From assembly GCA_018064665.1 (NCBI GenBank), contig JAGHUV010000014.1, positions 81,043-145,042 of the forward strand: a stretch of DNA of 64,000 nt. Direction: 5' to 3'. Position 1 is the first letter of the stretch, and each line of letters begins with the position of its first letter. Position numbers and translations under genes: made by a program. Shown one piece after another: positions 1 to 64,000 of the stretch. The stretch comes from Candidatus Crickella caballi. GTDB taxonomy: Bacteria; Bacillota; Clostridia; Peptostreptococcales; Anaerovoracaceae. Below the pieces are notes generated by a model. That model searched no databases and was not told where the DNA came from. It saw only the letters and a list, made by a program, of their open reading frames with translations.

Positions 1-37
1 CAGGATATTTTTATGCTGTGAATAGAACCATTTTTTC

Positions 38-66
38 TTGATATTGCGGATTTTAAGAATTATAAT
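38..66 (+). promoter_or_regulatory. sigma70-type promoter upstream of BMP/ABC operon
   Basis: TTGATA - 17 nt - TATAAT. Confidence 0.6.
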
Positions 67-158
67 GGTACTATCATATTATAATTCGCTGATGTGCTGT
101 AAAGGCAATTTGGCACTAAGCGGAGAACTCTCTATTATTATTACAGGAGGAACATTTT

Positions 159-1358
159 ATGAAGAAGAAACTTATTGCTATGCTGGTTTGCCTGACCATG
201 GTAATGATGCCTATTCTTTCAAGCTGCGGCGGTAATGACTCTGACGCTGGCGATGGCATCAAAGTTGGACTGATCTGTCTCCATGACGAGAACTCAACTT
301 ATGACCTCAACTTCATCAACGCATTCAACGAAACATGCGAGAAGCTGGGAGTTACAGGTATCGTTAAGACTAACGTTCCAGAGGGACAGGAGTGCTACGA
401 TACAGCTGGTGAGCTCGTAGACGAGGGCTGCTCAATTATCTTCGCTGACTCCTTCGGTCATGAGGACTTCATGATCCAGGCAGCTAAGGAATATCCTGAA
501 GTGCAGTTCTGCCATGCAACAGGAACTAAGGCTCACACTGAGGGTCTTGACAACTACCACAATGCATTCGCAGCTATCTATCAGGGACGTTACCTTGCAG
601 GAGTTGCTGCAGGTATGAAGCTGAACGAGATGATCGAGGCTGGCACTATCACTGCTGACAAGGCTAAGATCGGATATGTTGGAGCATTCACTTATGCAGA
701 AGTAGTTTCCGGTTACACATCATTCTTCCTTGGCGCTCGTTCTGTATGCGAATCCGCAACTATGGACGTAACATTCACTGGTTCATGGTATGACGAGACA
801 GCTGAGAAGGAAGGCGCTAACAAGCTGATCCAGGGCGGATGCGTTCTGATTTCACAGCACGCTGACTCCATGGGAGCTCCTACAGCTTGTGAAGAGGCAG
901 GAGTACCTGACGTTTCCTACAACGGAAGCACAGTTGATGCTTGCCCTAACACATTCATCGTTGCATCAAAGATCAACTGGTCACCTTACTATGAGTATGC
1001 AATCACTGCTGCTCAGAACGGTGAGGCTATCGATGCTGACTGGACTGGAACTCTTGAGACAGGTTCTGTAGAGCTTACAGACATTAACGAGAAGGCTGCT
1101 GCAGCAGGCACTGCTGAGAAGCTGGAAGAGGTTAAGGCTGGACTTATCGATGGATCCATCCACGTATTCGATGCTGCTAAGTTCACTAAGGACGGCGCTG
1201 CACTGACAAGCTATCAGGCTGACGTAGATACTGATGCTGATTACACACCAGACACAGAGGTAATCGTTGATGGTTACTTCCATGAGTCAGAGTTCAGATC
1301 AGCTCCTTACTTCGATCTCCAGATTGATGGTATCAACCTGCTTGATACAGCATTCTAA
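159..1358 (+). CDS. BMP family (basic membrane protein / purine nucleoside binding) substrate-binding lipoprotein
   Basis: Signal peptide with lipobox (LSSCGG), BMP-like body, RBS aggagg; followed by matching ABC ATPase and two permeases. Confidence 0.9.
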   Translation: MKKKLIAMLVCLTMVMMPILSSCGGNDSDAGDGIKVGLICLHDENSTYDLNFINAFNETCEKLGVTGIVKTNVPEGQECYDTAGELVDEGCSIIFADSFGHEDFMIQAAKEYPEVQFCHATGTKAHTEGLDNYHNAFAAIYQGRYLAGVAAGMKLNEMIEAGTITADKAKIGYVGAFTYAEVVSGYTSFFLGARSVCESATMDVTFTGSWYDETAEKEGANKLIQGGCVLISQHADSMGAPTACEEAGVPDVSYNGSTVDACPNTFIVASKINWSPYYEYAITAAQNGEAIDADWTGTLETGSVELTDINEKAAAAGTAEKLEEVKAGLIDGSIHVFDAAKFTKDGAALTSYQADVDTDADYTPDTEVIVDGYFHESEFRSAPYFDLQIDGINLLDTAF

Positions 1359-1403
1359 TTCGGTGTAGGATACAGTACTCACTATTAACTAATAATTAGA
1401 AAT

Positions 1404-1435
1404 GACCGGTCCCCAGGGAGTGGGACCGGTCATAT
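1404..1435 (+). terminator. GC-rich hairpin between BMP gene and ABC ATPase (possible partial terminator/mRNA stabiliser)
   Basis: atgaccggtccc ... gggaccggtcat inverted repeat. Confidence 0.6.
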
Positions 1436-1474
1436 TTCAAAATAACAGACCCAAAACAGAAGGGGGACATAATT

Positions 1475-3037
1475 TTGAAAGATAACAGAACACCCGCAGT
1501 ATCAATGCGGAATATTTCAAAAGCGTTTGGCGACAAGATTGCCAATAAAAAAGTAAATTTGGATATCTACCGTGGCGAGATTCTTTCACTTCTTGGAGAG
1601 AACGGTTCCGGTAAGACTACCCTGATGAACATGCTTTCAGGAATTTATTTTCCTGATGAAGGAGAAATCTATATTGACGGAAAACCTGTCATGATTTCTT
1701 CACCTAAGGATGCGTTTGATCACGGCATCGGAATGATTCACCAGCACTTTAAGCTTGTTAATGTATTCAGTGCTGCTGAGAATATTGTTCTCGGAATGGA
1801 AACAGATCCGGATGGAAATCCTATTCCTAAGGGCAAAATCAATATTGAAGAAGCATCAAAGCGTATACGTGAGATATGTGAACTCTACGGATTTGACGTA
1901 GATCCTGATCAGAAGGTTTACGATATGTCAGTATCACAGAAGCAGACTGTAGAAATCGTTAAGGTTCTCTACAGAGGCGCTGACATTCTGATACTTGACG
2001 AGCCTACAGCCGTACTTACTCCGCAGGAGACAGAAAAGCTCTTTGCAGTACTTCGCAACATGAAGGCTGATGGCAAGACAGTTGTAATTATTACTCATAA
2101 ACTGCATGAAGTAGAGGCCATCTCAGATAAGGTGGCAGTCCTCAGAAAAGGCGAATTCATAGGACAACTGATTACAAAAGATACCAACGCTCAGGAAATG
2201 ACCAACATGATGGTAGGGCGTGAGGTTAAGCTGAATATAGACAGACCTGAACCAAAGGAAGTTAAGCCTCGTATCGTGGTTAAGAATCTTACGGTTAAGT
2301 CTGAAGACGGCATAGTTAAACTTGACGATGTTTCATTTACTGCCAACACAGGCGAAGTTCTTGGTATCGCGGGTATTTCCGGCTGCGGCCAGAAGGAACT
2401 TCTGGAGTCTATTGCAGGATTGCAGGCAATCGATGGCGGAGAGATCCTCTTTATTGAGGATGATGGCAAGGAAACAAATCTTGTCGGCATTGATCCGGTA
2501 GAGATCGACCGCATGGGTGTATCCCTTGCATTCGTGCCAGAGGACAGACTCGGTATGGGACTTGTAGCTGATATGGACCTTGCTGACAATATGATGCTGA
2601 GATCCTATAGAGCCGGCAAGGGTAGCTTTACAGATCGTAAATCACCTAGAGAACTTGCTGAGAAGATCGTAGACGAGCTCGAGGTTGTAACCCCGGGCAT
2701 CGATACACCTGTCCGCAGACTTTCGGGTGGTAACATCCAGAAAGTGCTTGTAGGTCGTGAAATTGCGCTTAATCCTACAGTTCTTATGACAGCATATGCT
2801 GTAAGAGGTCTGGATATCAACGCTTCATACATGATTTATGATCTGGTCAACAAGCAGAAGGAACGTGGAGTAGCTGTAATTTTCGTCGGAGAAGACCTCG
2901 ACGTACTGCTTGAACTTTCTGACCGTATACTCGTACTTTGCGGAGGCAAGGTAAGCGGTATCGTAGACGGAAAAACTGCAGAGAAGAATGAAGTCGGACT
3001 TCTCATGACTAAACTCGGAGGTGGTGAAATTGGATAA
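1475..3037 (+). CDS. ABC transporter ATP-binding protein with two NBDs (nucleoside/BMP type)
   Basis: Two NBDs, Walker A GENGSGKTT, signature motifs; TTG start after agggggac. Confidence 0.9.
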   Translation: MKDNRTPAVSMRNISKAFGDKIANKKVNLDIYRGEILSLLGENGSGKTTLMNMLSGIYFPDEGEIYIDGKPVMISSPKDAFDHGIGMIHQHFKLVNVFSAAENIVLGMETDPDGNPIPKGKINIEEASKRIREICELYGFDVDPDQKVYDMSVSQKQTVEIVKVLYRGADILILDEPTAVLTPQETEKLFAVLRNMKADGKTVVIITHKLHEVEAISDKVAVLRKGEFIGQLITKDTNAQEMTNMMVGREVKLNIDRPEPKEVKPRIVVKNLTVKSEDGIVKLDDVSFTANTGEVLGIAGISGCGQKELLESIAGLQAIDGGEILFIEDDGKETNLVGIDPVEIDRMGVSLAFVPEDRLGMGLVADMDLADNMMLRSYRAGKGSFTDRKSPRELAEKIVDELEVVTPGIDTPVRRLSGGNIQKVLVGREIALNPTVLMTAYAVRGLDINASYMIYDLVNKQKERGVAVIFVGEDLDVLLELSDRILVLCGGKVSGIVDGKTAEKNEVGLLMTKLGGGEIG

Positions 3038-4142
3038 TAAAGATATTAAAGAACCATTGATCCATATCACTAAGCGTAAGGCTATTCCTAAGAAGCAGGA
3101 ATGGACGATCAGACTTTTAAGTATACTCTTTGCACTTATCGTCTGCGCTATAGTTATGGCTGTTACTACACACCTCAATCCTATTGCAGTATATGCAGAG
3201 ATATTCGACGGTTCATTCGGCAGCCCTCGTAAGATGTGGATACTTGCCAAGGAGCTCTCAATTCTTCTGATGGTATCTGTTGCTCTTGCACCTGCGTTCA
3301 AGATGAAGTTCTGGAACCTCGGTGGAGAGGGTCAGATGCTTGCAGGAATACTTGCTACAGCAGCATGTATGATATACATGGGAAAGAATTTACCTAGTGC
3401 AGTTATTATCCCTGTTTCTCTGGTATGTGCTGTACTTGCAGGTGGACTTTGGGCATTCATCCCGGCATTCTTCAAGGCTAAGTGGAACACTAACGAAACA
3501 CTGTTCACCCTTATGATGAACTATGTAGGAATGCAGCTTGTTGCATACTACATTATCATCTGGGAGTCACCTAAGGGCTCCGGTAAGGTTGGAATTATCA
3601 ACCAGAGCAGTGGAGCAGGCTGGCTGCCTAACCTTTTCGGTCAGCCGTATCTCTTAGTTGTTCTGGTAGCACTGGCCGTAACAGTTGGCATGTTTATCTA
3701 TATGAACTATAGTAAGCATGGTTTTGAGATCAGCGTAGTAGGTGAGAGCCAGAACACTGCTAAGTATGTTGGTGTTAAGGTTGACAGAGTTATCATGAGA
3801 ACTCTTCTTCTTACAGGAGCAATTTGCGGTCTTGTAGGTTGGCTCATGGTAGCTGGTACTGACCATACAATCACTACTACTCTCGGCGGAGGCAGAGGCT
3901 TCCTCGGAGTACTGGTTGCATGGCTTGCTCACTTTAACCCTATCGGAATGATTCTTTCAGGATTCCTGATCGTATTCATGTCAAGAGGTGCTTCGGAAAT
4001 TTCGACAGCATTCGGACTGAATGAGTCATTCGGAGATATTATGACAGGAATTATTCTGTTCTTCGTAATCGGAAGTGAGTTCTTCATTAATTACGAAGTA
4101 CATTTCCGTAAGTCACACAGAAAGGAGGCTGCAGATGTTTAG
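3030..4142 (+). CDS. ABC transporter permease (nucleoside type)
   Basis: Multi-TM permease in operon; likely TTG start at 3030 after ggaggt (ORF track starts at 3021). Confidence 0.85.
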   Translation: MDNKDIKEPLIHITKRKAIPKKQEWTIRLLSILFALIVCAIVMAVTTHLNPIAVYAEIFDGSFGSPRKMWILAKELSILLMVSVALAPAFKMKFWNLGGEGQMLAGILATAACMIYMGKNLPSAVIIPVSLVCAVLAGGLWAFIPAFFKAKWNTNETLFTLMMNYVGMQLVAYYIIIWESPKGSGKVGIINQSSGAGWLPNLFGQPYLLVVLVALAVTVGMFIYMNYSKHGFEISVVGESQNTAKYVGVKVDRVIMRTLLLTGAICGLVGWLMVAGTDHTITTTLGGGRGFLGVLVAWLAHFNPIGMILSGFLIVFMSRGASEISTAFGLNESFGDIMTGIILFFVIGSEFFINYEVHFRKSHRKEAADV

Positions 4143-5121
4143 TCTTGTTACATTCATACCAAGAGCTATCGTTCAGAGTATTCCTCTGTTGCTCGGTTGT
4201 ACAGGTGAGACTCTTAACGAGAAAGTCGGAAGCCTCAACCTGGGTATCCCGGGAGTTATGTACGTAGGAGCTATTTCAGGCGTAATCGGTTCATTCCTTT
4301 ACGAGAACTCAGGCGCACAATTTAACGGAGTAGTCGGTGTACTTATTCCGCTTATTTCCTGCCTTGTAGGCTCACTGCTTATGGGACTCATATTCTGTCT
4401 CCTTACAGTAACACTGAGAGCTAACCAGAACGTAACAGGTCTTGCAATGACCACATTCGGAGTTGGTTTCGGTAACTTCTTCGGAGGTTCCATCATGAAG
4501 CTGACAGGATCCGACGTTCCTTCAATCGCTCTTACTGCTACAAGTGGTGCATTTAAGACCGGATTCCCTGCTTCGATGAGAGGTGGCGCAATAGGACAGG
4601 TTCTGTTCTCATATGGATTCATGACATATGTAGCTATTGCAATTGCTCTTATAGCACACTTCATCCTCAAGAAGACCCGTACGGGACTTGAGCTCAGAGC
4701 TGTTGGTGAGAACCCGGCTACTGCAGACGCTGCAGGAATCAATATCACAAAGTATAAGTACTTCTCGATCTGCATAGGATGCATGATCGCCGGACTTGGC
4801 GGACTCTTCTATGTAATGGACTACGCAAGTGGTGTATGGTCAAACGACGCATTCGGTGACAGAGGATGGCTTGCTATCGCACTGGTTATCTTCTCAATCT
4901 GGCGTCCTAACGTTGCAGTACTTGAGTCTATCCTCTTCGGTGGACTGCTCATCCTGTACCTCTACATTCCTACAGGCACCAACTTTGCCACTAAGGAACT
5001 GTACAAGATGATTCCTTATATCGTTACAATCATTGTTCTTATCTTCATCAGTGTTAAGAACAAGAAGGACAGTCAGCCACCTGAAGCGCTTGGACTTCCG
5101 TACTTCAGAGAAGACAGGTAA
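4135..5121 (+). CDS. ABC transporter permease (nucleoside type)
   Basis: Multi-TM permease; ATG at 4135 preceded by aaaggagg. Confidence 0.87.
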   Translation: MFSLVTFIPRAIVQSIPLLLGCTGETLNEKVGSLNLGIPGVMYVGAISGVIGSFLYENSGAQFNGVVGVLIPLISCLVGSLLMGLIFCLLTVTLRANQNVTGLAMTTFGVGFGNFFGGSIMKLTGSDVPSIALTATSGAFKTGFPASMRGGAIGQVLFSYGFMTYVAIAIALIAHFILKKTRTGLELRAVGENPATADAAGINITKYKYFSICIGCMIAGLGGLFYVMDYASGVWSNDAFGDRGWLAIALVIFSIWRPNVAVLESILFGGLLILYLYIPTGTNFATKELYKMIPYIVTIIVLIFISVKNKKDSQPPEALGLPYFREDR

Positions 5122-5145
5122 CACAATACTAATATTAAATCACTT

Positions 5146-5177
5146 AAAAGGAAGGCACTTTTGTGCTTTCCTTTTAT
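5146..5177 (+). terminator. Rho-independent terminator after ABC operon
   Basis: aaaaggaaggcac tttt gtgctttcctttt. Confidence 0.7.
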
Positions 5178-5198
5178 AGCATAGAAGGGAGAAATGAC

Positions 5199-6905
5199 TT
5201 GAAATACGAGACATATAAGAAACTTTCAAGTGCTACACTTGGCAAGGTTAAAGCTGATTTGGTTTTCAAGAACTGCAAAATCGTAGATGTATTCACAGGA
5301 GAAGTGGTGGAGTCCTGTGTAGGTGTTAAGGACGGCATCATTCTTGGTGTTTCCAAGTCATATAAGGGTAAGAAGGAAATCGATCTGGGCGGAGCATATA
5401 TCGCACCCGGATTTATCGATGCGCATCTGCATCTTGAGTCAACAATGGTAGCTCCTGCAGAGCTCGTTGCGACTGCTGCAGCTTGCGGTACCACAACATT
5501 CATCGTTGACCCGCATGAGGCCGCTAACGTATCGGGAGCTGACGGTATCAACTACATACTTGATCAGACTGAGAACTCAGATGCAAACGTATTTGTGATG
5601 CTGCCATCTTGTGTACCTGCAACTGACATAGACGATAACGGTTGCATGATTGCTGCCAACGATATGTATCCGTTTATCGGCAATCCTCGTATCCTCGGAC
5701 TCGGAGAAGTAATGGACGATGATGCTGTAATAAACGGCAGCCCGAGAATGTTTGCTAAATTTGCACTTTTCGAGCATCAGACTATTGACGGTCATGCACC
5801 ATTCCTGCCTAACAAAATGCTGTCGGCATACAAGCTGGCAGGTGTAGACACTGACCATGAGGCATCTACATTCGAGTATGCACTTGAGGAAGCAAGAAGA
5901 GGTATTCACGTTCATGTAAGAGAGGGTTCTGCAGCTCACAACGTTGATGACATCGTAAGCGGTCTTGTCAGAACAGGTATTGATACTGATAACTTCAGCT
6001 TCTGCACAGATGATAAGCACATCGAGGATATCCTGAGAGAAGGACATATCGTATATAACGTTAGAAGAGCCGTTGAGCTCGGTCTTGACCCATTTAAGGC
6101 AATCAAGATGGCTACAATCAATACTGCAAAGTGCTACGGCCTGAAGGACCTCGGAGCAATCGCACCGGGATATCAGGCAGATTTTGTCATCTTCGACAAT
6201 ATGAAGGACTTCAACGTACTTGATGTATACTTCAAGGGAAAGAAAATCGACAAGGAAGCCAATGTCAAGGTTAAGAAGTGTCCATCAGCACTGAAGCATA
6301 CTGTTAATATCAGCAAGGTTAAGGCATCTGATTTCGCTCTTCCTATCGGAGCTCAGACAACTCATGTTATCGGCATGGAGCCTAAGCAGATAGTAACCAG
6401 CGATCTCACAGCGCACTTTGACAAAACTGATAATTTCGTGCCACACGACGGATATCTCAAGATTGCAGCTGTTGAAAGACATCACAACAGCGGTAAAATC
6501 GGCGTTGCTGTTACCAAGGGCTACGGAATTAAGGGTGGAGCTATAGCTTCCTCCGTATCTCACGACTCACACAACATTATCGTTATCGGTGACAATGACG
6601 AGGATATCGCAATTGCGGTTAATGAAATTGCACGCGTGCAGGGTGGATACACTGTTGTACAGAACGGCAAGGTTTATGAGACTTTGCCACTGCCTATCAT
6701 GGGCCTTATGACAGATGTACACTTTGAGGAAGTTAACGAGAAGCTCAAAGTTATGAAGGAAAAAGCTTTTGAGATGGGTGTGTCCAAAGATTTCGATCCG
6801 TTCATCACTTTGTCCTTCATGGCTCTTACGGTTATTCCTCAGCTCAGAGTAACACCGAGAGGTCTTTACAGAGTATCTGACAAAGGATCGGGATTCATCA
6901 AGTAA
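5199..6905 (+). CDS. ade: adenine deaminase
   Basis: DAHLHLEST metal motif, DPHEAANVSG, SFCTDDKH, SHDSHNI; likely TTG start at 5199 after gaaggga. Confidence 0.92.
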   Translation: MKYETYKKLSSATLGKVKADLVFKNCKIVDVFTGEVVESCVGVKDGIILGVSKSYKGKKEIDLGGAYIAPGFIDAHLHLESTMVAPAELVATAAACGTTTFIVDPHEAANVSGADGINYILDQTENSDANVFVMLPSCVPATDIDDNGCMIAANDMYPFIGNPRILGLGEVMDDDAVINGSPRMFAKFALFEHQTIDGHAPFLPNKMLSAYKLAGVDTDHEASTFEYALEEARRGIHVHVREGSAAHNVDDIVSGLVRTGIDTDNFSFCTDDKHIEDILREGHIVYNVRRAVELGLDPFKAIKMATINTAKCYGLKDLGAIAPGYQADFVIFDNMKDFNVLDVYFKGKKIDKEANVKVKKCPSALKHTVNISKVKASDFALPIGAQTTHVIGMEPKQIVTSDLTAHFDKTDNFVPHDGYLKIAAVERHHNSGKIGVAVTKGYGIKGGAIASSVSHDSHNIIVIGDNDEDIAIAVNEIARVQGGYTVVQNGKVYETLPLPIMGLMTDVHFEEVNEKLKVMKEKAFEMGVSKDFDPFITLSFMALTVIPQLRVTPRGLYRVSDKGSGFIK

Positions 6906-6906
6906 T

Positions 6907-8046
6907 ATGTTAAATATGTCAGTAAACAATTCAGATATAACAGAATCAATCAAGCTTGCGGAGGAGCATCGTGCTTTATTGCACGGTGTTCCCGAGAAAG
7001 CTTATGAAGAGCATAAGACTACAGCTTATATCAGAAAAATCTGTGAGTCCTATCCTGTAGATATTATTGATATCGGAATGGAAACCGGTGTTGTATGCTA
7101 TCTTGATGCAGGAAAGGATGATACAGTAGCGCTTAGAGCGGATATTGATGCCGTTCCGACAGAGGAGGGCCCTAAGCATGTATGCGGACATGATGCGCAT
7201 ACAGCGTCGCTTCTCGGAGCCATGCACTATCTTTGCAATATTAAGGATGAGCTCACTCACAATGTGATGTTCATTTTTCAGGCTGCCGAAGAGGATACAA
7301 CGGGAGCGAGGTCAATACTTGATAGCGGTCTGTTGGACAAAGCACCTCAGAAGCCAATCAGACTGTTCGGCATTCACAACAGGCCTGAAGCAGACTGCGG
7401 TGATATCATAGTTCATCAGGGTGGACTGATGGCCGAGAAGAGCTCGTTCAATATCAGGTACACTGGTGTTGTAGGACACAGCTCGATGCCGCAGAAGTGC
7501 ATTGATCCTATTGCACCGGCTGCTGCTTTGGTAAGCAGTATACAGACTATAGTAAGTAAGAATGTTGATCCGTTTGACCCGGTAATGTGCACTGTTAACA
7601 GCCTGAGGGCAGGAGAGCCGGATGTGGCCGTTCCAGAGGATGCTGTGATTACAGGATATATCAGGTCGTTCAATCATGATGCACACAAGCGCATGGAGGA
7701 AAGACTCAGCACGCTTGCGAAAGGCATTGCGGATGCCTATGAATGCAAATCGGATATAGAGATAATCAGACTTGTCCCTGCAGTCAATAATTCCGAGAAG
7801 ATGTATTCCATTGCTCTGGAGGCTGCTGAAACTGTTGTTGGCAAAGAGCATATTCTTGACACCAAGCCGTGTATGGCATCTGAAGACTTTGCTGTTCTGG
7901 CAGAGGAGATACCTGCATTCTTCTACTGGGTAGGTAGCGGAACTCCGGGAAAAGATAATGCAGCATGGCATAACAAAGCATTCAAAGTGGATGCACACTA
8001 TACGGAAACAGCCGTGCCACTTCTGTGTGCGGCAGCACTAAAATAG
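6907..8046 (+). CDS. M20 family amidohydrolase/peptidase
   Basis: ALRADIDAVP, CGHDAHTASLLG, QAAEEDTTGA, HSSMPQKCIDPI. Confidence 0.9.
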   Translation: MLNMSVNNSDITESIKLAEEHRALLHGVPEKAYEEHKTTAYIRKICESYPVDIIDIGMETGVVCYLDAGKDDTVALRADIDAVPTEEGPKHVCGHDAHTASLLGAMHYLCNIKDELTHNVMFIFQAAEEDTTGARSILDSGLLDKAPQKPIRLFGIHNRPEADCGDIIVHQGGLMAEKSSFNIRYTGVVGHSSMPQKCIDPIAPAAALVSSIQTIVSKNVDPFDPVMCTVNSLRAGEPDVAVPEDAVITGYIRSFNHDAHKRMEERLSTLAKGIADAYECKSDIEIIRLVPAVNNSEKMYSIALEAAETVVGKEHILDTKPCMASEDFAVLAEEIPAFFYWVGSGTPGKDNAAWHNKAFKVDAHYTETAVPLLCAAALK

Positions 8047-8068
8047 TTAAAAAAGCAGATGCAAAGTT

Positions 8069-9088
8069 ATGGAATTTTACGAAGTAATAAGTAAACTTAA
8101 TACAAATGCCGAGAATCACATGTTTACAGTGTGCTCAGGCGAGCACATCGGAGAGAAGATGATCACATCTTCGGAAGGAACAGTGTGGATGAGTGATAAA
8201 AGCGGCTATTTCAGTATACATTCTGAAGATGTGATGACAGCTGCTAACAATAAAGTGACAGAGATTGATGGAGTTAAGGTTTACTCCGAACTTCTCGGCA
8301 ATAAGGACGAGCTTGTGATCTGCGGAGCAGGGCACGTTTCGATGCCTGTAATTGATCTGGCCAAAACACTGGGATTTCGAGTAGTTGCAATTGATGACAG
8401 AGAACAGTTTGTCAGCAACGCTATTAAGCATGGAGCGGATGAGGGAATATGCACCGGCTTTTCGGAGGCATTGCCAAACATACCGGGGAGTCTTGATACG
8501 TATTTTGTCATCGTTACCAGAGGTCACAAATATGACTCGGATTGTCTGCTCGAGATAGTTAAGAAACCACATGCATATATTGGAATGATTGGAAGCAGAC
8601 GCAAGATAGGAATGGTAAGAGATTTCCTTATCGCCAATGATGTACCTGAAGCTGTGATAGACTCTGTACATATGCCGATCGGACTTGATATCGGAGCTGA
8701 GACACCTGAGGAAATCGCGGTTTCGATTCTTGCGGAGATAATTGGAGTTAAAAATACCGTAAAAAGAAACAGCGGATTCTCGGGTCCGCTGCTGGATGCT
8801 CTTATAAATGATGGAAGAGGACCTGCAGTACTTGCAAGTATAGTATCCAAGAAGGGTTCTGCACCTAGAGGTGCCGGTGCGAGAATGTTATGCGGGCCGA
8901 ACGGGCTTCTGGCCGGAACCATAGGCGGAGGTCTTGCTGAGGCCAGAACATTAGAAAAGGCTGCCGAGATGCTAAGTCAGGACAGCCGAGAGCCTTTCGT
9001 GATACAGGTCGATATGACCGGACAGGAGATTGAAGATGAAGGAATGATATGCGGCGGCGTAATAGAGGTGCTGTTAGAGCGTGTCTAA
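8069..9088 (+). CDS. XdhC/CoxI family protein (Rossmann domain first, XdhC_CoxI domain second)
   Basis: ELVICGAGHVSMPV (Rossmann), IGMIGSRRK, then ASIVSKKGSAPRGAGARML...GTIGGG; MICGG near C-terminus. Confidence 0.88.
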   Translation: MEFYEVISKLNTNAENHMFTVCSGEHIGEKMITSSEGTVWMSDKSGYFSIHSEDVMTAANNKVTEIDGVKVYSELLGNKDELVICGAGHVSMPVIDLAKTLGFRVVAIDDREQFVSNAIKHGADEGICTGFSEALPNIPGSLDTYFVIVTRGHKYDSDCLLEIVKKPHAYIGMIGSRRKIGMVRDFLIANDVPEAVIDSVHMPIGLDIGAETPEEIAVSILAEIIGVKNTVKRNSGFSGPLLDALINDGRGPAVLASIVSKKGSAPRGAGARMLCGPNGLLAGTIGGGLAEARTLEKAAEMLSQDSREPFVIQVDMTGQEIEDEGMICGGVIEVLLERV

Positions 9089-10414
9089 GCTGTCGATATC
9101 CATTGTCTCTTCTTCGCAAGCTGCTTCAACAAGCAGAAGGTCGTCACGGTGAGCAGAGATGATCTGTCTGCCGCCGACATCGCCGGAAAGAGTCATGAGC
9201 TCATCCCTGTAACAAGACGAGAATATTTTGGGATTGCACATCCTTCCTTGCCATGCAAGTGAAACGATGCCTGCAGTCCCTTTTTTGTATGCCTCAGTCA
9301 GAGCTTCAATACTTGAGTTAGTAAGACCCGGCTGGTCGCATACGCAGAACATATACGCATCAGCTTCTCCGGCAGCCTCGATACCAAGCTGCATGCTGTG
9401 AGATATACCGAGGTCAGGCCTTTCATTAATAACCACATCATAGTCCGGCACCAGCGCCGACACTTCATCGTATTGAGTGACGATTATCTTCTTAAACCAA
9501 TCCGAGGAGTTGACGGCATCAAGCACACCGGATATCATCGGACGTCCGTCATACATAATATGCATAAGCTTATTGCTTCCAAATCTCACACTGTTGCCGG
9601 CAGCCTCAAGTATTACAGCAATGCGTGGCTCACAGGAGTCAGGAAGAAGTGTTCCCCAGGCACTCTGTATGCCCGATACGGCAAGCATTTTCTGCAGCTT
9701 ACGAGCTACAGCCTGAAGCTTTTCGTTGTCTGCCTGGTTGAGGAAAACGCGATATTCACCACGGAATCCTTTGGCACCACCGTCAGGCGATGCAAGTACA
9801 GCACGCATGAATGTTTCATCAACAGTATCTCTGTAGATATTATCTGGAACTACATCGGCACAATACATGACGTCCTGAGTATTTTTACCAAATGCGGATA
9901 AACCTGTAACACATACTGTTATATCAGTGCAATCGGGAATTACCGGTTCGTGCTCCGACGGATATTTGAAAGGCATGTGACGAGAGCCGTCTGCTTCTAC
10001 AAGAATAACATCGGCAGCCGTATAGATATAATCCATTATTTCAGATGACGGCATAATTACTTTGCGCGGGTTATCCGGATCTGTTGCTGCAACAAAAACT
10101 ACTCCATGCTTCGCAAGATTATCGTTAATGTCCCGGCATAATAAGTCTGCCGAATCTACTGAATTCTGTATAAGCGAAACTACATCGATGTAAGGATTAA
10201 ATATCTCATCCGAAGTAGAGTAGGGATGTCGCATGTGGGTGGTGGTTGTCACGATAACACTCTTGCCTGATTCAGCAAGCTGCTTAGCCCACGCAAAAAT
10301 GAGAGAGGTCTTGCCGCCTGCACCGACTACGCTTATTACAGCATGATCAGGAAGTTCGAGCCTTAGAGCCTCTGAGATGCTGCTTTGTATACCTTTTAAA
10401 TTCCATGTCTTCAT
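9074..10414 (-). CDS. YqeC-like selenium cofactor protein fused to MocA-like molybdenum cofactor cytidylyltransferase
   Basis: N-term SVVGAGGKTSLIFAWAKQL + VTTTTHM (YqeC); C-term ILEAAGNSVRFGSNKLM ... CDQPGLT ... GDVGGRQII (MocA). Confidence 0.88.
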   Translation of the reverse strand: MKTWNLKGIQSSISEALRLELPDHAVISVVGAGGKTSLIFAWAKQLAESGKSVIVTTTTHMRHPYSTSDEIFNPYIDVVSLIQNSVDSADLLCRDINDNLAKHGVVFVAATDPDNPRKVIMPSSEIMDYIYTAADVILVEADGSRHMPFKYPSEHEPVIPDCTDITVCVTGLSAFGKNTQDVMYCADVVPDNIYRDTVDETFMRAVLASPDGGAKGFRGEYRVFLNQADNEKLQAVARKLQKMLAVSGIQSAWGTLLPDSCEPRIAVILEAAGNSVRFGSNKLMHIMYDGRPMISGVLDAVNSSDWFKKIIVTQYDEVSALVPDYDVVINERPDLGISHSMQLGIEAAGEADAYMFCVCDQPGLTNSSIEALTEAYKKGTAGIVSLAWQGRMCNPKIFSSCYRDELMTLSGDVGGRQIISAHRDDLLLVEAACEEETMDIDSLDTL

Positions 10415-10556
10415 GAGGATATTTTACCTTCAGGAGCAGGACAGGTCAACGCAAAGAAATACAAGAGTGTACAAACCAAAATTATTTTAGGTTTTTGCCT
10501 TTGCATTCTTGTTTTGGTTCTTTTTACCTATTATAATATACGTGGGGTAGACTAGA

Positions 10557-11339
10557 ATGAAGAAGAATTACGATAGAACATGGAAAATAGGTGAACTTGC
10601 TAATATGTTCGATATTAATGTTCAACTCCTGCGTCATTACGACAAGGAGGGTCTTCTGGTTCCTGCTATCAGAAATGACAAGACCAAGTGGAGAACCTAT
10701 AAATACGATCAGATTTATCCTCTCGGTATGATTCGCTTTCTGAGGCAGCTTAATTGTTCTCTGGATGATATCGGCTCATTCATGCCTGCACGTAATTCGG
10801 AGAATACCGAAAGATATCTTAAGCATTGCATTAAAGCAGAGCGAGCAAGATATGAAAAATTGCTTAAAATGGAATCGGTTCTGAATGATAGATTTTCGCT
10901 CATCAATCGTGAGATGAAATATGCTGCAGCGGATCAGATATACATTTACTCTGAGGAGGAGATGTATTATATCGAAATCGGAGGTATCGAGGATATCTTC
11001 GTAGATGAGCTTTTTTACCTCTATCCTACACTTGTTTTCTACGAGGGGGATGAGAGAAGATTTGCCGTATGGATACCGGGAGAATCGACGCCTGAATTTG
11101 AAAAGTACGAGGACAAGTTCAGAGTCCTTAAGAACGATGAATATCTGGTGGGTTTCCACAGAGGCCCGCATGAAGATATAAAAAACACCTTCGAGAGGAT
11201 GCGGGACGCAGCACCAAGCATACTCGATGAAGGATGCATTCTCGATGAGAATGCTATCTGCATTGACATCGTTGACCAGTTTGTTGAGGCAGATAAAAAC
11301 AATTTTGTTACTAAAGTTATGATAAAAATATACAGATAA
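10557..11339 (+). CDS. MerR family transcriptional regulator with C-terminal effector-like domain
   Basis: N-term WKIGELANMFDINVQLLRHYDKEGLLVPA MerR HTH. Confidence 0.88.
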   Translation: MKKNYDRTWKIGELANMFDINVQLLRHYDKEGLLVPAIRNDKTKWRTYKYDQIYPLGMIRFLRQLNCSLDDIGSFMPARNSENTERYLKHCIKAERARYEKLLKMESVLNDRFSLINREMKYAAADQIYIYSEEEMYYIEIGGIEDIFVDELFYLYPTLVFYEGDERRFAVWIPGESTPEFEKYEDKFRVLKNDEYLVGFHRGPHEDIKNTFERMRDAAPSILDEGCILDENAICIDIVDQFVEADKNNFVTKVMIKIYR

Positions 11340-11352
11340 AAGGAGGGCATAT

Positions 11353-13671
11353 ATGTCTAACAAGTACATCGGGCAAGCCGTTAAGAGGCTGGACGCTCGT
11401 GACAAGGCCATGGGTCGCATCAAATACGCAGACGATTTGTGCGATAAGGGTGCTCTGATTATAAGAGTGCTTCATTCAACTGTGGCTAACGGCATTGTCA
11501 AGAGCATTGACACGACTGAAGCAGAGAAGGTTCCGGGCGTTGTCAAGGTGTTCACGTGCTTCGATCTGAAAGAGAAGCATTATTATCCTACAGCAGGACA
11601 TCCATGGTCAACTGATCCTGCTCATCAGGACATTGCAGACCGTCTCATTATGACGGACAGACCTCTGTTCTACGGCGATGATATCGGTGCAGTAGTAGCA
11701 GAGAATGAGGTAGCAGCTTCACAGGCACTCAGCATACTTGAGAAAGCCGTTGTATATGAAGAGCTTCCGTTCGTTCTTGAAGCACAGGAAGCAATGGAGG
11801 AGGACGCACCGCTTCTTCACGAGAAGTATCCTAACAATGTACTCGGACACAGCGAGGTTCACATGGGTAACGTTGAGGAGGCTATCAAGGAGCCGGGCCT
11901 TACCAAGGTTGAAGGCTGGTACGAGACTCAGCCTGTACAGCACTGCCACATCGAGAACTTCATCTGCTATGCATATGGTGAAGGAGACAGAACTGTAATC
12001 GTATCTTCCACTCAGATTCCGCACATTGTACGCAGAGTAGTAGGACAGGCTACAGGTATGGACTGGGGCAAATTCCGTATAATTAAGCCTTACATAGGTG
12101 GAGGATTCGGAAACAAGCAGGACGTACTCTATGAGCCACTTACTGCATGGATAAGCATTCAGCTCGGCGGACGCCTGGTTAAGCTTGATGTACCTCGTGA
12201 AGAGACATTCATCTGCAACCGTATAAGACATGCCATCAAGTATCATATAACATCATGGATGAGACCTGACGGAAGCTTTGCAGCACGTACATTCAAGGCA
12301 TGGTGCAACAACGGTGCATACAGTTCACACTGCCACGCAATTGCTGCTAAGGGACTCAACGCATTCCCACAGCTCTATCCATGTGACAACTTTGACGGAG
12401 AGACTTGGACTGTATACACCAACCGCTCTGTTGCAGGTGCAATGAGAGGTTACGGTATGCCTCAGGCAAGCTATGCTTTCGAGTGCCATACTGAGGACTG
12501 CGCTAGGGCAATGGGCATGGATCCGCTGGAGTTCCGCAGACAGAATCTGATGCCTGTCGGATATTACCACGCATTCTCCAAGAACGAGCTCTATTCTGAT
12601 TCATTCAATCAGTGCTTCGATAAGGGAGCTGAGATCATCGGATACTTTGATAAGGTGGAGAAGTATAAGAACCAGACAGGAGATATCAGAAGAGGTATCG
12701 CAGTATCCACATACTGGTACAACACTGCAGTATATCCTATCGCACTTGAGACATCATCCTGCCGTATAGTTATGAATCAGGACGGATCTGTTCAGTTCCA
12801 GCTCGGAGAGACTGAAATCGGACAGGGAGCTGATACTGTTGCAGCTCAGATGATTGCTGATACAGTAGGTATTCCTCTGGACATGGTACATCCGATGTCC
12901 TGCCAGGATACAGATATAACTCCATTCGGTACAGGAGTATATGCTTCAAGAGGCACATATACTCTGGGATTCTCGATTAAGCAGACATCAATGCTTCTCA
13001 AGGAGAAGATTCTGGAGGCGGCTCATCAGTTCACACGCATGCCGGTATTCAATCTGGATATCGTAGACGGCATGATAATCAGAAAGACTGACGGACGTGA
13101 GCTTATGACAATAGGTGAGCTTGCTCTGAGCAAACTGTACACAACAGAGGGTTCACAGCATCTCACAGCTGAATCCACTTATCAGATTAAATCCAACGCA
13201 TACTCATTCGGCTGCTGCTTCGCAGAGGTTGAGGTAGATATTCCGATGTGCCGTGCAAGACTTCTGAACATCGTAAACGTTCATGACTGCGGACAGGTTA
13301 TCAACCCTATGCTTGCCGAAGGTCAGGTGCATGGTGGACAAAGCATGGGAATCGGATATGCTTTGTCCGAGAAGCTCATGTGGGATACCAAGACAGGTAA
13401 GCCACTCAACAACAATCTGCTCGACTACAAGATGTCATCCTTCATGGATCATCCTAGACTCAATGCAGCATTCGTTGAAAACTACGAGCCTACAAGTGCA
13501 TACGGCACAAAGGGACTCGGTGAGCCGCCGGTATGCCCGGTAGCTCCTGCAATCAGAAATGCTATTGGACAGGCAACAGGAATCTACATCAATGAGCTTC
13601 CGCTCTCACCACACACTCTGTTCCGTGAGTTTACAGAAGCCGGCCTCATTGATGATTCGTTTGCAGAATAA
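11353..13671 (+). CDS. xdhA: xanthine dehydrogenase-like molybdenum-binding subunit (XdhA)
   Basis: aldehyde oxidase/XDH hammerhead and Mo domains (PYIGGGFGNKQD, GYGMPQ, GETEIGQGADT, GTKGLGEPPVCP); order matches E. coli xdhABC. Confidence 0.9.
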   Translation: MSNKYIGQAVKRLDARDKAMGRIKYADDLCDKGALIIRVLHSTVANGIVKSIDTTEAEKVPGVVKVFTCFDLKEKHYYPTAGHPWSTDPAHQDIADRLIMTDRPLFYGDDIGAVVAENEVAASQALSILEKAVVYEELPFVLEAQEAMEEDAPLLHEKYPNNVLGHSEVHMGNVEEAIKEPGLTKVEGWYETQPVQHCHIENFICYAYGEGDRTVIVSSTQIPHIVRRVVGQATGMDWGKFRIIKPYIGGGFGNKQDVLYEPLTAWISIQLGGRLVKLDVPREETFICNRIRHAIKYHITSWMRPDGSFAARTFKAWCNNGAYSSHCHAIAAKGLNAFPQLYPCDNFDGETWTVYTNRSVAGAMRGYGMPQASYAFECHTEDCARAMGMDPLEFRRQNLMPVGYYHAFSKNELYSDSFNQCFDKGAEIIGYFDKVEKYKNQTGDIRRGIAVSTYWYNTAVYPIALETSSCRIVMNQDGSVQFQLGETEIGQGADTVAAQMIADTVGIPLDMVHPMSCQDTDITPFGTGVYASRGTYTLGFSIKQTSMLLKEKILEAAHQFTRMPVFNLDIVDGMIIRKTDGRELMTIGELALSKLYTTEGSQHLTAESTYQIKSNAYSFGCCFAEVEVDIPMCRARLLNIVNVHDCGQVINPMLAEGQVHGGQSMGIGYALSEKLMWDTKTGKPLNNNLLDYKMSSFMDHPRLNAAFVENYEPTSAYGTKGLGEPPVCPVAPAIRNAIGQATGIYINELPLSPHTLFREFTEAGLIDDSFAE

Positions 13672-13694
13672 TGCGGTGAAAGGAGACAGCAGAT

Positions 13695-14582
13695 ATGTAT
13701 GATATTAAAGCTTTATATGAAGCTGAAAGCGTAGAACACGCTGTACAGTTGCGTCAGGAACATCCGGAAGCCCAGATACTTGCAGGCGGTTCGGACGTGC
13801 TGGTGCAGATCAGAGAAGGAAGAAGAGCAGGCTGTGAGTTCATAAGCATATATATGCTCGATGAACTTAGAGGCGTAAGCATCGATGAGGAAGAGAACAT
13901 TCGCATCGGTTCGCTGACAAGCTTCTCCCATATTACTAAGGATCCAATAATTCAGAAATATATCAACGTGCTCGGCGAGGCAGTCGACATGGTCGGCGGA
14001 CCTCAGATCAGAGCAATCGGAACTATCGGAGGTAACACCTGTAACGGAGTTACTTCGGCAGATTCCGCTTCGACTCTTATGGCTTGGGATGCAATCATCG
14101 AGCTGACAGGAGCAAACGGAGTAAGAAGAGTACCTATTAAGGACTTCTATATCAAGGCTAAGGTTGTAGACATCAAGCCTGACGAAATTCAGACAGCAAT
14201 ACTGATTCCTAAGGCATCATATGAAAACTGCTTTGGTCACTATATCAAGTATTCAATGAGAAATGCCCTCGATATCGCTACAACAGGCTGCTCTGTCAAT
14301 GCAGTTCTCAGCGCTGACAAGAAGAGCTTTGAACGCGTACGCATCGGATACGGTGTTGCAGCACCTATCCCTGTAAGAGCATATACAGCTGAGGAGTTTA
14401 TCAAGGGTAAGGAAATTACCGAAGAAAACATTAAGAAGTTTGCTGAGACTGTACTCGAGGACATCAATCCAAGAGACAGCTGGAGAGCCGGAAAAGCACT
14501 CAGACGCCACATCTCGGTAGTAATGGCTGAGAGAGCACTGAAGGAGTGCGTAGAACTTGCGGGAGGTGAGATCAATGGATAA
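13695..14582 (+). CDS. xdhB: xanthine dehydrogenase FAD-binding subunit (XdhB)
   Basis: ILAGGSDVLVQIREG, IRAIGTIGGNTCNG. Confidence 0.9.
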   Translation: MYDIKALYEAESVEHAVQLRQEHPEAQILAGGSDVLVQIREGRRAGCEFISIYMLDELRGVSIDEEENIRIGSLTSFSHITKDPIIQKYINVLGEAVDMVGGPQIRAIGTIGGNTCNGVTSADSASTLMAWDAIIELTGANGVRRVPIKDFYIKAKVVDIKPDEIQTAILIPKASYENCFGHYIKYSMRNALDIATTGCSVNAVLSADKKSFERVRIGYGVAAPIPVRAYTAEEFIKGKEITEENIKKFAETVLEDINPRDSWRAGKALRRHISVVMAERALKECVELAGGEING

Positions 14583-15126
14583 TCAATACAAGGTAGTTCA
14601 CTGCACCATCAACGGCAAGGAGGTTTCCCAGATCGTAGACGTAAGAGCTTCTCTTACAGATATGCTCAGAAACGATTACAGACTGACATCAGTTAAGAAG
14701 GGCTGTGAAGTAGGAGAGTGCGGAGCATGCACCGTAATCATCAATGGCGAGAGCTTTAATTCCTGCATCTATCTGGCTGTATGGGCTGAGGGTAAGGAAA
14801 TATGGACTCTTGAAGGTCTGACAGGTCCGGGAGGCGAGCTTTCCGACATTCAGCAGGCATTCATCGATGAAGGAGCTATCCAGTGCGGCTTCTGCTCACC
14901 GGGCTTCATACTGACCAGCTGGGAGATAGTAAATTCAGGCAGAGAATATACTGATGATGAGCTGAGAAAGGCTCTGTCAGGACACCTCTGCAGATGTACG
15001 GGATATGAGAACATATTCCGTGCTGTTAAGAAAACAATGCTGAGACGCCTTGGCAAGAACGAAGAGGCAGAATTGGTTAATTCGCAGGGTATCACCGAGT
15101 ATCCTGATCCTATGCCATTCAAATAA
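14575..15126 (+). CDS. xdhC: xanthine dehydrogenase [2Fe-2S] subunit (XdhC/YgeU)
   Basis: GCEVGECGACTV, QCGFCSPG, LCRCTGYE - all eight cluster cysteines present; ATG 14575 overlapping xdhB stop. Confidence 0.92.
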   Translation: MDNQYKVVHCTINGKEVSQIVDVRASLTDMLRNDYRLTSVKKGCEVGECGACTVIINGESFNSCIYLAVWAEGKEIWTLEGLTGPGGELSDIQQAFIDEGAIQCGFCSPGFILTSWEIVNSGREYTDDELRKALSGHLCRCTGYENIFRAVKKTMLRRLGKNEEAELVNSQGITEYPDPMPFK

Positions 15127-15142
15127 GAAAAGGAGAATTATT

Positions 15143-15928
15143 ATGGCAAAGACACTGCTGATGGCTAAGAATGCGGCCGAGGCAATTGATGCTAAGATAG
15201 CGTCAGCGGCCTTCCTTGCAGGCGGTACAGAGGTTAATCGTCTGGGCTCGACTGTTGAAGCCGAAACACTGATATCACTTAAGAAATGTGAGGGACTTAA
15301 CAGCATTAAGAAGGATGGAGACAAGGTCCATATCGGTTCTATGTGCACTTTCCAGGACATAGTTGAATCCGAGGATGTTCCTGCTTATCTGAAAGAAGCA
15401 GCTCTGTTCATGGCTTCACGCACTAAGCGCAATATGGCTACGATCGGAGGAAATATTGCAGCACGAAGAAGCGATTCATATCTGCTTCCTGTTCTGTGCG
15501 CTGTAGATGCTGAGCTAAGCTTACTCACCGGGGATCTTGAGGAGAGTAAGAATATCAACTTATACATTAATGAAGAAAATGATGACAGCTTAATTACGGG
15601 AATTACTGTTCCTGAAAGTGTACAGGTAGCTTCCAAGCGCTATGCCAACACAGCGCAGAGCCATGCTGTGATCACTATGAGCGCAGCATCAACAGCTGAA
15701 TGCGTAAAGCTTGCAGTTGCTGTTAAGAACACAGGCATCTTAAGCTTTAATCTGTCATCAAGCGGCAGGCTGACTGAAGAGGCTGCAGTAGCCTTCTTCA
15801 AGAATTATGAGATCAAGGACATTGAGGATGATATGTTCGGAAGCGTGGATTATAAGCGCTATCTTCTCGGTATTACAGCATATGATCTGTGCAAACAGCT
15901 CATCGCTGAGTCAGGAAAGGAGGTATAG
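15143..15928 (+). CDS. ygfM: FAD-binding subunit of molybdenum hydroxylase (YgfM-like)
   Basis: AAFLAGGTEVNRLGS, NMATIGGNIAARRSDSYLLP; ATG 15143 after aggag. Confidence 0.85.
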   Translation: MAKTLLMAKNAAEAIDAKIASAAFLAGGTEVNRLGSTVEAETLISLKKCEGLNSIKKDGDKVHIGSMCTFQDIVESEDVPAYLKEAALFMASRTKRNMATIGGNIAARRSDSYLLPVLCAVDAELSLLTGDLEESKNINLYINEENDDSLITGITVPESVQVASKRYANTAQSHAVITMSAASTAECVKLAVAVKNTGILSFNLSSSGRLTEEAAVAFFKNYEIKDIEDDMFGSVDYKRYLLGITAYDLCKQLIAESGKEV

Positions 15929-15930
15929 GC

Positions 15931-18810
15931 ATGATCAATCTTACTATTAACGGAAAAGCAAGGTCATTCGATGTAGACCCTACTATAAGACTTCGCGAGC
16001 TGCTGCTTAAGAACGGCAATTTCGCAGTAAGAGACAGTGACGATGCAGAGGGATTCTGCGGAAGTGACACCGTCATTATGGATGGTATTCCTGTATTCTC
16101 AAATCTCGTTCTTGCGGGAGAGGCTGACGGAAGTGAGATAAGAACTCCTGACAGTCTTGGCAACTCGGTTGACCTGACGATAGTGCAGCAGGCACTTATT
16201 GACGCCGGAGTAGTTCAGAGCGCGTACAATTCACCTGCAGCAGCACTGCTGTTCACATGGCTGTTCGAGAAGAATCCGAATCCTTCAAGAGAAGATGTCA
16301 AGGATATTCTGTCCGGATTATTCATAAGAGATGCCGGATATGAGCATTACTATCTCGCTGCAGAGCTCATCAAGGAGAAGCTTAACGGCGGAGAATACAA
16401 GACAGAAATCGCACCTGAATTCAGACCTGAGCTTAAGTCTGTAGGCAAGGTAATGCCAAAGATCGACGCACCTCAGCTGGTATCAGGCGAGAGAGCTTTC
16501 GTAGAGGATTACGTGGATGCAGATACCTGCTACATGGTAGTTCTGCGTTCGCCATACGCAAGTGCATATGTTAGCAAGATCGATACATCCAAGGCAGAAG
16601 CGATCCCGGGCGTTGTTAAGGTAATTACCGCATACAACTGTCCTGATGTTACTTACATGTCTGCAGGACAGGGCAATCCTGAGCCTTCACCACACGACAG
16701 AAAGCTTCTGAACAAGAAGGTAAGACACGTCGGCGACAGAGTTGCGGCTGTCATTGCCGAAACTCTTGAGGATGCTATTAAGGCAAGAGACCTCATCGAA
16801 GTTGAGTACGAGCCTATGGATGCGGTATTCACAGTAGAAGAGGCTATGACTGAGGGTGCACCACTTGTTCACAACGGCAAGGTAGAGTACGTTTCGGGCG
16901 CACCTGACGATCTTGACGATTACAACAAAAAGCTCTCAGGAGATGAGAGAGAAGGCAAGGTAGTATATCAGTTCCCACTGCAGGGAGATATTCTGCATAA
17001 CGTAGCTGCAGCTAACCATGGCGGTATCGGTGATGTGGACAAAGCTTTTGAGGAGGCTGATGCTGTAGTGGAGGCGACTTATCAGACAAGCCAGATCCAG
17101 CATACACCGCTCGAGACACATATCTGCTACTCCAAGCTTGAGAACGGCAGACTTATCGTTTATGCGAGCACTCAGGTCCCATATCATGTACGCCGCATCG
17201 TAAGCTGGGTTACCGGACTCTCCGAAAACAAGATCCACGTTATCAAGACGAGGGTTGGAGGAGGCTACGGCTCCAAGCAGGATATTCTGGTAGAGGATCT
17301 TACTGCATATGCAACATTTGCAACAGGCAGACCTGTACTGTATCACAATACTCGTGAGGAGGAGTTTATAGCTAACTCCACAAGACATCCTATGCGTGTT
17401 CATGTCAAGATGGGAGGTAAGAAGGATGGTACTATTACAGGTATCTACATGAAGGTGGATGCCAACACCGGTCCTTACGGAAACCATGCTTTGACAGTAC
17501 CTATGAACAGCTGCTCCAAGACACTGCCACTGTTCAAGTGCGACAACATGAAATATGACCTTACGATCTACTACACCAATACGCCACCTGCAGGAGCATA
17601 TCAGGGCTATGGTACACCTAAGGGTACTTACGGACTGATGATGGCCATGGGCGAGCTTGCTGACAAGCTCGGTGTAGATTATAAGGACATGGTTATCAAG
17701 AACCATGTCGAAGAAGGATATATGCTGGAGATCCTGAAGGGACTCGGCGAAGGTCGTGAAGGCAATGTAGTACCTGTTGGTTCATGCGGACTCAGAGAAG
17801 CTGTCGAGAAGGGCTGCGAGATGATCGAATGGGGCAAGCGCGAAGAAAGCGATGACCCTGACTGGAAGATCGGTAAAGGCTTCGCAATGATAATGCAGGG
17901 CTCAGGACTTCCTGGACTCGACCATGCTAATGCTGTAGCCAAGCTCGAGATGGACGGTTCTATCATCGTACTCTCAGGTGCTGCAGATATAGGAACAGGT
18001 CTTGATACAATTATTGCCAAGGTTACAAGCGACATTCTGCAGGTACCTATGGACAAGATAACTGTTGTATCAGGCGATACTGATTCGGGTGCATTTGATA
18101 CCGGTTCATACGCATCATCAGGTACATTCTTCAGCGGTAACGCTGCAGTTGTAGCTGCTAACAATCTCAAGGAAAAGATTCTTGACGAGGCTGCATTCCA
18201 GCTCGAAGAGGATGTAGCAGATATGGAGCTTGTATGGCCGTCAGAGGTTCGTTCGACAAAGACGGGCGCATCACTCAGCTTCTACGACATCATACATACA
18301 GCAACCTCAGGTACAGGACGCGGACATCTTATCGCTCCCGGCAGCTTCACAACAGCAGCATCTTCAGTACCTTACGGAGCACACTTTGCTCAGGTTGCAG
18401 TAAATGTACGTACAGGTGAGATCAAGGTTCAGAAGTTCTATGCACTTCAGGATGCAGGAACTCCTATCAACCCTGAGGCTGCACTTTGCCAGATGTACGG
18501 TGCTTCGCTTAAGTCCATCGGACACTCGCTGTACGAGGACATGAAGCTTGACAAGGACGGTCGCTGCATCAACGCCAATATGACAGATTACGGCGTACCG
18601 ATGATATCCGAGCAGCCTGAAGACTTCAAGGCTGTACTGATTGACGTCAATGACGCTCACGGTCCATTCGGTGCTAAATCCATATCCGAGATCGCTTGCA
18701 ACGGAGCAGCTCCTGCAATCGGTAACGCTATTCACGATGCGTGTGGAGTATGGCTCAGAAGCTGGCCGATGACACCTGAGAAGGTTCTGAAGGCTTTGGG
18801 TAAGATTTAA
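15931..18810 (+). CDS. xdhD: XdhD-like molybdenum hydroxylase with degenerate [2Fe-2S] domain
   Basis: Mo domains (RVGGGYGSKQD, GAADIGTGLDT, GPFGAKSISEIACNGAAPAI); N-terminal ferredoxin-like domain lacking most ligand Cys. Confidence 0.9.
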   Translation: MINLTINGKARSFDVDPTIRLRELLLKNGNFAVRDSDDAEGFCGSDTVIMDGIPVFSNLVLAGEADGSEIRTPDSLGNSVDLTIVQQALIDAGVVQSAYNSPAAALLFTWLFEKNPNPSREDVKDILSGLFIRDAGYEHYYLAAELIKEKLNGGEYKTEIAPEFRPELKSVGKVMPKIDAPQLVSGERAFVEDYVDADTCYMVVLRSPYASAYVSKIDTSKAEAIPGVVKVITAYNCPDVTYMSAGQGNPEPSPHDRKLLNKKVRHVGDRVAAVIAETLEDAIKARDLIEVEYEPMDAVFTVEEAMTEGAPLVHNGKVEYVSGAPDDLDDYNKKLSGDEREGKVVYQFPLQGDILHNVAAANHGGIGDVDKAFEEADAVVEATYQTSQIQHTPLETHICYSKLENGRLIVYASTQVPYHVRRIVSWVTGLSENKIHVIKTRVGGGYGSKQDILVEDLTAYATFATGRPVLYHNTREEEFIANSTRHPMRVHVKMGGKKDGTITGIYMKVDANTGPYGNHALTVPMNSCSKTLPLFKCDNMKYDLTIYYTNTPPAGAYQGYGTPKGTYGLMMAMGELADKLGVDYKDMVIKNHVEEGYMLEILKGLGEGREGNVVPVGSCGLREAVEKGCEMIEWGKREESDDPDWKIGKGFAMIMQGSGLPGLDHANAVAKLEMDGSIIVLSGAADIGTGLDTIIAKVTSDILQVPMDKITVVSGDTDSGAFDTGSYASSGTFFSGNAAVVAANNLKEKILDEAAFQLEEDVADMELVWPSEVRSTKTGASLSFYDIIHTATSGTGRGHLIAPGSFTTAASSVPYGAHFAQVAVNVRTGEIKVQKFYALQDAGTPINPEAALCQMYGASLKSIGHSLYEDMKLDKDGRCINANMTDYGVPMISEQPEDFKAVLIDVNDAHGPFGAKSISEIACNGAAPAIGNAIHDACGVWLRSWPMTPEKVLKALGKI

Positions 18811-18861
18811 TTAAGTCAAATAAGTTACGATAACTTCAAAATACAAACGGGAGGAAAAAAC

Positions 18862-20202
18862 ATGCTTTTAATTGGAAATGGTCAAGTTATTACCAGAGAT
18901 TCCGATAAGCCGTACTTCAAAGACGGTGCTGTCGTAATCGACGGCGAGCTTATCAAGGATGTCGGTACTCTGGAAGACATGAAGAAAGCTTATCCTGATG
19001 CTGAGTTTGTAGATGCTAAGGGCGGCATTATTATGCCTGGTCTTATCAACGCTCATACTCATATTTATTCAGGACTGGCAAGAGGTCTTGCAATCGACGG
19101 TCACAATCCTACTAACTTCTTTGAGATTCTGGACGGAATGTGGTGGAACATCGACAGACATCTGACAATCGACGGAACTAAGGCAAGTGCTTATGCTACA
19201 ATTCTCGACTGCATCAGAGACGGTGTTACTACTATCTTCGATCACCACGCAAGCTTCTGCGAGATTCCGGGATCACTCTTCGCAATTAAGGATGTTGCGA
19301 AAGAACTCGGTATGAGATCCTGCTTATGCTACGAGGTATCCGAGAGAGACGGAGCAGAGAAAACTGCACAGGCTATCCAGGAGAACGCTGACTTTGCAAA
19401 GTGGGCTAAGGACGAGGATGACGACATGATCAAAGCCATGTTCGGAGGCCACGCACTTTTCACTATTTCAGACAAGACCTTCGAGAAGATGGTTGAGGCA
19501 AATAACGGTATGACAGGATTCCATATCCACATTGCAGAGGGTATGAACGATGTATATGACAGCCTTAGAAACTACGGCTGCAGACCTGTTAACAGACTTC
19601 TCTACAACGGACTGCTTGGCGAGAAGACTCTGCTCGGTCACTGCATCCACGTAAGCCCGGCTGAAATGGATATCATCAAGGAAACAGGCACAATGGTTGT
19701 TAACAATCCTGAATCCAACATGGGTAATGCAGTAGGCTGCGCACCTGTACTTCAGATGATGGCTAAGGGCATCAAGGTAGGTATGGGAACAGATGCTTAC
19801 ACTCACGACATGCTCGAGAGCCTTAAGGTATTCCTTATTATCCAGAGACACAATGCTGCAATGCCTAACGTTGCATGGTGCGAGGGCACTGACATGCTGT
19901 TCAACAACAACAGAGATATTGCCGCTAAATACTTCAAGAAGCCTCTCGGAATCCTGAAGGAAGGCGCTGCTGCTGACGTTATCGTTATGGATTACAAGCC
20001 GTTCACTCCGTTCTCCAACGAGAATATCGACGGACACATGATCTTCGGAATGATGGGCAAGAACTGCAGAACTACTATCATCAACGGTAAGGTTCTGTAT
20101 AAGGATAGAGAGTTCATTGGCATCGATGAAGAAGCTATCAATGCATGGACACTCGAGCAGAGCAAGAAGCTCTGGGGCGATCTCAATCACAGACAATACT
20201 AG
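18862..20202 (+). CDS. ssnA: SsnA-family aminohydrolase
   Basis: NAHTHIYSGLARG, HIHIAEG, GTDAYTHDMLES; next to ygfK as in E. coli. Confidence 0.9.
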   Translation: MLLIGNGQVITRDSDKPYFKDGAVVIDGELIKDVGTLEDMKKAYPDAEFVDAKGGIIMPGLINAHTHIYSGLARGLAIDGHNPTNFFEILDGMWWNIDRHLTIDGTKASAYATILDCIRDGVTTIFDHHASFCEIPGSLFAIKDVAKELGMRSCLCYEVSERDGAEKTAQAIQENADFAKWAKDEDDDMIKAMFGGHALFTISDKTFEKMVEANNGMTGFHIHIAEGMNDVYDSLRNYGCRPVNRLLYNGLLGEKTLLGHCIHVSPAEMDIIKETGTMVVNNPESNMGNAVGCAPVLQMMAKGIKVGMGTDAYTHDMLESLKVFLIIQRHNAAMPNVAWCEGTDMLFNNNRDIAAKYFKKPLGILKEGAAADVIVMDYKPFTPFSNENIDGHMIFGMMGKNCRTTIINGKVLYKDREFIGIDEEAINAWTLEQSKKLWGDLNHRQY

Positions 20203-20213
20203 GAGGTTACAGA

Positions 20214-23210
20214 ATGAGCGATATTATGAGACCTATTTCGTACGAACACCTGCTTAATTGGGTGCTTGACGAATACAACAAGAGCGGAAGCATCTTCGGT
20301 GTTTCCAAGCTCGTAAAACGTACAGATGGAGAAGCTCTTCCTATTTTCGAAGAGAAGATCGAGACTCCTTTTGGTCCTGCTGCAGGTCCTAACACTCAGC
20401 TGGCACAGAACATTATTGCATCTTACTGCGCAGGCTCAAGATTCTTCGAGCTCAAGACAGTTCAGGATATGGACGGTGCTGAACTCGCTGCATGCGTAGC
20501 TAAGCCATGTATCACAGCTCACGATGAGTGCTACAACTGCGAGTGGTCAACAGAGCTTTATGTTCACCAGGCTTTCGACGAGTATGTTAAGGCTTGGTTT
20601 GTCTGCAAGATCCTTGCTAAGGAACTCGGACTTGGCGATCCTGACGGATTCGTATTCAACATGTCAGTAGGATACGACCTCGAGGGTATCAAGAAGGACA
20701 AAGTTAATACATATATCGACGGCATGAAGGATGCTTCCAATACTGAGGTATTCAAGAACGCAATGGAAGTAACTCTTCAGGCTGTTAAGGACGGAAAGTT
20801 CAAGAACGTTGATGAGGCATTTGTTAAGTCAATTCCTTCAAGAATTTCCGATTCTATTACAGAGTCAACTCTTCACGGTTGCCCACCTGATGAGATCGAG
20901 AGAATCGCTTCTTATCTCATCAAGGAGAAGAACCTTAACACTTTCATCAAGTGCAACCCGACTCTTCTCGGATATGAGTTCGCAAGAGAACGCCTTGATT
21001 CACTCGGATTTGATTACATCGCATTTGATGATCATCACTTCCTTGAGGATCTTCAGTGGGCAGATGCAGTTCCTATGTTCGAGCGTCTTCAGGCACTTTG
21101 CGATGAGAAGGGACTTGAGTTCGGCGTTAAGCTGACTAACACATTCCCTGTAGACGTTAAGGCAGGAGAGCTCCCATCAGAGGAGATGTACATGTCAGGA
21201 AGAAGCTTATTCCCTCTGACAATCGAACTCGCAAGAAGAATCACAAAGCAGTTTGACGGAAAGCTCAGAATCAGCTTCTCCGGCGGAGCAGATTATTTCA
21301 ATATTAAGGAAATCTTCGAAGCAGGTATCTGGCCTATCACAATGGCTACAACTGTTCTTAAACCAGGTGGATATCAGAGAATGTCACAGATTGCAGACAG
21401 ACTCGGAAACTGCGGAAGCAAGAAGTTTGACGGCGTAGACCTCAAGCAGGTTGAAGCACTCGTAGAGATGTCACAGGGCGAGCGTAACCGCAAGCCTATC
21501 AAGCCTCTCCCGGAGCGCAAGAACGGTGAAGAACTCCCTATGTTCGATTGCTTCACAGCTCCATGCAGCGGCGGATGCCCAATCAACCAGGATATTCCTG
21601 CATACCTCGAGGCTATGGAAGAGGGAAGAAGCGAAGATGCTCTCAACATTATTCTTGAGAAGAACGCACTTCCATTCACAACAGGAACAATTTGTCCTCA
21701 TACCTGCGCTGACAGATGTATGAGAAACCACTACGAGACAGCTCTGAAGATCAGAGAGGTCAAGCTGATGGCAGCTGAGGATGCATATAAGGCAGTACTT
21801 CCTACACTCAAGGCAGGCGCAGAGCTTGACAAGAAGGTTGCTGTTATCGGTGGCGGTCCTGCAGGACTTGCTACAGCATCATTCCTCTCACGTGCAGGCG
21901 CAGACGTAACTGTATTTGAGAAGAACGACAAGATGGGCGGAGTACCTCGCTATGTAATTCCTGGCTTCAGAATCAGTGAAGAAGCTATTGATAACGACGT
22001 TGCTCTTTGCTCAGCTTATGGCGCAAAGATGGTAACAGGCAGAGAGATCAAGAGCGTTCAGGAGCTCGCTGATGAGGGATTCACAGATGTTGTTGTATGC
22101 ATCGGAGCATGGGCACACGGACGCAAGGCTCTCAAGTATGGAGAAGCACTTGATGCTCTCGAGTTCCTTGCAGCTGTTAAGGCAGCACCTGGTTCTGTAG
22201 ATCTTGGCACTGACGTTGCTGTTATCGGCGGCGGAAACACTGCTATGGACGTTGCTCGTGCTGCTAAGGTTCAGCCTGGCGTTGAGAACGTAAGACTGGT
22301 TTACAGAAGAAACAGAAGAAATATGCCTGCAGATGAGGAAGAGCTGCAGATGGCACTGGATGACGGTGTTGAGTTCATGGAACTCCTTGCACCAGAAGGC
22401 GTTGAGAACGGCATGCTTAAGTGCGAAGTTTGCGTACTTGGCGAGCCTGATGAGAGCGGCAGACGTTCACCTGTAGGAACAGGCAAGTTCGCAGAGGTTC
22501 CTGCAACAGCTGTAATCGCTGCAGTAGGTGAGCAGATCAAGGCTGATATCTATGAGGCTGCAGGCGCTGAGCTTGATGCCAAGGGAAGACCTGTTGTTGA
22601 TGAGAAGACTCTTATGACAACTGTACCCGGACTCTACGCTGCAGGAGACTGCCGCAGAGGTCCTGCAACTGTAGTTAAGGCTATCGCTGATGCTCAGGCA
22701 ATTACTGCTGCAATCACAGGAGTATCCTTCGACAAGTACGAAGCAGCTAATGCAGAAGGCAAGATGGACAAGCTCATCGACAGAAAGGGCAACCTCGCAG
22801 ATCCTCCTGCAGACAAGGCTGATGACCGTTGCCTCGGATGCTCAACAGTATGTGAAGTATGTGCAGACGTATGTCCTAACAGAGCTAATGTTGTTATCGA
22901 GGTACCTGGACTTTCAAAGGCTCAGATTCTGCACGTTGACGGCATGTGTAATGAGTGCGGCAACTGCGCTATTTTCTGCCCATACAGCGGTCGTCCTTTC
23001 AAGAACAAGTTCACACTCTTCTGGAGTGAGGAAGACTTTAACGATAGTGAAAACAATGGATTCCTGCCACTTGAGGGAACTAAGGTGCGTGTAAGACTGT
23101 TCGGAGAGATTTCAGAGCATGATATCGCTGACTCTGCATGCAGTCTGCCTACCGGTGTTCTGTCATTCATTAAGGCAGTAGAAGAGAATTACGGATATCT
23201 TATAGGATAA
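20214..23210 (+). CDS. ygfK: YgfK-like putative selenate reductase / Fe-S flavoprotein oxidoreductase subunit
   Basis: DHOD-like N-terminus, GltD-like (VIGGGPAGLATASFL; VIGGGNTAMDVARAA), C-terminal ferredoxin CxxC clusters; ATG 20214 after aggagg. Confidence 0.92.
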   Translation: MSDIMRPISYEHLLNWVLDEYNKSGSIFGVSKLVKRTDGEALPIFEEKIETPFGPAAGPNTQLAQNIIASYCAGSRFFELKTVQDMDGAELAACVAKPCITAHDECYNCEWSTELYVHQAFDEYVKAWFVCKILAKELGLGDPDGFVFNMSVGYDLEGIKKDKVNTYIDGMKDASNTEVFKNAMEVTLQAVKDGKFKNVDEAFVKSIPSRISDSITESTLHGCPPDEIERIASYLIKEKNLNTFIKCNPTLLGYEFARERLDSLGFDYIAFDDHHFLEDLQWADAVPMFERLQALCDEKGLEFGVKLTNTFPVDVKAGELPSEEMYMSGRSLFPLTIELARRITKQFDGKLRISFSGGADYFNIKEIFEAGIWPITMATTVLKPGGYQRMSQIADRLGNCGSKKFDGVDLKQVEALVEMSQGERNRKPIKPLPERKNGEELPMFDCFTAPCSGGCPINQDIPAYLEAMEEGRSEDALNIILEKNALPFTTGTICPHTCADRCMRNHYETALKIREVKLMAAEDAYKAVLPTLKAGAELDKKVAVIGGGPAGLATASFLSRAGADVTVFEKNDKMGGVPRYVIPGFRISEEAIDNDVALCSAYGAKMVTGREIKSVQELADEGFTDVVVCIGAWAHGRKALKYGEALDALEFLAAVKAAPGSVDLGTDVAVIGGGNTAMDVARAAKVQPGVENVRLVYRRNRRNMPADEEELQMALDDGVEFMELLAPEGVENGMLKCEVCVLGEPDESGRRSPVGTGKFAEVPATAVIAAVGEQIKADIYEAAGAELDAKGRPVVDEKTLMTTVPGLYAAGDCRRGPATVVKAIADAQAITAAITGVSFDKYEAANAEGKMDKLIDRKGNLADPPADKADDRCLGCSTVCEVCADVCPNRANVVIEVPGLSKAQILHVDGMCNECGNCAIFCPYSGRPFKNKFTLFWSEEDFNDSENNGFLPLEGTKVRVRLFGEISEHDIADSACSLPTGVLSFIKAVEENYGYLIG

Positions 23211-24013
23211 TGTTAGTATGCATAAAAGGTGCCGGTGATCTGGCGAGTGGTGTAGCCTTAAGGCTGCACCACTCATGCATAGACGTGGTGATGACGGATC
23301 TGCCGGTGCCAATGGCAGTTCGGAGAACCGTTGCCTTCTCGGAGGCTGTACGTCTCGGCAGTGCATCTGTTGAGGATGTCAGGGCTGAGAAAGCAGAAAC
23401 CACAGAAGACATACAGGATTGTCTCTCAAGAGGCGTCATACCTGTTGTGGTAGATCCCGAAGCTGAGATTATTAATACTTTGAAACCTGATGTTATTATT
23501 GATGCTACTCTTGCCAAGAGAAATCTCGGCACATGCATCGATGATGCACCATTTGTTATCGCACTCGGACCCGGATTTACTGCCGGGGTTGATTGTGATG
23601 CGGTAATTGAGACCATGAGGGGACATTCACTCGGAAGAGTTATACTCAAAGGCTCTGCTATTCCTAACACAGGAGTACCGGGAAATATCGGTGGTCAGAC
23701 TATCAAGAGACTGATCAAAGCCACTGCTGACGGAATATTTCATCCTGAGAAGGAAATAGGAGATATCGTCAAAGAGGGTGAACGTGTGGCCAATGTTGAC
23801 GGCGTACCTGTATATGCGCTTACAGGCGGTATGATACGCGGTATGCTTCAGGATGGAGTTCACGTAACCAAGGGGCTTAAATCCGGAGATGTCGACCCAA
23901 GAGGACGTACAGTCGATTATATGACTGTTTCGGATAAAGCTAATGCTATAGGAGGAGGCGTTCTTGAAGCAATTCTTCGCTTCAATGGCGGCCTCAATAA
24001 ATTAATTGATTGA
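23210..24013 (+). CDS. yqeB: YqeB-like selenium-dependent molybdenum hydroxylase accessory protein
   Basis: MLVCIKGAGDLASGVALRLH, GPGFTAGVDCDAVIETMRGH; TAATG overlap with ygfK. Confidence 0.9.
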   Translation: MLVCIKGAGDLASGVALRLHHSCIDVVMTDLPVPMAVRRTVAFSEAVRLGSASVEDVRAEKAETTEDIQDCLSRGVIPVVVDPEAEIINTLKPDVIIDATLAKRNLGTCIDDAPFVIALGPGFTAGVDCDAVIETMRGHSLGRVILKGSAIPNTGVPGNIGGQTIKRLIKATADGIFHPEKEIGDIVKEGERVANVDGVPVYALTGGMIRGMLQDGVHVTKGLKSGDVDPRGRTVDYMTVSDKANAIGGGVLEAILRFNGGLNKLID

Positions 24014-24027
24014 TATGGAGGATAGTT

Positions 24028-26913
24028 ATGCCATATACATTCACTGTAAATGGAATAACAAGAACAACTGAAGAAGTAAAACCACTGCTGAGATACCTGA
24101 GAGACGACCTTAAGCTGTATTCGGTTAAGGACGGATGCTCAGAGGGTGCCTGCGGAACCTGTACGATCATAGTTGACGGTCGTGCTATGAGGTCCTGCGT
24201 TCTTTCGACCCAGAAAGCAGAAGGTAAGAACATAGTAACTGTAGAGGGCTTAACTCTTAAGGAGAAGGAAGCGTTTGTTTTCGCCTTTGGCTCCTGCGGT
24301 GCAGTCCAGTGCGGATTCTGCATACCGGGTATGGTTATGTCAGCCAAAGCTCTTATAGATGTTAATCCTGACCCGACTGACGAAGAAATCAAGAAGGCTA
24401 TCAGAGGTAATATCTGCAGATGCACCGGATACAAGAAAATCGTTGCCGGAATTAAGAGAGCAGCTGCACTCCTTAGAGGAGACGAAGAGATTAAATTTGT
24501 AAGCCAGTTCGCTGATGAAGATGAGTCAGGCGAAGTAGAGTATATTTCGGAAGTAGGAACACGATATGATCCTGCAATTGCTTCCGGAATTGCCAATTAT
24601 AAGAATTACGAAGAGAAGAATTACGGCAGAGCTTCGATATACGGAGTAGGTCAGAATGTATTCAGAGTTGATGTAAGAAAGAAAGTGCTCGGATACGGCA
24701 AATATCCTGATGATATAGGTCCTGAATATTTCGTTCCTGCCGACAAGCCTGAGCAGATAATGGAGCTTGCAGGCTGGAGCAGAGAGGAACTTGATAAGGC
24801 TCTTGAAAGAGGAGATATCAAAGCAGGTGCGACGATTCACCGCTCAGGTGAACACGGCTGCAATGTATGCACTATCGTTGATCCGGATATGCCTCCGATG
24901 GCATATGCTTCTGCTGTTCGCTCAGATTATGCGAGAGCCGTAGTAAAGAAGATTATCAAAGCCAAGGCTGAGTCACTTCCGGGAGTACTCGGAGTACTGA
25001 CTGCGGAGGATGTGCCGAACAACAAGGTCGGACATATCCAGCAGGACTGGGATGTCTTCATCGCTGAAGGGGACACTACAAGAATGGTAGGAGATGCTAT
25101 CTGCCTTGTAGTTGCAGAATCGCCATACATACTTGAAGAGGCTAAGAAGCAAATAGAAATAGAGTACGAGGTTCTGGAACCCGTAAGAAATATCGCTGAA
25201 GCCAAGGCGGAGGATGCACCATTCATCCACGAAGGCGGAAATCTCTGTCAGCAGAGACACGTTGTAAGAGGAGACGCCGCCAAGGCTTTGGAAGAAGCTG
25301 CTTATACGGCCAGCGCAGACTTCCATACGCCTTTCACGGAGCATGCATTCCTTGAGCCTGAATGCGCAGTTTCATTCCCATATAAAGATGGAGTAAAGAT
25401 ACTCTCCACCGATCAGGGCGCATACGATACTCGTAAGGAAACTCTGATAATGATGGGATGGCAGGATACTCCTGACAGAGTCGTAGTTGAGAACCAGCTT
25501 ATCGGCGGAGGTTTTGGCGGCAAGGAGGATGTAACTGTTCAGCATATCAGTGCACTTGCTGCTGTAAAATTCGGAAGACCTGTTAAGATCAGGTTAAGCA
25601 GATCCGAGTCGCTGAAAGTACATCCAAAGCGTCATGCCATGGATGGAAGCTTCACCATAGGCTGTGATGGGAACGGTATACTTACAGCGCTTGATTGCGA
25701 GATCAATTTCGATACAGGCGCATATGCCAGCCTTTGCGGACCGGTTCTTGAGAGAGCCTGCACTCACAGTGTAGGACCTTACAACTACCACAATACAGAT
25801 ATCAGAGGCTACGGCTATTATACGAACAACCCTCCTGCAGGAGCATTCAGAGGATTCGGAGTATGCCAGAGCCAGTTTGCACTCGAATCGCTTCTCAACA
25901 TTCTGGCCGAGAAGGTTGGAATCAGTCCATGGGAGATAAGATATAGAAATGCTATCGAGCCGGGTATGGAGCTTCCTAACGGACAGATAGCGGATGTTTC
26001 TACGGCTCTCAAGGAGACACTGGAAGCTGTTAAGCCGTACTTCGACAATGCACCTTCTGACAGAGTCGGAATCGCTTGTGCAATGAAGAATGCAGGCGTA
26101 GGCGTAGGTCTTCCGGACAAGGGCAGAGCTAAGCTGGTAGTCGAGGATGGAGTTGTGTATATCTATACAGCAGCTTCAGATATAGGTCAGGGATGCCAGA
26201 CTGTATTCTGTCAGGACGTCGCACAGGCTACAGAGCTTCCGATAACCCGCATCAGAAACGGTATTGCCAATACAGAGAATTCGCCTGATTCGGGAACTAC
26301 TTCAGGTTCACGTCAGACGCTGCTTACAGGCGAAGCTGTAAAGGGTGCTGCCAAGCTTCTCAGAAAAGCAATGGATGAGAACGGTATCATCGAAGACAAT
26401 ATAGAGAGACTCAACGGAAGAGAATTCTTCTATGAGTATTTTGAACCGACAGACAAGCTTGGTTCAGACAAGCCTAACCCTAAGAGCCACATCGCATACG
26501 GTTATGCTACCAATGTAGCTGTGCTCGATGAAGACGGAAAGGTTACGGACATCTATGCAGCCTTCGATGCGGGTAAGGTGGTTAATCCTTTGTCCATGTC
26601 AGGACAGATTGAAGGCGGTGTACTCATGGGAATGGGTTATGCTGCAACTGAGAACTGGCCTCTTAAGGACTGCGTGCCTACTGCCAAGTACGGTACACTC
26701 GGTCTTCTTAGAGCTACCGATATTCCGGATATTCATGCTATTCATGTTGAGAAGGAATGGCTTCTGGAGACAGCATACGGTGCTAAGGGAATAGGAGAGA
26801 TCACAACTATCCCTGCAGCTCCAGCCATTGCGGGCGCATATTACGCAAGAGACGGAGTGCTCAGGACAACACTTCCAATGGAGAACACATATTACAGGAA
26901 ACCGAAGAAGTAA
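24028..26913 (+). CDS. xdh: selenium-dependent xanthine dehydrogenase
   Basis: N-term 2Fe-2S (CSEGACGTCT, QCGFCIPGM, NICRCTGY) fused to Mo domains (LIGGGFGGKEDVTVQH, GAFRGFGVCQSQF, AYGAKGIGEI). Confidence 0.9.
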   Translation: MPYTFTVNGITRTTEEVKPLLRYLRDDLKLYSVKDGCSEGACGTCTIIVDGRAMRSCVLSTQKAEGKNIVTVEGLTLKEKEAFVFAFGSCGAVQCGFCIPGMVMSAKALIDVNPDPTDEEIKKAIRGNICRCTGYKKIVAGIKRAAALLRGDEEIKFVSQFADEDESGEVEYISEVGTRYDPAIASGIANYKNYEEKNYGRASIYGVGQNVFRVDVRKKVLGYGKYPDDIGPEYFVPADKPEQIMELAGWSREELDKALERGDIKAGATIHRSGEHGCNVCTIVDPDMPPMAYASAVRSDYARAVVKKIIKAKAESLPGVLGVLTAEDVPNNKVGHIQQDWDVFIAEGDTTRMVGDAICLVVAESPYILEEAKKQIEIEYEVLEPVRNIAEAKAEDAPFIHEGGNLCQQRHVVRGDAAKALEEAAYTASADFHTPFTEHAFLEPECAVSFPYKDGVKILSTDQGAYDTRKETLIMMGWQDTPDRVVVENQLIGGGFGGKEDVTVQHISALAAVKFGRPVKIRLSRSESLKVHPKRHAMDGSFTIGCDGNGILTALDCEINFDTGAYASLCGPVLERACTHSVGPYNYHNTDIRGYGYYTNNPPAGAFRGFGVCQSQFALESLLNILAEKVGISPWEIRYRNAIEPGMELPNGQIADVSTALKETLEAVKPYFDNAPSDRVGIACAMKNAGVGVGLPDKGRAKLVVEDGVVYIYTAASDIGQGCQTVFCQDVAQATELPITRIRNGIANTENSPDSGTTSGSRQTLLTGEAVKGAAKLLRKAMDENGIIEDNIERLNGREFFYEYFEPTDKLGSDKPNPKSHIAYGYATNVAVLDEDGKVTDIYAAFDAGKVVNPLSMSGQIEGGVLMGMGYAATENWPLKDCVPTAKYGTLGLLRATDIPDIHAIHVEKEWLLETAYGAKGIGEITTIPAAPAIAGAYYARDGVLRTTLPMENTYYRKPKK

Positions 26914-26926
26914 GGCGGGCTGCATT

Positions 26927-28330
26927 ATGAAGAAAATTATTAAAAACGGAATGATTGCAACGGATACCGAAGTATTCGAGGGCGATATCCTTATCGACGG
27001 AGAGAAGATTCTCGAGGTCGGACCAAACCTTCAGGCTGATGATGCGGAAATCATCGACGCGGCGGGCAAATATGTCCTGCCGGGTGCTGTTGACGTTCAT
27101 ACCCATATGGATCTGGACGTGGGCTTTGCAAGAGCAATCGATGACTTCTACACAGGTACAGTAGCTGCTGCATGCGGCGGAACTACTACAATAGTTGACC
27201 ATATGGCCTTCGGACCTAAGGACTGCAGTCTGTGGCACCAGGTCAAGGAATATCACAGGCTGGCAGACGGCAATGCCGTTGTTGACTACGGATTCCACGG
27301 AGTATTCCAGCATCTCAATGATGAGACTCTTGCTGAGATGAGAGACATCAAGGAGAAGGAGGGAATCACCAGCTTCAAGGTGTATATGACCTATGATTAC
27401 AGACTTCACGATGACGAAATATTCGAAGTCTTAAGAGCAGCAAAGGAAGCAGGAGTGGTAATTACGGTTCACTGTGAGAACCACGGCGTTATAACCCAGC
27501 TTAGGAACGAACTACCGGAAGCAGGATGCCTCGAAGCCAAGTATCATCCGATAAGCCGTCCTGCAAGATGTGAGGCAGAAGCTGTTAACAGGATGATCCA
27601 TATAGCTGCTATGGCAGGAGATGCACCGCTCTACATAGTCCATCTGTCAAGTGCCGAGGGACTTAAGGAAGTGCTCAACGCTGGAGCGGGATTAAGGTCC
27701 CATATAGGCGTAGAAACCTGCACTCAGTATCTGACGCTCAATGACAGCAAATATGATGATCCTGATGAGGGACTTAAGGCAATCATGTCACCACCGCTCA
27801 GAAAGGATGCTGACATAGAAGCGCTTTGGAAGGCTCTTGAGGAGGGAAACATTGATACTGTGGCCACAGACCACTGTCCGTTCCACTTCAGGGCAGGCAA
27901 GGCAGAGAAGCAGTACGGACGTAATGATTTCACCAAATGTCCAAACGGAGCTCCGGGAGTACAGGAGAGACTGATGCTGCTGTTCTCGGAGGGCTTCATG
28001 AAGGAACGCATCAGCTTGCCGCAGGTGGTTAAATACGCTTCATCTGAGCCGTGCCGCATGTTCGGCATGTATCCTGAAAAGGGAAGCCTTGCGACCGGTT
28101 CGGACGCTGATATCGTAATTATCGACCCTACAGGCAAGACTGTAATAGACGCTGACTATATCAGAGGAGCTTCGGATTATTCGTGCTATGAAGGCATGGA
28201 ACTCAAGGGCTGCATCGACAGTGTTTTCCTCAGAGGAAACGAGATCGTGAAGGGCAGTGAGTTCCTTGGAAAACGCGGTGACGGCAAGTACCTGAAGCGC
28301 AAGGAGAGTGTACTTGTTTCAGGACGATAA
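26927..28330 (+). CDS. hydA: dihydropyrimidinase/D-hydantoinase-like amidohydrolase
   Basis: GAVDVHTHMDL, GGTTTIVDH, FKVYMTYDY, ATDHCPFHF. Confidence 0.9.
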   Translation: MKKIIKNGMIATDTEVFEGDILIDGEKILEVGPNLQADDAEIIDAAGKYVLPGAVDVHTHMDLDVGFARAIDDFYTGTVAAACGGTTTIVDHMAFGPKDCSLWHQVKEYHRLADGNAVVDYGFHGVFQHLNDETLAEMRDIKEKEGITSFKVYMTYDYRLHDDEIFEVLRAAKEAGVVITVHCENHGVITQLRNELPEAGCLEAKYHPISRPARCEAEAVNRMIHIAAMAGDAPLYIVHLSSAEGLKEVLNAGAGLRSHIGVETCTQYLTLNDSKYDDPDEGLKAIMSPPLRKDADIEALWKALEEGNIDTVATDHCPFHFRAGKAEKQYGRNDFTKCPNGAPGVQERLMLLFSEGFMKERISLPQVVKYASSEPCRMFGMYPEKGSLATGSDADIVIIDPTGKTVIDADYIRGASDYSCYEGMELKGCIDSVFLRGNEIVKGSEFLGKRGDGKYLKRKESVLVSGR

Positions 28331-28357
28331 ATATACAAAAATCCTTGCAAAAATGCT

Positions 28358-28385
28358 TTGAATTTATATGGATATCGCGTATAAT
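28358..28385 (+). promoter_or_regulatory. candidate sigma70-type promoter upstream of ygeW
   Basis: TTGAAT - 16 nt - TATAAT. Confidence 0.5.
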
Positions 28386-28462
28386 AAAAATAGTTTAGGG
28401 AACATAAATATTTTTTAGGTTTTCAAATCAGCTGATTTTAAAGAGTTAAAAAGGAGAGAGAG

Positions 28463-29656
28463 ATGTCTAAGACAACTGAATTGGCAGAAAAGCTTTCAAA
28501 GCTTAACATTGCCGACATGTATGAGAACGATTTTTACTGGACTTGGGATAAGACTGACGATGAGTTAGCTGCTGTATTCGCAGTTGCTGACGCACTCAGA
28601 GATCTCAGAGAGCGCAACAAGTCAACTAAGATTTTTGATTCCGGACTCGGAATTTCAATCTTCAGAGACAATTCAACACGTACAAGATTCTCATTCGCAA
28701 GTGCTTGCAACCTGCTCGGACTTGAGGTTCAGGACCTCGACGAGAAGAAGTCACAGATTGCACACGGTGAGACTGTTCGTGAGACTGCTAACATGGTAAG
28801 CTTCATGGCTGACGTTATCGGTATCAGAGATGATATGTTCATCGGAGAAGGACACAAGTATCAGAAGACATTCATGGATGCTGTAACTGAGGGTAATCAG
28901 CACGAAGTACTCGAGCAGAAGCCAACACTGGTTAACCTGCAGTGCGACGTAGACCACCCAACACAGTGCATGGCAGACATGGCTCACATCATCAACTACT
29001 TTGGTGGAGTTGAGAACCTCAAGGGCAAGAAGGTTGCTATGACTTGGGCATATTCACCAAGCTATGGTAAGCCACTGTCAGTACCTCAGGGCGTTGTAGG
29101 TCTCTTCACAAGATTCGGCATGGACGTAGTTCTTGCTCATCCTGAAGGCTATGACATCATGGAAGACGTTGAGAAGATCGGTGCTGAGAACGCTGCAAAG
29201 ACAGGCGGAAGCTTCAAGAAGGTTAACAGCATGGAAGAGGCATTCAAGGATGCTGATATCGTATATCCTAAGAGCTGGGCACCTTACGCAGCAATGGAGA
29301 AGAGAACTGAGCTCTACAAGGCTGGCGACAAGGACGGAATCGATGCTCTTGAGCAGGAACTCCTCGAGAACAATGCTAAGTTCAAGGATTGGACTTGCAG
29401 CGAAGAGATGATGAGCCTGACTAAGGACGGAAAGGCACTCTATCTGCACTGCCTGCCTGCTGACATCACAGGCCTTTCATGCGAAGAGGGAGAAGTTGAC
29501 AACTCCGTATTCGACAGATACATTGACCCGCTTTACAAGGAAGCTTCTTACAAGCCATACGTAATCGCTGCAATGATCTTCCTGGCTAAGGTTAAGGATC
29601 CTGTAGCTGCTCTCAAGAAGCTTGACGAGGAAGCATCACCTAGAAAAGAATTCTAA
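28463..29656 (+). CDS. ygeW: YgeW-type knotted carbamoyltransferase
   Basis: FRDNSTRTRFSFASACNLLG, HPTQCMAD, LHCLPADITG. Confidence 0.92.
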   Translation: MSKTTELAEKLSKLNIADMYENDFYWTWDKTDDELAAVFAVADALRDLRERNKSTKIFDSGLGISIFRDNSTRTRFSFASACNLLGLEVQDLDEKKSQIAHGETVRETANMVSFMADVIGIRDDMFIGEGHKYQKTFMDAVTEGNQHEVLEQKPTLVNLQCDVDHPTQCMADMAHIINYFGGVENLKGKKVAMTWAYSPSYGKPLSVPQGVVGLFTRFGMDVVLAHPEGYDIMEDVEKIGAENAAKTGGSFKKVNSMEEAFKDADIVYPKSWAPYAAMEKRTELYKAGDKDGIDALEQELLENNAKFKDWTCSEEMMSLTKDGKALYLHCLPADITGLSCEEGEVDNSVFDRYIDPLYKEASYKPYVIAAMIFLAKVKDPVAALKKLDEEASPRKEF

Positions 29657-29680
29657 GATAAACAGGCGGTAAGTCATAAC

Positions 29681-30625
29681 ATGGAAAAGAAAAGAATAGT
29701 AGTTGCCCTCGGCGGCAACGCACTTGGTAAAAATCTTGAAGAACAGATGTCAGCTGTAAGAGAATCTGTAAAGCCTATAGCTGACCTTATCGAAGAGGGA
29801 CACGAAGTAGTCGTATCACACGGTAACGGACCTCAGGTAGGTATGATCAACGATGCAATGACTCTTCTCAATCAGTCCAATCCTGAGAAATACGGTGCAT
29901 GTCCTCTTTCAGTATGCACTGCAATGAGCCAGGGCTATATCGGATATGACCTTCAGAACATGCTCAGAGAAGAGCTTGCCAACAGAGGTATTAAGAAGGA
30001 AGTATCATGCTGCCTTACTCAGGTTGAGGTTGATGCAGAAGACCCTGCATTCAAGAATCCTTCAAAGCCAATCGGAATTTTCATGACCAAGGAAGAGGCT
30101 GAAGCAGTCGCTAAGGAACATGGTTATGATGTTAAGGAAGATGCAGGAAGAGGTTACCGTAGAGTTGTTGCAAGCCCTAAGCCAAAGGCTATCGTAGAGC
30201 TTGAAACAATCAGAACTCTTGTTGATGCCGGACAGATCGTTATCGCTTCAGGCGGTGGCGGCATCCCGGTAGTTCGCACATCTGAGAATCATCTCAGCGG
30301 TGCAGCAGCAGTAATCGATAAGGATTTTGCTTCAGAGCTTCTTGCTGAGGACCTGGATGCAGATTATCTGATTATTCTGACTGCAGTTGAAAAAGCTGCA
30401 ATCAATTTCAATAAGCCTGATGTAAAGTGGCTCGATGAGATCACTCCGGCTGAGGCTGAGCAGTACATTGCAGAAGGACAGTTTGCTCCAGGTTCAATGC
30501 TTCCTAAGGTAGAGGCTGCGCTTAAGTTTGCACAGTCCAAGGAAGGCAGAACATCACTGATTACACTGCTCGAGAAGGCTAAGGACGGCATCAACGGCAA
30601 GACAGGTACAAGAATCCACGCATAA
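29681..30625 (+). CDS. arcC: carbamate kinase
   Basis: VVALGGNALGK, VVSHGNGPQVG, ASGGGGIPV, KVEAALKF. Confidence 0.95.
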   Translation: MEKKRIVVALGGNALGKNLEEQMSAVRESVKPIADLIEEGHEVVVSHGNGPQVGMINDAMTLLNQSNPEKYGACPLSVCTAMSQGYIGYDLQNMLREELANRGIKKEVSCCLTQVEVDAEDPAFKNPSKPIGIFMTKEEAEAVAKEHGYDVKEDAGRGYRRVVASPKPKAIVELETIRTLVDAGQIVIASGGGGIPVVRTSENHLSGAAAVIDKDFASELLAEDLDADYLIILTAVEKAAINFNKPDVKWLDEITPAEAEQYIAEGQFAPGSMLPKVEAALKFAQSKEGRTSLITLLEKAKDGINGKTGTRIHA

Positions 30626-30632
30626 TAAAAGA

Positions 30633-30660
30633 GTGCGCCGCTGATTGCGGCGCACCTTGA
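30633..30660. terminator. bidirectional terminator between carbamate kinase and YheO-like regulator
   Basis: gtgcgccgc tgatt gcggcgcac. Confidence 0.7.
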
Positions 30661-30668
30661 TGCATAAG

Positions 30669-31316
30669 CTATTTGTTCTCAGAACGGATTTCGTCCAGAT
30701 AACTGTACAGTGTGAAGGTAGATATTCCGAAATACTGACAGATCTTAGGACCAGAGCGAGTAACGAGGAAGGCGCCTCTTTCATCAAGAAACTTGATGGC
30801 ACGCATCTTTTCCTCCTTGCTCATAAGAGCCGTAGGCTTGCCGATAAGGGCAACACTGTGCTCGAGAAGCTCGTCAAGCAGATCGGATACATTTCCGGAT
30901 ATTGCTTCAGGTTCCTGATTGGAAACCCCTAAGCTTGTAAAGCCACGCAGGGATTCCTCAAATGCGACGAACATACTGATGTCGAAATTGATGCCGATAA
31001 GGCCAATCGCTTTGCCCGCATCATCGCGTATGAACAAGGTTGTAGACTTGAGAACCTTACCGTCGGAAGTTTTCGTAAGGTAGGATATTCTGTCCTCAGG
31101 TGTTGCATCGTTGTCTCTAAGGGCATCAAGTACAATATGTGAAGGACCGTCACCTACAGAACGTCCTGTTACATAGCCGTTCTCAATGGCAATAATTGAA
31201 TGTTCATGGTCATTGCCGCGCAGGTCGTGTATGACAACCTCACAGTTGCTTCCGAACTGACCGGCCAGACCCTTAGCTATGCGTTTTGCAAATTCAAAAT
31301 CATTATCGTGATTCAT
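30669..31316 (-). CDS. YheO-like PAS + HTH transcriptional regulator
   Basis: PAS-like N-term (FGSNCEVVIHDL), C-term HTH (GPKICQYFGISTFTLYSYLDEIR). Confidence 0.85.
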   Translation of the reverse strand: MNHDNDFEFAKRIAKGLAGQFGSNCEVVIHDLRGNDHEHSIIAIENGYVTGRSVGDGPSHIVLDALRDNDATPEDRISYLTKTSDGKVLKSTTLFIRDDAGKAIGLIGINFDISMFVAFEESLRGFTSLGVSNQEPEAISGNVSDLLDELLEHSVALIGKPTALMSKEEKMRAIKFLDERGAFLVTRSGPKICQYFGISTFTLYSYLDEIRSENK

Positions 31317-31427
31317 TAGCAGTACCTTTTCATATCATTAGAATCAAAATTTTATTTATTCTATCATAAAATATTTTTTTTACAATATAACTAATTATAT
31401 CTAGCATTACATTACGGAGGAAAAACA

Positions 31428-32828
31428 ATGGTACCAGATTATGCAGCAATTAAGAAAGCAGCAGAGACTTACGGTCCTGAAATCAGCAGATTTTTAAGAG
31501 ACATGATTTCTCATCCAAGTGAGAGTGCTGAGGAGAAGGAAGTAGTTGAGTGCATCAAGGCTGAGATGGAGAAGCTCGGCTATGACAAAGTAGAAGTTGA
31601 TAAGCTCGGAAACGTTATCGGCTGGATGGGCGATGGCGAGAAGATTATTGCTATTGACTCACATATCGATACAGTAGGTATCGGAAACATTAACAACTGG
31701 GAAAAGGATCCTTATGAAGGTTATGAGACTGACGACATTATTTACGGTCGTGGTGGATCTGACCAGGAAGGCGGCATGGCTTCAGCAGTTTATGGCGCTA
31801 AGATCATGAAGGACCTCGGACTTATTCCTGAAGGTTACAAGATCATGGTAGTTGGTTCCGTTATGGAAGAGGACTGCGACGGAATGTGCTGGCAGCACAT
31901 CGTAAACAGATACTTCAACGGACCGGAAGATGCTGCAAGCAAGATCGAGTTCGTAATCTCAACTGAGCCTACAGACGGCGGTGTATACCGTGGCCACAGA
32001 GGTCGTATGGAGATCAGAGTAGACGTTAAGGGCGTTTCCTGCCACGGAAGTGCTCCTGAGAGAGGCGACAACGCTATCTACAAGATGGCTGACATCATCA
32101 GCGATGTAAGAGCTCTGAACAACAACGGTTGCGATGACAGCACTGCAATCCGCGGACTCGTTAAGATGCTTGACCCTAAGTTCAACCCTGATCACTATGA
32201 AGATGCAAGATTCCTTGGACGCGGCACTTGCGCTGTATCCCAGATCTTCTACACATCACCAAGCCGTTGCGCTGTAGCTGATTCCTGCGCTATCTCAATT
32301 GACCGTCGTATGACAGCAGGCGAGACCTGGGACAGCTGCCTCGAGGAGATCAGACAGCTTCCTAGCTGCCAGAAGTATGGCGATGATGTAAAGGTTTCAA
32401 TGTACATGTATGACCGTCCATCATGGACAGGCGAAGTATATGAGACTGAGTGCTACTTCCCAACTTGGATCAACAAGGAGAGCTCAGCACACGTTAAGGC
32501 TCTTACAGAAGCTCACAAGGCTCTCTTCGGCGAAAAGAGAATCGGATCCCCAACAGCTATGGATAAGAGAGACGGACGTCCTCTCTGCGACAAGTGGACA
32601 TTCTCAACAAACGGTGTATCCATCCAGGGACGTTACGGCATCCCTTGCGTAGGATTCGGACCTGGAGCTGAGAGCCAGGCACATGCTCCAAACGAGATCA
32701 CATGGAAGCAGGACCTCGTTACATGCGCTGCTCTGTATGCTGCTGCAATTTCTCTGTATCCTGATCAGGAGAAGACAGACGATGTAAGCCAGTTCCGTCA
32801 GGGAAAGACAAACAACGACATTAAGTAA
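31428..32828 (+). CDS. ygeY: YgeY family M20-type hydrolase (selenium metabolism-linked)
   Basis: [39 protein letters not shown]. Confidence 0.9.
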
Positions 32829-32845
32829 TTAACTTATTGCTATTT

Positions 32846-32878
32846 GCACCCCCATATCCACACTAAGGGTATGGGGGT
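32846..32878 (+). terminator. Rho-independent terminator after ygeY
   Basis: cacccccat ... atgggggtg. Confidence 0.65.
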
Positions 32879-32947
32879 GTATTGTATTAATAAGGATAAT
32901 ATGCTATTCTTCCCATATATGGCCATATGGAGAAAGGGCAAGGAAAA

Positions 32948-34303
32948 ATGGATACTTTACTAGTAAAAAACATTAGAACTATAGTTTCCTGCGATGGCAG
33001 CGATACTGTATACGAAAACGCTAATATTTACTGCGAGAACGGTCTTATTTCATATATCGGACCTGAGACTCGTGAAGCTGATACTGTAATTGACGGTAGC
33101 GGTATGCTTTGCTACCCAGGCCTTGTAAATGCCCATCATCATCTGTATCAGGTGTTCTCACGTAACCTTGAGAAGGTTCAGAACATGGAGCTGTTCGACT
33201 GGCTCAAGACTCTGTACGAGATATGGAAGAACCTCAATCAGGACACGATCTATCTGTCATCACTTGCAGGAATGGGAGAACTGATGAAGAACGGTTGCAC
33301 TACCGTATTCGACCATCACTATGTATTCCCTGCAAATTCAGGTGATCTCATCGGAGCACAGGCAGCTGCAGCTGATAAGCTCGGCGTAAGAATGCATTTC
33401 TCACGCGGATCAATGGACCTGTCTGTTAAGGATGGGGGACTTCCGCCTGACAGTGTTGTTCAGACTGTAGATGAAATCATGAAGGACAGCATCGATCTTA
33501 TCGATAAGTATCACGATACTTCGTTTACATCGATGCGTCGTATAGCTCTCGCACCATGTTCACCTTTCTCAGTGTCGGAAGACCTGCTCAGAGAGTCTGC
33601 TATTCTGGCAAGAGAGAAGGGCGTTAGACTTCATACACATCTCTGCGAGACCAAGGACGAAGAGAACTACATGATAGAGCGCGAGGGAATCAGACCTCTT
33701 GCTTACATGGAGAGAGTAGGCTGGATCGGTGATGACGTATGGTATGCACACGGCATCCACTTCAATGATGAAGAGCTGAAGCTGCTTGCTGATACAGGCA
33801 CCGGTGTATGCCACTGCCCGATTTCCAACATGAAGCTTTCATCAGGAATTGCACGTATTCCGGAGATGCTTGAGATGGGAATCCCTGTAGGTCTCGGCGT
33901 AGACGGTTCCGCTTCCAATGACGGTTCCGATCTGCTGGAGGAACTCCGCGTAGCATTCCTTCTGCACAGACTGAACTCAAGCAACAAGGCTCCTACAGGA
34001 TATGACATCCTGAAGATCGCTACTATGGGTTCTGCAAGACTTCTCGGAAGAGATAAGGAAATCGGCTCAATCGAGGTAGGAAAGTGCGCTGACTTCTTCA
34101 TGATCGATTCAAATCGCCTTGAGCTTACAGGTGCATGCTATGATCCAAAATCAGTTCTGGGTACAGTTGGAGTAAGAGGTGCTGTGGACTATACTGTTAT
34201 CAATGGTAAGGTAACTGTAGAGAATGGCAGAATCACAGGCATTGACGAAGAGAAGGTTGTTGCAGATTCTAACGTTGAACTCGAGAGATATCTCGGAGAA
34301 TAG
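32948..34303 (+). CDS. 8-oxoguanine deaminase / SsnA-like aminohydrolase
   Basis: NAHHHLYQVFSRN, FDHHYVFP, HTHLCET, GVDGSASNDGSDLL; ATG 32948 after aaggg. Confidence 0.82.
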   Translation: MDTLLVKNIRTIVSCDGSDTVYENANIYCENGLISYIGPETREADTVIDGSGMLCYPGLVNAHHHLYQVFSRNLEKVQNMELFDWLKTLYEIWKNLNQDTIYLSSLAGMGELMKNGCTTVFDHHYVFPANSGDLIGAQAAAADKLGVRMHFSRGSMDLSVKDGGLPPDSVVQTVDEIMKDSIDLIDKYHDTSFTSMRRIALAPCSPFSVSEDLLRESAILAREKGVRLHTHLCETKDEENYMIEREGIRPLAYMERVGWIGDDVWYAHGIHFNDEELKLLADTGTGVCHCPISNMKLSSGIARIPEMLEMGIPVGLGVDGSASNDGSDLLEELRVAFLLHRLNSSNKAPTGYDILKIATMGSARLLGRDKEIGSIEVGKCADFFMIDSNRLELTGACYDPKSVLGTVGVRGAVDYTVINGKVTVENGRITGIDEEKVVADSNVELERYLGE

Positions 34304-34317
34304 GATATAAGGCTGTT

Positions 34318-35382
34318 ATGAAACATATATGGAATGAAGAGACTTTAATAATAAGCTTGTCGGGTCACGTTGATTCCTCTAATGCCCCTGACATTGAAAA
34401 TGAATTGCGCGATGTAATCGCAGACAAGCATCCTGAAAACATAATAATCGATGCTGAGTCACTTGATTATATTTCAAGTGCCGGCCTGAGACTTGTTCTG
34501 AAGCTTAGAAAAGGCTGCGGAGCTCTCAGCATTATAAATGTAAATCCGGATGTTTACGGAGTACTGGAAATGACCGGCTTTACGGAAATGATGGATGTAT
34601 CCAAGACTTACAGAAAGATTTCCGTTGAAGGCTGCGAGGCTGTCGGATGTGGCGCTAACGGAATCGTATATCGTATTGATAACGATAACGTTGTTAAGGT
34701 TTACTACAACCCTGATGCTCTCGATGACATCCATCGCGAGAGGGAAGTTGCCAAGCTTGCTCTGATACTCGGAGTACCGACTGCAATTTCCTATGAAATC
34801 GTTCGAGTTGGAGAAAGCTACGGTTCGGTATTCGAGCTTCTTCATTCCAAATCATTCTCGAAAATTCTCGCAGAGGATCCGAACAACATGGACTGGTGTG
34901 TTCGCGAGTATGTCGAGATGCTGAAGCTCATACACAGCACAGAAGTTCCTGAAGGCAAGCTTCCAGATATGAGGGAGACTGTTGTATCATGGGCAGAATT
35001 CATGAAGGAGCATCTGCCTCAAGAATCAGGGGACAAGCTTATGTCCCTTGTAGAAGCTGTTCCTAAGGATAATCATATGATTCACGGAGATTACCACTCC
35101 AAGAATCTGGTGCTTCAGGATGATGAGGTACTTCTTATCGATATGGATACGCTTGCGGTTGGATATCCTGTATTTGAGCTTGCTTCGATATACAATGCAT
35201 ACATCGGATTCTACGAGCTTGATCCTGACGGGGTAAAAGAATTCCAGGGCTTCAGCTATGAGGTATCCTGCAAATTCTGGAATAGAGTTTTAAAAGCTTA
35301 TCTCGGTACTGAAGACGAAGAGCTTGTTCGCAGCGTAGAGGATAAGGCACGTATAATCGGATATACCAGACTTATCAGATGA
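34318..35382 (+). CDS. STAS (anti-sigma factor antagonist-like) domain fused to an aminoglycoside-phosphotransferase/kinase-fold domain
   Basis: N-term LIISLSGHVDSSNAPDIENEL...LDYISSAGLRLVLKL (STAS); C-term MIHGDYHSKNLVLQDDEVLLIDMDTLAVG (kinase catalytic loop); in-frame TGA at 35380. Confidence 0.85.
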   Translation: MKHIWNEETLIISLSGHVDSSNAPDIENELRDVIADKHPENIIIDAESLDYISSAGLRLVLKLRKGCGALSIINVNPDVYGVLEMTGFTEMMDVSKTYRKISVEGCEAVGCGANGIVYRIDNDNVVKVYYNPDALDDIHREREVAKLALILGVPTAISYEIVRVGESYGSVFELLHSKSFSKILAEDPNNMDWCVREYVEMLKLIHSTEVPEGKLPDMRETVVSWAEFMKEHLPQESGDKLMSLVEAVPKDNHMIHGDYHSKNLVLQDDEVLLIDMDTLAVGYPVFELASIYNAYIGFYELDPDGVKEFQGFSYEVSCKFWNRVLKAYLGTEDEELVRSVEDKARIIGYTRLIR

Positions 35383-35503
35383 TCCATCAGGCGAGGAGGC
35401 CTTGACGATCCAATGAAGCTGGAGGAGATAAAGCATTGGAAGAAAGAGCTCATTGAGCTTCTTGACAGGACAGATACTCTGCTATTCGAGCACTAGACAA
35501 ACC

Positions 35504-35528
35504 GTCGCCCGGAAATGTTCCGGGCGAC
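35504..35528 (+). promoter_or_regulatory. 11-bp perfect hairpin just upstream of ABC exporter start codon
   Basis: gtcgcccggaa atg ttccgggcgac. Confidence 0.75.
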
Positions 35529-35534
35529 TTCATT

Positions 35535-37265
35535 ATGAACTATAACGACGGAAAACTTAAAATATTTATAAATTACATCAAACCGCACAGGAAGCTCTTC
35601 ATTATTGATATGCTCCTGTCGGTAATTGTTTCATCCATTGACCTGGTATTCCCGTATGCGTCAAGATGGGCAATGCAAAGGCTCCTGTCACAGGAGAGAT
35701 ACAAGGCTTTCTTCGTGGTAATGGGCATCATTTTACTTGCGTACATTTTAAGAGCAGTATTCATGTATCTGGTCACTGTAATAGGCCACAGAATGGGAAC
35801 CTTAGTAGAGGCGGATATGAGGGAAGACATCTTCAATCATATACAGCATCTGTCATTCTCGTTCTTCGATAAGAACCGCACAGGAGTGCTCCTTGGACGA
35901 GTAACGAACGACCTCTTTGAGATAGTTGAGCTTGCGCATCATGGTCCGGAGAACATTCTGACCTGCACCATTACAATTGTCGGCGCGATCATCATTCTTT
36001 CGACAATAAATGTTTCGCTTGCGATGCTGATATTCCTGCTTGCACTGGCATGCCTTGCACTTTCCGGGAGACAGAGACTGCGTATGCTCAGCAGTAACAA
36101 AGCGGTCAAGAAGAGAACCGGCGAAATCAACGCTGCGATCGAGAGCGGAATCTCGGGCGTGAGAGTATCCAAAGCATTTGGCAATGAGGATATAGAGCTT
36201 GAGAAATTCAGGGCAAGCAATGAGGAATTCAAGAAGAGCAAAGTGGGCTTTTATAAAGCTATGGGCTCCTTTAATTCGAGTGTTGAGGCAACAATAGGCA
36301 TAATGCAGGTTGCTGTTATTGCGATGGGCGGAGCCATGACGATCAGGAATTCAATGGATTATGTCGACCTGATCACATTCACGCTGTACGTATCGACCTT
36401 CACGACACCTGTCAAGAAGCTTGCACAGTTCATGGAGATATTCTCGCAGGGTACAGCCGGCTTTGAGAGATTCCTTGATGTTATGAGAACTGAGCCTGAT
36501 ATAGTCGATGCTGAGAACGCTGAGGCGCTGAGCGACGTTAAGGGCGATATTGAATTTGACAATGTCAGCTTCTCATACAATGACGAGCAGGAGACACTTA
36601 AGAATGTCAGCTTCCATATCAAGCCGGGACAGACCTTTGCGCTTGTCGGCTCATCCGGAGGAGGAAAGACCACGATTTGTCATCTGCTGCCGAGATTCTA
36701 TGATATCAACAGCGGAAGTATCAGGATAGACGGCAAGGATGTTAGAGACGTGACACAGAAGAGCCTTCGTGAAGCGATCGGTATCATTCAGCAGGACGTA
36801 TTCCTGTTCGCAGGTACTGTAATGGACAATATACGCTATGGTAATCCTGAAGCTACTGATGAAGAGGTAATTGAGGCTGCAAGAATGTCGCAGATACACG
36901 ACGACATAATGAATATGCCGGATGGCTATAATACTTATGTAGGGGAGAGAGGTATCGCACTGTCGGGCGGACAGAAGCAGAGAATTTCTATCGCACGTGT
37001 CTTCCTTAAGAATCCTAAGATACTTATTCTCGACGAGGCGACATCTGCGCTCGACAGCGTAACAGAAGGCATGATACAGGAAAGCTTTGATAAGCTGTCG
37101 GCAGGAAGAACAAGTATAGTGATAGCTCACAGATTGTCTACGGTAAGGAATGCGGATTGCATTGCCGTGGTAGATAATGGCGAGATACTTGAGCAGGGAA
37201 GCAGACAGGAGCTGCTGGCGGCAGGAGGCCACTATGCTGAGCTTGAGAAGGCGCAGATCGTATAG
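35535..37265 (+). CDS. ABC exporter (TMD-NBD fusion, MsbA/MdlB-like)
   Basis: TMD then GSSGGGKTT, LSGGQKQRISIARVFL, ILDEATSALD. Confidence 0.93.
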   Translation: MNYNDGKLKIFINYIKPHRKLFIIDMLLSVIVSSIDLVFPYASRWAMQRLLSQERYKAFFVVMGIILLAYILRAVFMYLVTVIGHRMGTLVEADMREDIFNHIQHLSFSFFDKNRTGVLLGRVTNDLFEIVELAHHGPENILTCTITIVGAIIILSTINVSLAMLIFLLALACLALSGRQRLRMLSSNKAVKKRTGEINAAIESGISGVRVSKAFGNEDIELEKFRASNEEFKKSKVGFYKAMGSFNSSVEATIGIMQVAVIAMGGAMTIRNSMDYVDLITFTLYVSTFTTPVKKLAQFMEIFSQGTAGFERFLDVMRTEPDIVDAENAEALSDVKGDIEFDNVSFSYNDEQETLKNVSFHIKPGQTFALVGSSGGGKTTICHLLPRFYDINSGSIRIDGKDVRDVTQKSLREAIGIIQQDVFLFAGTVMDNIRYGNPEATDEEVIEAARMSQIHDDIMNMPDGYNTYVGERGIALSGGQKQRISIARVFLKNPKILILDEATSALDSVTEGMIQESFDKLSAGRTSIVIAHRLSTVRNADCIAVVDNGEILEQGSRQELLAAGGHYAELEKAQIV

Positions 37266-37297
37266 CTGAGGCATATGACATGGCGTTAGAATTAATA

Positions 37298-37342
37298 AAC
37301 AACTTTATTAAAGGTTTTTGCATTACCTTTAATAAAGTTGTT
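37298..37342. repeat. 18-bp perfect inverted repeat (9-nt loop) abutting tRNA promoter
   Basis: aacaactttattaaaggt / acctttaataaagttgtt. Confidence 0.9.
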
Positions 37343-37369
37343 GACATTAGCAGCAAATAAGGTTATACT
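37341..37369 (+). promoter_or_regulatory. sigma70-type promoter of tRNA cluster
   Basis: TTGACA - 17 nt - TATACT. Confidence 0.75.
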
Positions 37370-37394
37370 AATTAAGTCGCGAACGACAGAATGT

Positions 37395-37469
37395 TCCGAG
37401 GTAGCTCAATGGCAGAGCAACCGGCTGTTAACCGGTAGGTTGTGGGTTCGAGCCCCACCCTCGGAGCCA
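37395..37469 (+). tRNA. tRNA-Asn(GTT)
   Basis: cloverleaf TCCGAGG...CCTCGGA G CCA, anticodon GTT. Confidence 0.95.
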
Positions 37470-37478
37470 TTTTTTTAA

Positions 37479-37565
37479 GCCGGAGTGACGGAATTGGTAG
37501 ACGTAGGGGACTTAAAATCCCCCGATAGAAATATCGTACCGGTTCGAGTCCGGTCTCCGGTACCA
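37479..37565 (+). tRNA. tRNA-Leu(TAA)
   Basis: GCCGGAG...CTCCGGT A CCA, anticodon TAA, long variable arm. Confidence 0.95.
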
Positions 37566-37578
37566 CACAACTTAATGA

Positions 37579-37654
<76 letters not shown>

Positions 37655-37665
37655 ATTGATTGTTC

Positions 37666-37687
37666 AGAGCCGTGAGGCTCTTTTTTT
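37666..37687 (+). terminator. Rho-independent terminator of tRNA cluster
   Basis: agagcc gtga ggctct ttttttt. Confidence 0.85.
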
Positions 37688-37741
37688 AATACCGGGCTTA
37701 TGACCCTCGACGAATAATAACAGAGTTGCCGGTGTAGTCTG

Positions 37742-37925
37742 TTAAACCAGTGGCAGATAATATGGGCAGGAATTGGCGTAGGTACCGTCCTTAAGCTTAA
37801 GACCGCCTTCGATCGTGCCAATCTGCCTGAAGCCGAGCCTTGATAGAGATTACGCGCGTGGATATTATTCTCAACAGCGTAGCTTGCGTTGGTGATATGA
37901 GAGTAGCTAATCTTACTTTGATTTC
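37742..37925 (-). pseudogene. GNAT acetyltransferase C-terminal remnant, frameshifted
   Basis: Two minus frames join as ...AVENNIHARNLYQ / RLGFRQIGTIEGGLKLKDGTYANSCPYYLPLV*; consistent with a 1-nt deletion at CTCTATCAAGGCTC. Confidence 0.65.
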
Positions 37926-38048
37926 CATTACAGTCTCTAATCCTCCATCAATTTTAATAACATCTCAAATTGCGATTATGATTCAATGGATAATAAAAGA
38001 GCTGATACTCTGCGTATCAGCTCTTGTTACTTAGGTGACAGATGCGGA

Positions 38049-38339
38049 TCATTTGAGCTTCTCGGCTCGTAGTCCCCTGGTCAGTCCAAGGGCTGCACCT
38101 ATCTCAACAAATATGAATGGGAAGGCTCCGACTATTGCCAGTGTTTCCATTGTAGTCAGGGCATCCTTGCTGCCGATCATCAGCACGATGGAGAACACAC
38201 CTTCCAGGATTCCCCACATAAGCAGGGTTTTCTTGGATGGATTCAAAGCTCCGTTTTCGCTGAAGATTCCGAGCACGATTACTGCTGAATCTGCGGAGGT
38301 TATAAAGAACGTGCATACCAGAATCAGAGTAATAATTCC
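38049..38339 (-). pseudogene. BCCT family transporter C-terminal remnant
   Basis: TFFITSADSAVIVLGIFSENGALNPSKKTLLMWGILEG is BCCT-like; N-terminal majority missing. Confidence 0.75.
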
Positions 38340-38654
38340 CATCTTGGGATTTACAAGCTGCTGTACAGTATTAAGAACGGCAGTGCTGCGGATGAGTTTA
38401 TCGAAGAAACTCTCGGTAGGCTGATCAAGCATGACAAAGAGAACAGAAGCGACCATATGGCGGTGCTCGAGTCGTTCATGGCTAACGAATGCCTTGTAAC
38501 GCAGACCGCGGACGACATGTTCTTCCACAGGAATACCATCAAGTACAAGCTTGCAGCGATAAGAGACATACTCGGCTATGATATTACGCTAAACGAGAAT
38601 AGATTCAGAATAATGATGGCGTTCTATCTGATGAGGATACGCAAGAATCTGTGA
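38340..38654 (+). pseudogene. PucR-type (HTH_30) regulator C-terminal remnant
   Basis: Frame reads HLGIYKLLYSIKNGSAADEFIEETLGRLIKHDKENRSDHMAVLESFMANECLVTQTADDMFFHRNTIKYKLAAIRDILGYDITLNENRFRIMMAFYLMRIRKNL*. Confidence 0.78.
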
Positions 38655-38673
38655 TGGGAGAAGCCCGAGAATG

Positions 38674-38707
38674 ATTAAAAAATCTATGATTCATATCATA
38701 GGTTTTT
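38674..38707. terminator. bidirectional terminator
   Basis: aaaaaatctatgat tcat atcataggttttttt. Confidence 0.7.
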
Positions 38708-38818
38708 TTATGCTTTAAGTTGCTAACAGAGATTTCTATCTCTAACTACTTGAAGGATGCAAACATTGGAAAATAATGATAAAATCAAGTTGAAACAACA
38801 TAAAATAGGGAAGAACAA

Positions 38819-39130
38819 ATGAAATCATTAGAAGCGATTAGACAATTCAATGAAGAAAGAGATTGGGATCAGTTCCATACACCGGAAAACCTTGCAAAAT
38901 CAATATGTATAGAAGCCGGAGAATTGCTGGAGTGCTTTCAGTGGAATAATGATTTTAATCAGCAGGACGTATGTGAGGAGCTTGCAGATGTTACTTCGTA
39001 CTGCATTATGCTTGCAGATAAACTGAATGTCGATTTGGACGAAATTGTATTAGACAAGCTGGAGAAAACAAAAAAGAAATATCCCGTAGAAAAGGCTAAG
39101 GGCATAAGCACCAAATATGACAAATTATAG
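38819..39130 (+). CDS. MazG-like nucleotide pyrophosphohydrolase
   Basis: ~100 aa; EAGELLECFQW ... EELADVTSYCIMLADKL (E-x2-E / E-x2-D type motifs). Confidence 0.88.
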   Translation: MKSLEAIRQFNEERDWDQFHTPENLAKSICIEAGELLECFQWNNDFNQQDVCEELADVTSYCIMLADKLNVDLDEIVLDKLEKTKKKYPVEKAKGISTKYDKL

Positions 39131-39140
39131 GTAATAGATA

Positions 39141-40892
39141 ATGGCTACTATAACATCGTTGGATTTTAATATTAATGTTAATGATGAACTAAAGAACATT
39201 AGACATTACGGAAAAGATGTCGGAGAAAACTGGCCTGTAGTTTATATTCTTAACAACCAGAAAGAAGCATATGTCGGAGAGACGCATCATGCTTCTGTTA
39301 GAATGGCTCAGCATTTAAGTAATGCGGAGAGAAGAAAGCTTACAGAAATCAGAATTATTACAGACAAAGACTTTAATAAGTCTGTAATTCTGGACTTGGA
39401 GGCTTTCTTAATTAAGCACATGGGATCTGATGGTAAATTCAAATTACAGAATGCAAATCACGGCTTACAAAACCATGATTACTATAACAGATCCGAGTAC
39501 GAAGAAGCTTTTAAGAAGATTTGGAATAAATTAAGAAGAGAGGGAATAGTTGAGCACACTATAGAATTTATTGAGAATTCAAATCTGTTTAAATATTCTC
39601 CGTACAAGTCATTGGGCCCGGATCAGGTTCAGGCAGAAGCATGTATTCTTGCTGCTTTAGCTGAAACTACGCATAGTGACAATGGGTCAACCGTTATTGT
39701 GCGTGGAGGAGCCGGAACAGGAAAAACAATACTTGCAATATATTTGATGAAGCTTTTCTCAGATATCAACAACAGTGCTATTGCGTCAGAACAGAGGGAT
39801 TATTTTGATGAGGACGTAGAGTCAATTGTGGCGACAGAGAGCATTCAGGGAATTAAGAAAATCGGAATTGTTATGCCACAATCCACTCTTAAAGCATCGG
39901 TAAAAGACGTTTTCAATAGCGTAAACGGACTCAGCAAGAATATGGTTCTCGGAACTACTGAAGTAGTAGAAGAATACTTAAAAACAAACGAAAAATTCGA
40001 TTTAATTATCGTTGATGAAGCACATAGACTTAAATGCAGATGGAACGGACACTTGAGTTCATATCCTAAATTTGATTACTGCACTAAAGCTCTTGATATG
40101 CCTAAAGAAAAAGGCAATGAGCTGGATTGGATTATGAAGTGCAGTAAGAATCAAATATTCTTTAGAGATGAATTACAAACAGTTAGACCATGCGATATTA
40201 CAGCCGAAGATTTTAAATCGATTATTGAAGAATACAGCAACCAGAAGCTTGCAGAGGTTGCGCTCTCATCACAATGGAGATGTGAAGGCGGAAACAGCTA
40301 TATCACTTATATTAAAAATATATTGAGCTGTATTGAACAATCCCCACAGAAGTTTGAAAACTATGAATTCAAACTGTACAAGGATGTAGATAAGATGGTA
40401 CAAGACATTAAAGCAAAGAATGAGGAAATCGGCCTTTGCAGAAATGCTGCCGGATATGCATGGAAGTGGGTCAGCAAGAAGGATAAAACTCAATACGATA
40501 TTGAAATACAGGGTCATAAATATCGTTGGAACACGACTTACGAGAATTGGATCAGTAAAGAATCGTCAATAGACGAAATAGGATGCATTCATACTTTGCA
40601 AGGATATGATTTAAATTACGTCGGATTAATTATAGGTGAAGACCTAAAATTTGATACGACTAAAGGTGAGATATATCCAGACAAGACCTGCTATCAGGAC
40701 CAGCAGGGAAAATCCGGATGTGCTGATGATACAGATGCTTTGCGTGAGTATTTAACTAACATTTACCTTACTCTTATGAGTAGGGGAATAAAAGGAACAT
40801 ACTTATATGTATGCGATGATAATCTCAGAAATTATTTCGAGAAATATGTTGAAGTAGTTGAATATACATCATCTCATATATCCCGTCCATGA
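39141..40892 (+). CDS. GIY-YIG nuclease domain fused to DUF2075 (SF1 helicase-like) ATPase
   Basis: VVYILNNQKEAYVGETHHASVRMAQHL (GIY-YIG); VRGGAGTGKTILA (Walker A); LIIVDEAHRLK (Walker B); ALSSQWRCEGG; CIHTLQGYDLNYVGLIIGEDL. Confidence 0.88.
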   Translation: MATITSLDFNINVNDELKNIRHYGKDVGENWPVVYILNNQKEAYVGETHHASVRMAQHLSNAERRKLTEIRIITDKDFNKSVILDLEAFLIKHMGSDGKFKLQNANHGLQNHDYYNRSEYEEAFKKIWNKLRREGIVEHTIEFIENSNLFKYSPYKSLGPDQVQAEACILAALAETTHSDNGSTVIVRGGAGTGKTILAIYLMKLFSDINNSAIASEQRDYFDEDVESIVATESIQGIKKIGIVMPQSTLKASVKDVFNSVNGLSKNMVLGTTEVVEEYLKTNEKFDLIIVDEAHRLKCRWNGHLSSYPKFDYCTKALDMPKEKGNELDWIMKCSKNQIFFRDELQTVRPCDITAEDFKSIIEEYSNQKLAEVALSSQWRCEGGNSYITYIKNILSCIEQSPQKFENYEFKLYKDVDKMVQDIKAKNEEIGLCRNAAGYAWKWVSKKDKTQYDIEIQGHKYRWNTTYENWISKESSIDEIGCIHTLQGYDLNYVGLIIGEDLKFDTTKGEIYPDKTCYQDQQGKSGCADDTDALREYLTNIYLTLMSRGIKGTYLYVCDDNLRNYFEKYVEVVEYTSSHISRP

Positions 40893-40944
40893 GCTTTTGA
40901 GTTAACAAGAAAAATAAGAACTTTTACACAGATTGGGGATTCAC

Positions 40945-41949
40945 ATGCCTGGTAACATTTTGGATTATCTTGAATGGCGAGGCGACCTGCCGTTTACATA
41001 CAACAGATTCAATGCGATTGACGCGCTGATTCTGTCCACAATAACATATATCAACTATCCTAATGCCGATGAGAATGTCACGAGCTTCAGGAAGGGCTAC
41101 GAAGAGTGGCTTAAGCTGCCCGATGATGAGAAGTACAGAGGTCTTGCTGTGGTTAAACGCAGGACCGAGAAGCTTGCCGGGGCGATCTCGGAGTCCAAGA
41201 GATTCAAGGACGTACGCATAACCGCATATGTGGAGCATTCGGGTATCGAGATCGAGAAGCAGTTCTCTGCAATGTCATTCCTGTTCCCGGATGGTAATGT
41301 GTTCATCGCTTTCCGGGGTACGGATCACACTCTCGTGGGCTGGAAAGAGGACTTTAATATGGCTGTTATAGACGGAACTCCGTCACAGCTTGAGGCAACA
41401 GAGTATGTAACTATGATCGCAAACAGGTTCCCGGATGCCAGGATCGCACTGGGGGGACACTCCAAGGGCGGAAATCTGGCAATATGGGCGGCATCACATC
41501 TGCCTGAAGACATTAAGAAGAGACTTGTGAGAGTGTACTGTTTTGATTCACCGGGGCTGTCAAGGAGGGTGGTCGAGAGCGAGGGCTATCAGTCAGTCAG
41601 AGACCGCACCTTCACGTTTGTACCTGAGGCATCAATTGTCGGTATTATCATGTACAATCCGCCTCAGCTGGTGGTTTCAAGTGACGCAGAAGGCTTCATG
41701 CAGCATGATCCATTCTCGTGGCAGGTCAGCCGCAGGAGCTTTGTATATCTGACAGAGAGATCGGCAATAAGCAGACATCTTGAGAAGCGTTTGGACAAGA
41801 CGGTGCAGGAGCTTGACCATGACGAATACATCAGGCTGGTCAATCGCGTATATGATGACCTGAGAGAGACGGCTGATGTCGAGAAAAGTGTGAGGCATTT
41901 TCTGCACAAGGCAGAAGGAATTACCGCACGCCTTCGCAGGAAGAGGTAG
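40945..41949 (+). CDS. Mbeg1-like (DUF2974) alpha/beta-hydrolase-fold protein
   Basis: FIAFRGTDHTLVGWKEDFNMA and LGGHSKGGNLAIWAA nucleophile elbow. Confidence 0.85.
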   Translation: MPGNILDYLEWRGDLPFTYNRFNAIDALILSTITYINYPNADENVTSFRKGYEEWLKLPDDEKYRGLAVVKRRTEKLAGAISESKRFKDVRITAYVEHSGIEIEKQFSAMSFLFPDGNVFIAFRGTDHTLVGWKEDFNMAVIDGTPSQLEATEYVTMIANRFPDARIALGGHSKGGNLAIWAASHLPEDIKKRLVRVYCFDSPGLSRRVVESEGYQSVRDRTFTFVPEASIVGIIMYNPPQLVVSSDAEGFMQHDPFSWQVSRRSFVYLTERSAISRHLEKRLDKTVQELDHDEYIRLVNRVYDDLRETADVEKSVRHFLHKAEGITARLRRKR

Positions 41950-41955
41950 ATTAAA

Positions 41956-42282
41956 ATGCACGAATTGAAAGATTGCTATGAATACAAAATCTTCGTCGGA
42001 TGCAACGATGCGCAGACGCACGATGAGGTGGTAGGAGGGGAAGAGCTCAAGGTGATGATTGCCCAGTTCTTCGAGCGAAACCGCATCGACTTCTCCATAT
42101 TCAATGTAACGGGCGGATATCTTTACGAAGACGGCTGCTTTGTTACGGAGGACACTTTGTGCGTGAACTTCATCGGAGACTCGGAGCTTGATATCTCCAG
42201 ATTCGCTAAGAGTCTTTCCATGTACATGAATCAGGAGCTTCTGATGATTACAAGACAGCCTGTCAGGGCTCAGCTGATGTGA
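41956..42282 (+). CDS. small alpha/beta protein of unknown function (paralogue of next ORF)
   Basis: YEYKIFVGCND...GGYLYEDGCFVTEDTLCVNFIGDSE; RBS and tight spacing. Confidence 0.7.
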   Translation: MHELKDCYEYKIFVGCNDAQTHDEVVGGEELKVMIAQFFERNRIDFSIFNVTGGYLYEDGCFVTEDTLCVNFIGDSELDISRFAKSLSMYMNQELLMITRQPVRAQLM

Positions 42283-42291
42283 GGTGCGGAT

Positions 42292-42624
42292 ATGTTAAAT
42301 GACGAGATTTTCGAAAAAGGAATTAAATATGAGATATTCATCGGAACCAAGGACAAGGACAGCTATGAGGAGCTACTTGATGCGGATGAATGCAGGAGAA
42401 TACTGTCGGAGATATGTGCTGAGAAGAAGATAGGATTCTCGCTTCTCACTCAGCTCGGTGGCTATTCTCACAACAAGGGATATACGACTGAGACGAGCAT
42501 GAGAGTGGTCGTGATCGGCGAGGATGAGGACGAGATTATCAGGCTTGGAGAGAGACTCAAGCAGGAAATCAACACAGATACAATTCTCATCACTAAGTCC
42601 GATGTCGAATACGCTTTTGTGTGA
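42292..42624 (+). CDS. small alpha/beta protein of unknown function (paralogue of previous ORF)
   Basis: YEIFIGTKDKDS...GGYSHNKGYTTETSMRVVVIGEDED. Confidence 0.7.
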   Translation: MLNDEIFEKGIKYEIFIGTKDKDSYEELLDADECRRILSEICAEKKIGFSLLTQLGGYSHNKGYTTETSMRVVVIGEDEDEIIRLGERLKQEINTDTILITKSDVEYAFV

Positions 42625-42652
42625 TATAATAAAAAAACGGGAGGGAAGTCAT

Positions 42653-43117
42653 ATGATGAAAGCAGAGCAGAATGATAAATATCTGGTCAGTGCATGTCTT
42701 CTGGGAGAGAACTGCAAGTACAACGGAGGTAATAATCTTAACGAGAAGCTCCTGCGCAGTCTTGAAGGCTGTGATATCATTTCCATCTGTCCTGAGTTGA
42801 TGGGCGGTCTTTCAACGCCAAGGGCGCCCGGTGAGATCGTGGATGGCGTAGTAAGGAATGAGGATGGAACTTCCGTCGATGAAGAGTACAGAAGGGGAGC
42901 TGAGCTTGCGCTTGAGCTGGCACTCAGAGAGGGCGTTACCCAAGCCATCCTTCAGTCGAGAAGTCCGAGCTGTGGTGCTTCGCAGATTTACGACGGTACC
43001 TTCAGCAAGAAGCTGATACCGGGAATGGGAGTCTGTGCCGCAAAGCTGGCAGATAACGGAATTGAAGTGATCGATGTTGCGACATGGGTTGCAGATTTTG
43101 ATGAGGACGAACTGTAA
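42653..43117 (+). CDS. DUF523 family protein
   Basis: YLVSACLLGENCKYNGGNN, ICPELMGGLSTPR, SRSPSCG. Confidence 0.9.
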   Translation: MMKAEQNDKYLVSACLLGENCKYNGGNNLNEKLLRSLEGCDIISICPELMGGLSTPRAPGEIVDGVVRNEDGTSVDEEYRRGAELALELALREGVTQAILQSRSPSCGASQIYDGTFSKKLIPGMGVCAAKLADNGIEVIDVATWVADFDEDEL

Positions 43118-43578
43118 TGAAGAAAATATGGTCAATTATTCTGGTAGCGATGCTCGCATTTATGTGTATAGGATGCGGGACTCAGGACAACGGTGGTAGC
43201 GAAGACATCGAGGTTTCGATCGATGCAGAATGCCTCAGCACTGTTGCGGGTGAATATCAGGCAAGCGGAATATATGATGCAGAGAATGATGAGTATGTTG
43301 ATGCCTTCTGGCACCTTGCTATACTTGAGGATAATGAGGGAGACGGACCATACTTCACAATTTACGATAATGAAGCCGGAAATCCCGGAGTAGAGGGCAG
43401 GCTCATTTATCTCGATGACAAAACTATCAAGGTGCTTGTCGATGAAGAATACTATGAGCAGCTTCCTTCAGATAAGTGGGAGCTTGACGGAGATACTCTC
43501 ACGGTTGATTATGCAATGACAGAGCTTGGAATTGTACTGTACAACAACAATGTAGAGGTCGGCTTCCGCTGGGAATAG
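43117..43578 (+). CDS. small lipoprotein
   Basis: Signal peptide and lipobox (AFMCIGCG). Confidence 0.75.
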   Translation: MKKIWSIILVAMLAFMCIGCGTQDNGGSEDIEVSIDAECLSTVAGEYQASGIYDAENDEYVDAFWHLAILEDNEGDGPYFTIYDNEAGNPGVEGRLIYLDDKTIKVLVDEEYYEQLPSDKWELDGDTLTVDYAMTELGIVLYNNNVEVGFRWE

Positions 43579-43598
43579 GACAAGGGGATTTATATAAA

Positions 43599-43832
43599 AT
43601 GACTGAACAGGAAATACTCAATGCATTGGATATACAGGATTGTCCGATATGTGACGGTCCTGCAACACTTGAAGAAGAGAATGGCTGGTGCTACTACGTA
43701 ACGTGCTGGGACTGCGGTTGTCATACTGCAGAGGTCAGATTCAGATCGGATGATGAGAGACTTGAAGCGGCACGCAAAGCAGTGCACCTGTGGAATATAG
43801 GTAAAGTTCTTTCGCATGAACCGGGCGAATAG
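43599..43832 (+). CDS. Lar-like zinc-ribbon protein (restriction alleviation family-like)
   Basis: CPICDGPA...YVTCWDCGCHTAEVRF...EAARKAVHLWN. Confidence 0.65.
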   Translation: MTEQEILNALDIQDCPICDGPATLEEENGWCYYVTCWDCGCHTAEVRFRSDDERLEAARKAVHLWNIGKVLSHEPGE

Positions 43833-43864
43833 AATTATATAAATGAACAGATAAAGGAGAGACT

Positions 43865-45346
43865 ATGGCTTACAACGGTTTTGCAATTGATGAGTATCTG
43901 GATGCAGATGCAATCAACAGACGATTAGATGAACTGAAGGTCGCACCGATATATGGTGTGAAGGAAGATGCGCTCAGGAATTATGTTGAGAATTACTTCG
44001 AGAAGAAGTGTCAGACATCCAAGAAGATGACTGATGAGGCCAAGAACATTATTCCGGGTGGAGTTCAGCACAATCTTGCGTTCAACTATCCGTTCCCGCT
44101 GGCAATCGAAAAGGCTGAGGGAGCATTTCTTTATGATGTGGACGGAAACAAGTATTACGATCTGCTGCAGGCAGGCGGCCCTACAATGCTGGGAAGCAAT
44201 GACCCTGTAGTGAGAGATGCTGTAATTGATCTGCTCAGGACCTGCGGACCTTCGACAGGTCTGTTCCATGAATATGAATACAAGCTGGCTAAGAAGATCG
44301 CCGACTGTGTTCCGAGCGTAGAGAAATTCAGAATGATGGGTTCGGGAACTGAGGCATGCATGCTTGCGGCTCGTATTGCAAGACTTAAGACAGGACACAA
44401 GAACATTCTTAAGATGGGTGGTGCTTACCACGGCTGGTCCGATCAGCTGGCATACGGAATCAGAATTCCGGGCACCAAGGGAATCAAGAGCAAGGGTATT
44501 CCTAACTACATCTTTTCACATACTGACGAGTTCTTCCCGGGAGACCTCGATGATCTCGAGAGAAAGCTCAAGAGAAACAAACTCGATGGCGGCACTGCAG
44601 CTGTTTTCATCGAAGCTATCGGTCCTGAAAGCGGCACGCGCCCTGTAACCAAGGCTTTCGTTCGCGGAGTTGAGAGACTTGCACACCAGTACGGTGCACT
44701 TCTCGTATGCGACGAGGTAGTTACCGGCTTCCGTATCGGAATGAGCGGTGCACAGGGCTACTTTGGCATTGACCCTGACCTCACTATTTTCGGTAAGGTC
44801 GTAGCTGGAGGATATCCGGGAGCAGGCGGAGTAGGCGGACATGCAGACTGCATGGCACACGTTGGTGCAGGCCTTGACTCGACAGGCAAGAAGGTTGCCA
44901 AAGCTCTCTGCGGTGGTACGGTTACTGCAACTCCGATTTCATGTGTTGCGGGCTATACTGCTATCTGCGAGATTGAGAAGAGAAACGCGTGCGAGCTTGC
45001 CGGAAGAATGGGAGACAGACTCACCAAGGGTCTGCAGGAGCGCATCAGCAAGCACGGACTTCCTTTCGTAGCTTTCAATCAGGGCTCGGTATGTCACCTT
45101 GACAGCGTAGGTACTATGCAGTATGCGATCGACTGGAGCAAGCTCTGGGAGGTACCTATGATTCTCAAGCAGACCGGAAGAAGACAGACTGAAATGGAGC
45201 ACATCGGTGCAGCTTATATGGCAGAGGGTATTGTAACTCTGGCAGGTTCAAGACTGTATACAAGTGCTGCATATACTGAAGAGATGATAGACGATGTACT
45301 TGACAGATTCGACAGAGTATTCGACAACTGCGGTCTGCTTAAATAA
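43865..45346 (+). CDS. class III PLP-dependent aminotransferase (glutamate-1-semialdehyde mutase-like)
   Basis: GSGTEACMLAARIAR, AYHGWSDQ, VCDEVVTGFR, TIFGKVVAGGYPGAG. Confidence 0.88.
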   Translation: MAYNGFAIDEYLDADAINRRLDELKVAPIYGVKEDALRNYVENYFEKKCQTSKKMTDEAKNIIPGGVQHNLAFNYPFPLAIEKAEGAFLYDVDGNKYYDLLQAGGPTMLGSNDPVVRDAVIDLLRTCGPSTGLFHEYEYKLAKKIADCVPSVEKFRMMGSGTEACMLAARIARLKTGHKNILKMGGAYHGWSDQLAYGIRIPGTKGIKSKGIPNYIFSHTDEFFPGDLDDLERKLKRNKLDGGTAAVFIEAIGPESGTRPVTKAFVRGVERLAHQYGALLVCDEVVTGFRIGMSGAQGYFGIDPDLTIFGKVVAGGYPGAGGVGGHADCMAHVGAGLDSTGKKVAKALCGGTVTATPISCVAGYTAICEIEKRNACELAGRMGDRLTKGLQERISKHGLPFVAFNQGSVCHLDSVGTMQYAIDWSKLWEVPMILKQTGRRQTEMEHIGAAYMAEGIVTLAGSRLYTSAAYTEEMIDDVLDRFDRVFDNCGLLK

Positions 45347-45355
45347 GGAGAGATT

Positions 45356-46309
45356 ATGTATAACGAGAAAGAAGCTCGTGAGCTCGTTATAGAGGCGGGT
45401 CACAAGCTTGTTGAAAAGAAGCTTATTGCAAGAACCTGGGGCAATATCAGCGCCAGGATTTCGGCAACTGAATTTGTTATCACACCAAGTGGTAGAGGCT
45501 ATGATACATTAACACCTGAGGATCTCGTTGTAGTTAAGATCAAGGATTGCTCATATGAGGGCGATATCAAGCCATCGAGCGAGAAGAAGATCCATGCAGC
45601 CGCTTATGCTTACAGGAAGGACTGCAACTTCGTAATTCATACGCATCAGTTCTTTGCTTCGGCACTTGCTGCCAATGGCAGAGACCTTGATTTTGCACCT
45701 TGCGCTTCATATGCACTTCCGGGAACAGACAAGCTCAGGAACAATGTTGCCAAGAGCATTGCTCATAATCCTGAATCCAAGAGCTTCCTGCTTGAGAAGC
45801 ACGGAACGCTTCTGTTGGGAGACAGCTATGAGCAGGCATTTGAGCTTGCTGAAGAGCTTGAGGTAAACAGTAAGAAGGAATTCGATCTGAGGGTTCCGAG
45901 TATGGATGTTTATGATCTCGACAGCTGCAACATCAGCAGTGTGATAGATGAGAATGATGAGTATGCGGTGCTTGTTCAGGATCCGTATGTAATGGAATGC
46001 TGCTACTCCGGACAGACACTCATGCCGTATATCGATGATTTTGCGCAGCTTATCGGACCTGATGCCAGGCTTTGTCCGAACAGCTCTTTAAAGATCAAAT
46101 TAGGACTGATATGCAGGAATGCTGTACTCGTTAGAGATGTCGGTGCGATCTGTACAGGCAGAACCAGGGAGGACGCTGAGGCTGCTGCCATGATAATAAG
46201 CAAGAACTGTGCGGCAGTATGCTATGCGCGAAATACCAAGCCTCTCAGCATCGCTGATGCCAATATGCAGAGATATATTTATCTTAAAAAATATTCTAAA
46301 CTTAAGTAA
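45356..46309 (+). CDS. class II aldolase/adducin family protein with C-terminal extension
   Basis: RTWGNISARI, ITPSGRGYDTL, SSEKKIHAAAYAY, VIHTHQFFASALA, EKHGTLLLG. Confidence 0.88.
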   Translation: MYNEKEARELVIEAGHKLVEKKLIARTWGNISARISATEFVITPSGRGYDTLTPEDLVVVKIKDCSYEGDIKPSSEKKIHAAAYAYRKDCNFVIHTHQFFASALAANGRDLDFAPCASYALPGTDKLRNNVAKSIAHNPESKSFLLEKHGTLLLGDSYEQAFELAEELEVNSKKEFDLRVPSMDVYDLDSCNISSVIDENDEYAVLVQDPYVMECCYSGQTLMPYIDDFAQLIGPDARLCPNSSLKIKLGLICRNAVLVRDVGAICTGRTREDAEAAAMIISKNCAAVCYARNTKPLSIADANMQRYIYLKKYSKLK

Positions 46310-46318
46310 AGGAGCGTC

Positions 46319-47908
46319 ATGGCTTATATACTGGCTTATGATATCGGAACGACAGGCGTTAAGACCTGCCTTTTCGATGTAAATGAAACGATAGATCTGA
46401 TTGAATCCACATCTGCCAACTATCCGCTGTACATTCTCGAAAACGGCGGTGCAGAGCAGGACGGAGACGATTGGTGGAAGGGCATGTGCGACAGCACGGC
46501 TGAGCTTTTCAACAGAATAAATATCAGGCCTGAAGAGATTCAGGGCTTGTCCTTCTGTTCACAGATGCAGGGCGTTGTTCTCGTAGATGAGGACGGAGTA
46601 CCTATTCATCGTCCGATGAGCTACATGGATCAGCGTGCCAAGGAAGAGATCAAGAAGGGTATTGCCTACGGTCCGCAGATCGCAGGCGCTAATATTTTCA
46701 AGGTTATCCCGAGTCTGAAGATTACAGGAGCCATCACCTGCAGTGTCAAGGACCCTGTATGGAAGTATAAATGGCTTGAGGCACATGAACCTAATTATGT
46801 GAATACCTACAAATGGCTGGACGTTAAGGACTATCTTATCTGCCGCTGCACCGGGGAATTCACGATGACAGAGGATTCGGCTTTCGCAACTCTGATCTAT
46901 GATACAAGACCGGGCAAAGAAGGCTGGAGCAAGAAAATGTGCGATATGTTCGACCTCAATATGGAGCATCTGCCTAAGATCATCAAGTCGACGGATGTTG
47001 TTGGCGGACTAACCGAGAAGGCTGCTTCTGAGCTTGGACTCAAAGCGGGAACACCTGTATTCGGAGGCGGCGGAGACTCTTCACTTATCGGAGTAGGTGC
47101 GGGAACCGTTGAGCTGGGAGATACCCATATTTACAGCGGAACCTCCGGCTGGGTAATCACTGTTACAGACAAGCAGATGGTCGATGTAACTGCAATGATC
47201 GCTGCTGCTGTAGGAGCACAAAGTGGAAAGTTCAATTACTTTGCGGAAATGGAAACCGCAGGAAAATGTCTTGAATGGGTGAAGAACCACCTTGCTCTTG
47301 ATGAGATTGGAGTATATATTAGGAAGGAAGGCATTCCTTCGGATTATGAAGAGAGATACTCGAGTCTGTACAGCTACATGACTGATGTCGTTAAGGATGT
47401 AGCACCGGGTTCGGGAGGCGTGATTTTCACACCTTGGCTTCACGGCAACAGATGTCCTTTCGAGGATCCTGATGCAACAGGAATGTTCTTTGGAATAGGA
47501 CTCGAAACAGGCAAGACTGAGATGATCCACGCTGTTCTTGAAGGTGTGTTCTATCACTTAAGATGGATGCTCGAATGCCAGGACAGAAAGGTTAAGACAT
47601 CTGACGTTATAAGATTCGTAGGCGGCGGCGCGCTGTCACCTGTATCGTGCCAGATGCTGGCCGACATTACAGGTCGAACAATCGAGACTGTTGCTTCGCC
47701 TCAGAATGTAGGAGCGGTAGGTGCAGCTGCTGTTGTAGCAGTAGGACTCGGACTTATTCCTGATCTTGAGTCGGTTAAGAAGTTCGTACCTGCAACTGAG
47801 ACCTATGTTCCGGACATGAAGAACCATGAGCTGTACGAGCCATACTACAAGACCTTCAAGAAAATATATTCGACCAACAGGAAACTTTACAAAGCGGTGA
47901 GCAAATAA
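46319..47908 (+). CDS. FGGY-family carbohydrate kinase
   Basis: LAYDIGTTGVKTCLFD, GGGGDSSLIGVGAG, RFVGGGALSPVSCQMLADI. Confidence 0.9.
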   Translation: MAYILAYDIGTTGVKTCLFDVNETIDLIESTSANYPLYILENGGAEQDGDDWWKGMCDSTAELFNRINIRPEEIQGLSFCSQMQGVVLVDEDGVPIHRPMSYMDQRAKEEIKKGIAYGPQIAGANIFKVIPSLKITGAITCSVKDPVWKYKWLEAHEPNYVNTYKWLDVKDYLICRCTGEFTMTEDSAFATLIYDTRPGKEGWSKKMCDMFDLNMEHLPKIIKSTDVVGGLTEKAASELGLKAGTPVFGGGGDSSLIGVGAGTVELGDTHIYSGTSGWVITVTDKQMVDVTAMIAAAVGAQSGKFNYFAEMETAGKCLEWVKNHLALDEIGVYIRKEGIPSDYEERYSSLYSYMTDVVKDVAPGSGGVIFTPWLHGNRCPFEDPDATGMFFGIGLETGKTEMIHAVLEGVFYHLRWMLECQDRKVKTSDVIRFVGGGALSPVSCQMLADITGRTIETVASPQNVGAVGAAAVVAVGLGLIPDLESVKKFVPATETYVPDMKNHELYEPYYKTFKKIYSTNRKLYKAVSK

Positions 47909-48426
47909 TGGAAGATAAAAGCCTTACAAACGTTGAAGAGATGACTCAGGACAGCGCTGAAGCAGCTCCTGAAATCAAGAAAAAGAGAAACACCAGGGAA
48001 ACGATCAGAGCGATAAAGTTCTTCTTCGTTTCAATGTCTGCCGGACTTATCGAAATCGGCAGCTTCACTATATTTGACAAATTTGTATGGACAGACAGCT
48101 ACTGGCCATGCTATTTGACGGCTCTCATCCTGTCTGTGCTGTGGAACTTCACAATCAACAGACGCTATACATTCAAGTCAACCAAGAATGTACCGAGAGC
48201 TATGGCAATGATATTTGGATACTACTGTGTATTTACACCAGTTACTACTATTCTCGGAAACTATCTTGCAGGTACGCTCTTATGGAACGAATACCTCGTT
48301 ACTATCATGAACATGTCACTTAATCTGGTGACTGAGTACCTGTTCGATACCTTTGTTGTTTACAGAAATGAAATGGACAACAATGACATCGCAAAAAGAG
48401 AAGAAGAGAAAATGAACAATAAATAA
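47908..48426 (+). CDS. GtrA-like membrane protein
   Basis: Four TM segments, ALILSVLWNFTINRRYTFKS; TAATG overlap with kinase. Confidence 0.85.
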   Translation: MEDKSLTNVEEMTQDSAEAAPEIKKKRNTRETIRAIKFFFVSMSAGLIEIGSFTIFDKFVWTDSYWPCYLTALILSVLWNFTINRRYTFKSTKNVPRAMAMIFGYYCVFTPVTTILGNYLAGTLLWNEYLVTIMNMSLNLVTEYLFDTFVVYRNEMDNNDIAKREEEKMNNK

Positions 48427-48440
48427 GAAAGGAGTGGAAA

Positions 48441-49133
48441 ATGAAGTATTCAGTAGAAGTTGAAAACATGTGTCCTGTTGGCAGAATTGAACGCCACGGG
48501 GCAGCACCAATTCCACAGGAGGGCAAATGGACCAAGGTTAAGGAGATTTCTGATGTAAGCGGTCTGACTCATGGTGTGGGCTGGTGTGCACCACAGCAGG
48601 GAGCTTGCAAGCTTACTCTGAACATTAAGGAGGGAATTATCGAGGAGGCTCTTGTTGAGACCCTCGGATGCAGCGGAATGACTCACTCTGCAGCAATGGC
48701 ATCAGAGATTCTTTGCGGAAAGACAATTCTGGAGGCTCTGAACACAGACCTCGTATGTGATGCTATCAACACTGCAATGAGAGAGCTGTTCCTGCAGATC
48801 GTATATGGACGTTCACAGACTGCTTTCTCAGAAGATGGTCTGCCTATCGGCGCAGGACTTGAGGACCTCGGCAAAGGACAGAGATCCCAGGTTGGTACTA
48901 TGTACGGAACTAACAAGAAGGGCCCTAGATATCTTGAGATGGCAGAGGGCTATGTTACAAGAGTTGCTCTTGATGAGAACGACGAGATTATCGGATATGA
49001 ATTCTGTAACCTCGGCAAATTCATGAAGGCAATGAAGACAGGCGCAGACATGGAAGAGTGCAAGAAGGCATCATTTGGAACTTACGGCAGATTTGATGAA
49101 GCTGTTAAGTACATTGATCCTCGTGAAGAGTAG
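48441..49133 (+). CDS. NifU-like iron-sulfur scaffold protein
   Basis: KEGIIEEALVETLGCSGMTHSAAMASEILCGKTILEAL; adjacent GGGtGRT protein. Confidence 0.75.
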   Translation: MKYSVEVENMCPVGRIERHGAAPIPQEGKWTKVKEISDVSGLTHGVGWCAPQQGACKLTLNIKEGIIEEALVETLGCSGMTHSAAMASEILCGKTILEALNTDLVCDAINTAMRELFLQIVYGRSQTAFSEDGLPIGAGLEDLGKGQRSQVGTMYGTNKKGPRYLEMAEGYVTRVALDENDEIIGYEFCNLGKFMKAMKTGADMEECKKASFGTYGRFDEAVKYIDPREE

Positions 49134-49148
49134 GAAAGGGGGAACATC

Positions 49149-50147
49149 ATGGAATTATTCGAAAGTTATGAAAGAAGAATAGACAGTGTAAATAAAGTTC
49201 TCGCTGAGTACGGTATTGCATCTGTTGAAGAAGCTAAAGCAATCTGCGAGGAGAAGGGCATCAATCCTTATGATATCGTTAAGGGAATTCAGCCTATCGC
49301 TTTTGAGGACGCGGGCTGGGCATACACTGTAGGTGCAGCTATTGCTATCAGGAAGGGTCTCACTGAGGCAGCTGAAATCGCAGGCGCAATCGGTATCGGT
49401 CTGCAGGCATTCTGCATTCCTGGAGCAGTTGCTGATGACAGAAAGGTCGGCATCGGACACGGTAACCTCGGAGCAATGCTTCTTTCCGAGGAGACAAAGT
49501 GCTTCGCTTTCCTTGCAGGTCACGAGAGCTTTGCCGCTGCAGAGGGCGCTATCGGTATCGCTAAGAACGCTAACAAGTCAAGAAAAACTCCGCTCAAGGT
49601 TATCCTGAACGGACTTGGCAAGGATGCAGCTCAGATCATTTCCCGCATCAACGGATTCACATACGTACAGACTGAGTTCGATTATTTCACAGGCGAGCTC
49701 AAGGTAGTCAAGGAAATCGCTTACTCAAAGGGCGAAAGAGCACAGGTTAGATGCTTCGGTTCTGATGATGTTCGTGAGGGCGTTGCTATCATGCATGCTG
49801 AGGGCGTTGACGTATCCATTACAGGAAACTCAACTAACCCTACAAGATTCCAGCATCCTGTTGCAGGAACTTACAAGAAGGAATGCGTACTTGAAGGCAA
49901 GAAGTATTTCTCAGTAGCTTCCGGCGGCGGTACAGGAAGAACTCTGCATCCAGATAACATGGCTGCAGGTCCTGCTTCCTACGGAATGACTGATACTATG
50001 GGAAGAATGCACTCTGACGCACAGTTTGCAGGATCCTCATCAGTACCTGCTCACGTAGAGATGATGGGCTTCATCGGAATGGGTAACAACCCAATGGTTG
50101 GAGCTACAGTTGCAACAGCAGTAGCAGTAGCAAACGCTGTTAAATAA
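49149..50147 (+). CDS. GGGtGRT protein (function unknown)
   Basis: Diagnostic motif SVASGGGTGRTLHPDNMAAGPASYG. Confidence 0.9.
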   Translation: MELFESYERRIDSVNKVLAEYGIASVEEAKAICEEKGINPYDIVKGIQPIAFEDAGWAYTVGAAIAIRKGLTEAAEIAGAIGIGLQAFCIPGAVADDRKVGIGHGNLGAMLLSEETKCFAFLAGHESFAAAEGAIGIAKNANKSRKTPLKVILNGLGKDAAQIISRINGFTYVQTEFDYFTGELKVVKEIAYSKGERAQVRCFGSDDVREGVAIMHAEGVDVSITGNSTNPTRFQHPVAGTYKKECVLEGKKYFSVASGGGTGRTLHPDNMAAGPASYGMTDTMGRMHSDAQFAGSSSVPAHVEMMGFIGMGNNPMVGATVATAVAVANAVK

Positions 50148-50194
50148 GCTTCGTGTAAGACAATAGCCTACATCAGATCGATAGGCAAATTAAT

Positions 50195-50230
50195 AGCGAC
50201 CATCGCGTATAGCACGCGGTGGTCGCTTTT
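50195..50230. terminator. bidirectional terminator between GGGtGRT gene and cysteine desulfurase
   Basis: agcgaccatcgcg tatag cacgcggtggtcgctttta. Confidence 0.75.
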
Positions 50231-50233
50231 ATC

Positions 50234-51400
50234 TTATTTGTAATCAGCGCTTATTTTGCTCAAGGCTTCGATTGCTGTATCCACATCCTCTTCGCTATTA
50301 AAGTTTCCGAAGGAGAATCTGATCGTTCCTGTCGGATAGGTGCCGAAGGTCATGTGAGCATGAGGTGCGCAGTGGAGTCCGACTCTTGTCTGAATTCCGT
50401 ATTCACAGTCAAGCTCGAAGGCTGCTGTTGCACAATCCTTCTTAAGAGTCTGAACCGATACAACTCCGGTTCTTCCTTCGATGCCCGGAAGCCCGACAAT
50501 TCTTATAAGACCTTCCTCGGCAAGAGGGTAGATGCCTTCCAGGAATCTCTTAGTAAGGCTCATTTCATGCTCGTAAATATTATCGAGTCCCTTGTTCTTG
50601 ATCCAAAGCAGACCCTCGTGAAGTCCGATGATTCCGGGAATATTCATTGTGCCGGCTTCAAATCTGTCTGGCATGAAATCAGGGATCTCTTCGCTGTGGC
50701 TTATGGAGCCTGTTCCTCCTGAGATGATAGGGTCGATGAGCGATATCATATCTTCCTTAAGAATAAATCCGCCGATACCCTGTGGTCCGAGCAGACCCTT
50801 GTGTCCTGTAAAGCAAAGGACGTCAATGTTCATTGCTTCCATATCGATTGGGAGTGCTCCGGCGGTCTGTGCACTGTCCACTATGAACCTGATTCCATGC
50901 GCGTTGCATATTCTGCCGAGCTCTGCGATCGGATTGATGGTTCCGAACACGTTGCTTGCACTTGCAACGACGATCGCTTTGGTATTCGGCTTGATCATGC
51001 CTTCAACAGCATCAAGCTGCATAACTCCGTTCTCGTCGGCAGGGATACGGTCAAATTCGAGTCCTTTCTTCTGAAGCTGTACGAGAGGGCGCATCACTGC
51101 GTTATGTTCGATGGATGATGTCAGCACGTGATCTCCTCTTTGCAGGAAGCCCTTGAGAACAATGTTAAGGCTCTCGGTAATATTCTTGGTAAATACTACA
51201 TTCTTGCAATCCTCGGCTTTGAACATCTCGCGAAGCATGTCTCTTGTCTCAAATACGATTCCCTCGACATCGTATGCCGACTGATATCCGCCGCGGTTGA
51301 TATTGCATCCGCAATTGGTCATATATTCATAAACTGCATCGGCGACTTCCTTAGGCTTTGGGAAAGAAGTGGCGCCGTTATCAAGATAGATATTATTCAT
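50234..51400 (-). CDS. class V aminotransferase / cysteine desulfurase family (EF2568-like)
   Basis: YLDNGATSFPKP, SSIEHNAVMRPL, FTGHKGLLGPQGIGG, TRVGLHCAPHAH. Confidence 0.9.
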   Translation of the reverse strand: MNNIYLDNGATSFPKPKEVADAVYEYMTNCGCNINRGGYQSAYDVEGIVFETRDMLREMFKAEDCKNVVFTKNITESLNIVLKGFLQRGDHVLTSSIEHNAVMRPLVQLQKKGLEFDRIPADENGVMQLDAVEGMIKPNTKAIVVASASNVFGTINPIAELGRICNAHGIRFIVDSAQTAGALPIDMEAMNIDVLCFTGHKGLLGPQGIGGFILKEDMISLIDPIISGGTGSISHSEEIPDFMPDRFEAGTMNIPGIIGLHEGLLWIKNKGLDNIYEHEMSLTKRFLEGIYPLAEEGLIRIVGLPGIEGRTGVVSVQTLKKDCATAAFELDCEYGIQTRVGLHCAPHAHMTFGTYPTGTIRFSFGNFNSEEDVDTAIEALSKISADYK

Positions 51401-51597
51401 GTAACTCCTTCAATATTCTAATAATGTTGTTTTATTATAATACAATATCCGACAAAGTATAAGTATCAAAAATTGCTATACTCCAAATGTCGAACGATTG
51501 GCGAATAACGAACACTAATGCTATGGATTTCGACCCGATTCTGTTGACCATAGGGCAAAAATACCATAGAATTAAACAGGAAAGACGGGGATTTAAA

Positions 51598-52404
51598 ATG
51601 AAGAAAAATAAGAGAATCGGAGCAATAGTTGACGAGCTGGTTAACAACCCTAACAGACTGTATGACTCCAAACACTTCTGTGATAAATATGACATTGCCA
51701 AGTCTTCTCTCAGCGAAGATATCAAGATGATCAATGAGATTTTAGAAGAAAGAGGCAGCGGTCATATCGAAAGTACTCCTGGAGTAGGAGGAGGAATCAG
51801 ATATATTCCGGGCATATCTAAGGAAAGCGTCGTCCAACTTCAGGAGGAACTGATTGAGAAGCTTGAGGATCCGTCAAGAATTCTCGGCGGAGGCTTCATC
51901 TATACATCGGACATCATGTTTGACGGCTACTATGTTCGTAACATGGCAAGATTCATTGCGCAGAAATTCAACAAGCTTGGTGCTGACTATGTTGTAACTG
52001 TAGAGACTAAGGGGATTCCTCTTGCGGCACAGGTTGCATCTCTTCTTGACATACCGATGGTCGTTATCAGAAGAGAAGCCAAGTACTCAGAGGGCTCGAC
52101 TGTCAGCATTAACTACTTCTCGGGTTCCTATGACAGGATTCAGAAGATGTCTATTGCCAAGAGGGCAGTAGAACCCGGCACCAAGGCGGTCATTGTTGAT
52201 GACTTCATGAGGGGTGGCGGAAGCATTAAGGGAATTGAGGAAATTCTTGCGGAGTTTAATATAGAGACAATCGGCTCTGCAGTAGCAATGGCTTCAAGAG
52301 AGCCGGCCAAGAAGAAGATAAGCGATTATATCTCAATACTGTATCTCGACAGCATTGACGAAGAAGGAAAGACCATCAAAATTAGTCCTAATGAAGACCT
52401 CTAA
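51598..52404 (+). CDS. purR: pur operon repressor PurR
   Basis: winged-helix N-term + PRT domain (TKGIPLAAQVA, AVIVDDFMRGGGSIKG); ATG 51598. Confidence 0.9.
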   Translation: MKKNKRIGAIVDELVNNPNRLYDSKHFCDKYDIAKSSLSEDIKMINEILEERGSGHIESTPGVGGGIRYIPGISKESVVQLQEELIEKLEDPSRILGGGFIYTSDIMFDGYYVRNMARFIAQKFNKLGADYVVTVETKGIPLAAQVASLLDIPMVVIRREAKYSEGSTVSINYFSGSYDRIQKMSIAKRAVEPGTKAVIVDDFMRGGGSIKGIEEILAEFNIETIGSAVAMASREPAKKKISDYISILYLDSIDEEGKTIKISPNEDL

Positions 52405-52464
52405 ACCTTGAAATATAGAGCGTTGGGACTTATAATAAACGAAGAAGAATGAATGGAGATTTGT

Positions 52465-53838
52465 ATGGTAGATTTCTCACAATATAAGAAAGTTCATTGC
52501 CTCGGAATCGGCGGTATCGGCCTTAGTGCCGTTGCAGAGATTCTCGCTGACAATGGGCATACGGTAAGCGGAACAGACCTTAACCCTTCAGATATCACAG
52601 CTAATCTGGAACGCAAGGGAATGAAGATTTTCTATAGTCATGAGCCAGAGAATGTTGAAGGTGTTGACGCTATTGTCTATTCGGCAGCCGTATCAGATGA
52701 AAACCCTGAGGTGGTACGAGCTAAGGAACTTGGTATCCCTCTTTTTTCACGTGCACAGGTGCTGGGAATGCTTATGGACAAGTACCAGAACAGCATTGCA
52801 ATCTGCGGAACTCATGGCAAGACAACAGTAACTTCCATGACATCTCTGGTGCTCAGGAATGCGAATTACAAGCCAACTATTCTCGTAGGCGGTAATCTTG
52901 AGCAGATCAACGGAAACGTAGAGATCGGCAGCAATGAGTACTTCGTTACTGAGGCTTGTGAATACATGGACAGCTTTCTCCAGCTCAGACCGAGCATAGG
53001 AGTTATTCTGAATATTGACTCAGACCACCTTGATTATTTCAAGGATATGGATCATATAGTGCAGTCCTTCCGCAGATTTGTTGAACAGATTCCTGAGGGC
53101 GGCATCGTAATCGCATACGGAGACAATCCTTTCGTTAAGAACATTCTTAAGGATCACTCCAACAAGATTACATACGGATACAGTGAGAGCAACGATTTCT
53201 ATGCTGAGAACATTGAGTTCGACGAGAACGGCAATCCGAGCTATGATATCTGCCGCAAAGGCAGAGCAATCTGCAGGATTTCACTTTCAGTACCGGGAGA
53301 GCACAACGTACTCAACTCAATGGCGGCCTTCGTAACGGCTGCTTTCCTCGGAGTTGACTTTGGCATAATCGCACAGACACTCAAGGAATTCAGGGGCACT
53401 CACAGACGTTTTGACTTAACGGGTGTTACTGACAAGGGCGTCAAGGTTATCGATGATTACGCACATCATCCGACTGAGATCAAGGCTACTTTGTCGGCAG
53501 CAAGGAATGTCAGACACAACAAGCTCTGGCTGGTATTCCAGCCACACACATATACAAGGACCAAAGCGCTCTTCGATGAGTTCGTGGACGCTTTTGACGA
53601 TGTAGACGTTCTGATTCTTACAGACATCTATGCTGCAAGAGAGAAGGATGTTTACGACATGTCCACATACAAGCTGTACAACGCAATGAAGGCTAAGTAT
53701 CCTGACAGGAGGATAATCTATGTCAAGGACTTCGAGGACATTGCAAACTACATTACCAAGTTCGCTGAGAAGGACGACATCGCAATGACGATGGGCGCAG
53801 GCGACGTTTACAAAGTGGGTAAACTGCTCCTCAAATAG
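52465..53838 (+). CDS. murC: UDP-N-acetylmuramate--L-alanine ligase
   Basis: HCLGIGGIGLSAVAEIL, CGTHGKTTVTSM, DDYAHHPTEI; ATG 52465 after ggag. Confidence 0.95.
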   Translation: MVDFSQYKKVHCLGIGGIGLSAVAEILADNGHTVSGTDLNPSDITANLERKGMKIFYSHEPENVEGVDAIVYSAAVSDENPEVVRAKELGIPLFSRAQVLGMLMDKYQNSIAICGTHGKTTVTSMTSLVLRNANYKPTILVGGNLEQINGNVEIGSNEYFVTEACEYMDSFLQLRPSIGVILNIDSDHLDYFKDMDHIVQSFRRFVEQIPEGGIVIAYGDNPFVKNILKDHSNKITYGYSESNDFYAENIEFDENGNPSYDICRKGRAICRISLSVPGEHNVLNSMAAFVTAAFLGVDFGIIAQTLKEFRGTHRRFDLTGVTDKGVKVIDDYAHHPTEIKATLSAARNVRHNKLWLVFQPHTYTRTKALFDEFVDAFDDVDVLILTDIYAAREKDVYDMSTYKLYNAMKAKYPDRRIIYVKDFEDIANYITKFAEKDDIAMTMGAGDVYKVGKLLLK

Positions 53839-53880
53839 CAGTTAAAAAATAAAAATTTAAGGAACACGCAGGAGGCAAAA

Positions 53881-54831
53881 ATGGTAGGCGAAGCATTTTC
53901 TAACATGAAGCTTTTCACATGTAATTCTCATCCGGAGCTGGCTGAGGAGATAGCAAAGGATCTTGGTATAAGTCTGGGAAAAGCAACAGTAACCAAATTC
54001 AGTGACGGCGAGATTAGCGTAAGCATCTGGGAGTCGGTACGTGGTAAGGACGTATTTGTAGTTCAGTCAACCAATGACCCGGTTAATGACAATCTTATGG
54101 AGCTCCTTATTATGACAGACGCTCTCAAGAGAGCATCAGCTAAGAGCGTAACAGCAGTTATGCCTTACTATGGTTATGCAAGACAGGATAGAAAAGCAAA
54201 GGCCAGAGATCCGATCACATCAAAGCTGGTAGCTAACATGATCGTTGCAGCAGGCATCGACAGAGTTATTACTATGGATCTTCACGCACCACAGGAGCAG
54301 GGCTACTTTGATATTCCTGTAGACCACATGCTCGGACAGAAGATACTCACAGAGTACTTCCAGAATAAGGCACTCGAGGATGTAGTTGTTGTTTCACCTG
54401 ACCACGGTTCAGTAACAAGAGCAAGAAACATGGCAAAGCCTCTTAATGTTCCTATCGCAATTATAGATAAGAGAAGACCTGAGCCTAACAAGAGCGAGAT
54501 CATGAACATCATCGGAGATATCAAGGATAAAAACTGCATCATCCTCGACGATATGATCGATACAGCAGGAACTATCTGCAACGCAGCTAAGGCTCTTAAG
54601 GATCTTGGTGCTAAGAACGTTTATGCTGCAGCAACACACGCTGTACTTTCCGGACCTGCTATCGAGAGAATCGAAGCAAGCCCAATCAAGGAAATGGTTC
54701 TGCTTAACACAATAAAGCTTCCTGCAGAGAAGCAGCTCGACAAGATGACAATCCTGTCAGTCGGACACATCTTTGCAGAGACAATCAGCAGAATTTACAA
54801 GAACGAACCTGTATCTGTAATGTTTGTATAG
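53881..54831 (+). CDS. prs: ribose-phosphate pyrophosphokinase
   Basis: [44 protein letters not shown]. Confidence 0.96.
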
Positions 54832-54840
54832 AGTAGCGTA

Positions 54841-55464
54841 ATGTATGTAATTATAGGGCTGGGCAATCCCGGCAAGGAGTATGAGAATACAAGACACAAT
54901 ATGGGCTTCAAAGCCATTGATGCTTTGGCAGACAAGGCGGGCATCGAGGTCAGGAAATCCAGATTTCATTCGCTCCTTGGACAAGGGCGAATAGCAGGTG
55001 AGAAGGTTTTACTTGTTAAGCCGCAGACCTATATGAACAGAAGCGGTATAGCAGCTCGTGAATGTGCGATGTACTACGACGTTCCAAGAGAGAATGTCAT
55101 AGTAATATATGACGATATCGACCTGCCTGTTACTGCAATAAGAATACGCAAATCCGGAGGTCCGGGAACTCACAATGGAATGAAATCCGTTGTTCAGGAG
55201 CTCGGCATCACTGACTTTCCAAGAATCAGGATAGGTGTCGGTGCAGCCAAGGAGAATGAGGACCTTGTAAACAGGGTTATCGGTAAGGTGCCTAAGGACG
55301 AGCAGGCTTTGCTCAGGGAATCTGCCGAGAAGACTGCGGATGCAATTATTGATATCATTGCTGCCGGTATCGACAATGCAATGAATAAGCACAACTATAC
55401 ACCACCTAAGAAGAAGAAAGAGGTTGCAGAGACAGCAACGGAATCGGAGTCGGATGGTAAGTAA
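54841..55464 (+). CDS. pth: peptidyl-tRNA hydrolase
   Basis: IIGLGNPGKEYENTRHNMGF, LVKPQTYMNRSG. Confidence 0.96.
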   Translation: MYVIIGLGNPGKEYENTRHNMGFKAIDALADKAGIEVRKSRFHSLLGQGRIAGEKVLLVKPQTYMNRSGIAARECAMYYDVPRENVIVIYDDIDLPVTAIRIRKSGGPGTHNGMKSVVQELGITDFPRIRIGVGAAKENEDLVNRVIGKVPKDEQALLRESAEKTADAIIDIIAAGIDNAMNKHNYTPPKKKKEVAETATESESDGK

Positions 55465-58400
55465 TTACACAGGCATCAGCGGTAGCAGGATAGCACTTCT
55501 TGCTGCCGCTGAACTTAAGAATAAGGGAAAGGCTGTTATAGTGGTCTCTACAAGTCGTGTTGCTGAACGACTTGCGGATGACCTCGCTTTTTTTGTGCCC
55601 GGTGCAGAGATTATCGTACTGCCTGAAGACGAGAAAAGCCTTGTTGTATATGAGGCAAGAAACAGAGAAAACCAGATCTGCAGATTAAGAGGTATCAGTG
55701 CACTTGTTAAGAAGTTAAGCAAAGATGACGGTGGCATATATAAGAAGCCTGTCGCAATTGTTGCACCTGCAAGTGCCGCTCTGAGACCTACTATCAGCAG
55801 AGACAGATATATATTGAATACCACAGACATTACTGTGGGAATGAGAATTGAGCCTGATGAGCTTAAGCGCAGGCTTGTTGCCGGCGGCTATCAGCATAGC
55901 ATTGTTACTGAGGGTGCCGGTGAATTTTCAGGAAGGGGAGGAATACTGGATGTATTCTCTCCAAGCTTTGCCAATCCAATCAGAATAGAATTCTTCGATG
56001 ATGAAATCGACTCGATAAGATTCTATAATTCAGAAACTCAGCGCTCCATCGAGAATATTCAGTCCGTTACCATCGGACCGGCGGCAGAGTATATCCCGAC
56101 AGCTGATGAGCTTGCTTTGGCAATCGAGAGCATAGATGACGGCATGCTCAAGGAGGTCTTTGAGCAGAAGTCGGATGTGCAGATATATGCTGACTATCTC
56201 GAGCTGTTCGATGTTGAGACTCACTTCCTGTGGGATATGATGGACGAGGGCATACGTATCGTATGCGATCCTGCAAGAGTAATGGAGTCGATTCCTGAGT
56301 ATCAGAGCAAGGAGGACTTTGCGAAGATATATGAGGGCGATTGCTCAATCTACACGCCTTTCCCTGAGAAGGTGCAGGGCCTGAACAGGCTTGACAGAAT
56401 ATATAATGTCAAGAGCAGACAGGTTGCGGCCTTCAACGGTCAGATAGACCTCTTTGCAAGAGAAATGGCGTCGATGCTCAAGTCCGGATTTCATATCACT
56501 ATCGTATGTTCGTCTCAGGACAGAATCGACAGTATCAAAGAATATCTGGAAATCGCGGATGTCATCGGAAATATTTCATACAGAATCGGTTCTCTCAGCG
56601 GGGGACTTGTATTTGACGATGAGAAAATCTGCTACATTACAGAGGAAGACATTTTCCCTCGCATGCGCAAGAAGCCTGCAAGACGCAGGAAGCCGTCGTC
56701 GGAGGAAATCAGCTTCTCGGATCTCCATAATGGAGATTATGTTGTACATGAAATTCACGGTATCGGTAGATTCGAAGGCATCAAGCCTATGACTGCCGAT
56801 GGCGTTACAAGAGACTACCTTGTAATAAGATACGCAGGTTCTGATGTTCTGTATATACCTACAGAGCAGCTGGACATTATTCAGAAATATATAGGAAGCG
56901 GCGGAAGTGCGCCTAATCTGTCCAGGCTTTCGGGAGGAAGCTGGCGCAGGACAAGAGAGCGTGCCAGAAAGGCTGTTATGGAGATCGCTGAGGATCTCGT
57001 AAAGCTGTATGCCGAAAGAGAATCCTGTGGCGGCTATGCGTTCCCTGAAGATGGTGCATGGCAAAGCGAATTCGAAGCAGACTTCCCATATACCGAGACT
57101 TATGATCAGCTTCGTGCAATCGAAGAGATCAAAGAAGATATGCAGCAGCCGATTCCTATGGACAGGCTCCTGTGCGGAGACGTAGGATACGGTAAGACTG
57201 AAGTTGCTGCAAGAGCTATTTTCAAATGCATTGCTGATGGCAAGCAGGCGGCTATTCTTGCGCCGACAACACTTCTTGTCAACCAGCATTATCACAGCCT
57301 GAAGGAGAGATTTGCCAACTTCCCGTTTGAGATCGATGAGCTGTCAAGATTCAGAACTCCGGCGGAGCAGGCTGATGTAATCAGAGGACTTGCCGACGGA
57401 AGCATCGACCTTGTTATAGGAACTCACAGACTGCTGTCGAACGATATCACCTTCAAGGATTTCGGGCTTCTCGTCATTGACGAAGAGCAACGCTTTGGTG
57501 TTCAGCACAAGGAGAAAATAAAGAAGCTTCGCAGCAATGTCGACGTACTGACCTTGTCGGCAACGCCGATTCCAAGAACGCTGAACATGTCGCTTACCGG
57601 AGTCAAGAATATAAGCACTATTGCTGAACCGCCGAGCGACAGGTATCCTGTGCAGACATTTGTAACTCCTTATGATGAGAAGCTCCTTAAGAGTGTCATT
57701 GAGAAGGAAATGGCAAGAGGCGGACAGGTCTTTGTTGTAAAAAACAGAATAACAGGAATAAACACGATTGCCGCTACGATAGAACGTCTTGTTCCGGAGG
57801 CCAGAGTGGCTACGGGACACGGACGGATGAGCGAGGAGGCTCTTGAGAATACCATGCTTGATTTCGTGGAGGGCAATACCGATGTACTTGTTGCTACTAC
57901 GATAATCGAAAACGGAATAGATATACCGAATGCCAATACCATAGTTATTATGAATGCGGACAAGCTCGGACTTGCTCAGCTGTATCAGCTGAGAGGAAGA
58001 GTAGGAAGATCGTCACGCATCGCTTATGCTTATCTGATGTATCAGCCTCAGAAGGTTCTGACTGAGCTTGCTGCCCAGAGACTTACGGCTATCAGAGAGT
58101 TCACGGAGTTCGGCTCCGGCTTCAAAATCGCAATGAGAGACCTTGAGATGAGAGGTGCAGGCAATATCCTCGGAGAAGCGCAAAGCGGACACATTGAGGG
58201 TATAGGCTACGAGCTTTACTGCAAGGAAATCGATGCGGCCGTAAGAAGACTCAGAGGTGAGCAGGTACCGGAGACAAGAGCTGAGATCACGATCGATATC
58301 AAGACACAGGCATCGATTCCTGCAAGCTATATCACTGATGAATCATTGAGGCTCCAGGCATACAAGAAAATCGCATGCATCAACTCTCAGGATGATGCCG

Positions 58401-58750
58401 ATGAACTCTATGATGAATTTGTTGACAGATACGGAGATGTGCCGGACGAAACCCTCAATCTCATCAGAGTGGCAGAGATAAGATCGCATGCTGAAGCAGT
58501 AGGAGTCGAGCTGATCGCACAGCGAGGAGACAGGATCAACCTGAAGTTTGCTGAGACGAATAATGTCGACGCATACATGCTGATTCTGGCCAAAGAGGAG
58601 GTAGGTGACACTCTCACAATAATGAGCGGAGTAAGACCTAGCCTTAGCCTGTACACCGGCAGGATACTGCCTATGACCAAGCTGGTTGCTCTTATGAGGG
58701 CTCTCAGAAACGCCCACGAATCTTCACAAGAAATACAAAATCAAGTATAA
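55454..58750 (+). CDS. mfd: transcription-repair coupling factor
   Basis: UvrB-like, CarD-like RID and helicase (GDVGYGKTEVAARA, DEEQRFGVQHKE) domains; ATG 55454 overlapping pth. Confidence 0.96.
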   Translation: MVSNYTGISGSRIALLAAAELKNKGKAVIVVSTSRVAERLADDLAFFVPGAEIIVLPEDEKSLVVYEARNRENQICRLRGISALVKKLSKDDGGIYKKPVAIVAPASAALRPTISRDRYILNTTDITVGMRIEPDELKRRLVAGGYQHSIVTEGAGEFSGRGGILDVFSPSFANPIRIEFFDDEIDSIRFYNSETQRSIENIQSVTIGPAAEYIPTADELALAIESIDDGMLKEVFEQKSDVQIYADYLELFDVETHFLWDMMDEGIRIVCDPARVMESIPEYQSKEDFAKIYEGDCSIYTPFPEKVQGLNRLDRIYNVKSRQVAAFNGQIDLFAREMASMLKSGFHITIVCSSQDRIDSIKEYLEIADVIGNISYRIGSLSGGLVFDDEKICYITEEDIFPRMRKKPARRRKPSSEEISFSDLHNGDYVVHEIHGIGRFEGIKPMTADGVTRDYLVIRYAGSDVLYIPTEQLDIIQKYIGSGGSAPNLSRLSGGSWRRTRERARKAVMEIAEDLVKLYAERESCGGYAFPEDGAWQSEFEADFPYTETYDQLRAIEEIKEDMQQPIPMDRLLCGDVGYGKTEVAARAIFKCIADGKQAAILAPTTLLVNQHYHSLKERFANFPFEIDELSRFRTPAEQADVIRGLADGSIDLVIGTHRLLSNDITFKDFGLLVIDEEQRFGVQHKEKIKKLRSNVDVLTLSATPIPRTLNMSLTGVKNISTIAEPPSDRYPVQTFVTPYDEKLLKSVIEKEMARGGQVFVVKNRITGINTIAATIERLVPEARVATGHGRMSEEALENTMLDFVEGNTDVLVATTIIENGIDIPNANTIVIMNADKLGLAQLYQLRGRVGRSSRIAYAYLMYQPQKVLTELAAQRLTAIREFTEFGSGFKIAMRDLEMRGAGNILGEAQSGHIEGIGYELYCKEIDAAVRRLRGEQVPETRAEITIDIKTQASIPASYITDESLRLQAYKKIACINSQDDADELYDEFVDRYGDVPDETLNLIRVAEIRSHAEAVGVELIAQRGDRINLKFAETNNVDAYMLILAKEEVGDTLTIMSGVRPSLSLYTGRILPMTKLVALMRALRNAHESSQEIQNQV

Positions 58751-58779
58751 TAATAACTTGGTTAGTAAAGGAGAAGACT

Positions 58780-60087
58780 ATGCTTTTTAAAAACATCGGA
58801 TTAATCAACGAGAATTTTGAATATCAGGGGAATATGTTTGTCGGCACAGAAGGCGACAAGATCACATATATATCAGACGAGCTGCCTGAAGACACTGAAA
58901 AGTACGGTGAAGTCTACGACGGAAGCAAGAAGGTTCTCATGTCAGGTTTCTATAATGCGCATGCTCATTCGACTATGGCGCTGATGAGAGGCTACGGCGA
59001 GAACATGCCTCTGGACAGATGGCTGAACGAGCTCGTATTTCCTTTCGAGGATCAGCTTTATAACAAAGGCGTTTACTGGGGCACACTGCTGAGCATGGCT
59101 GAGTCTGCAAGATTCGGTATCGTTTCGACAAGCGATATGTACTTCTTTACAGATGCCATGGTAAGAGCGATTACGGTATCGGGGCTTAAATCTAATCTGT
59201 CGCGTTCCATCTCTCATTTTGGTGGCCCTGTTGAAGAGTGCGCCGGATACAAGGAATCAATTGATGCAATTAAGATGTACGACGGATGGGCTGACGGAAG
59301 AATTATTATTGAGGCTTCTGCTCATTCGGAATATACAACAACTGAGGAGATGATAAGAGCTATCGCAGAGCTCGCCAAGAAGTATGATACAAGAGTTCAC
59401 GTTCATGTATCGGAGACTGAGAAGGAAGTAAGGGAGTGCATCGAAAGACACGGTAAATCGCCTGTTAAGTACCTCGCAGATTGCGGGCTTTTCGATCAGC
59501 CTGCAAATGCAGCTCACTGTGTATGGGTCGATGACGAGGACATTGCAATTCTCAAGGAAAAAGGCGTCAGTGTTTCGTCCAATCCTATCAGCAATCTCAA
59601 GCTGGCAAGCGGAATATGCAGAGTCAGCGATCTGTACGATGCAGGAATCAACGTTGCAATCGGAACTGACAGTGTATGCAGCAACAACAGCCTTAACTTC
59701 TTCGAAGAGATGAAGCTGCTTGCTCTTCTGGGCAAATTCAAGACCGGTGATGCCTCCGCAATGACACCAAAGCAGGTGCTTTACAGTGCGACAAGAGGCG
59801 GAGCTTTGGCACAGGGCAGGGAGGACTGCGGACTGGTTAAGGAAGGCTTTAAGGCAGACCTTATAGTAGTGGATATGAACCAGCCTAATATGCAGCCTGT
59901 CTTCAACGTTCTTAACAATCTGGTATATTCCGCAGATGGCAAGGATGTACTGATGACAATGGTAGACGGTAAGGTTATTTACCGCGAAGGAGAATATACA
60001 ACTATAGATATTGAAGAATGCATGTCAGAAACCAACAAGGCCAAGGACAAGATGCTGGCAGCAGTAAGAGCAGGAGAGAAAGCATAA
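58780..60087 (+). CDS. SsnA/MtaD-like aminohydrolase
   Basis: YNAHAHSTMALMRGYGENMPLDRWL, VHVHVSET, GTDSVCSNNSLNFFEEM. Confidence 0.85.
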   Translation: MLFKNIGLINENFEYQGNMFVGTEGDKITYISDELPEDTEKYGEVYDGSKKVLMSGFYNAHAHSTMALMRGYGENMPLDRWLNELVFPFEDQLYNKGVYWGTLLSMAESARFGIVSTSDMYFFTDAMVRAITVSGLKSNLSRSISHFGGPVEECAGYKESIDAIKMYDGWADGRIIIEASAHSEYTTTEEMIRAIAELAKKYDTRVHVHVSETEKEVRECIERHGKSPVKYLADCGLFDQPANAAHCVWVDDEDIAILKEKGVSVSSNPISNLKLASGICRVSDLYDAGINVAIGTDSVCSNNSLNFFEEMKLLALLGKFKTGDASAMTPKQVLYSATRGGALAQGREDCGLVKEGFKADLIVVDMNQPNMQPVFNVLNNLVYSADGKDVLMTMVDGKVIYREGEYTTIDIEECMSETNKAKDKMLAAVRAGEKA

Positions 60088-61746
60088 TTGAGTGATTTAA
60101 AAGATATAAAACCTAATGAAGAAAAACTTCTGAACAGCGAAGCGGCAGGTTCACGTATGGTCAAGGGTGCAACCATCCTTGCAGTCTGCGGAATCATATG
60201 CAAAGTGCTTGGCGCTGTTTTCCGTATTCCTCTGACTAATCTCATTGGAGCGGAGGGAATGTCGTATTACGGAGTCGTATATCCGATCTATTCCTTATTC
60301 CTTATTCTGTCCACGGCAGGCTTCCCGGTTGCTATTTCAAGAATGGTTTCCGGAAGAATTGCTTTGGGCGACTACAAGAACGCACACAGAACCTTTAAGA
60401 TCTCTATGTATCTTATGCTTGCGATAGGTGCGGTATCATTTATTATCTGCTTCTTCGGAGCCGGTGCTTTTGCCAAAGCGGTAGGAAACCCGGGCGCTGC
60501 TATGTCTCTTAGAGCTATTTCCCCGGCGCTTCTGTTTGCGCCTGTTGTAGCTTCGCTCAGAGGATACTTCCAGGGACAGCAGAATATGACACCGACAGGT
60601 GTATCACAGGTATTCGAGCAGATGATCAGGGTAGGCGTCGGTCTGACTCTCTCGTTTGTTCTTGTTAAATACAGCCTTGAGTACGCATCCGCAGGAGCTA
60701 CTTTCGGAGCCTCGGCAGGTCTTATGCTTGCTCTGGTTGTTCTTGCTGTAATTTATTCAAAAGGCAAGGCCGAGAGGGCTGCAAAAATACAGGCTTCGGA
60801 TACAGAAGAGGAAGACAGGGGTTCACTTATCAAGGAACTGATCAATATAGCAATTCCTATCACGATCGGATCTTCAATCATGCCGCTTATGATGATAATT
60901 GACTCCTTCGTCATTATGAACAGACTGCAGGCAACAGGATGGAGTCTTGCAATGTCCAAGACCTTGTACGGACTCATCAGCGGATATTGCGATCCGCTCG
61001 TGAATTTCCCTGTTGTATTTATAGATGCAATTTCCATAAGCCTTCTTCCGGCTGTTACTGCAGCGTTCACACTGCATAACAAGGAAGACCTTAATAAAAA
61101 TGTGCAGGCCGGCATCAAGACGATGATGGTCGTTGCGTATCCTTGCGCAATAGGACTTATCGTTTTGGCCAGACCTATACTTTACATGCTGTATCCGACC
61201 CAGCTCGAAGAAGCTGAGCTGGCAGTTCACAGCCTGCAGATTTTCTCAATAGGTATCATTACCCTTGGAACTATGAGAACCTTCTCAAGTTCACTGCAGG
61301 GGGTGGGTAGGATGTATCTGCCTGTTTGCAATCTCTTCATCGGAGCGCTTGCCAAAATCGTTATATCTTACACGCTCGTGGGAATCCCGGCGCTCAACAT
61401 CAACGGTGCTGCTATAGGAAGCGTTTCGGCATATCTGATCGCTGCTTTGCTCAACTTCAGAGCACTGAGAAAATACGCGGATGTCAGAATCGATGTAGCC
61501 GGCACCTTCGTAAAGCCTCTTATTGCATCCGGCATTATGGGAATTGTTACATATGCTGTATACAGACTGCTCAACAACTCAATGGGACACTCGGCAGTAG
61601 CAGTTCTTATCTCAATGATGGTTGCTGTTCTCGTGTATTTTGTTCTTGTGTTCAAGACAGGTACGATCAACAGAGAGGATGCAAAGCTCATCCCTAAGGG
61701 AGATCTGCTTATGAAGCTTGCTGAGAAAGCTCATTTAATCAAATAA
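60088..61746 (+). CDS. polysaccharide biosynthesis/SpoVB-like flippase (MOP superfamily)
   Basis: Multi-TM, AEGMSYYGVVYPIYSLFLILSTAGFPVAISRMVS; TTG start. Confidence 0.88.
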   Translation: MSDLKDIKPNEEKLLNSEAAGSRMVKGATILAVCGIICKVLGAVFRIPLTNLIGAEGMSYYGVVYPIYSLFLILSTAGFPVAISRMVSGRIALGDYKNAHRTFKISMYLMLAIGAVSFIICFFGAGAFAKAVGNPGAAMSLRAISPALLFAPVVASLRGYFQGQQNMTPTGVSQVFEQMIRVGVGLTLSFVLVKYSLEYASAGATFGASAGLMLALVVLAVIYSKGKAERAAKIQASDTEEEDRGSLIKELINIAIPITIGSSIMPLMMIIDSFVIMNRLQATGWSLAMSKTLYGLISGYCDPLVNFPVVFIDAISISLLPAVTAAFTLHNKEDLNKNVQAGIKTMMVVAYPCAIGLIVLARPILYMLYPTQLEEAELAVHSLQIFSIGIITLGTMRTFSSSLQGVGRMYLPVCNLFIGALAKIVISYTLVGIPALNINGAAIGSVSAYLIAALLNFRALRKYADVRIDVAGTFVKPLIASGIMGIVTYAVYRLLNNSMGHSAVAVLISMMVAVLVYFVLVFKTGTINREDAKLIPKGDLLMKLAEKAHLIK

Positions 61747-61811
61747 CTTAGACAATTTTGCCCAATTATCACTGCATTATTATTAAATTACGTACATAGT
61801 ACAAATCTTTG

Positions 61812-61842
61812 ACAAATTATTGACTTTATAATTCAATCAATG
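61812..61842 (+). promoter_or_regulatory. promoter of hup
   Basis: TTGACT - 17 nt - TAAAAT (approximate coordinates). Confidence 0.5.
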
Positions 61843-61884
61843 TAAAATGCTGTCGATTGGGCGTTTGTTTAGGGAGGTTACGAT

Positions 61885-62163
61885 ATGAATAAGGCTGAAT
61901 TAGTAACTAAGGTTGCAGATAATACCAACTTCAAGAAGAAGGACGTTGAAGCAACCCTCGATGCAGTTCTGGAAGTAATTCAGGAATCTCTTGTATCGGG
62001 CGAAAGTGTAAAGCTGATTGGCTTCGGAACTTTTGAGACAAGAAGCAGAAAGGCAAGAATGGGAAGAAACCCTCAGAAACCTGAGAACCTCATTTCAATA
62101 CCGGCAAGCAAAGCACCTGTATTCAAAGCAGGAAAGTCACTCAAGGACGCAGTTAATAAGTAG
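61885..62163 (+). CDS. hup: HU family DNA-binding protein
   Basis: MNKAELVTKVADNTNFKKKDVEATLDAVLEVI...GFGTFETRSRKARMGRNP. Confidence 0.95.
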   Translation: MNKAELVTKVADNTNFKKKDVEATLDAVLEVIQESLVSGESVKLIGFGTFETRSRKARMGRNPQKPENLISIPASKAPVFKAGKSLKDAVNK

Positions 62164-62173
62164 TAGACTTAAG

Positions 62174-62209
62174 AAAAGACAGGCAGCATTTTACTACCTG
62201 TCTTTTTAT
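62174..62209 (+). terminator. Rho-independent terminator after hup
   Basis: agacagg ... cctgtctttttatt. Confidence 0.7.
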
Positions 62210-62245
62210 TATCTAAATTCAATTGTTATAGAAAGTGAAGAAAAT

Positions 62246-62494
62246 ATGAGACTGGATAAATACCTCAAGAATTCAAGAATAATCAAAAGGCGTACCGTTG
62301 CCAAGGAAGCTTGCGAGCAGGGCAGGGTTGCTGTGAACGGACGTGTAGCAAAGCCGGGCCTCGAGCTCAAGCTCGGAGATGAGATATGCATAAGCTTTGG
62401 GAATAGCGTACTCGACGTTCGCGTTGTTTCTCTGACGGAAAATGTTCGCAAGGATGATGCGCAGAATCTCTATGAGGTCATCAATAAGGATTAG
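62246..62494 (+). CDS. rqcP: S4-domain RNA-binding protein RqcP/YabO-like
   Basis: MRLDKYLKNSRIIKRRTVAKEACEQGRVAVNGRVAKPG. Confidence 0.88.
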   Translation: MRLDKYLKNSRIIKRRTVAKEACEQGRVAVNGRVAKPGLELKLGDEICISFGNSVLDVRVVSLTENVRKDDAQNLYEVINKD

Positions 62495-62997
62495 TGCTTA
62501 ATTGCCTTGATCACTGTCCTGTCCACTACAAGTATGAGCAGGGTCATAACAGGTATCGCAACGAGCTCTTTAACGGCTCTGGACGCAAGAAGAACCTTGA
62601 ATCCTTTTCCTATTATAAATGTAAGCCAGAATGTGTTGAGCAGAAGATTGCAGATTATGCATACCAGCACGCTGGCTGTCAGCGCTCTCCATACAGTAAT
62701 TTCATGTCTATGTAATACCCATCCGAAGATAAGACCTGTCAGCAAAGCGGTTGCCGTGAATCCCGGGAAGAAAGCTCCTGTAGGAAACACGAAGGCGCCA
62801 ATCAGATCTCCGATGGCATATCCGACGCCTGCCCAAAGCGGTCCGTACAAAATCGCCAAAATAACTATCGGAAGGAAGCCAAAACCGATTCTCAGGAACG
62901 ATACATTGATGGATACGAGCTTGGAAAGCACAATCTCTAGTGCGATCATCAGGCCCATAATTACGATTTTTTCGGTGCTTATATTCCTTTTCTTCAT
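62491..62997 (-). CDS. folT: ECF transporter S component, folate family (FolT-like)
   Basis: Multi-TM ECF S component; upstream THF riboswitch; start at MKKRNIS (62997). Confidence 0.85.
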   Translation of the reverse strand: MKKRNISTEKIVIMGLMIALEIVLSKLVSINVSFLRIGFGFLPIVILAILYGPLWAGVGYAIGDLIGAFVFPTGAFFPGFTATALLTGLIFGWVLHRHEITVWRALTASVLVCIICNLLLNTFWLTFIIGKGFKVLLASRAVKELVAIPVMTLLILVVDRTVIKAIKH

Positions 62998-63102
62998 AAT
63001 AAAAACCCTCCCAAAGCAAGTAATTGCAAGGAAATAACGAATACGCATAACTGCAACATACTTTCTTTTAAGAAGGATCTGATCCGAATCTTGTTATGTG
63101 CA

Positions 63103-63197
63103 GTAGCGGATGCAATACCAAATCGCAACTTTAAGTAGTTTTCGTTCCCGGGCAACATCCCATCCCAGGGACACTTAACGCTTGATATTTACTCTAC
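63103..63197 (-). promoter_or_regulatory. tetrahydrofolate (THF) riboswitch
   Basis: Minus strand GUAGAGUAAAUAUCAAGCGUUAAGUGUCCCUGGGAUGGGAUGUUGCCCGGGAACGAAAACUACUUAAAGUUGCGAUUUGGUAUUGCAUCCGCUAC matches THF-I elements (AGAGUA..., GCGUUAAGUG, GGGAUGUUGCC, AACGAA, UUGCAUCCGCU). Confidence 0.85.
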
Positions 63198-63343
63198 GAA
63201 ACGGATTATAACATATTATATATTTGCCATCAAAACAATATTACTTTCTTCGAAGCGGGAGGGGATATGTAGATTATTTGCGGATGATATTTTTCCACGG
63301 GCTGCATTAACATATATGTGATAAGAGATAAGGAGGTTATCAC

Positions 63344-63769
63344 ATGAGAGTGAATGTCAGACCTATATACAATGAAGGCGACAGAGTTAAGCCGAGAATG
63401 ATTACAATAATAAGTGCGGCTAAGGTGGCGAGGGTTCGAATTGACGATATAGAGCTTATCGAGAAGGATGGGAGGATACTTCATATAGTAACTGCCGACA
63501 GAGACTATTGCGTATATGAATCTATGAAGACAATTGACGCCATGCTGCAGGACGAAAACTTTTTCAGACCGATTAAGGGCCTTATAGTCAACTTTGACCA
63601 TGTTCGGGATATAGATAACGGATATGTTAATTTCGAATCCGGGCAGAGTGTGGTGCTCGGACATAACAACATCTGCAGGACCAGAAATGAGTTCAGAAAG
63701 TATCTTATGAGCTATCCTCCGTACGAAGCTGAATACGAAGAATTAAGGCTCGCAGAGAGCCCAAAATAA
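63344..63769 (+). CDS. LytTR-domain DNA-binding protein
   Basis: IDDIELIEKDGRILHIVTADRDYCVYESMKTIDAML...FFRPIKGLIVNFDHVRDI LytTR pattern. Confidence 0.85.
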   Translation: MRVNVRPIYNEGDRVKPRMITIISAAKVARVRIDDIELIEKDGRILHIVTADRDYCVYESMKTIDAMLQDENFFRPIKGLIVNFDHVRDIDNGYVNFESGQSVVLGHNNICRTRNEFRKYLMSYPPYEAEYEELRLAESPK

Positions 63770-63805
63770 AATATAAAAAAATCTCAAAAAACATTAAAAA
63801 AGATG

Positions 63806-63834
63806 TTGACAAGGCCCTATAGCTTAGCTATAAT
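63806..63834 (+). promoter_or_regulatory. consensus sigma70 promoter, probably of an rRNA operon starting beyond the window
   Basis: TTGACA - 17 nt - TATAAT; downstream 'gaaccttgaaaactt' resembles the leader upstream of Firmicute 16S rRNA. Confidence 0.75.
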
Positions 63835-64000
63835 AATGAAGCTGTCGCTGAAAAGCGCAAGCCACGCAGAAGACAGCAGAACCTTGAAAACTTCATAGCG
63901 TAGAACTGGTCTTAATGGATGAAAACATCCAAAATACAAAGACTGAGATACAAGAGACAACAAATGTAAATTTGTAGTCCCTTCAATTTCTTAACACACA

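Follow-up and report, generated by a model that had tools for sequence, protein, structure and literature searches.

XdhD of a urate-degradation gene cluster retains a ferredoxin-like domain in which nearly all of the [2Fe-2S] cluster ligands have been replaced

Reading along the forward strand of the window—the whole 64,000-nucleotide stretch analysed here, from a genome assembly of 1.45 Mb—we see the run xdhA-xdhB-xdhC-ygfM-xdhD-ssnA-ygfK (Table 1). Beyond it lies a gene for a selenium-dependent xanthine dehydrogenase (XDH). The product of this gene (24022–26913; TIGR03311), with its ligand cysteines complete, is a third enzyme of the XDH family at this locus, standing beside XdhABC and XdhD. 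On the reverse strand (9074–10414) a single 446-aa open reading frame resembles YqeC fused to a MocA-like nucleotidyltransferase.

Table 1. Features of the xdhD locus, in window coordinates
Feature	Position	Strand	Basis
xdhA and xdhB, canonical xanthine dehydrogenase	11353..14582	+	NF043082, NF043083
xdhC, two-[2Fe-2S] subunit of XdhABC, 8/8 Cys present	14575..15126	+	NF043084, 252 bits; alignment
ygfM, FAD-binding partner, C-terminal CO_deh_flav_C not recognised	15143..15928	+	TIGR03312 top match (under cut-off); PF00941, 2e-24
xdhD, fused pseudo-[2Fe-2S]/molybdopterin subunit, 959 aa	15931..18810	+	TIGR03313, 1226.7 bits (cut-off 1101.9)
Clusterless ferredoxin-like and four-helix domain, XdhD residues 1–165	15931..16425	+	PF01799 passes, PF00111 lost; AF2 fold TM ~0.8 to 3HRD_D/4ZOH_C
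Ex-plant-type cluster loop, XdhD residues 33–47, VRDSDDAEGFCGSDT	16027..16071	+	C1 to D37, C2 retained as C43, C3 to D46
Fourth plant-type ligand site of XdhD, N58	16102..16104	+	
Ex-alpha-cluster loop, XdhD residues 95–102, VQSAYNSP	16213..16236	+	C5 to S97, C6 to N100
Ex-alpha-cluster CxC loop, XdhD residues 130–140, LFIRDAGYEHY	16318..16350	+	C7 to I132, C8 to D134
XdhD hammerhead and two Mo-cofactor domains	16426..18807	+	Pfam Ald_Xan_dh_C, MoCoBD_1, MoCoBD_2, all far over cut-off
ssnA, urate-pathway aminohydrolase	18862..20202	+	BLAST match to E. coli SsnA; same cluster
ygfK, Fe-S flavoprotein, same pathway as ssnA/xdhD	20214..23210	+	TIGR03315, 1333.8 bits

The clustering of xdhD with ygfM, ssnA and ygfK is the gene context of the urate reductase, and the window protein belongs to TIGR03313. 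Both the Mo-cofactor domains typical of the xanthine oxidase family and a FAD subunit with AGGT/TIGGN motifs (YgfM) are present, as are the Mo-site Gln and the catalytic Glu near the C-terminus that mark its molybdenum hydroxylases; the active-site residues Q450, E607 and E920 are all retained, Q450 in 100/100 of the XdhD sequences that we fetched and E920 in 97/97 of those in which the position is present. XdhD is a variant within this family and no new kind of system; its probable role is that of Mo subunit in the enzyme that reduces urate anaerobically and opens uric-acid breakdown.

The first 165 residues of XdhD align to XdhC from the same operon (30% identity), and also to the N-terminus of the selenium-dependent XDH. 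The original prediction held that the residues of the fold remain here, a view borne out by a phmmer match to 3HRD_D (E 2.5e-22) and by the structure that AF2 predicts for the domain (pLDDT 86, the ex-cluster loops scoring lowest), which agrees with the FeS subunits of nicotinate dehydrogenase (3HRD_D) and glyceraldehyde oxidoreductase (4ZOH_C) at TM scores of 0.80–0.83. The first of these, a small subunit and the closest solved sequence to this region as well as a top fold match, differs in binding two clusters and in being a separate chain. The full-length model of the XdhD chain alone, of modest confidence (pLDDT 78, loops again lowest), matches Desulfovibrio gigas aldehyde oxidoreductase (1SIJ) end to end (TMt 0.85); this best full-length structural match likewise joins Fe-S and Mo domains in a single chain, but has its clusters present and its FAD subunit absent. 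AF2 was given an alignment that omits the E. coli row. The predicted model thus has the fold of a [2Fe-2S] ferredoxin-like domain but not the cluster ligands; PF01799 (Fer2_2) still recognises the region at 41.5 bits against a cut-off of 30.3, and PF00111 (Fer2) no longer matches.

Working through the ligand positions from the N-terminus, those of the plant-type cluster (C1–C4) are occupied by D37, C43, D46 and N58, and those of the alpha-helical cluster (C5–C8) by S97, N100, I132 and D134; C1 falls on D37 when aligned to intact orthologues and on D38 when aligned to XdhC alone, an Asp either way. Alignment therefore upholds the prediction that about seven of the eight ligand cysteines are replaced, its coordinates, frame and motifs all being as claimed. 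Two [2Fe-2S] clusters on eight Cys are a trait of the xanthine oxidase family; the window protein has one of the eight, and the E. coli orthologue none (D-A-D-S and S-N-S-D). The E. coli motifs quoted previously (VRNSDDGFGFAGSD, QSGYNDP and SRDAGW) are exactly those of MG1655 xdhD.

This pattern extends across the 100 fetched XdhD sequences (six or more being repeat fetches of a gene already in the set), none of which has a Cys at the seven positions. Five ligand positions are fixed (98–100%) as D, D, S, N and D: D37 in 99/99, D46 in 99/99, S97 in 98/99, N100 in 99/99 and D134 in 100/100. Position 58 is N in 88/100 and D in 8, position 132 is I in 93/100, and position 43 varies between C (47), A (45) and T (6). 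One of the two search patterns used included RDAG, a possible bias, but a model-based TIGR03313 search of Spirochaetota genomes recovered 12 further orthologues that are also clusterless, in agreement with the pattern-found set. Nor did we find compensating cysteines, which would have spoken against the prediction: the sole invariant Cys of the XdhD alignment is C619, and no other conserved new Cys appears in the 100 XdhD or in 77 YgfM sequences. Since intact orthologues also have C619, it is not a compensating ligand. Assembly or sequencing error and local decay are ruled out by the fetched sequences together with E. coli, where at least 80% of the xdhD segment is found in 5147/5426 complete genomes, every match at an identity of at least 90%.

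At the level of sequence, then, the ligand loss is confirmed as real, and is stronger than first claimed. From the missing ligands we infer that XdhD lacks its [2Fe-2S] clusters; a search of the published literature found no metal analysis of the protein. The RefSeq/NCBIfam name for TIGR03313, ‘Mo/Fe-S-binding subunit’, is, judged by these ligand positions, wrong for most members examined.

Might the vacated pockets hold something else? One reading has them bind another redox cofactor or a metal through the fixed Asp, Ser and Asn residues, thus rebuilding a relay; the replacements are indeed fixed and polar, with further fixed Asp, Arg and Tyr residues nearby, more than a filled-in pocket seems to require. 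We consider this improbable nonetheless, as the pockets contain no known motif, the loops are modelled with the lowest confidence of the protein, and hard oxygen ligands are ill-suited to a low-potential carrier.

A second reading, that the domain has simply been drifting under relaxed constraint once out of use, can draw on its evolving some two to three times faster than the Mo domain, and on an identity to E. coli XdhD of 44% as against 53% for the Mo domain. Pairwise dN/dS values, however, are ~0.05–0.07 for the N-terminal domain (dS being near saturation) and ~0.02 for the Mo domain, indicating strong purifying selection on the former; of its 165 positions, the 25 most conserved include five of the eight ligand positions, so that the ex-ligand loops are among its most conserved stretches, and the fixed replacements themselves already disfavour drift. 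Furthermore, 15 of the 16 domain sites fixed differently in clusterless and intact XdhD fall within the three Cys-loop segments. We regard drift as very improbable; together with the existence of intact sister proteins, these observations sustain the proposal that the loss is a conserved, selected trait rather than decay.

These intact sisters comprise four Spirochaetota proteins (L133, L138, L143 and L144), recovered by the same TIGR03313 search and encoded in ygfK-ssnA-ygeY-ygfM-xdhD-ygeW operons, and a Cetobacterium protein (L256) that scores just below the TIGR03313 cut-off. All five share family, urate operon and YgfM-type neighbour with the window XdhD, but have 8/8 Cys and a YgfM whose C-terminal domain is recognisable. 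(The 1230-aa open frames at L133 and L138 are not YgfM–XdhD fusions; the YgfM match there belongs to an ORF of its own, read in a different frame.) L256 lies on a 0.7 Mb plasmid of Cetobacterium somerae, in a urate-degradation cluster where a PreA-like protein occupies the place expected of YgfK. In a tree built from the Mo domain only, Cetobacterium is the first branch of the XdhD clade (100/97 for the rest), which makes the intact state ancestral; with the four Spirochaetota orthologues also intact, the loss is, as read from this tree and alignment, derived as well as maintained. A weakly supported branch (69/36) sets all the clusterless rows apart; that these share identical replacements speaks for a single loss, and one event within the clade appears most likely. 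Among stand-alone Fe-S subunits encoded beside unfused relatives, all 28 complete ones have eight Cys, a further ORF being truncated.

More distant fused homologues from Chloroflexota (36–38% identity) occur in four states: intact, plant-type ligands lost, alpha ligands lost, and both lost. The plant-type set is lost in seven sequences (FGDEHGLSGADT), the alpha set in L204 (QSGYDAP, SRETGY), and both in L191, L195 and L200; the GCCCCCCC strings of L190, L196 and L198 reflect an alignment shift, and these sequences are intact. Parsimony requires three changes per cluster on the tree, and L191, L195, L200, L203, L204 and their relatives represent independent loss with convergent Asp, Ser and Glu replacements. 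Some of the intact enzymes lie within urate clusters alongside ssnA; the neighbours of the clusterless genes revealed no common partner. At one locus (L209, 10993–12462) a 490-aa protein, in which a FAD domain is joined to both [2Fe-2S] domains, adjoins a fused Mo/Fe-S enzyme, and an ORF at L208 (11802–13340) resembles it by length and match. The varied break points—FAD-side only, Mo-side only, or both—fit a dispensable wire better than a single re-engineered one.

We turn now to the partners of XdhD. In the 18 clusterless genomes searched, YgfM and YgfK are present in 18/18, and ygfM immediately precedes xdhD on every contig that extends far enough. The AGGT/TIGGN motifs of YgfM are retained in 77 clusterless-type sequences (GG in 77/77), and the C-terminal CO_deh_flav_C domain falls under the Pfam threshold in 8/8 clusterless-type partners, in two by a narrow margin (22.8 for E. 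coli YgfM and 24.8 for that of L075, against 25.5), while exceeding it in 3/3 intact-type ones. This co-change of YgfM with XdhD suggests that the electron arm changed as a whole.

Stand-alone Fe-S subunits that look intact are also encoded in all 18 genomes, frequently within the operon itself, which raises the idea that clusters are supplied in trans, an XdhC-type subunit or another Fe-S protein (YgfK, a ferredoxin) feeding electrons to XdhD; the FAD/[2Fe-2S] partner at L209, and its likeness at L208, count in favour of this reading, as does the presence of YgfK in all 18. Against this, where gene order is readable the stand-alone subunits sit in complete XdhABC-type trios, and so already have a partner; the fused N-terminal domain of XdhD would fill the place that such a subunit needs; and, in the purification described in the main text of PMC12507026, the co-purifying protein is of ~30 kDa only. 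We think supply in trans decidedly unlikely.

That purification concerns the closest characterised system, E. coli XdhD (YgfN, b2881) with YgfM, an orthologous pair in the same ygfM-xdhD arrangement (52% identity for XdhD) and with the same ligand loss, save that the window protein retains one lone ligand-position Cys, C43. According to the main text, E. coli XdhD, co-purified with the ~30 kDa protein read as YgfM and given NADH, converts urate to 2,8-dioxopurine, and deletion of xdhD leaves no yanthine seen (PMC12507026). The activity is reported there for the E. coli enzyme only, the window XdhD being known from its sequence, and was measured at 10 uM enzyme with kinetics not given; a further paper describes the kinetic parameters as still to be determined, and lists the electron donor of the related XdhAC enzyme as an open question (PMC12990295). 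The band alone cannot separate YgfM (259 aa) from XdhB (292 aa), and we found no control lacking NADH in the main text of PMC12507026. There R. capsulatus XDH serves as the template for a model of the XdhD–YgfM complex in which NADH enters at YgfM; the words ‘cysteine’ and ‘2Fe-2S’ are absent from that main text, and our full-text searches of the open-access literature found no paper mentioning the missing ligands.

XDH itself (R. capsulatus 1JRO, or the window XdhABC) has in common with XdhD the Mo domain, active-site residues, FAD subunit family and N-terminal fold, but carries two [2Fe-2S] clusters on eight Cys where XdhD has at most one such Cys. With the ligands absent, XdhD would have no FAD-[2Fe-2S]-[2Fe-2S]-Mo relay, and the earlier statement that the normal intramolecular path is unusable follows. 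Our overall account, to which we assign a probability of about three in four, is that the N-terminal domain is a clusterless scaffold and the relay is bypassed. The ancestor of XdhD would have been a protein of the xanthine dehydrogenase family with two [2Fe-2S] clusters, later lost; the domain may since have served to pack on the Mo domain and to carry YgfM, with catalysis proceeding around the relay.

Electrons would then reach the Mo centre by some other route. YgfM could dock as in XDH and its electrons tunnel directly from FAD to Mo across the clusterless domain, at a rate low but adequate for an NADH-dependent reductase; the retained FAD motifs, the constant position of ygfM upstream of xdhD and the NADH-dependent activity reported at 10 uM enzyme (PMC12507026) all favour such a route. 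The divergence of YgfM's C-terminal domain counts against it. In XDH structures the two clusters separate the FAD and Mo sites, leaving a gap over the usual tunnelling limit, and direct transfer, though a serious contender, seems to us on balance unlikely.

Within the scaffold account we lean, tentatively and at less than even odds, towards the Mo site as the place of redox exchange: where the substrate binds, the centre would trade electrons with a donor that comes in directly or with another purine, such that the internal wire would become dispensable. Saying this, the kept FAD motifs of YgfM and the NADH-driven activity pull against a dispensable wire; taken at face value, the reduction reported with NADH and the partner read as YgfM in the main text of PMC12507026 needs a path from FAD to Mo and so counts against a purely Mo-site exchange.

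An extreme version, which we offer as speculation and think improbable, would have one Mo site oxidise one purine and reduce another, with no external electron wire. It might, say, oxidise xanthine at C8 and reduce urate at C6, so that in net terms xanthine is isomerised to 2,8-dioxopurine while urate cycles. Pyrogallol-phloroglucinol transhydroxylase, a member of the DMSO reductase family, carries out a redox exchange of two substrates at a single Mo site; that family is unrelated, and the analogy is no more than that. If true, two-purine exchange would bring a transhydroxylase-type mechanism into the xanthine oxidase family and account for the repeated loss of clusters.

XdhD probably opens a pathway by which uric acid is removed in the gut, one that is being engineered for gout probiotics. 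The published working model has the FAD of YgfM feed Mo in the manner of R. capsulatus XDH, and so depends on a relay for which these sequences lack the means. Because intact and clusterless orthologues occur as a matched set in one type of operon, what the relay does in a molybdenum hydroxylase is open to direct test.
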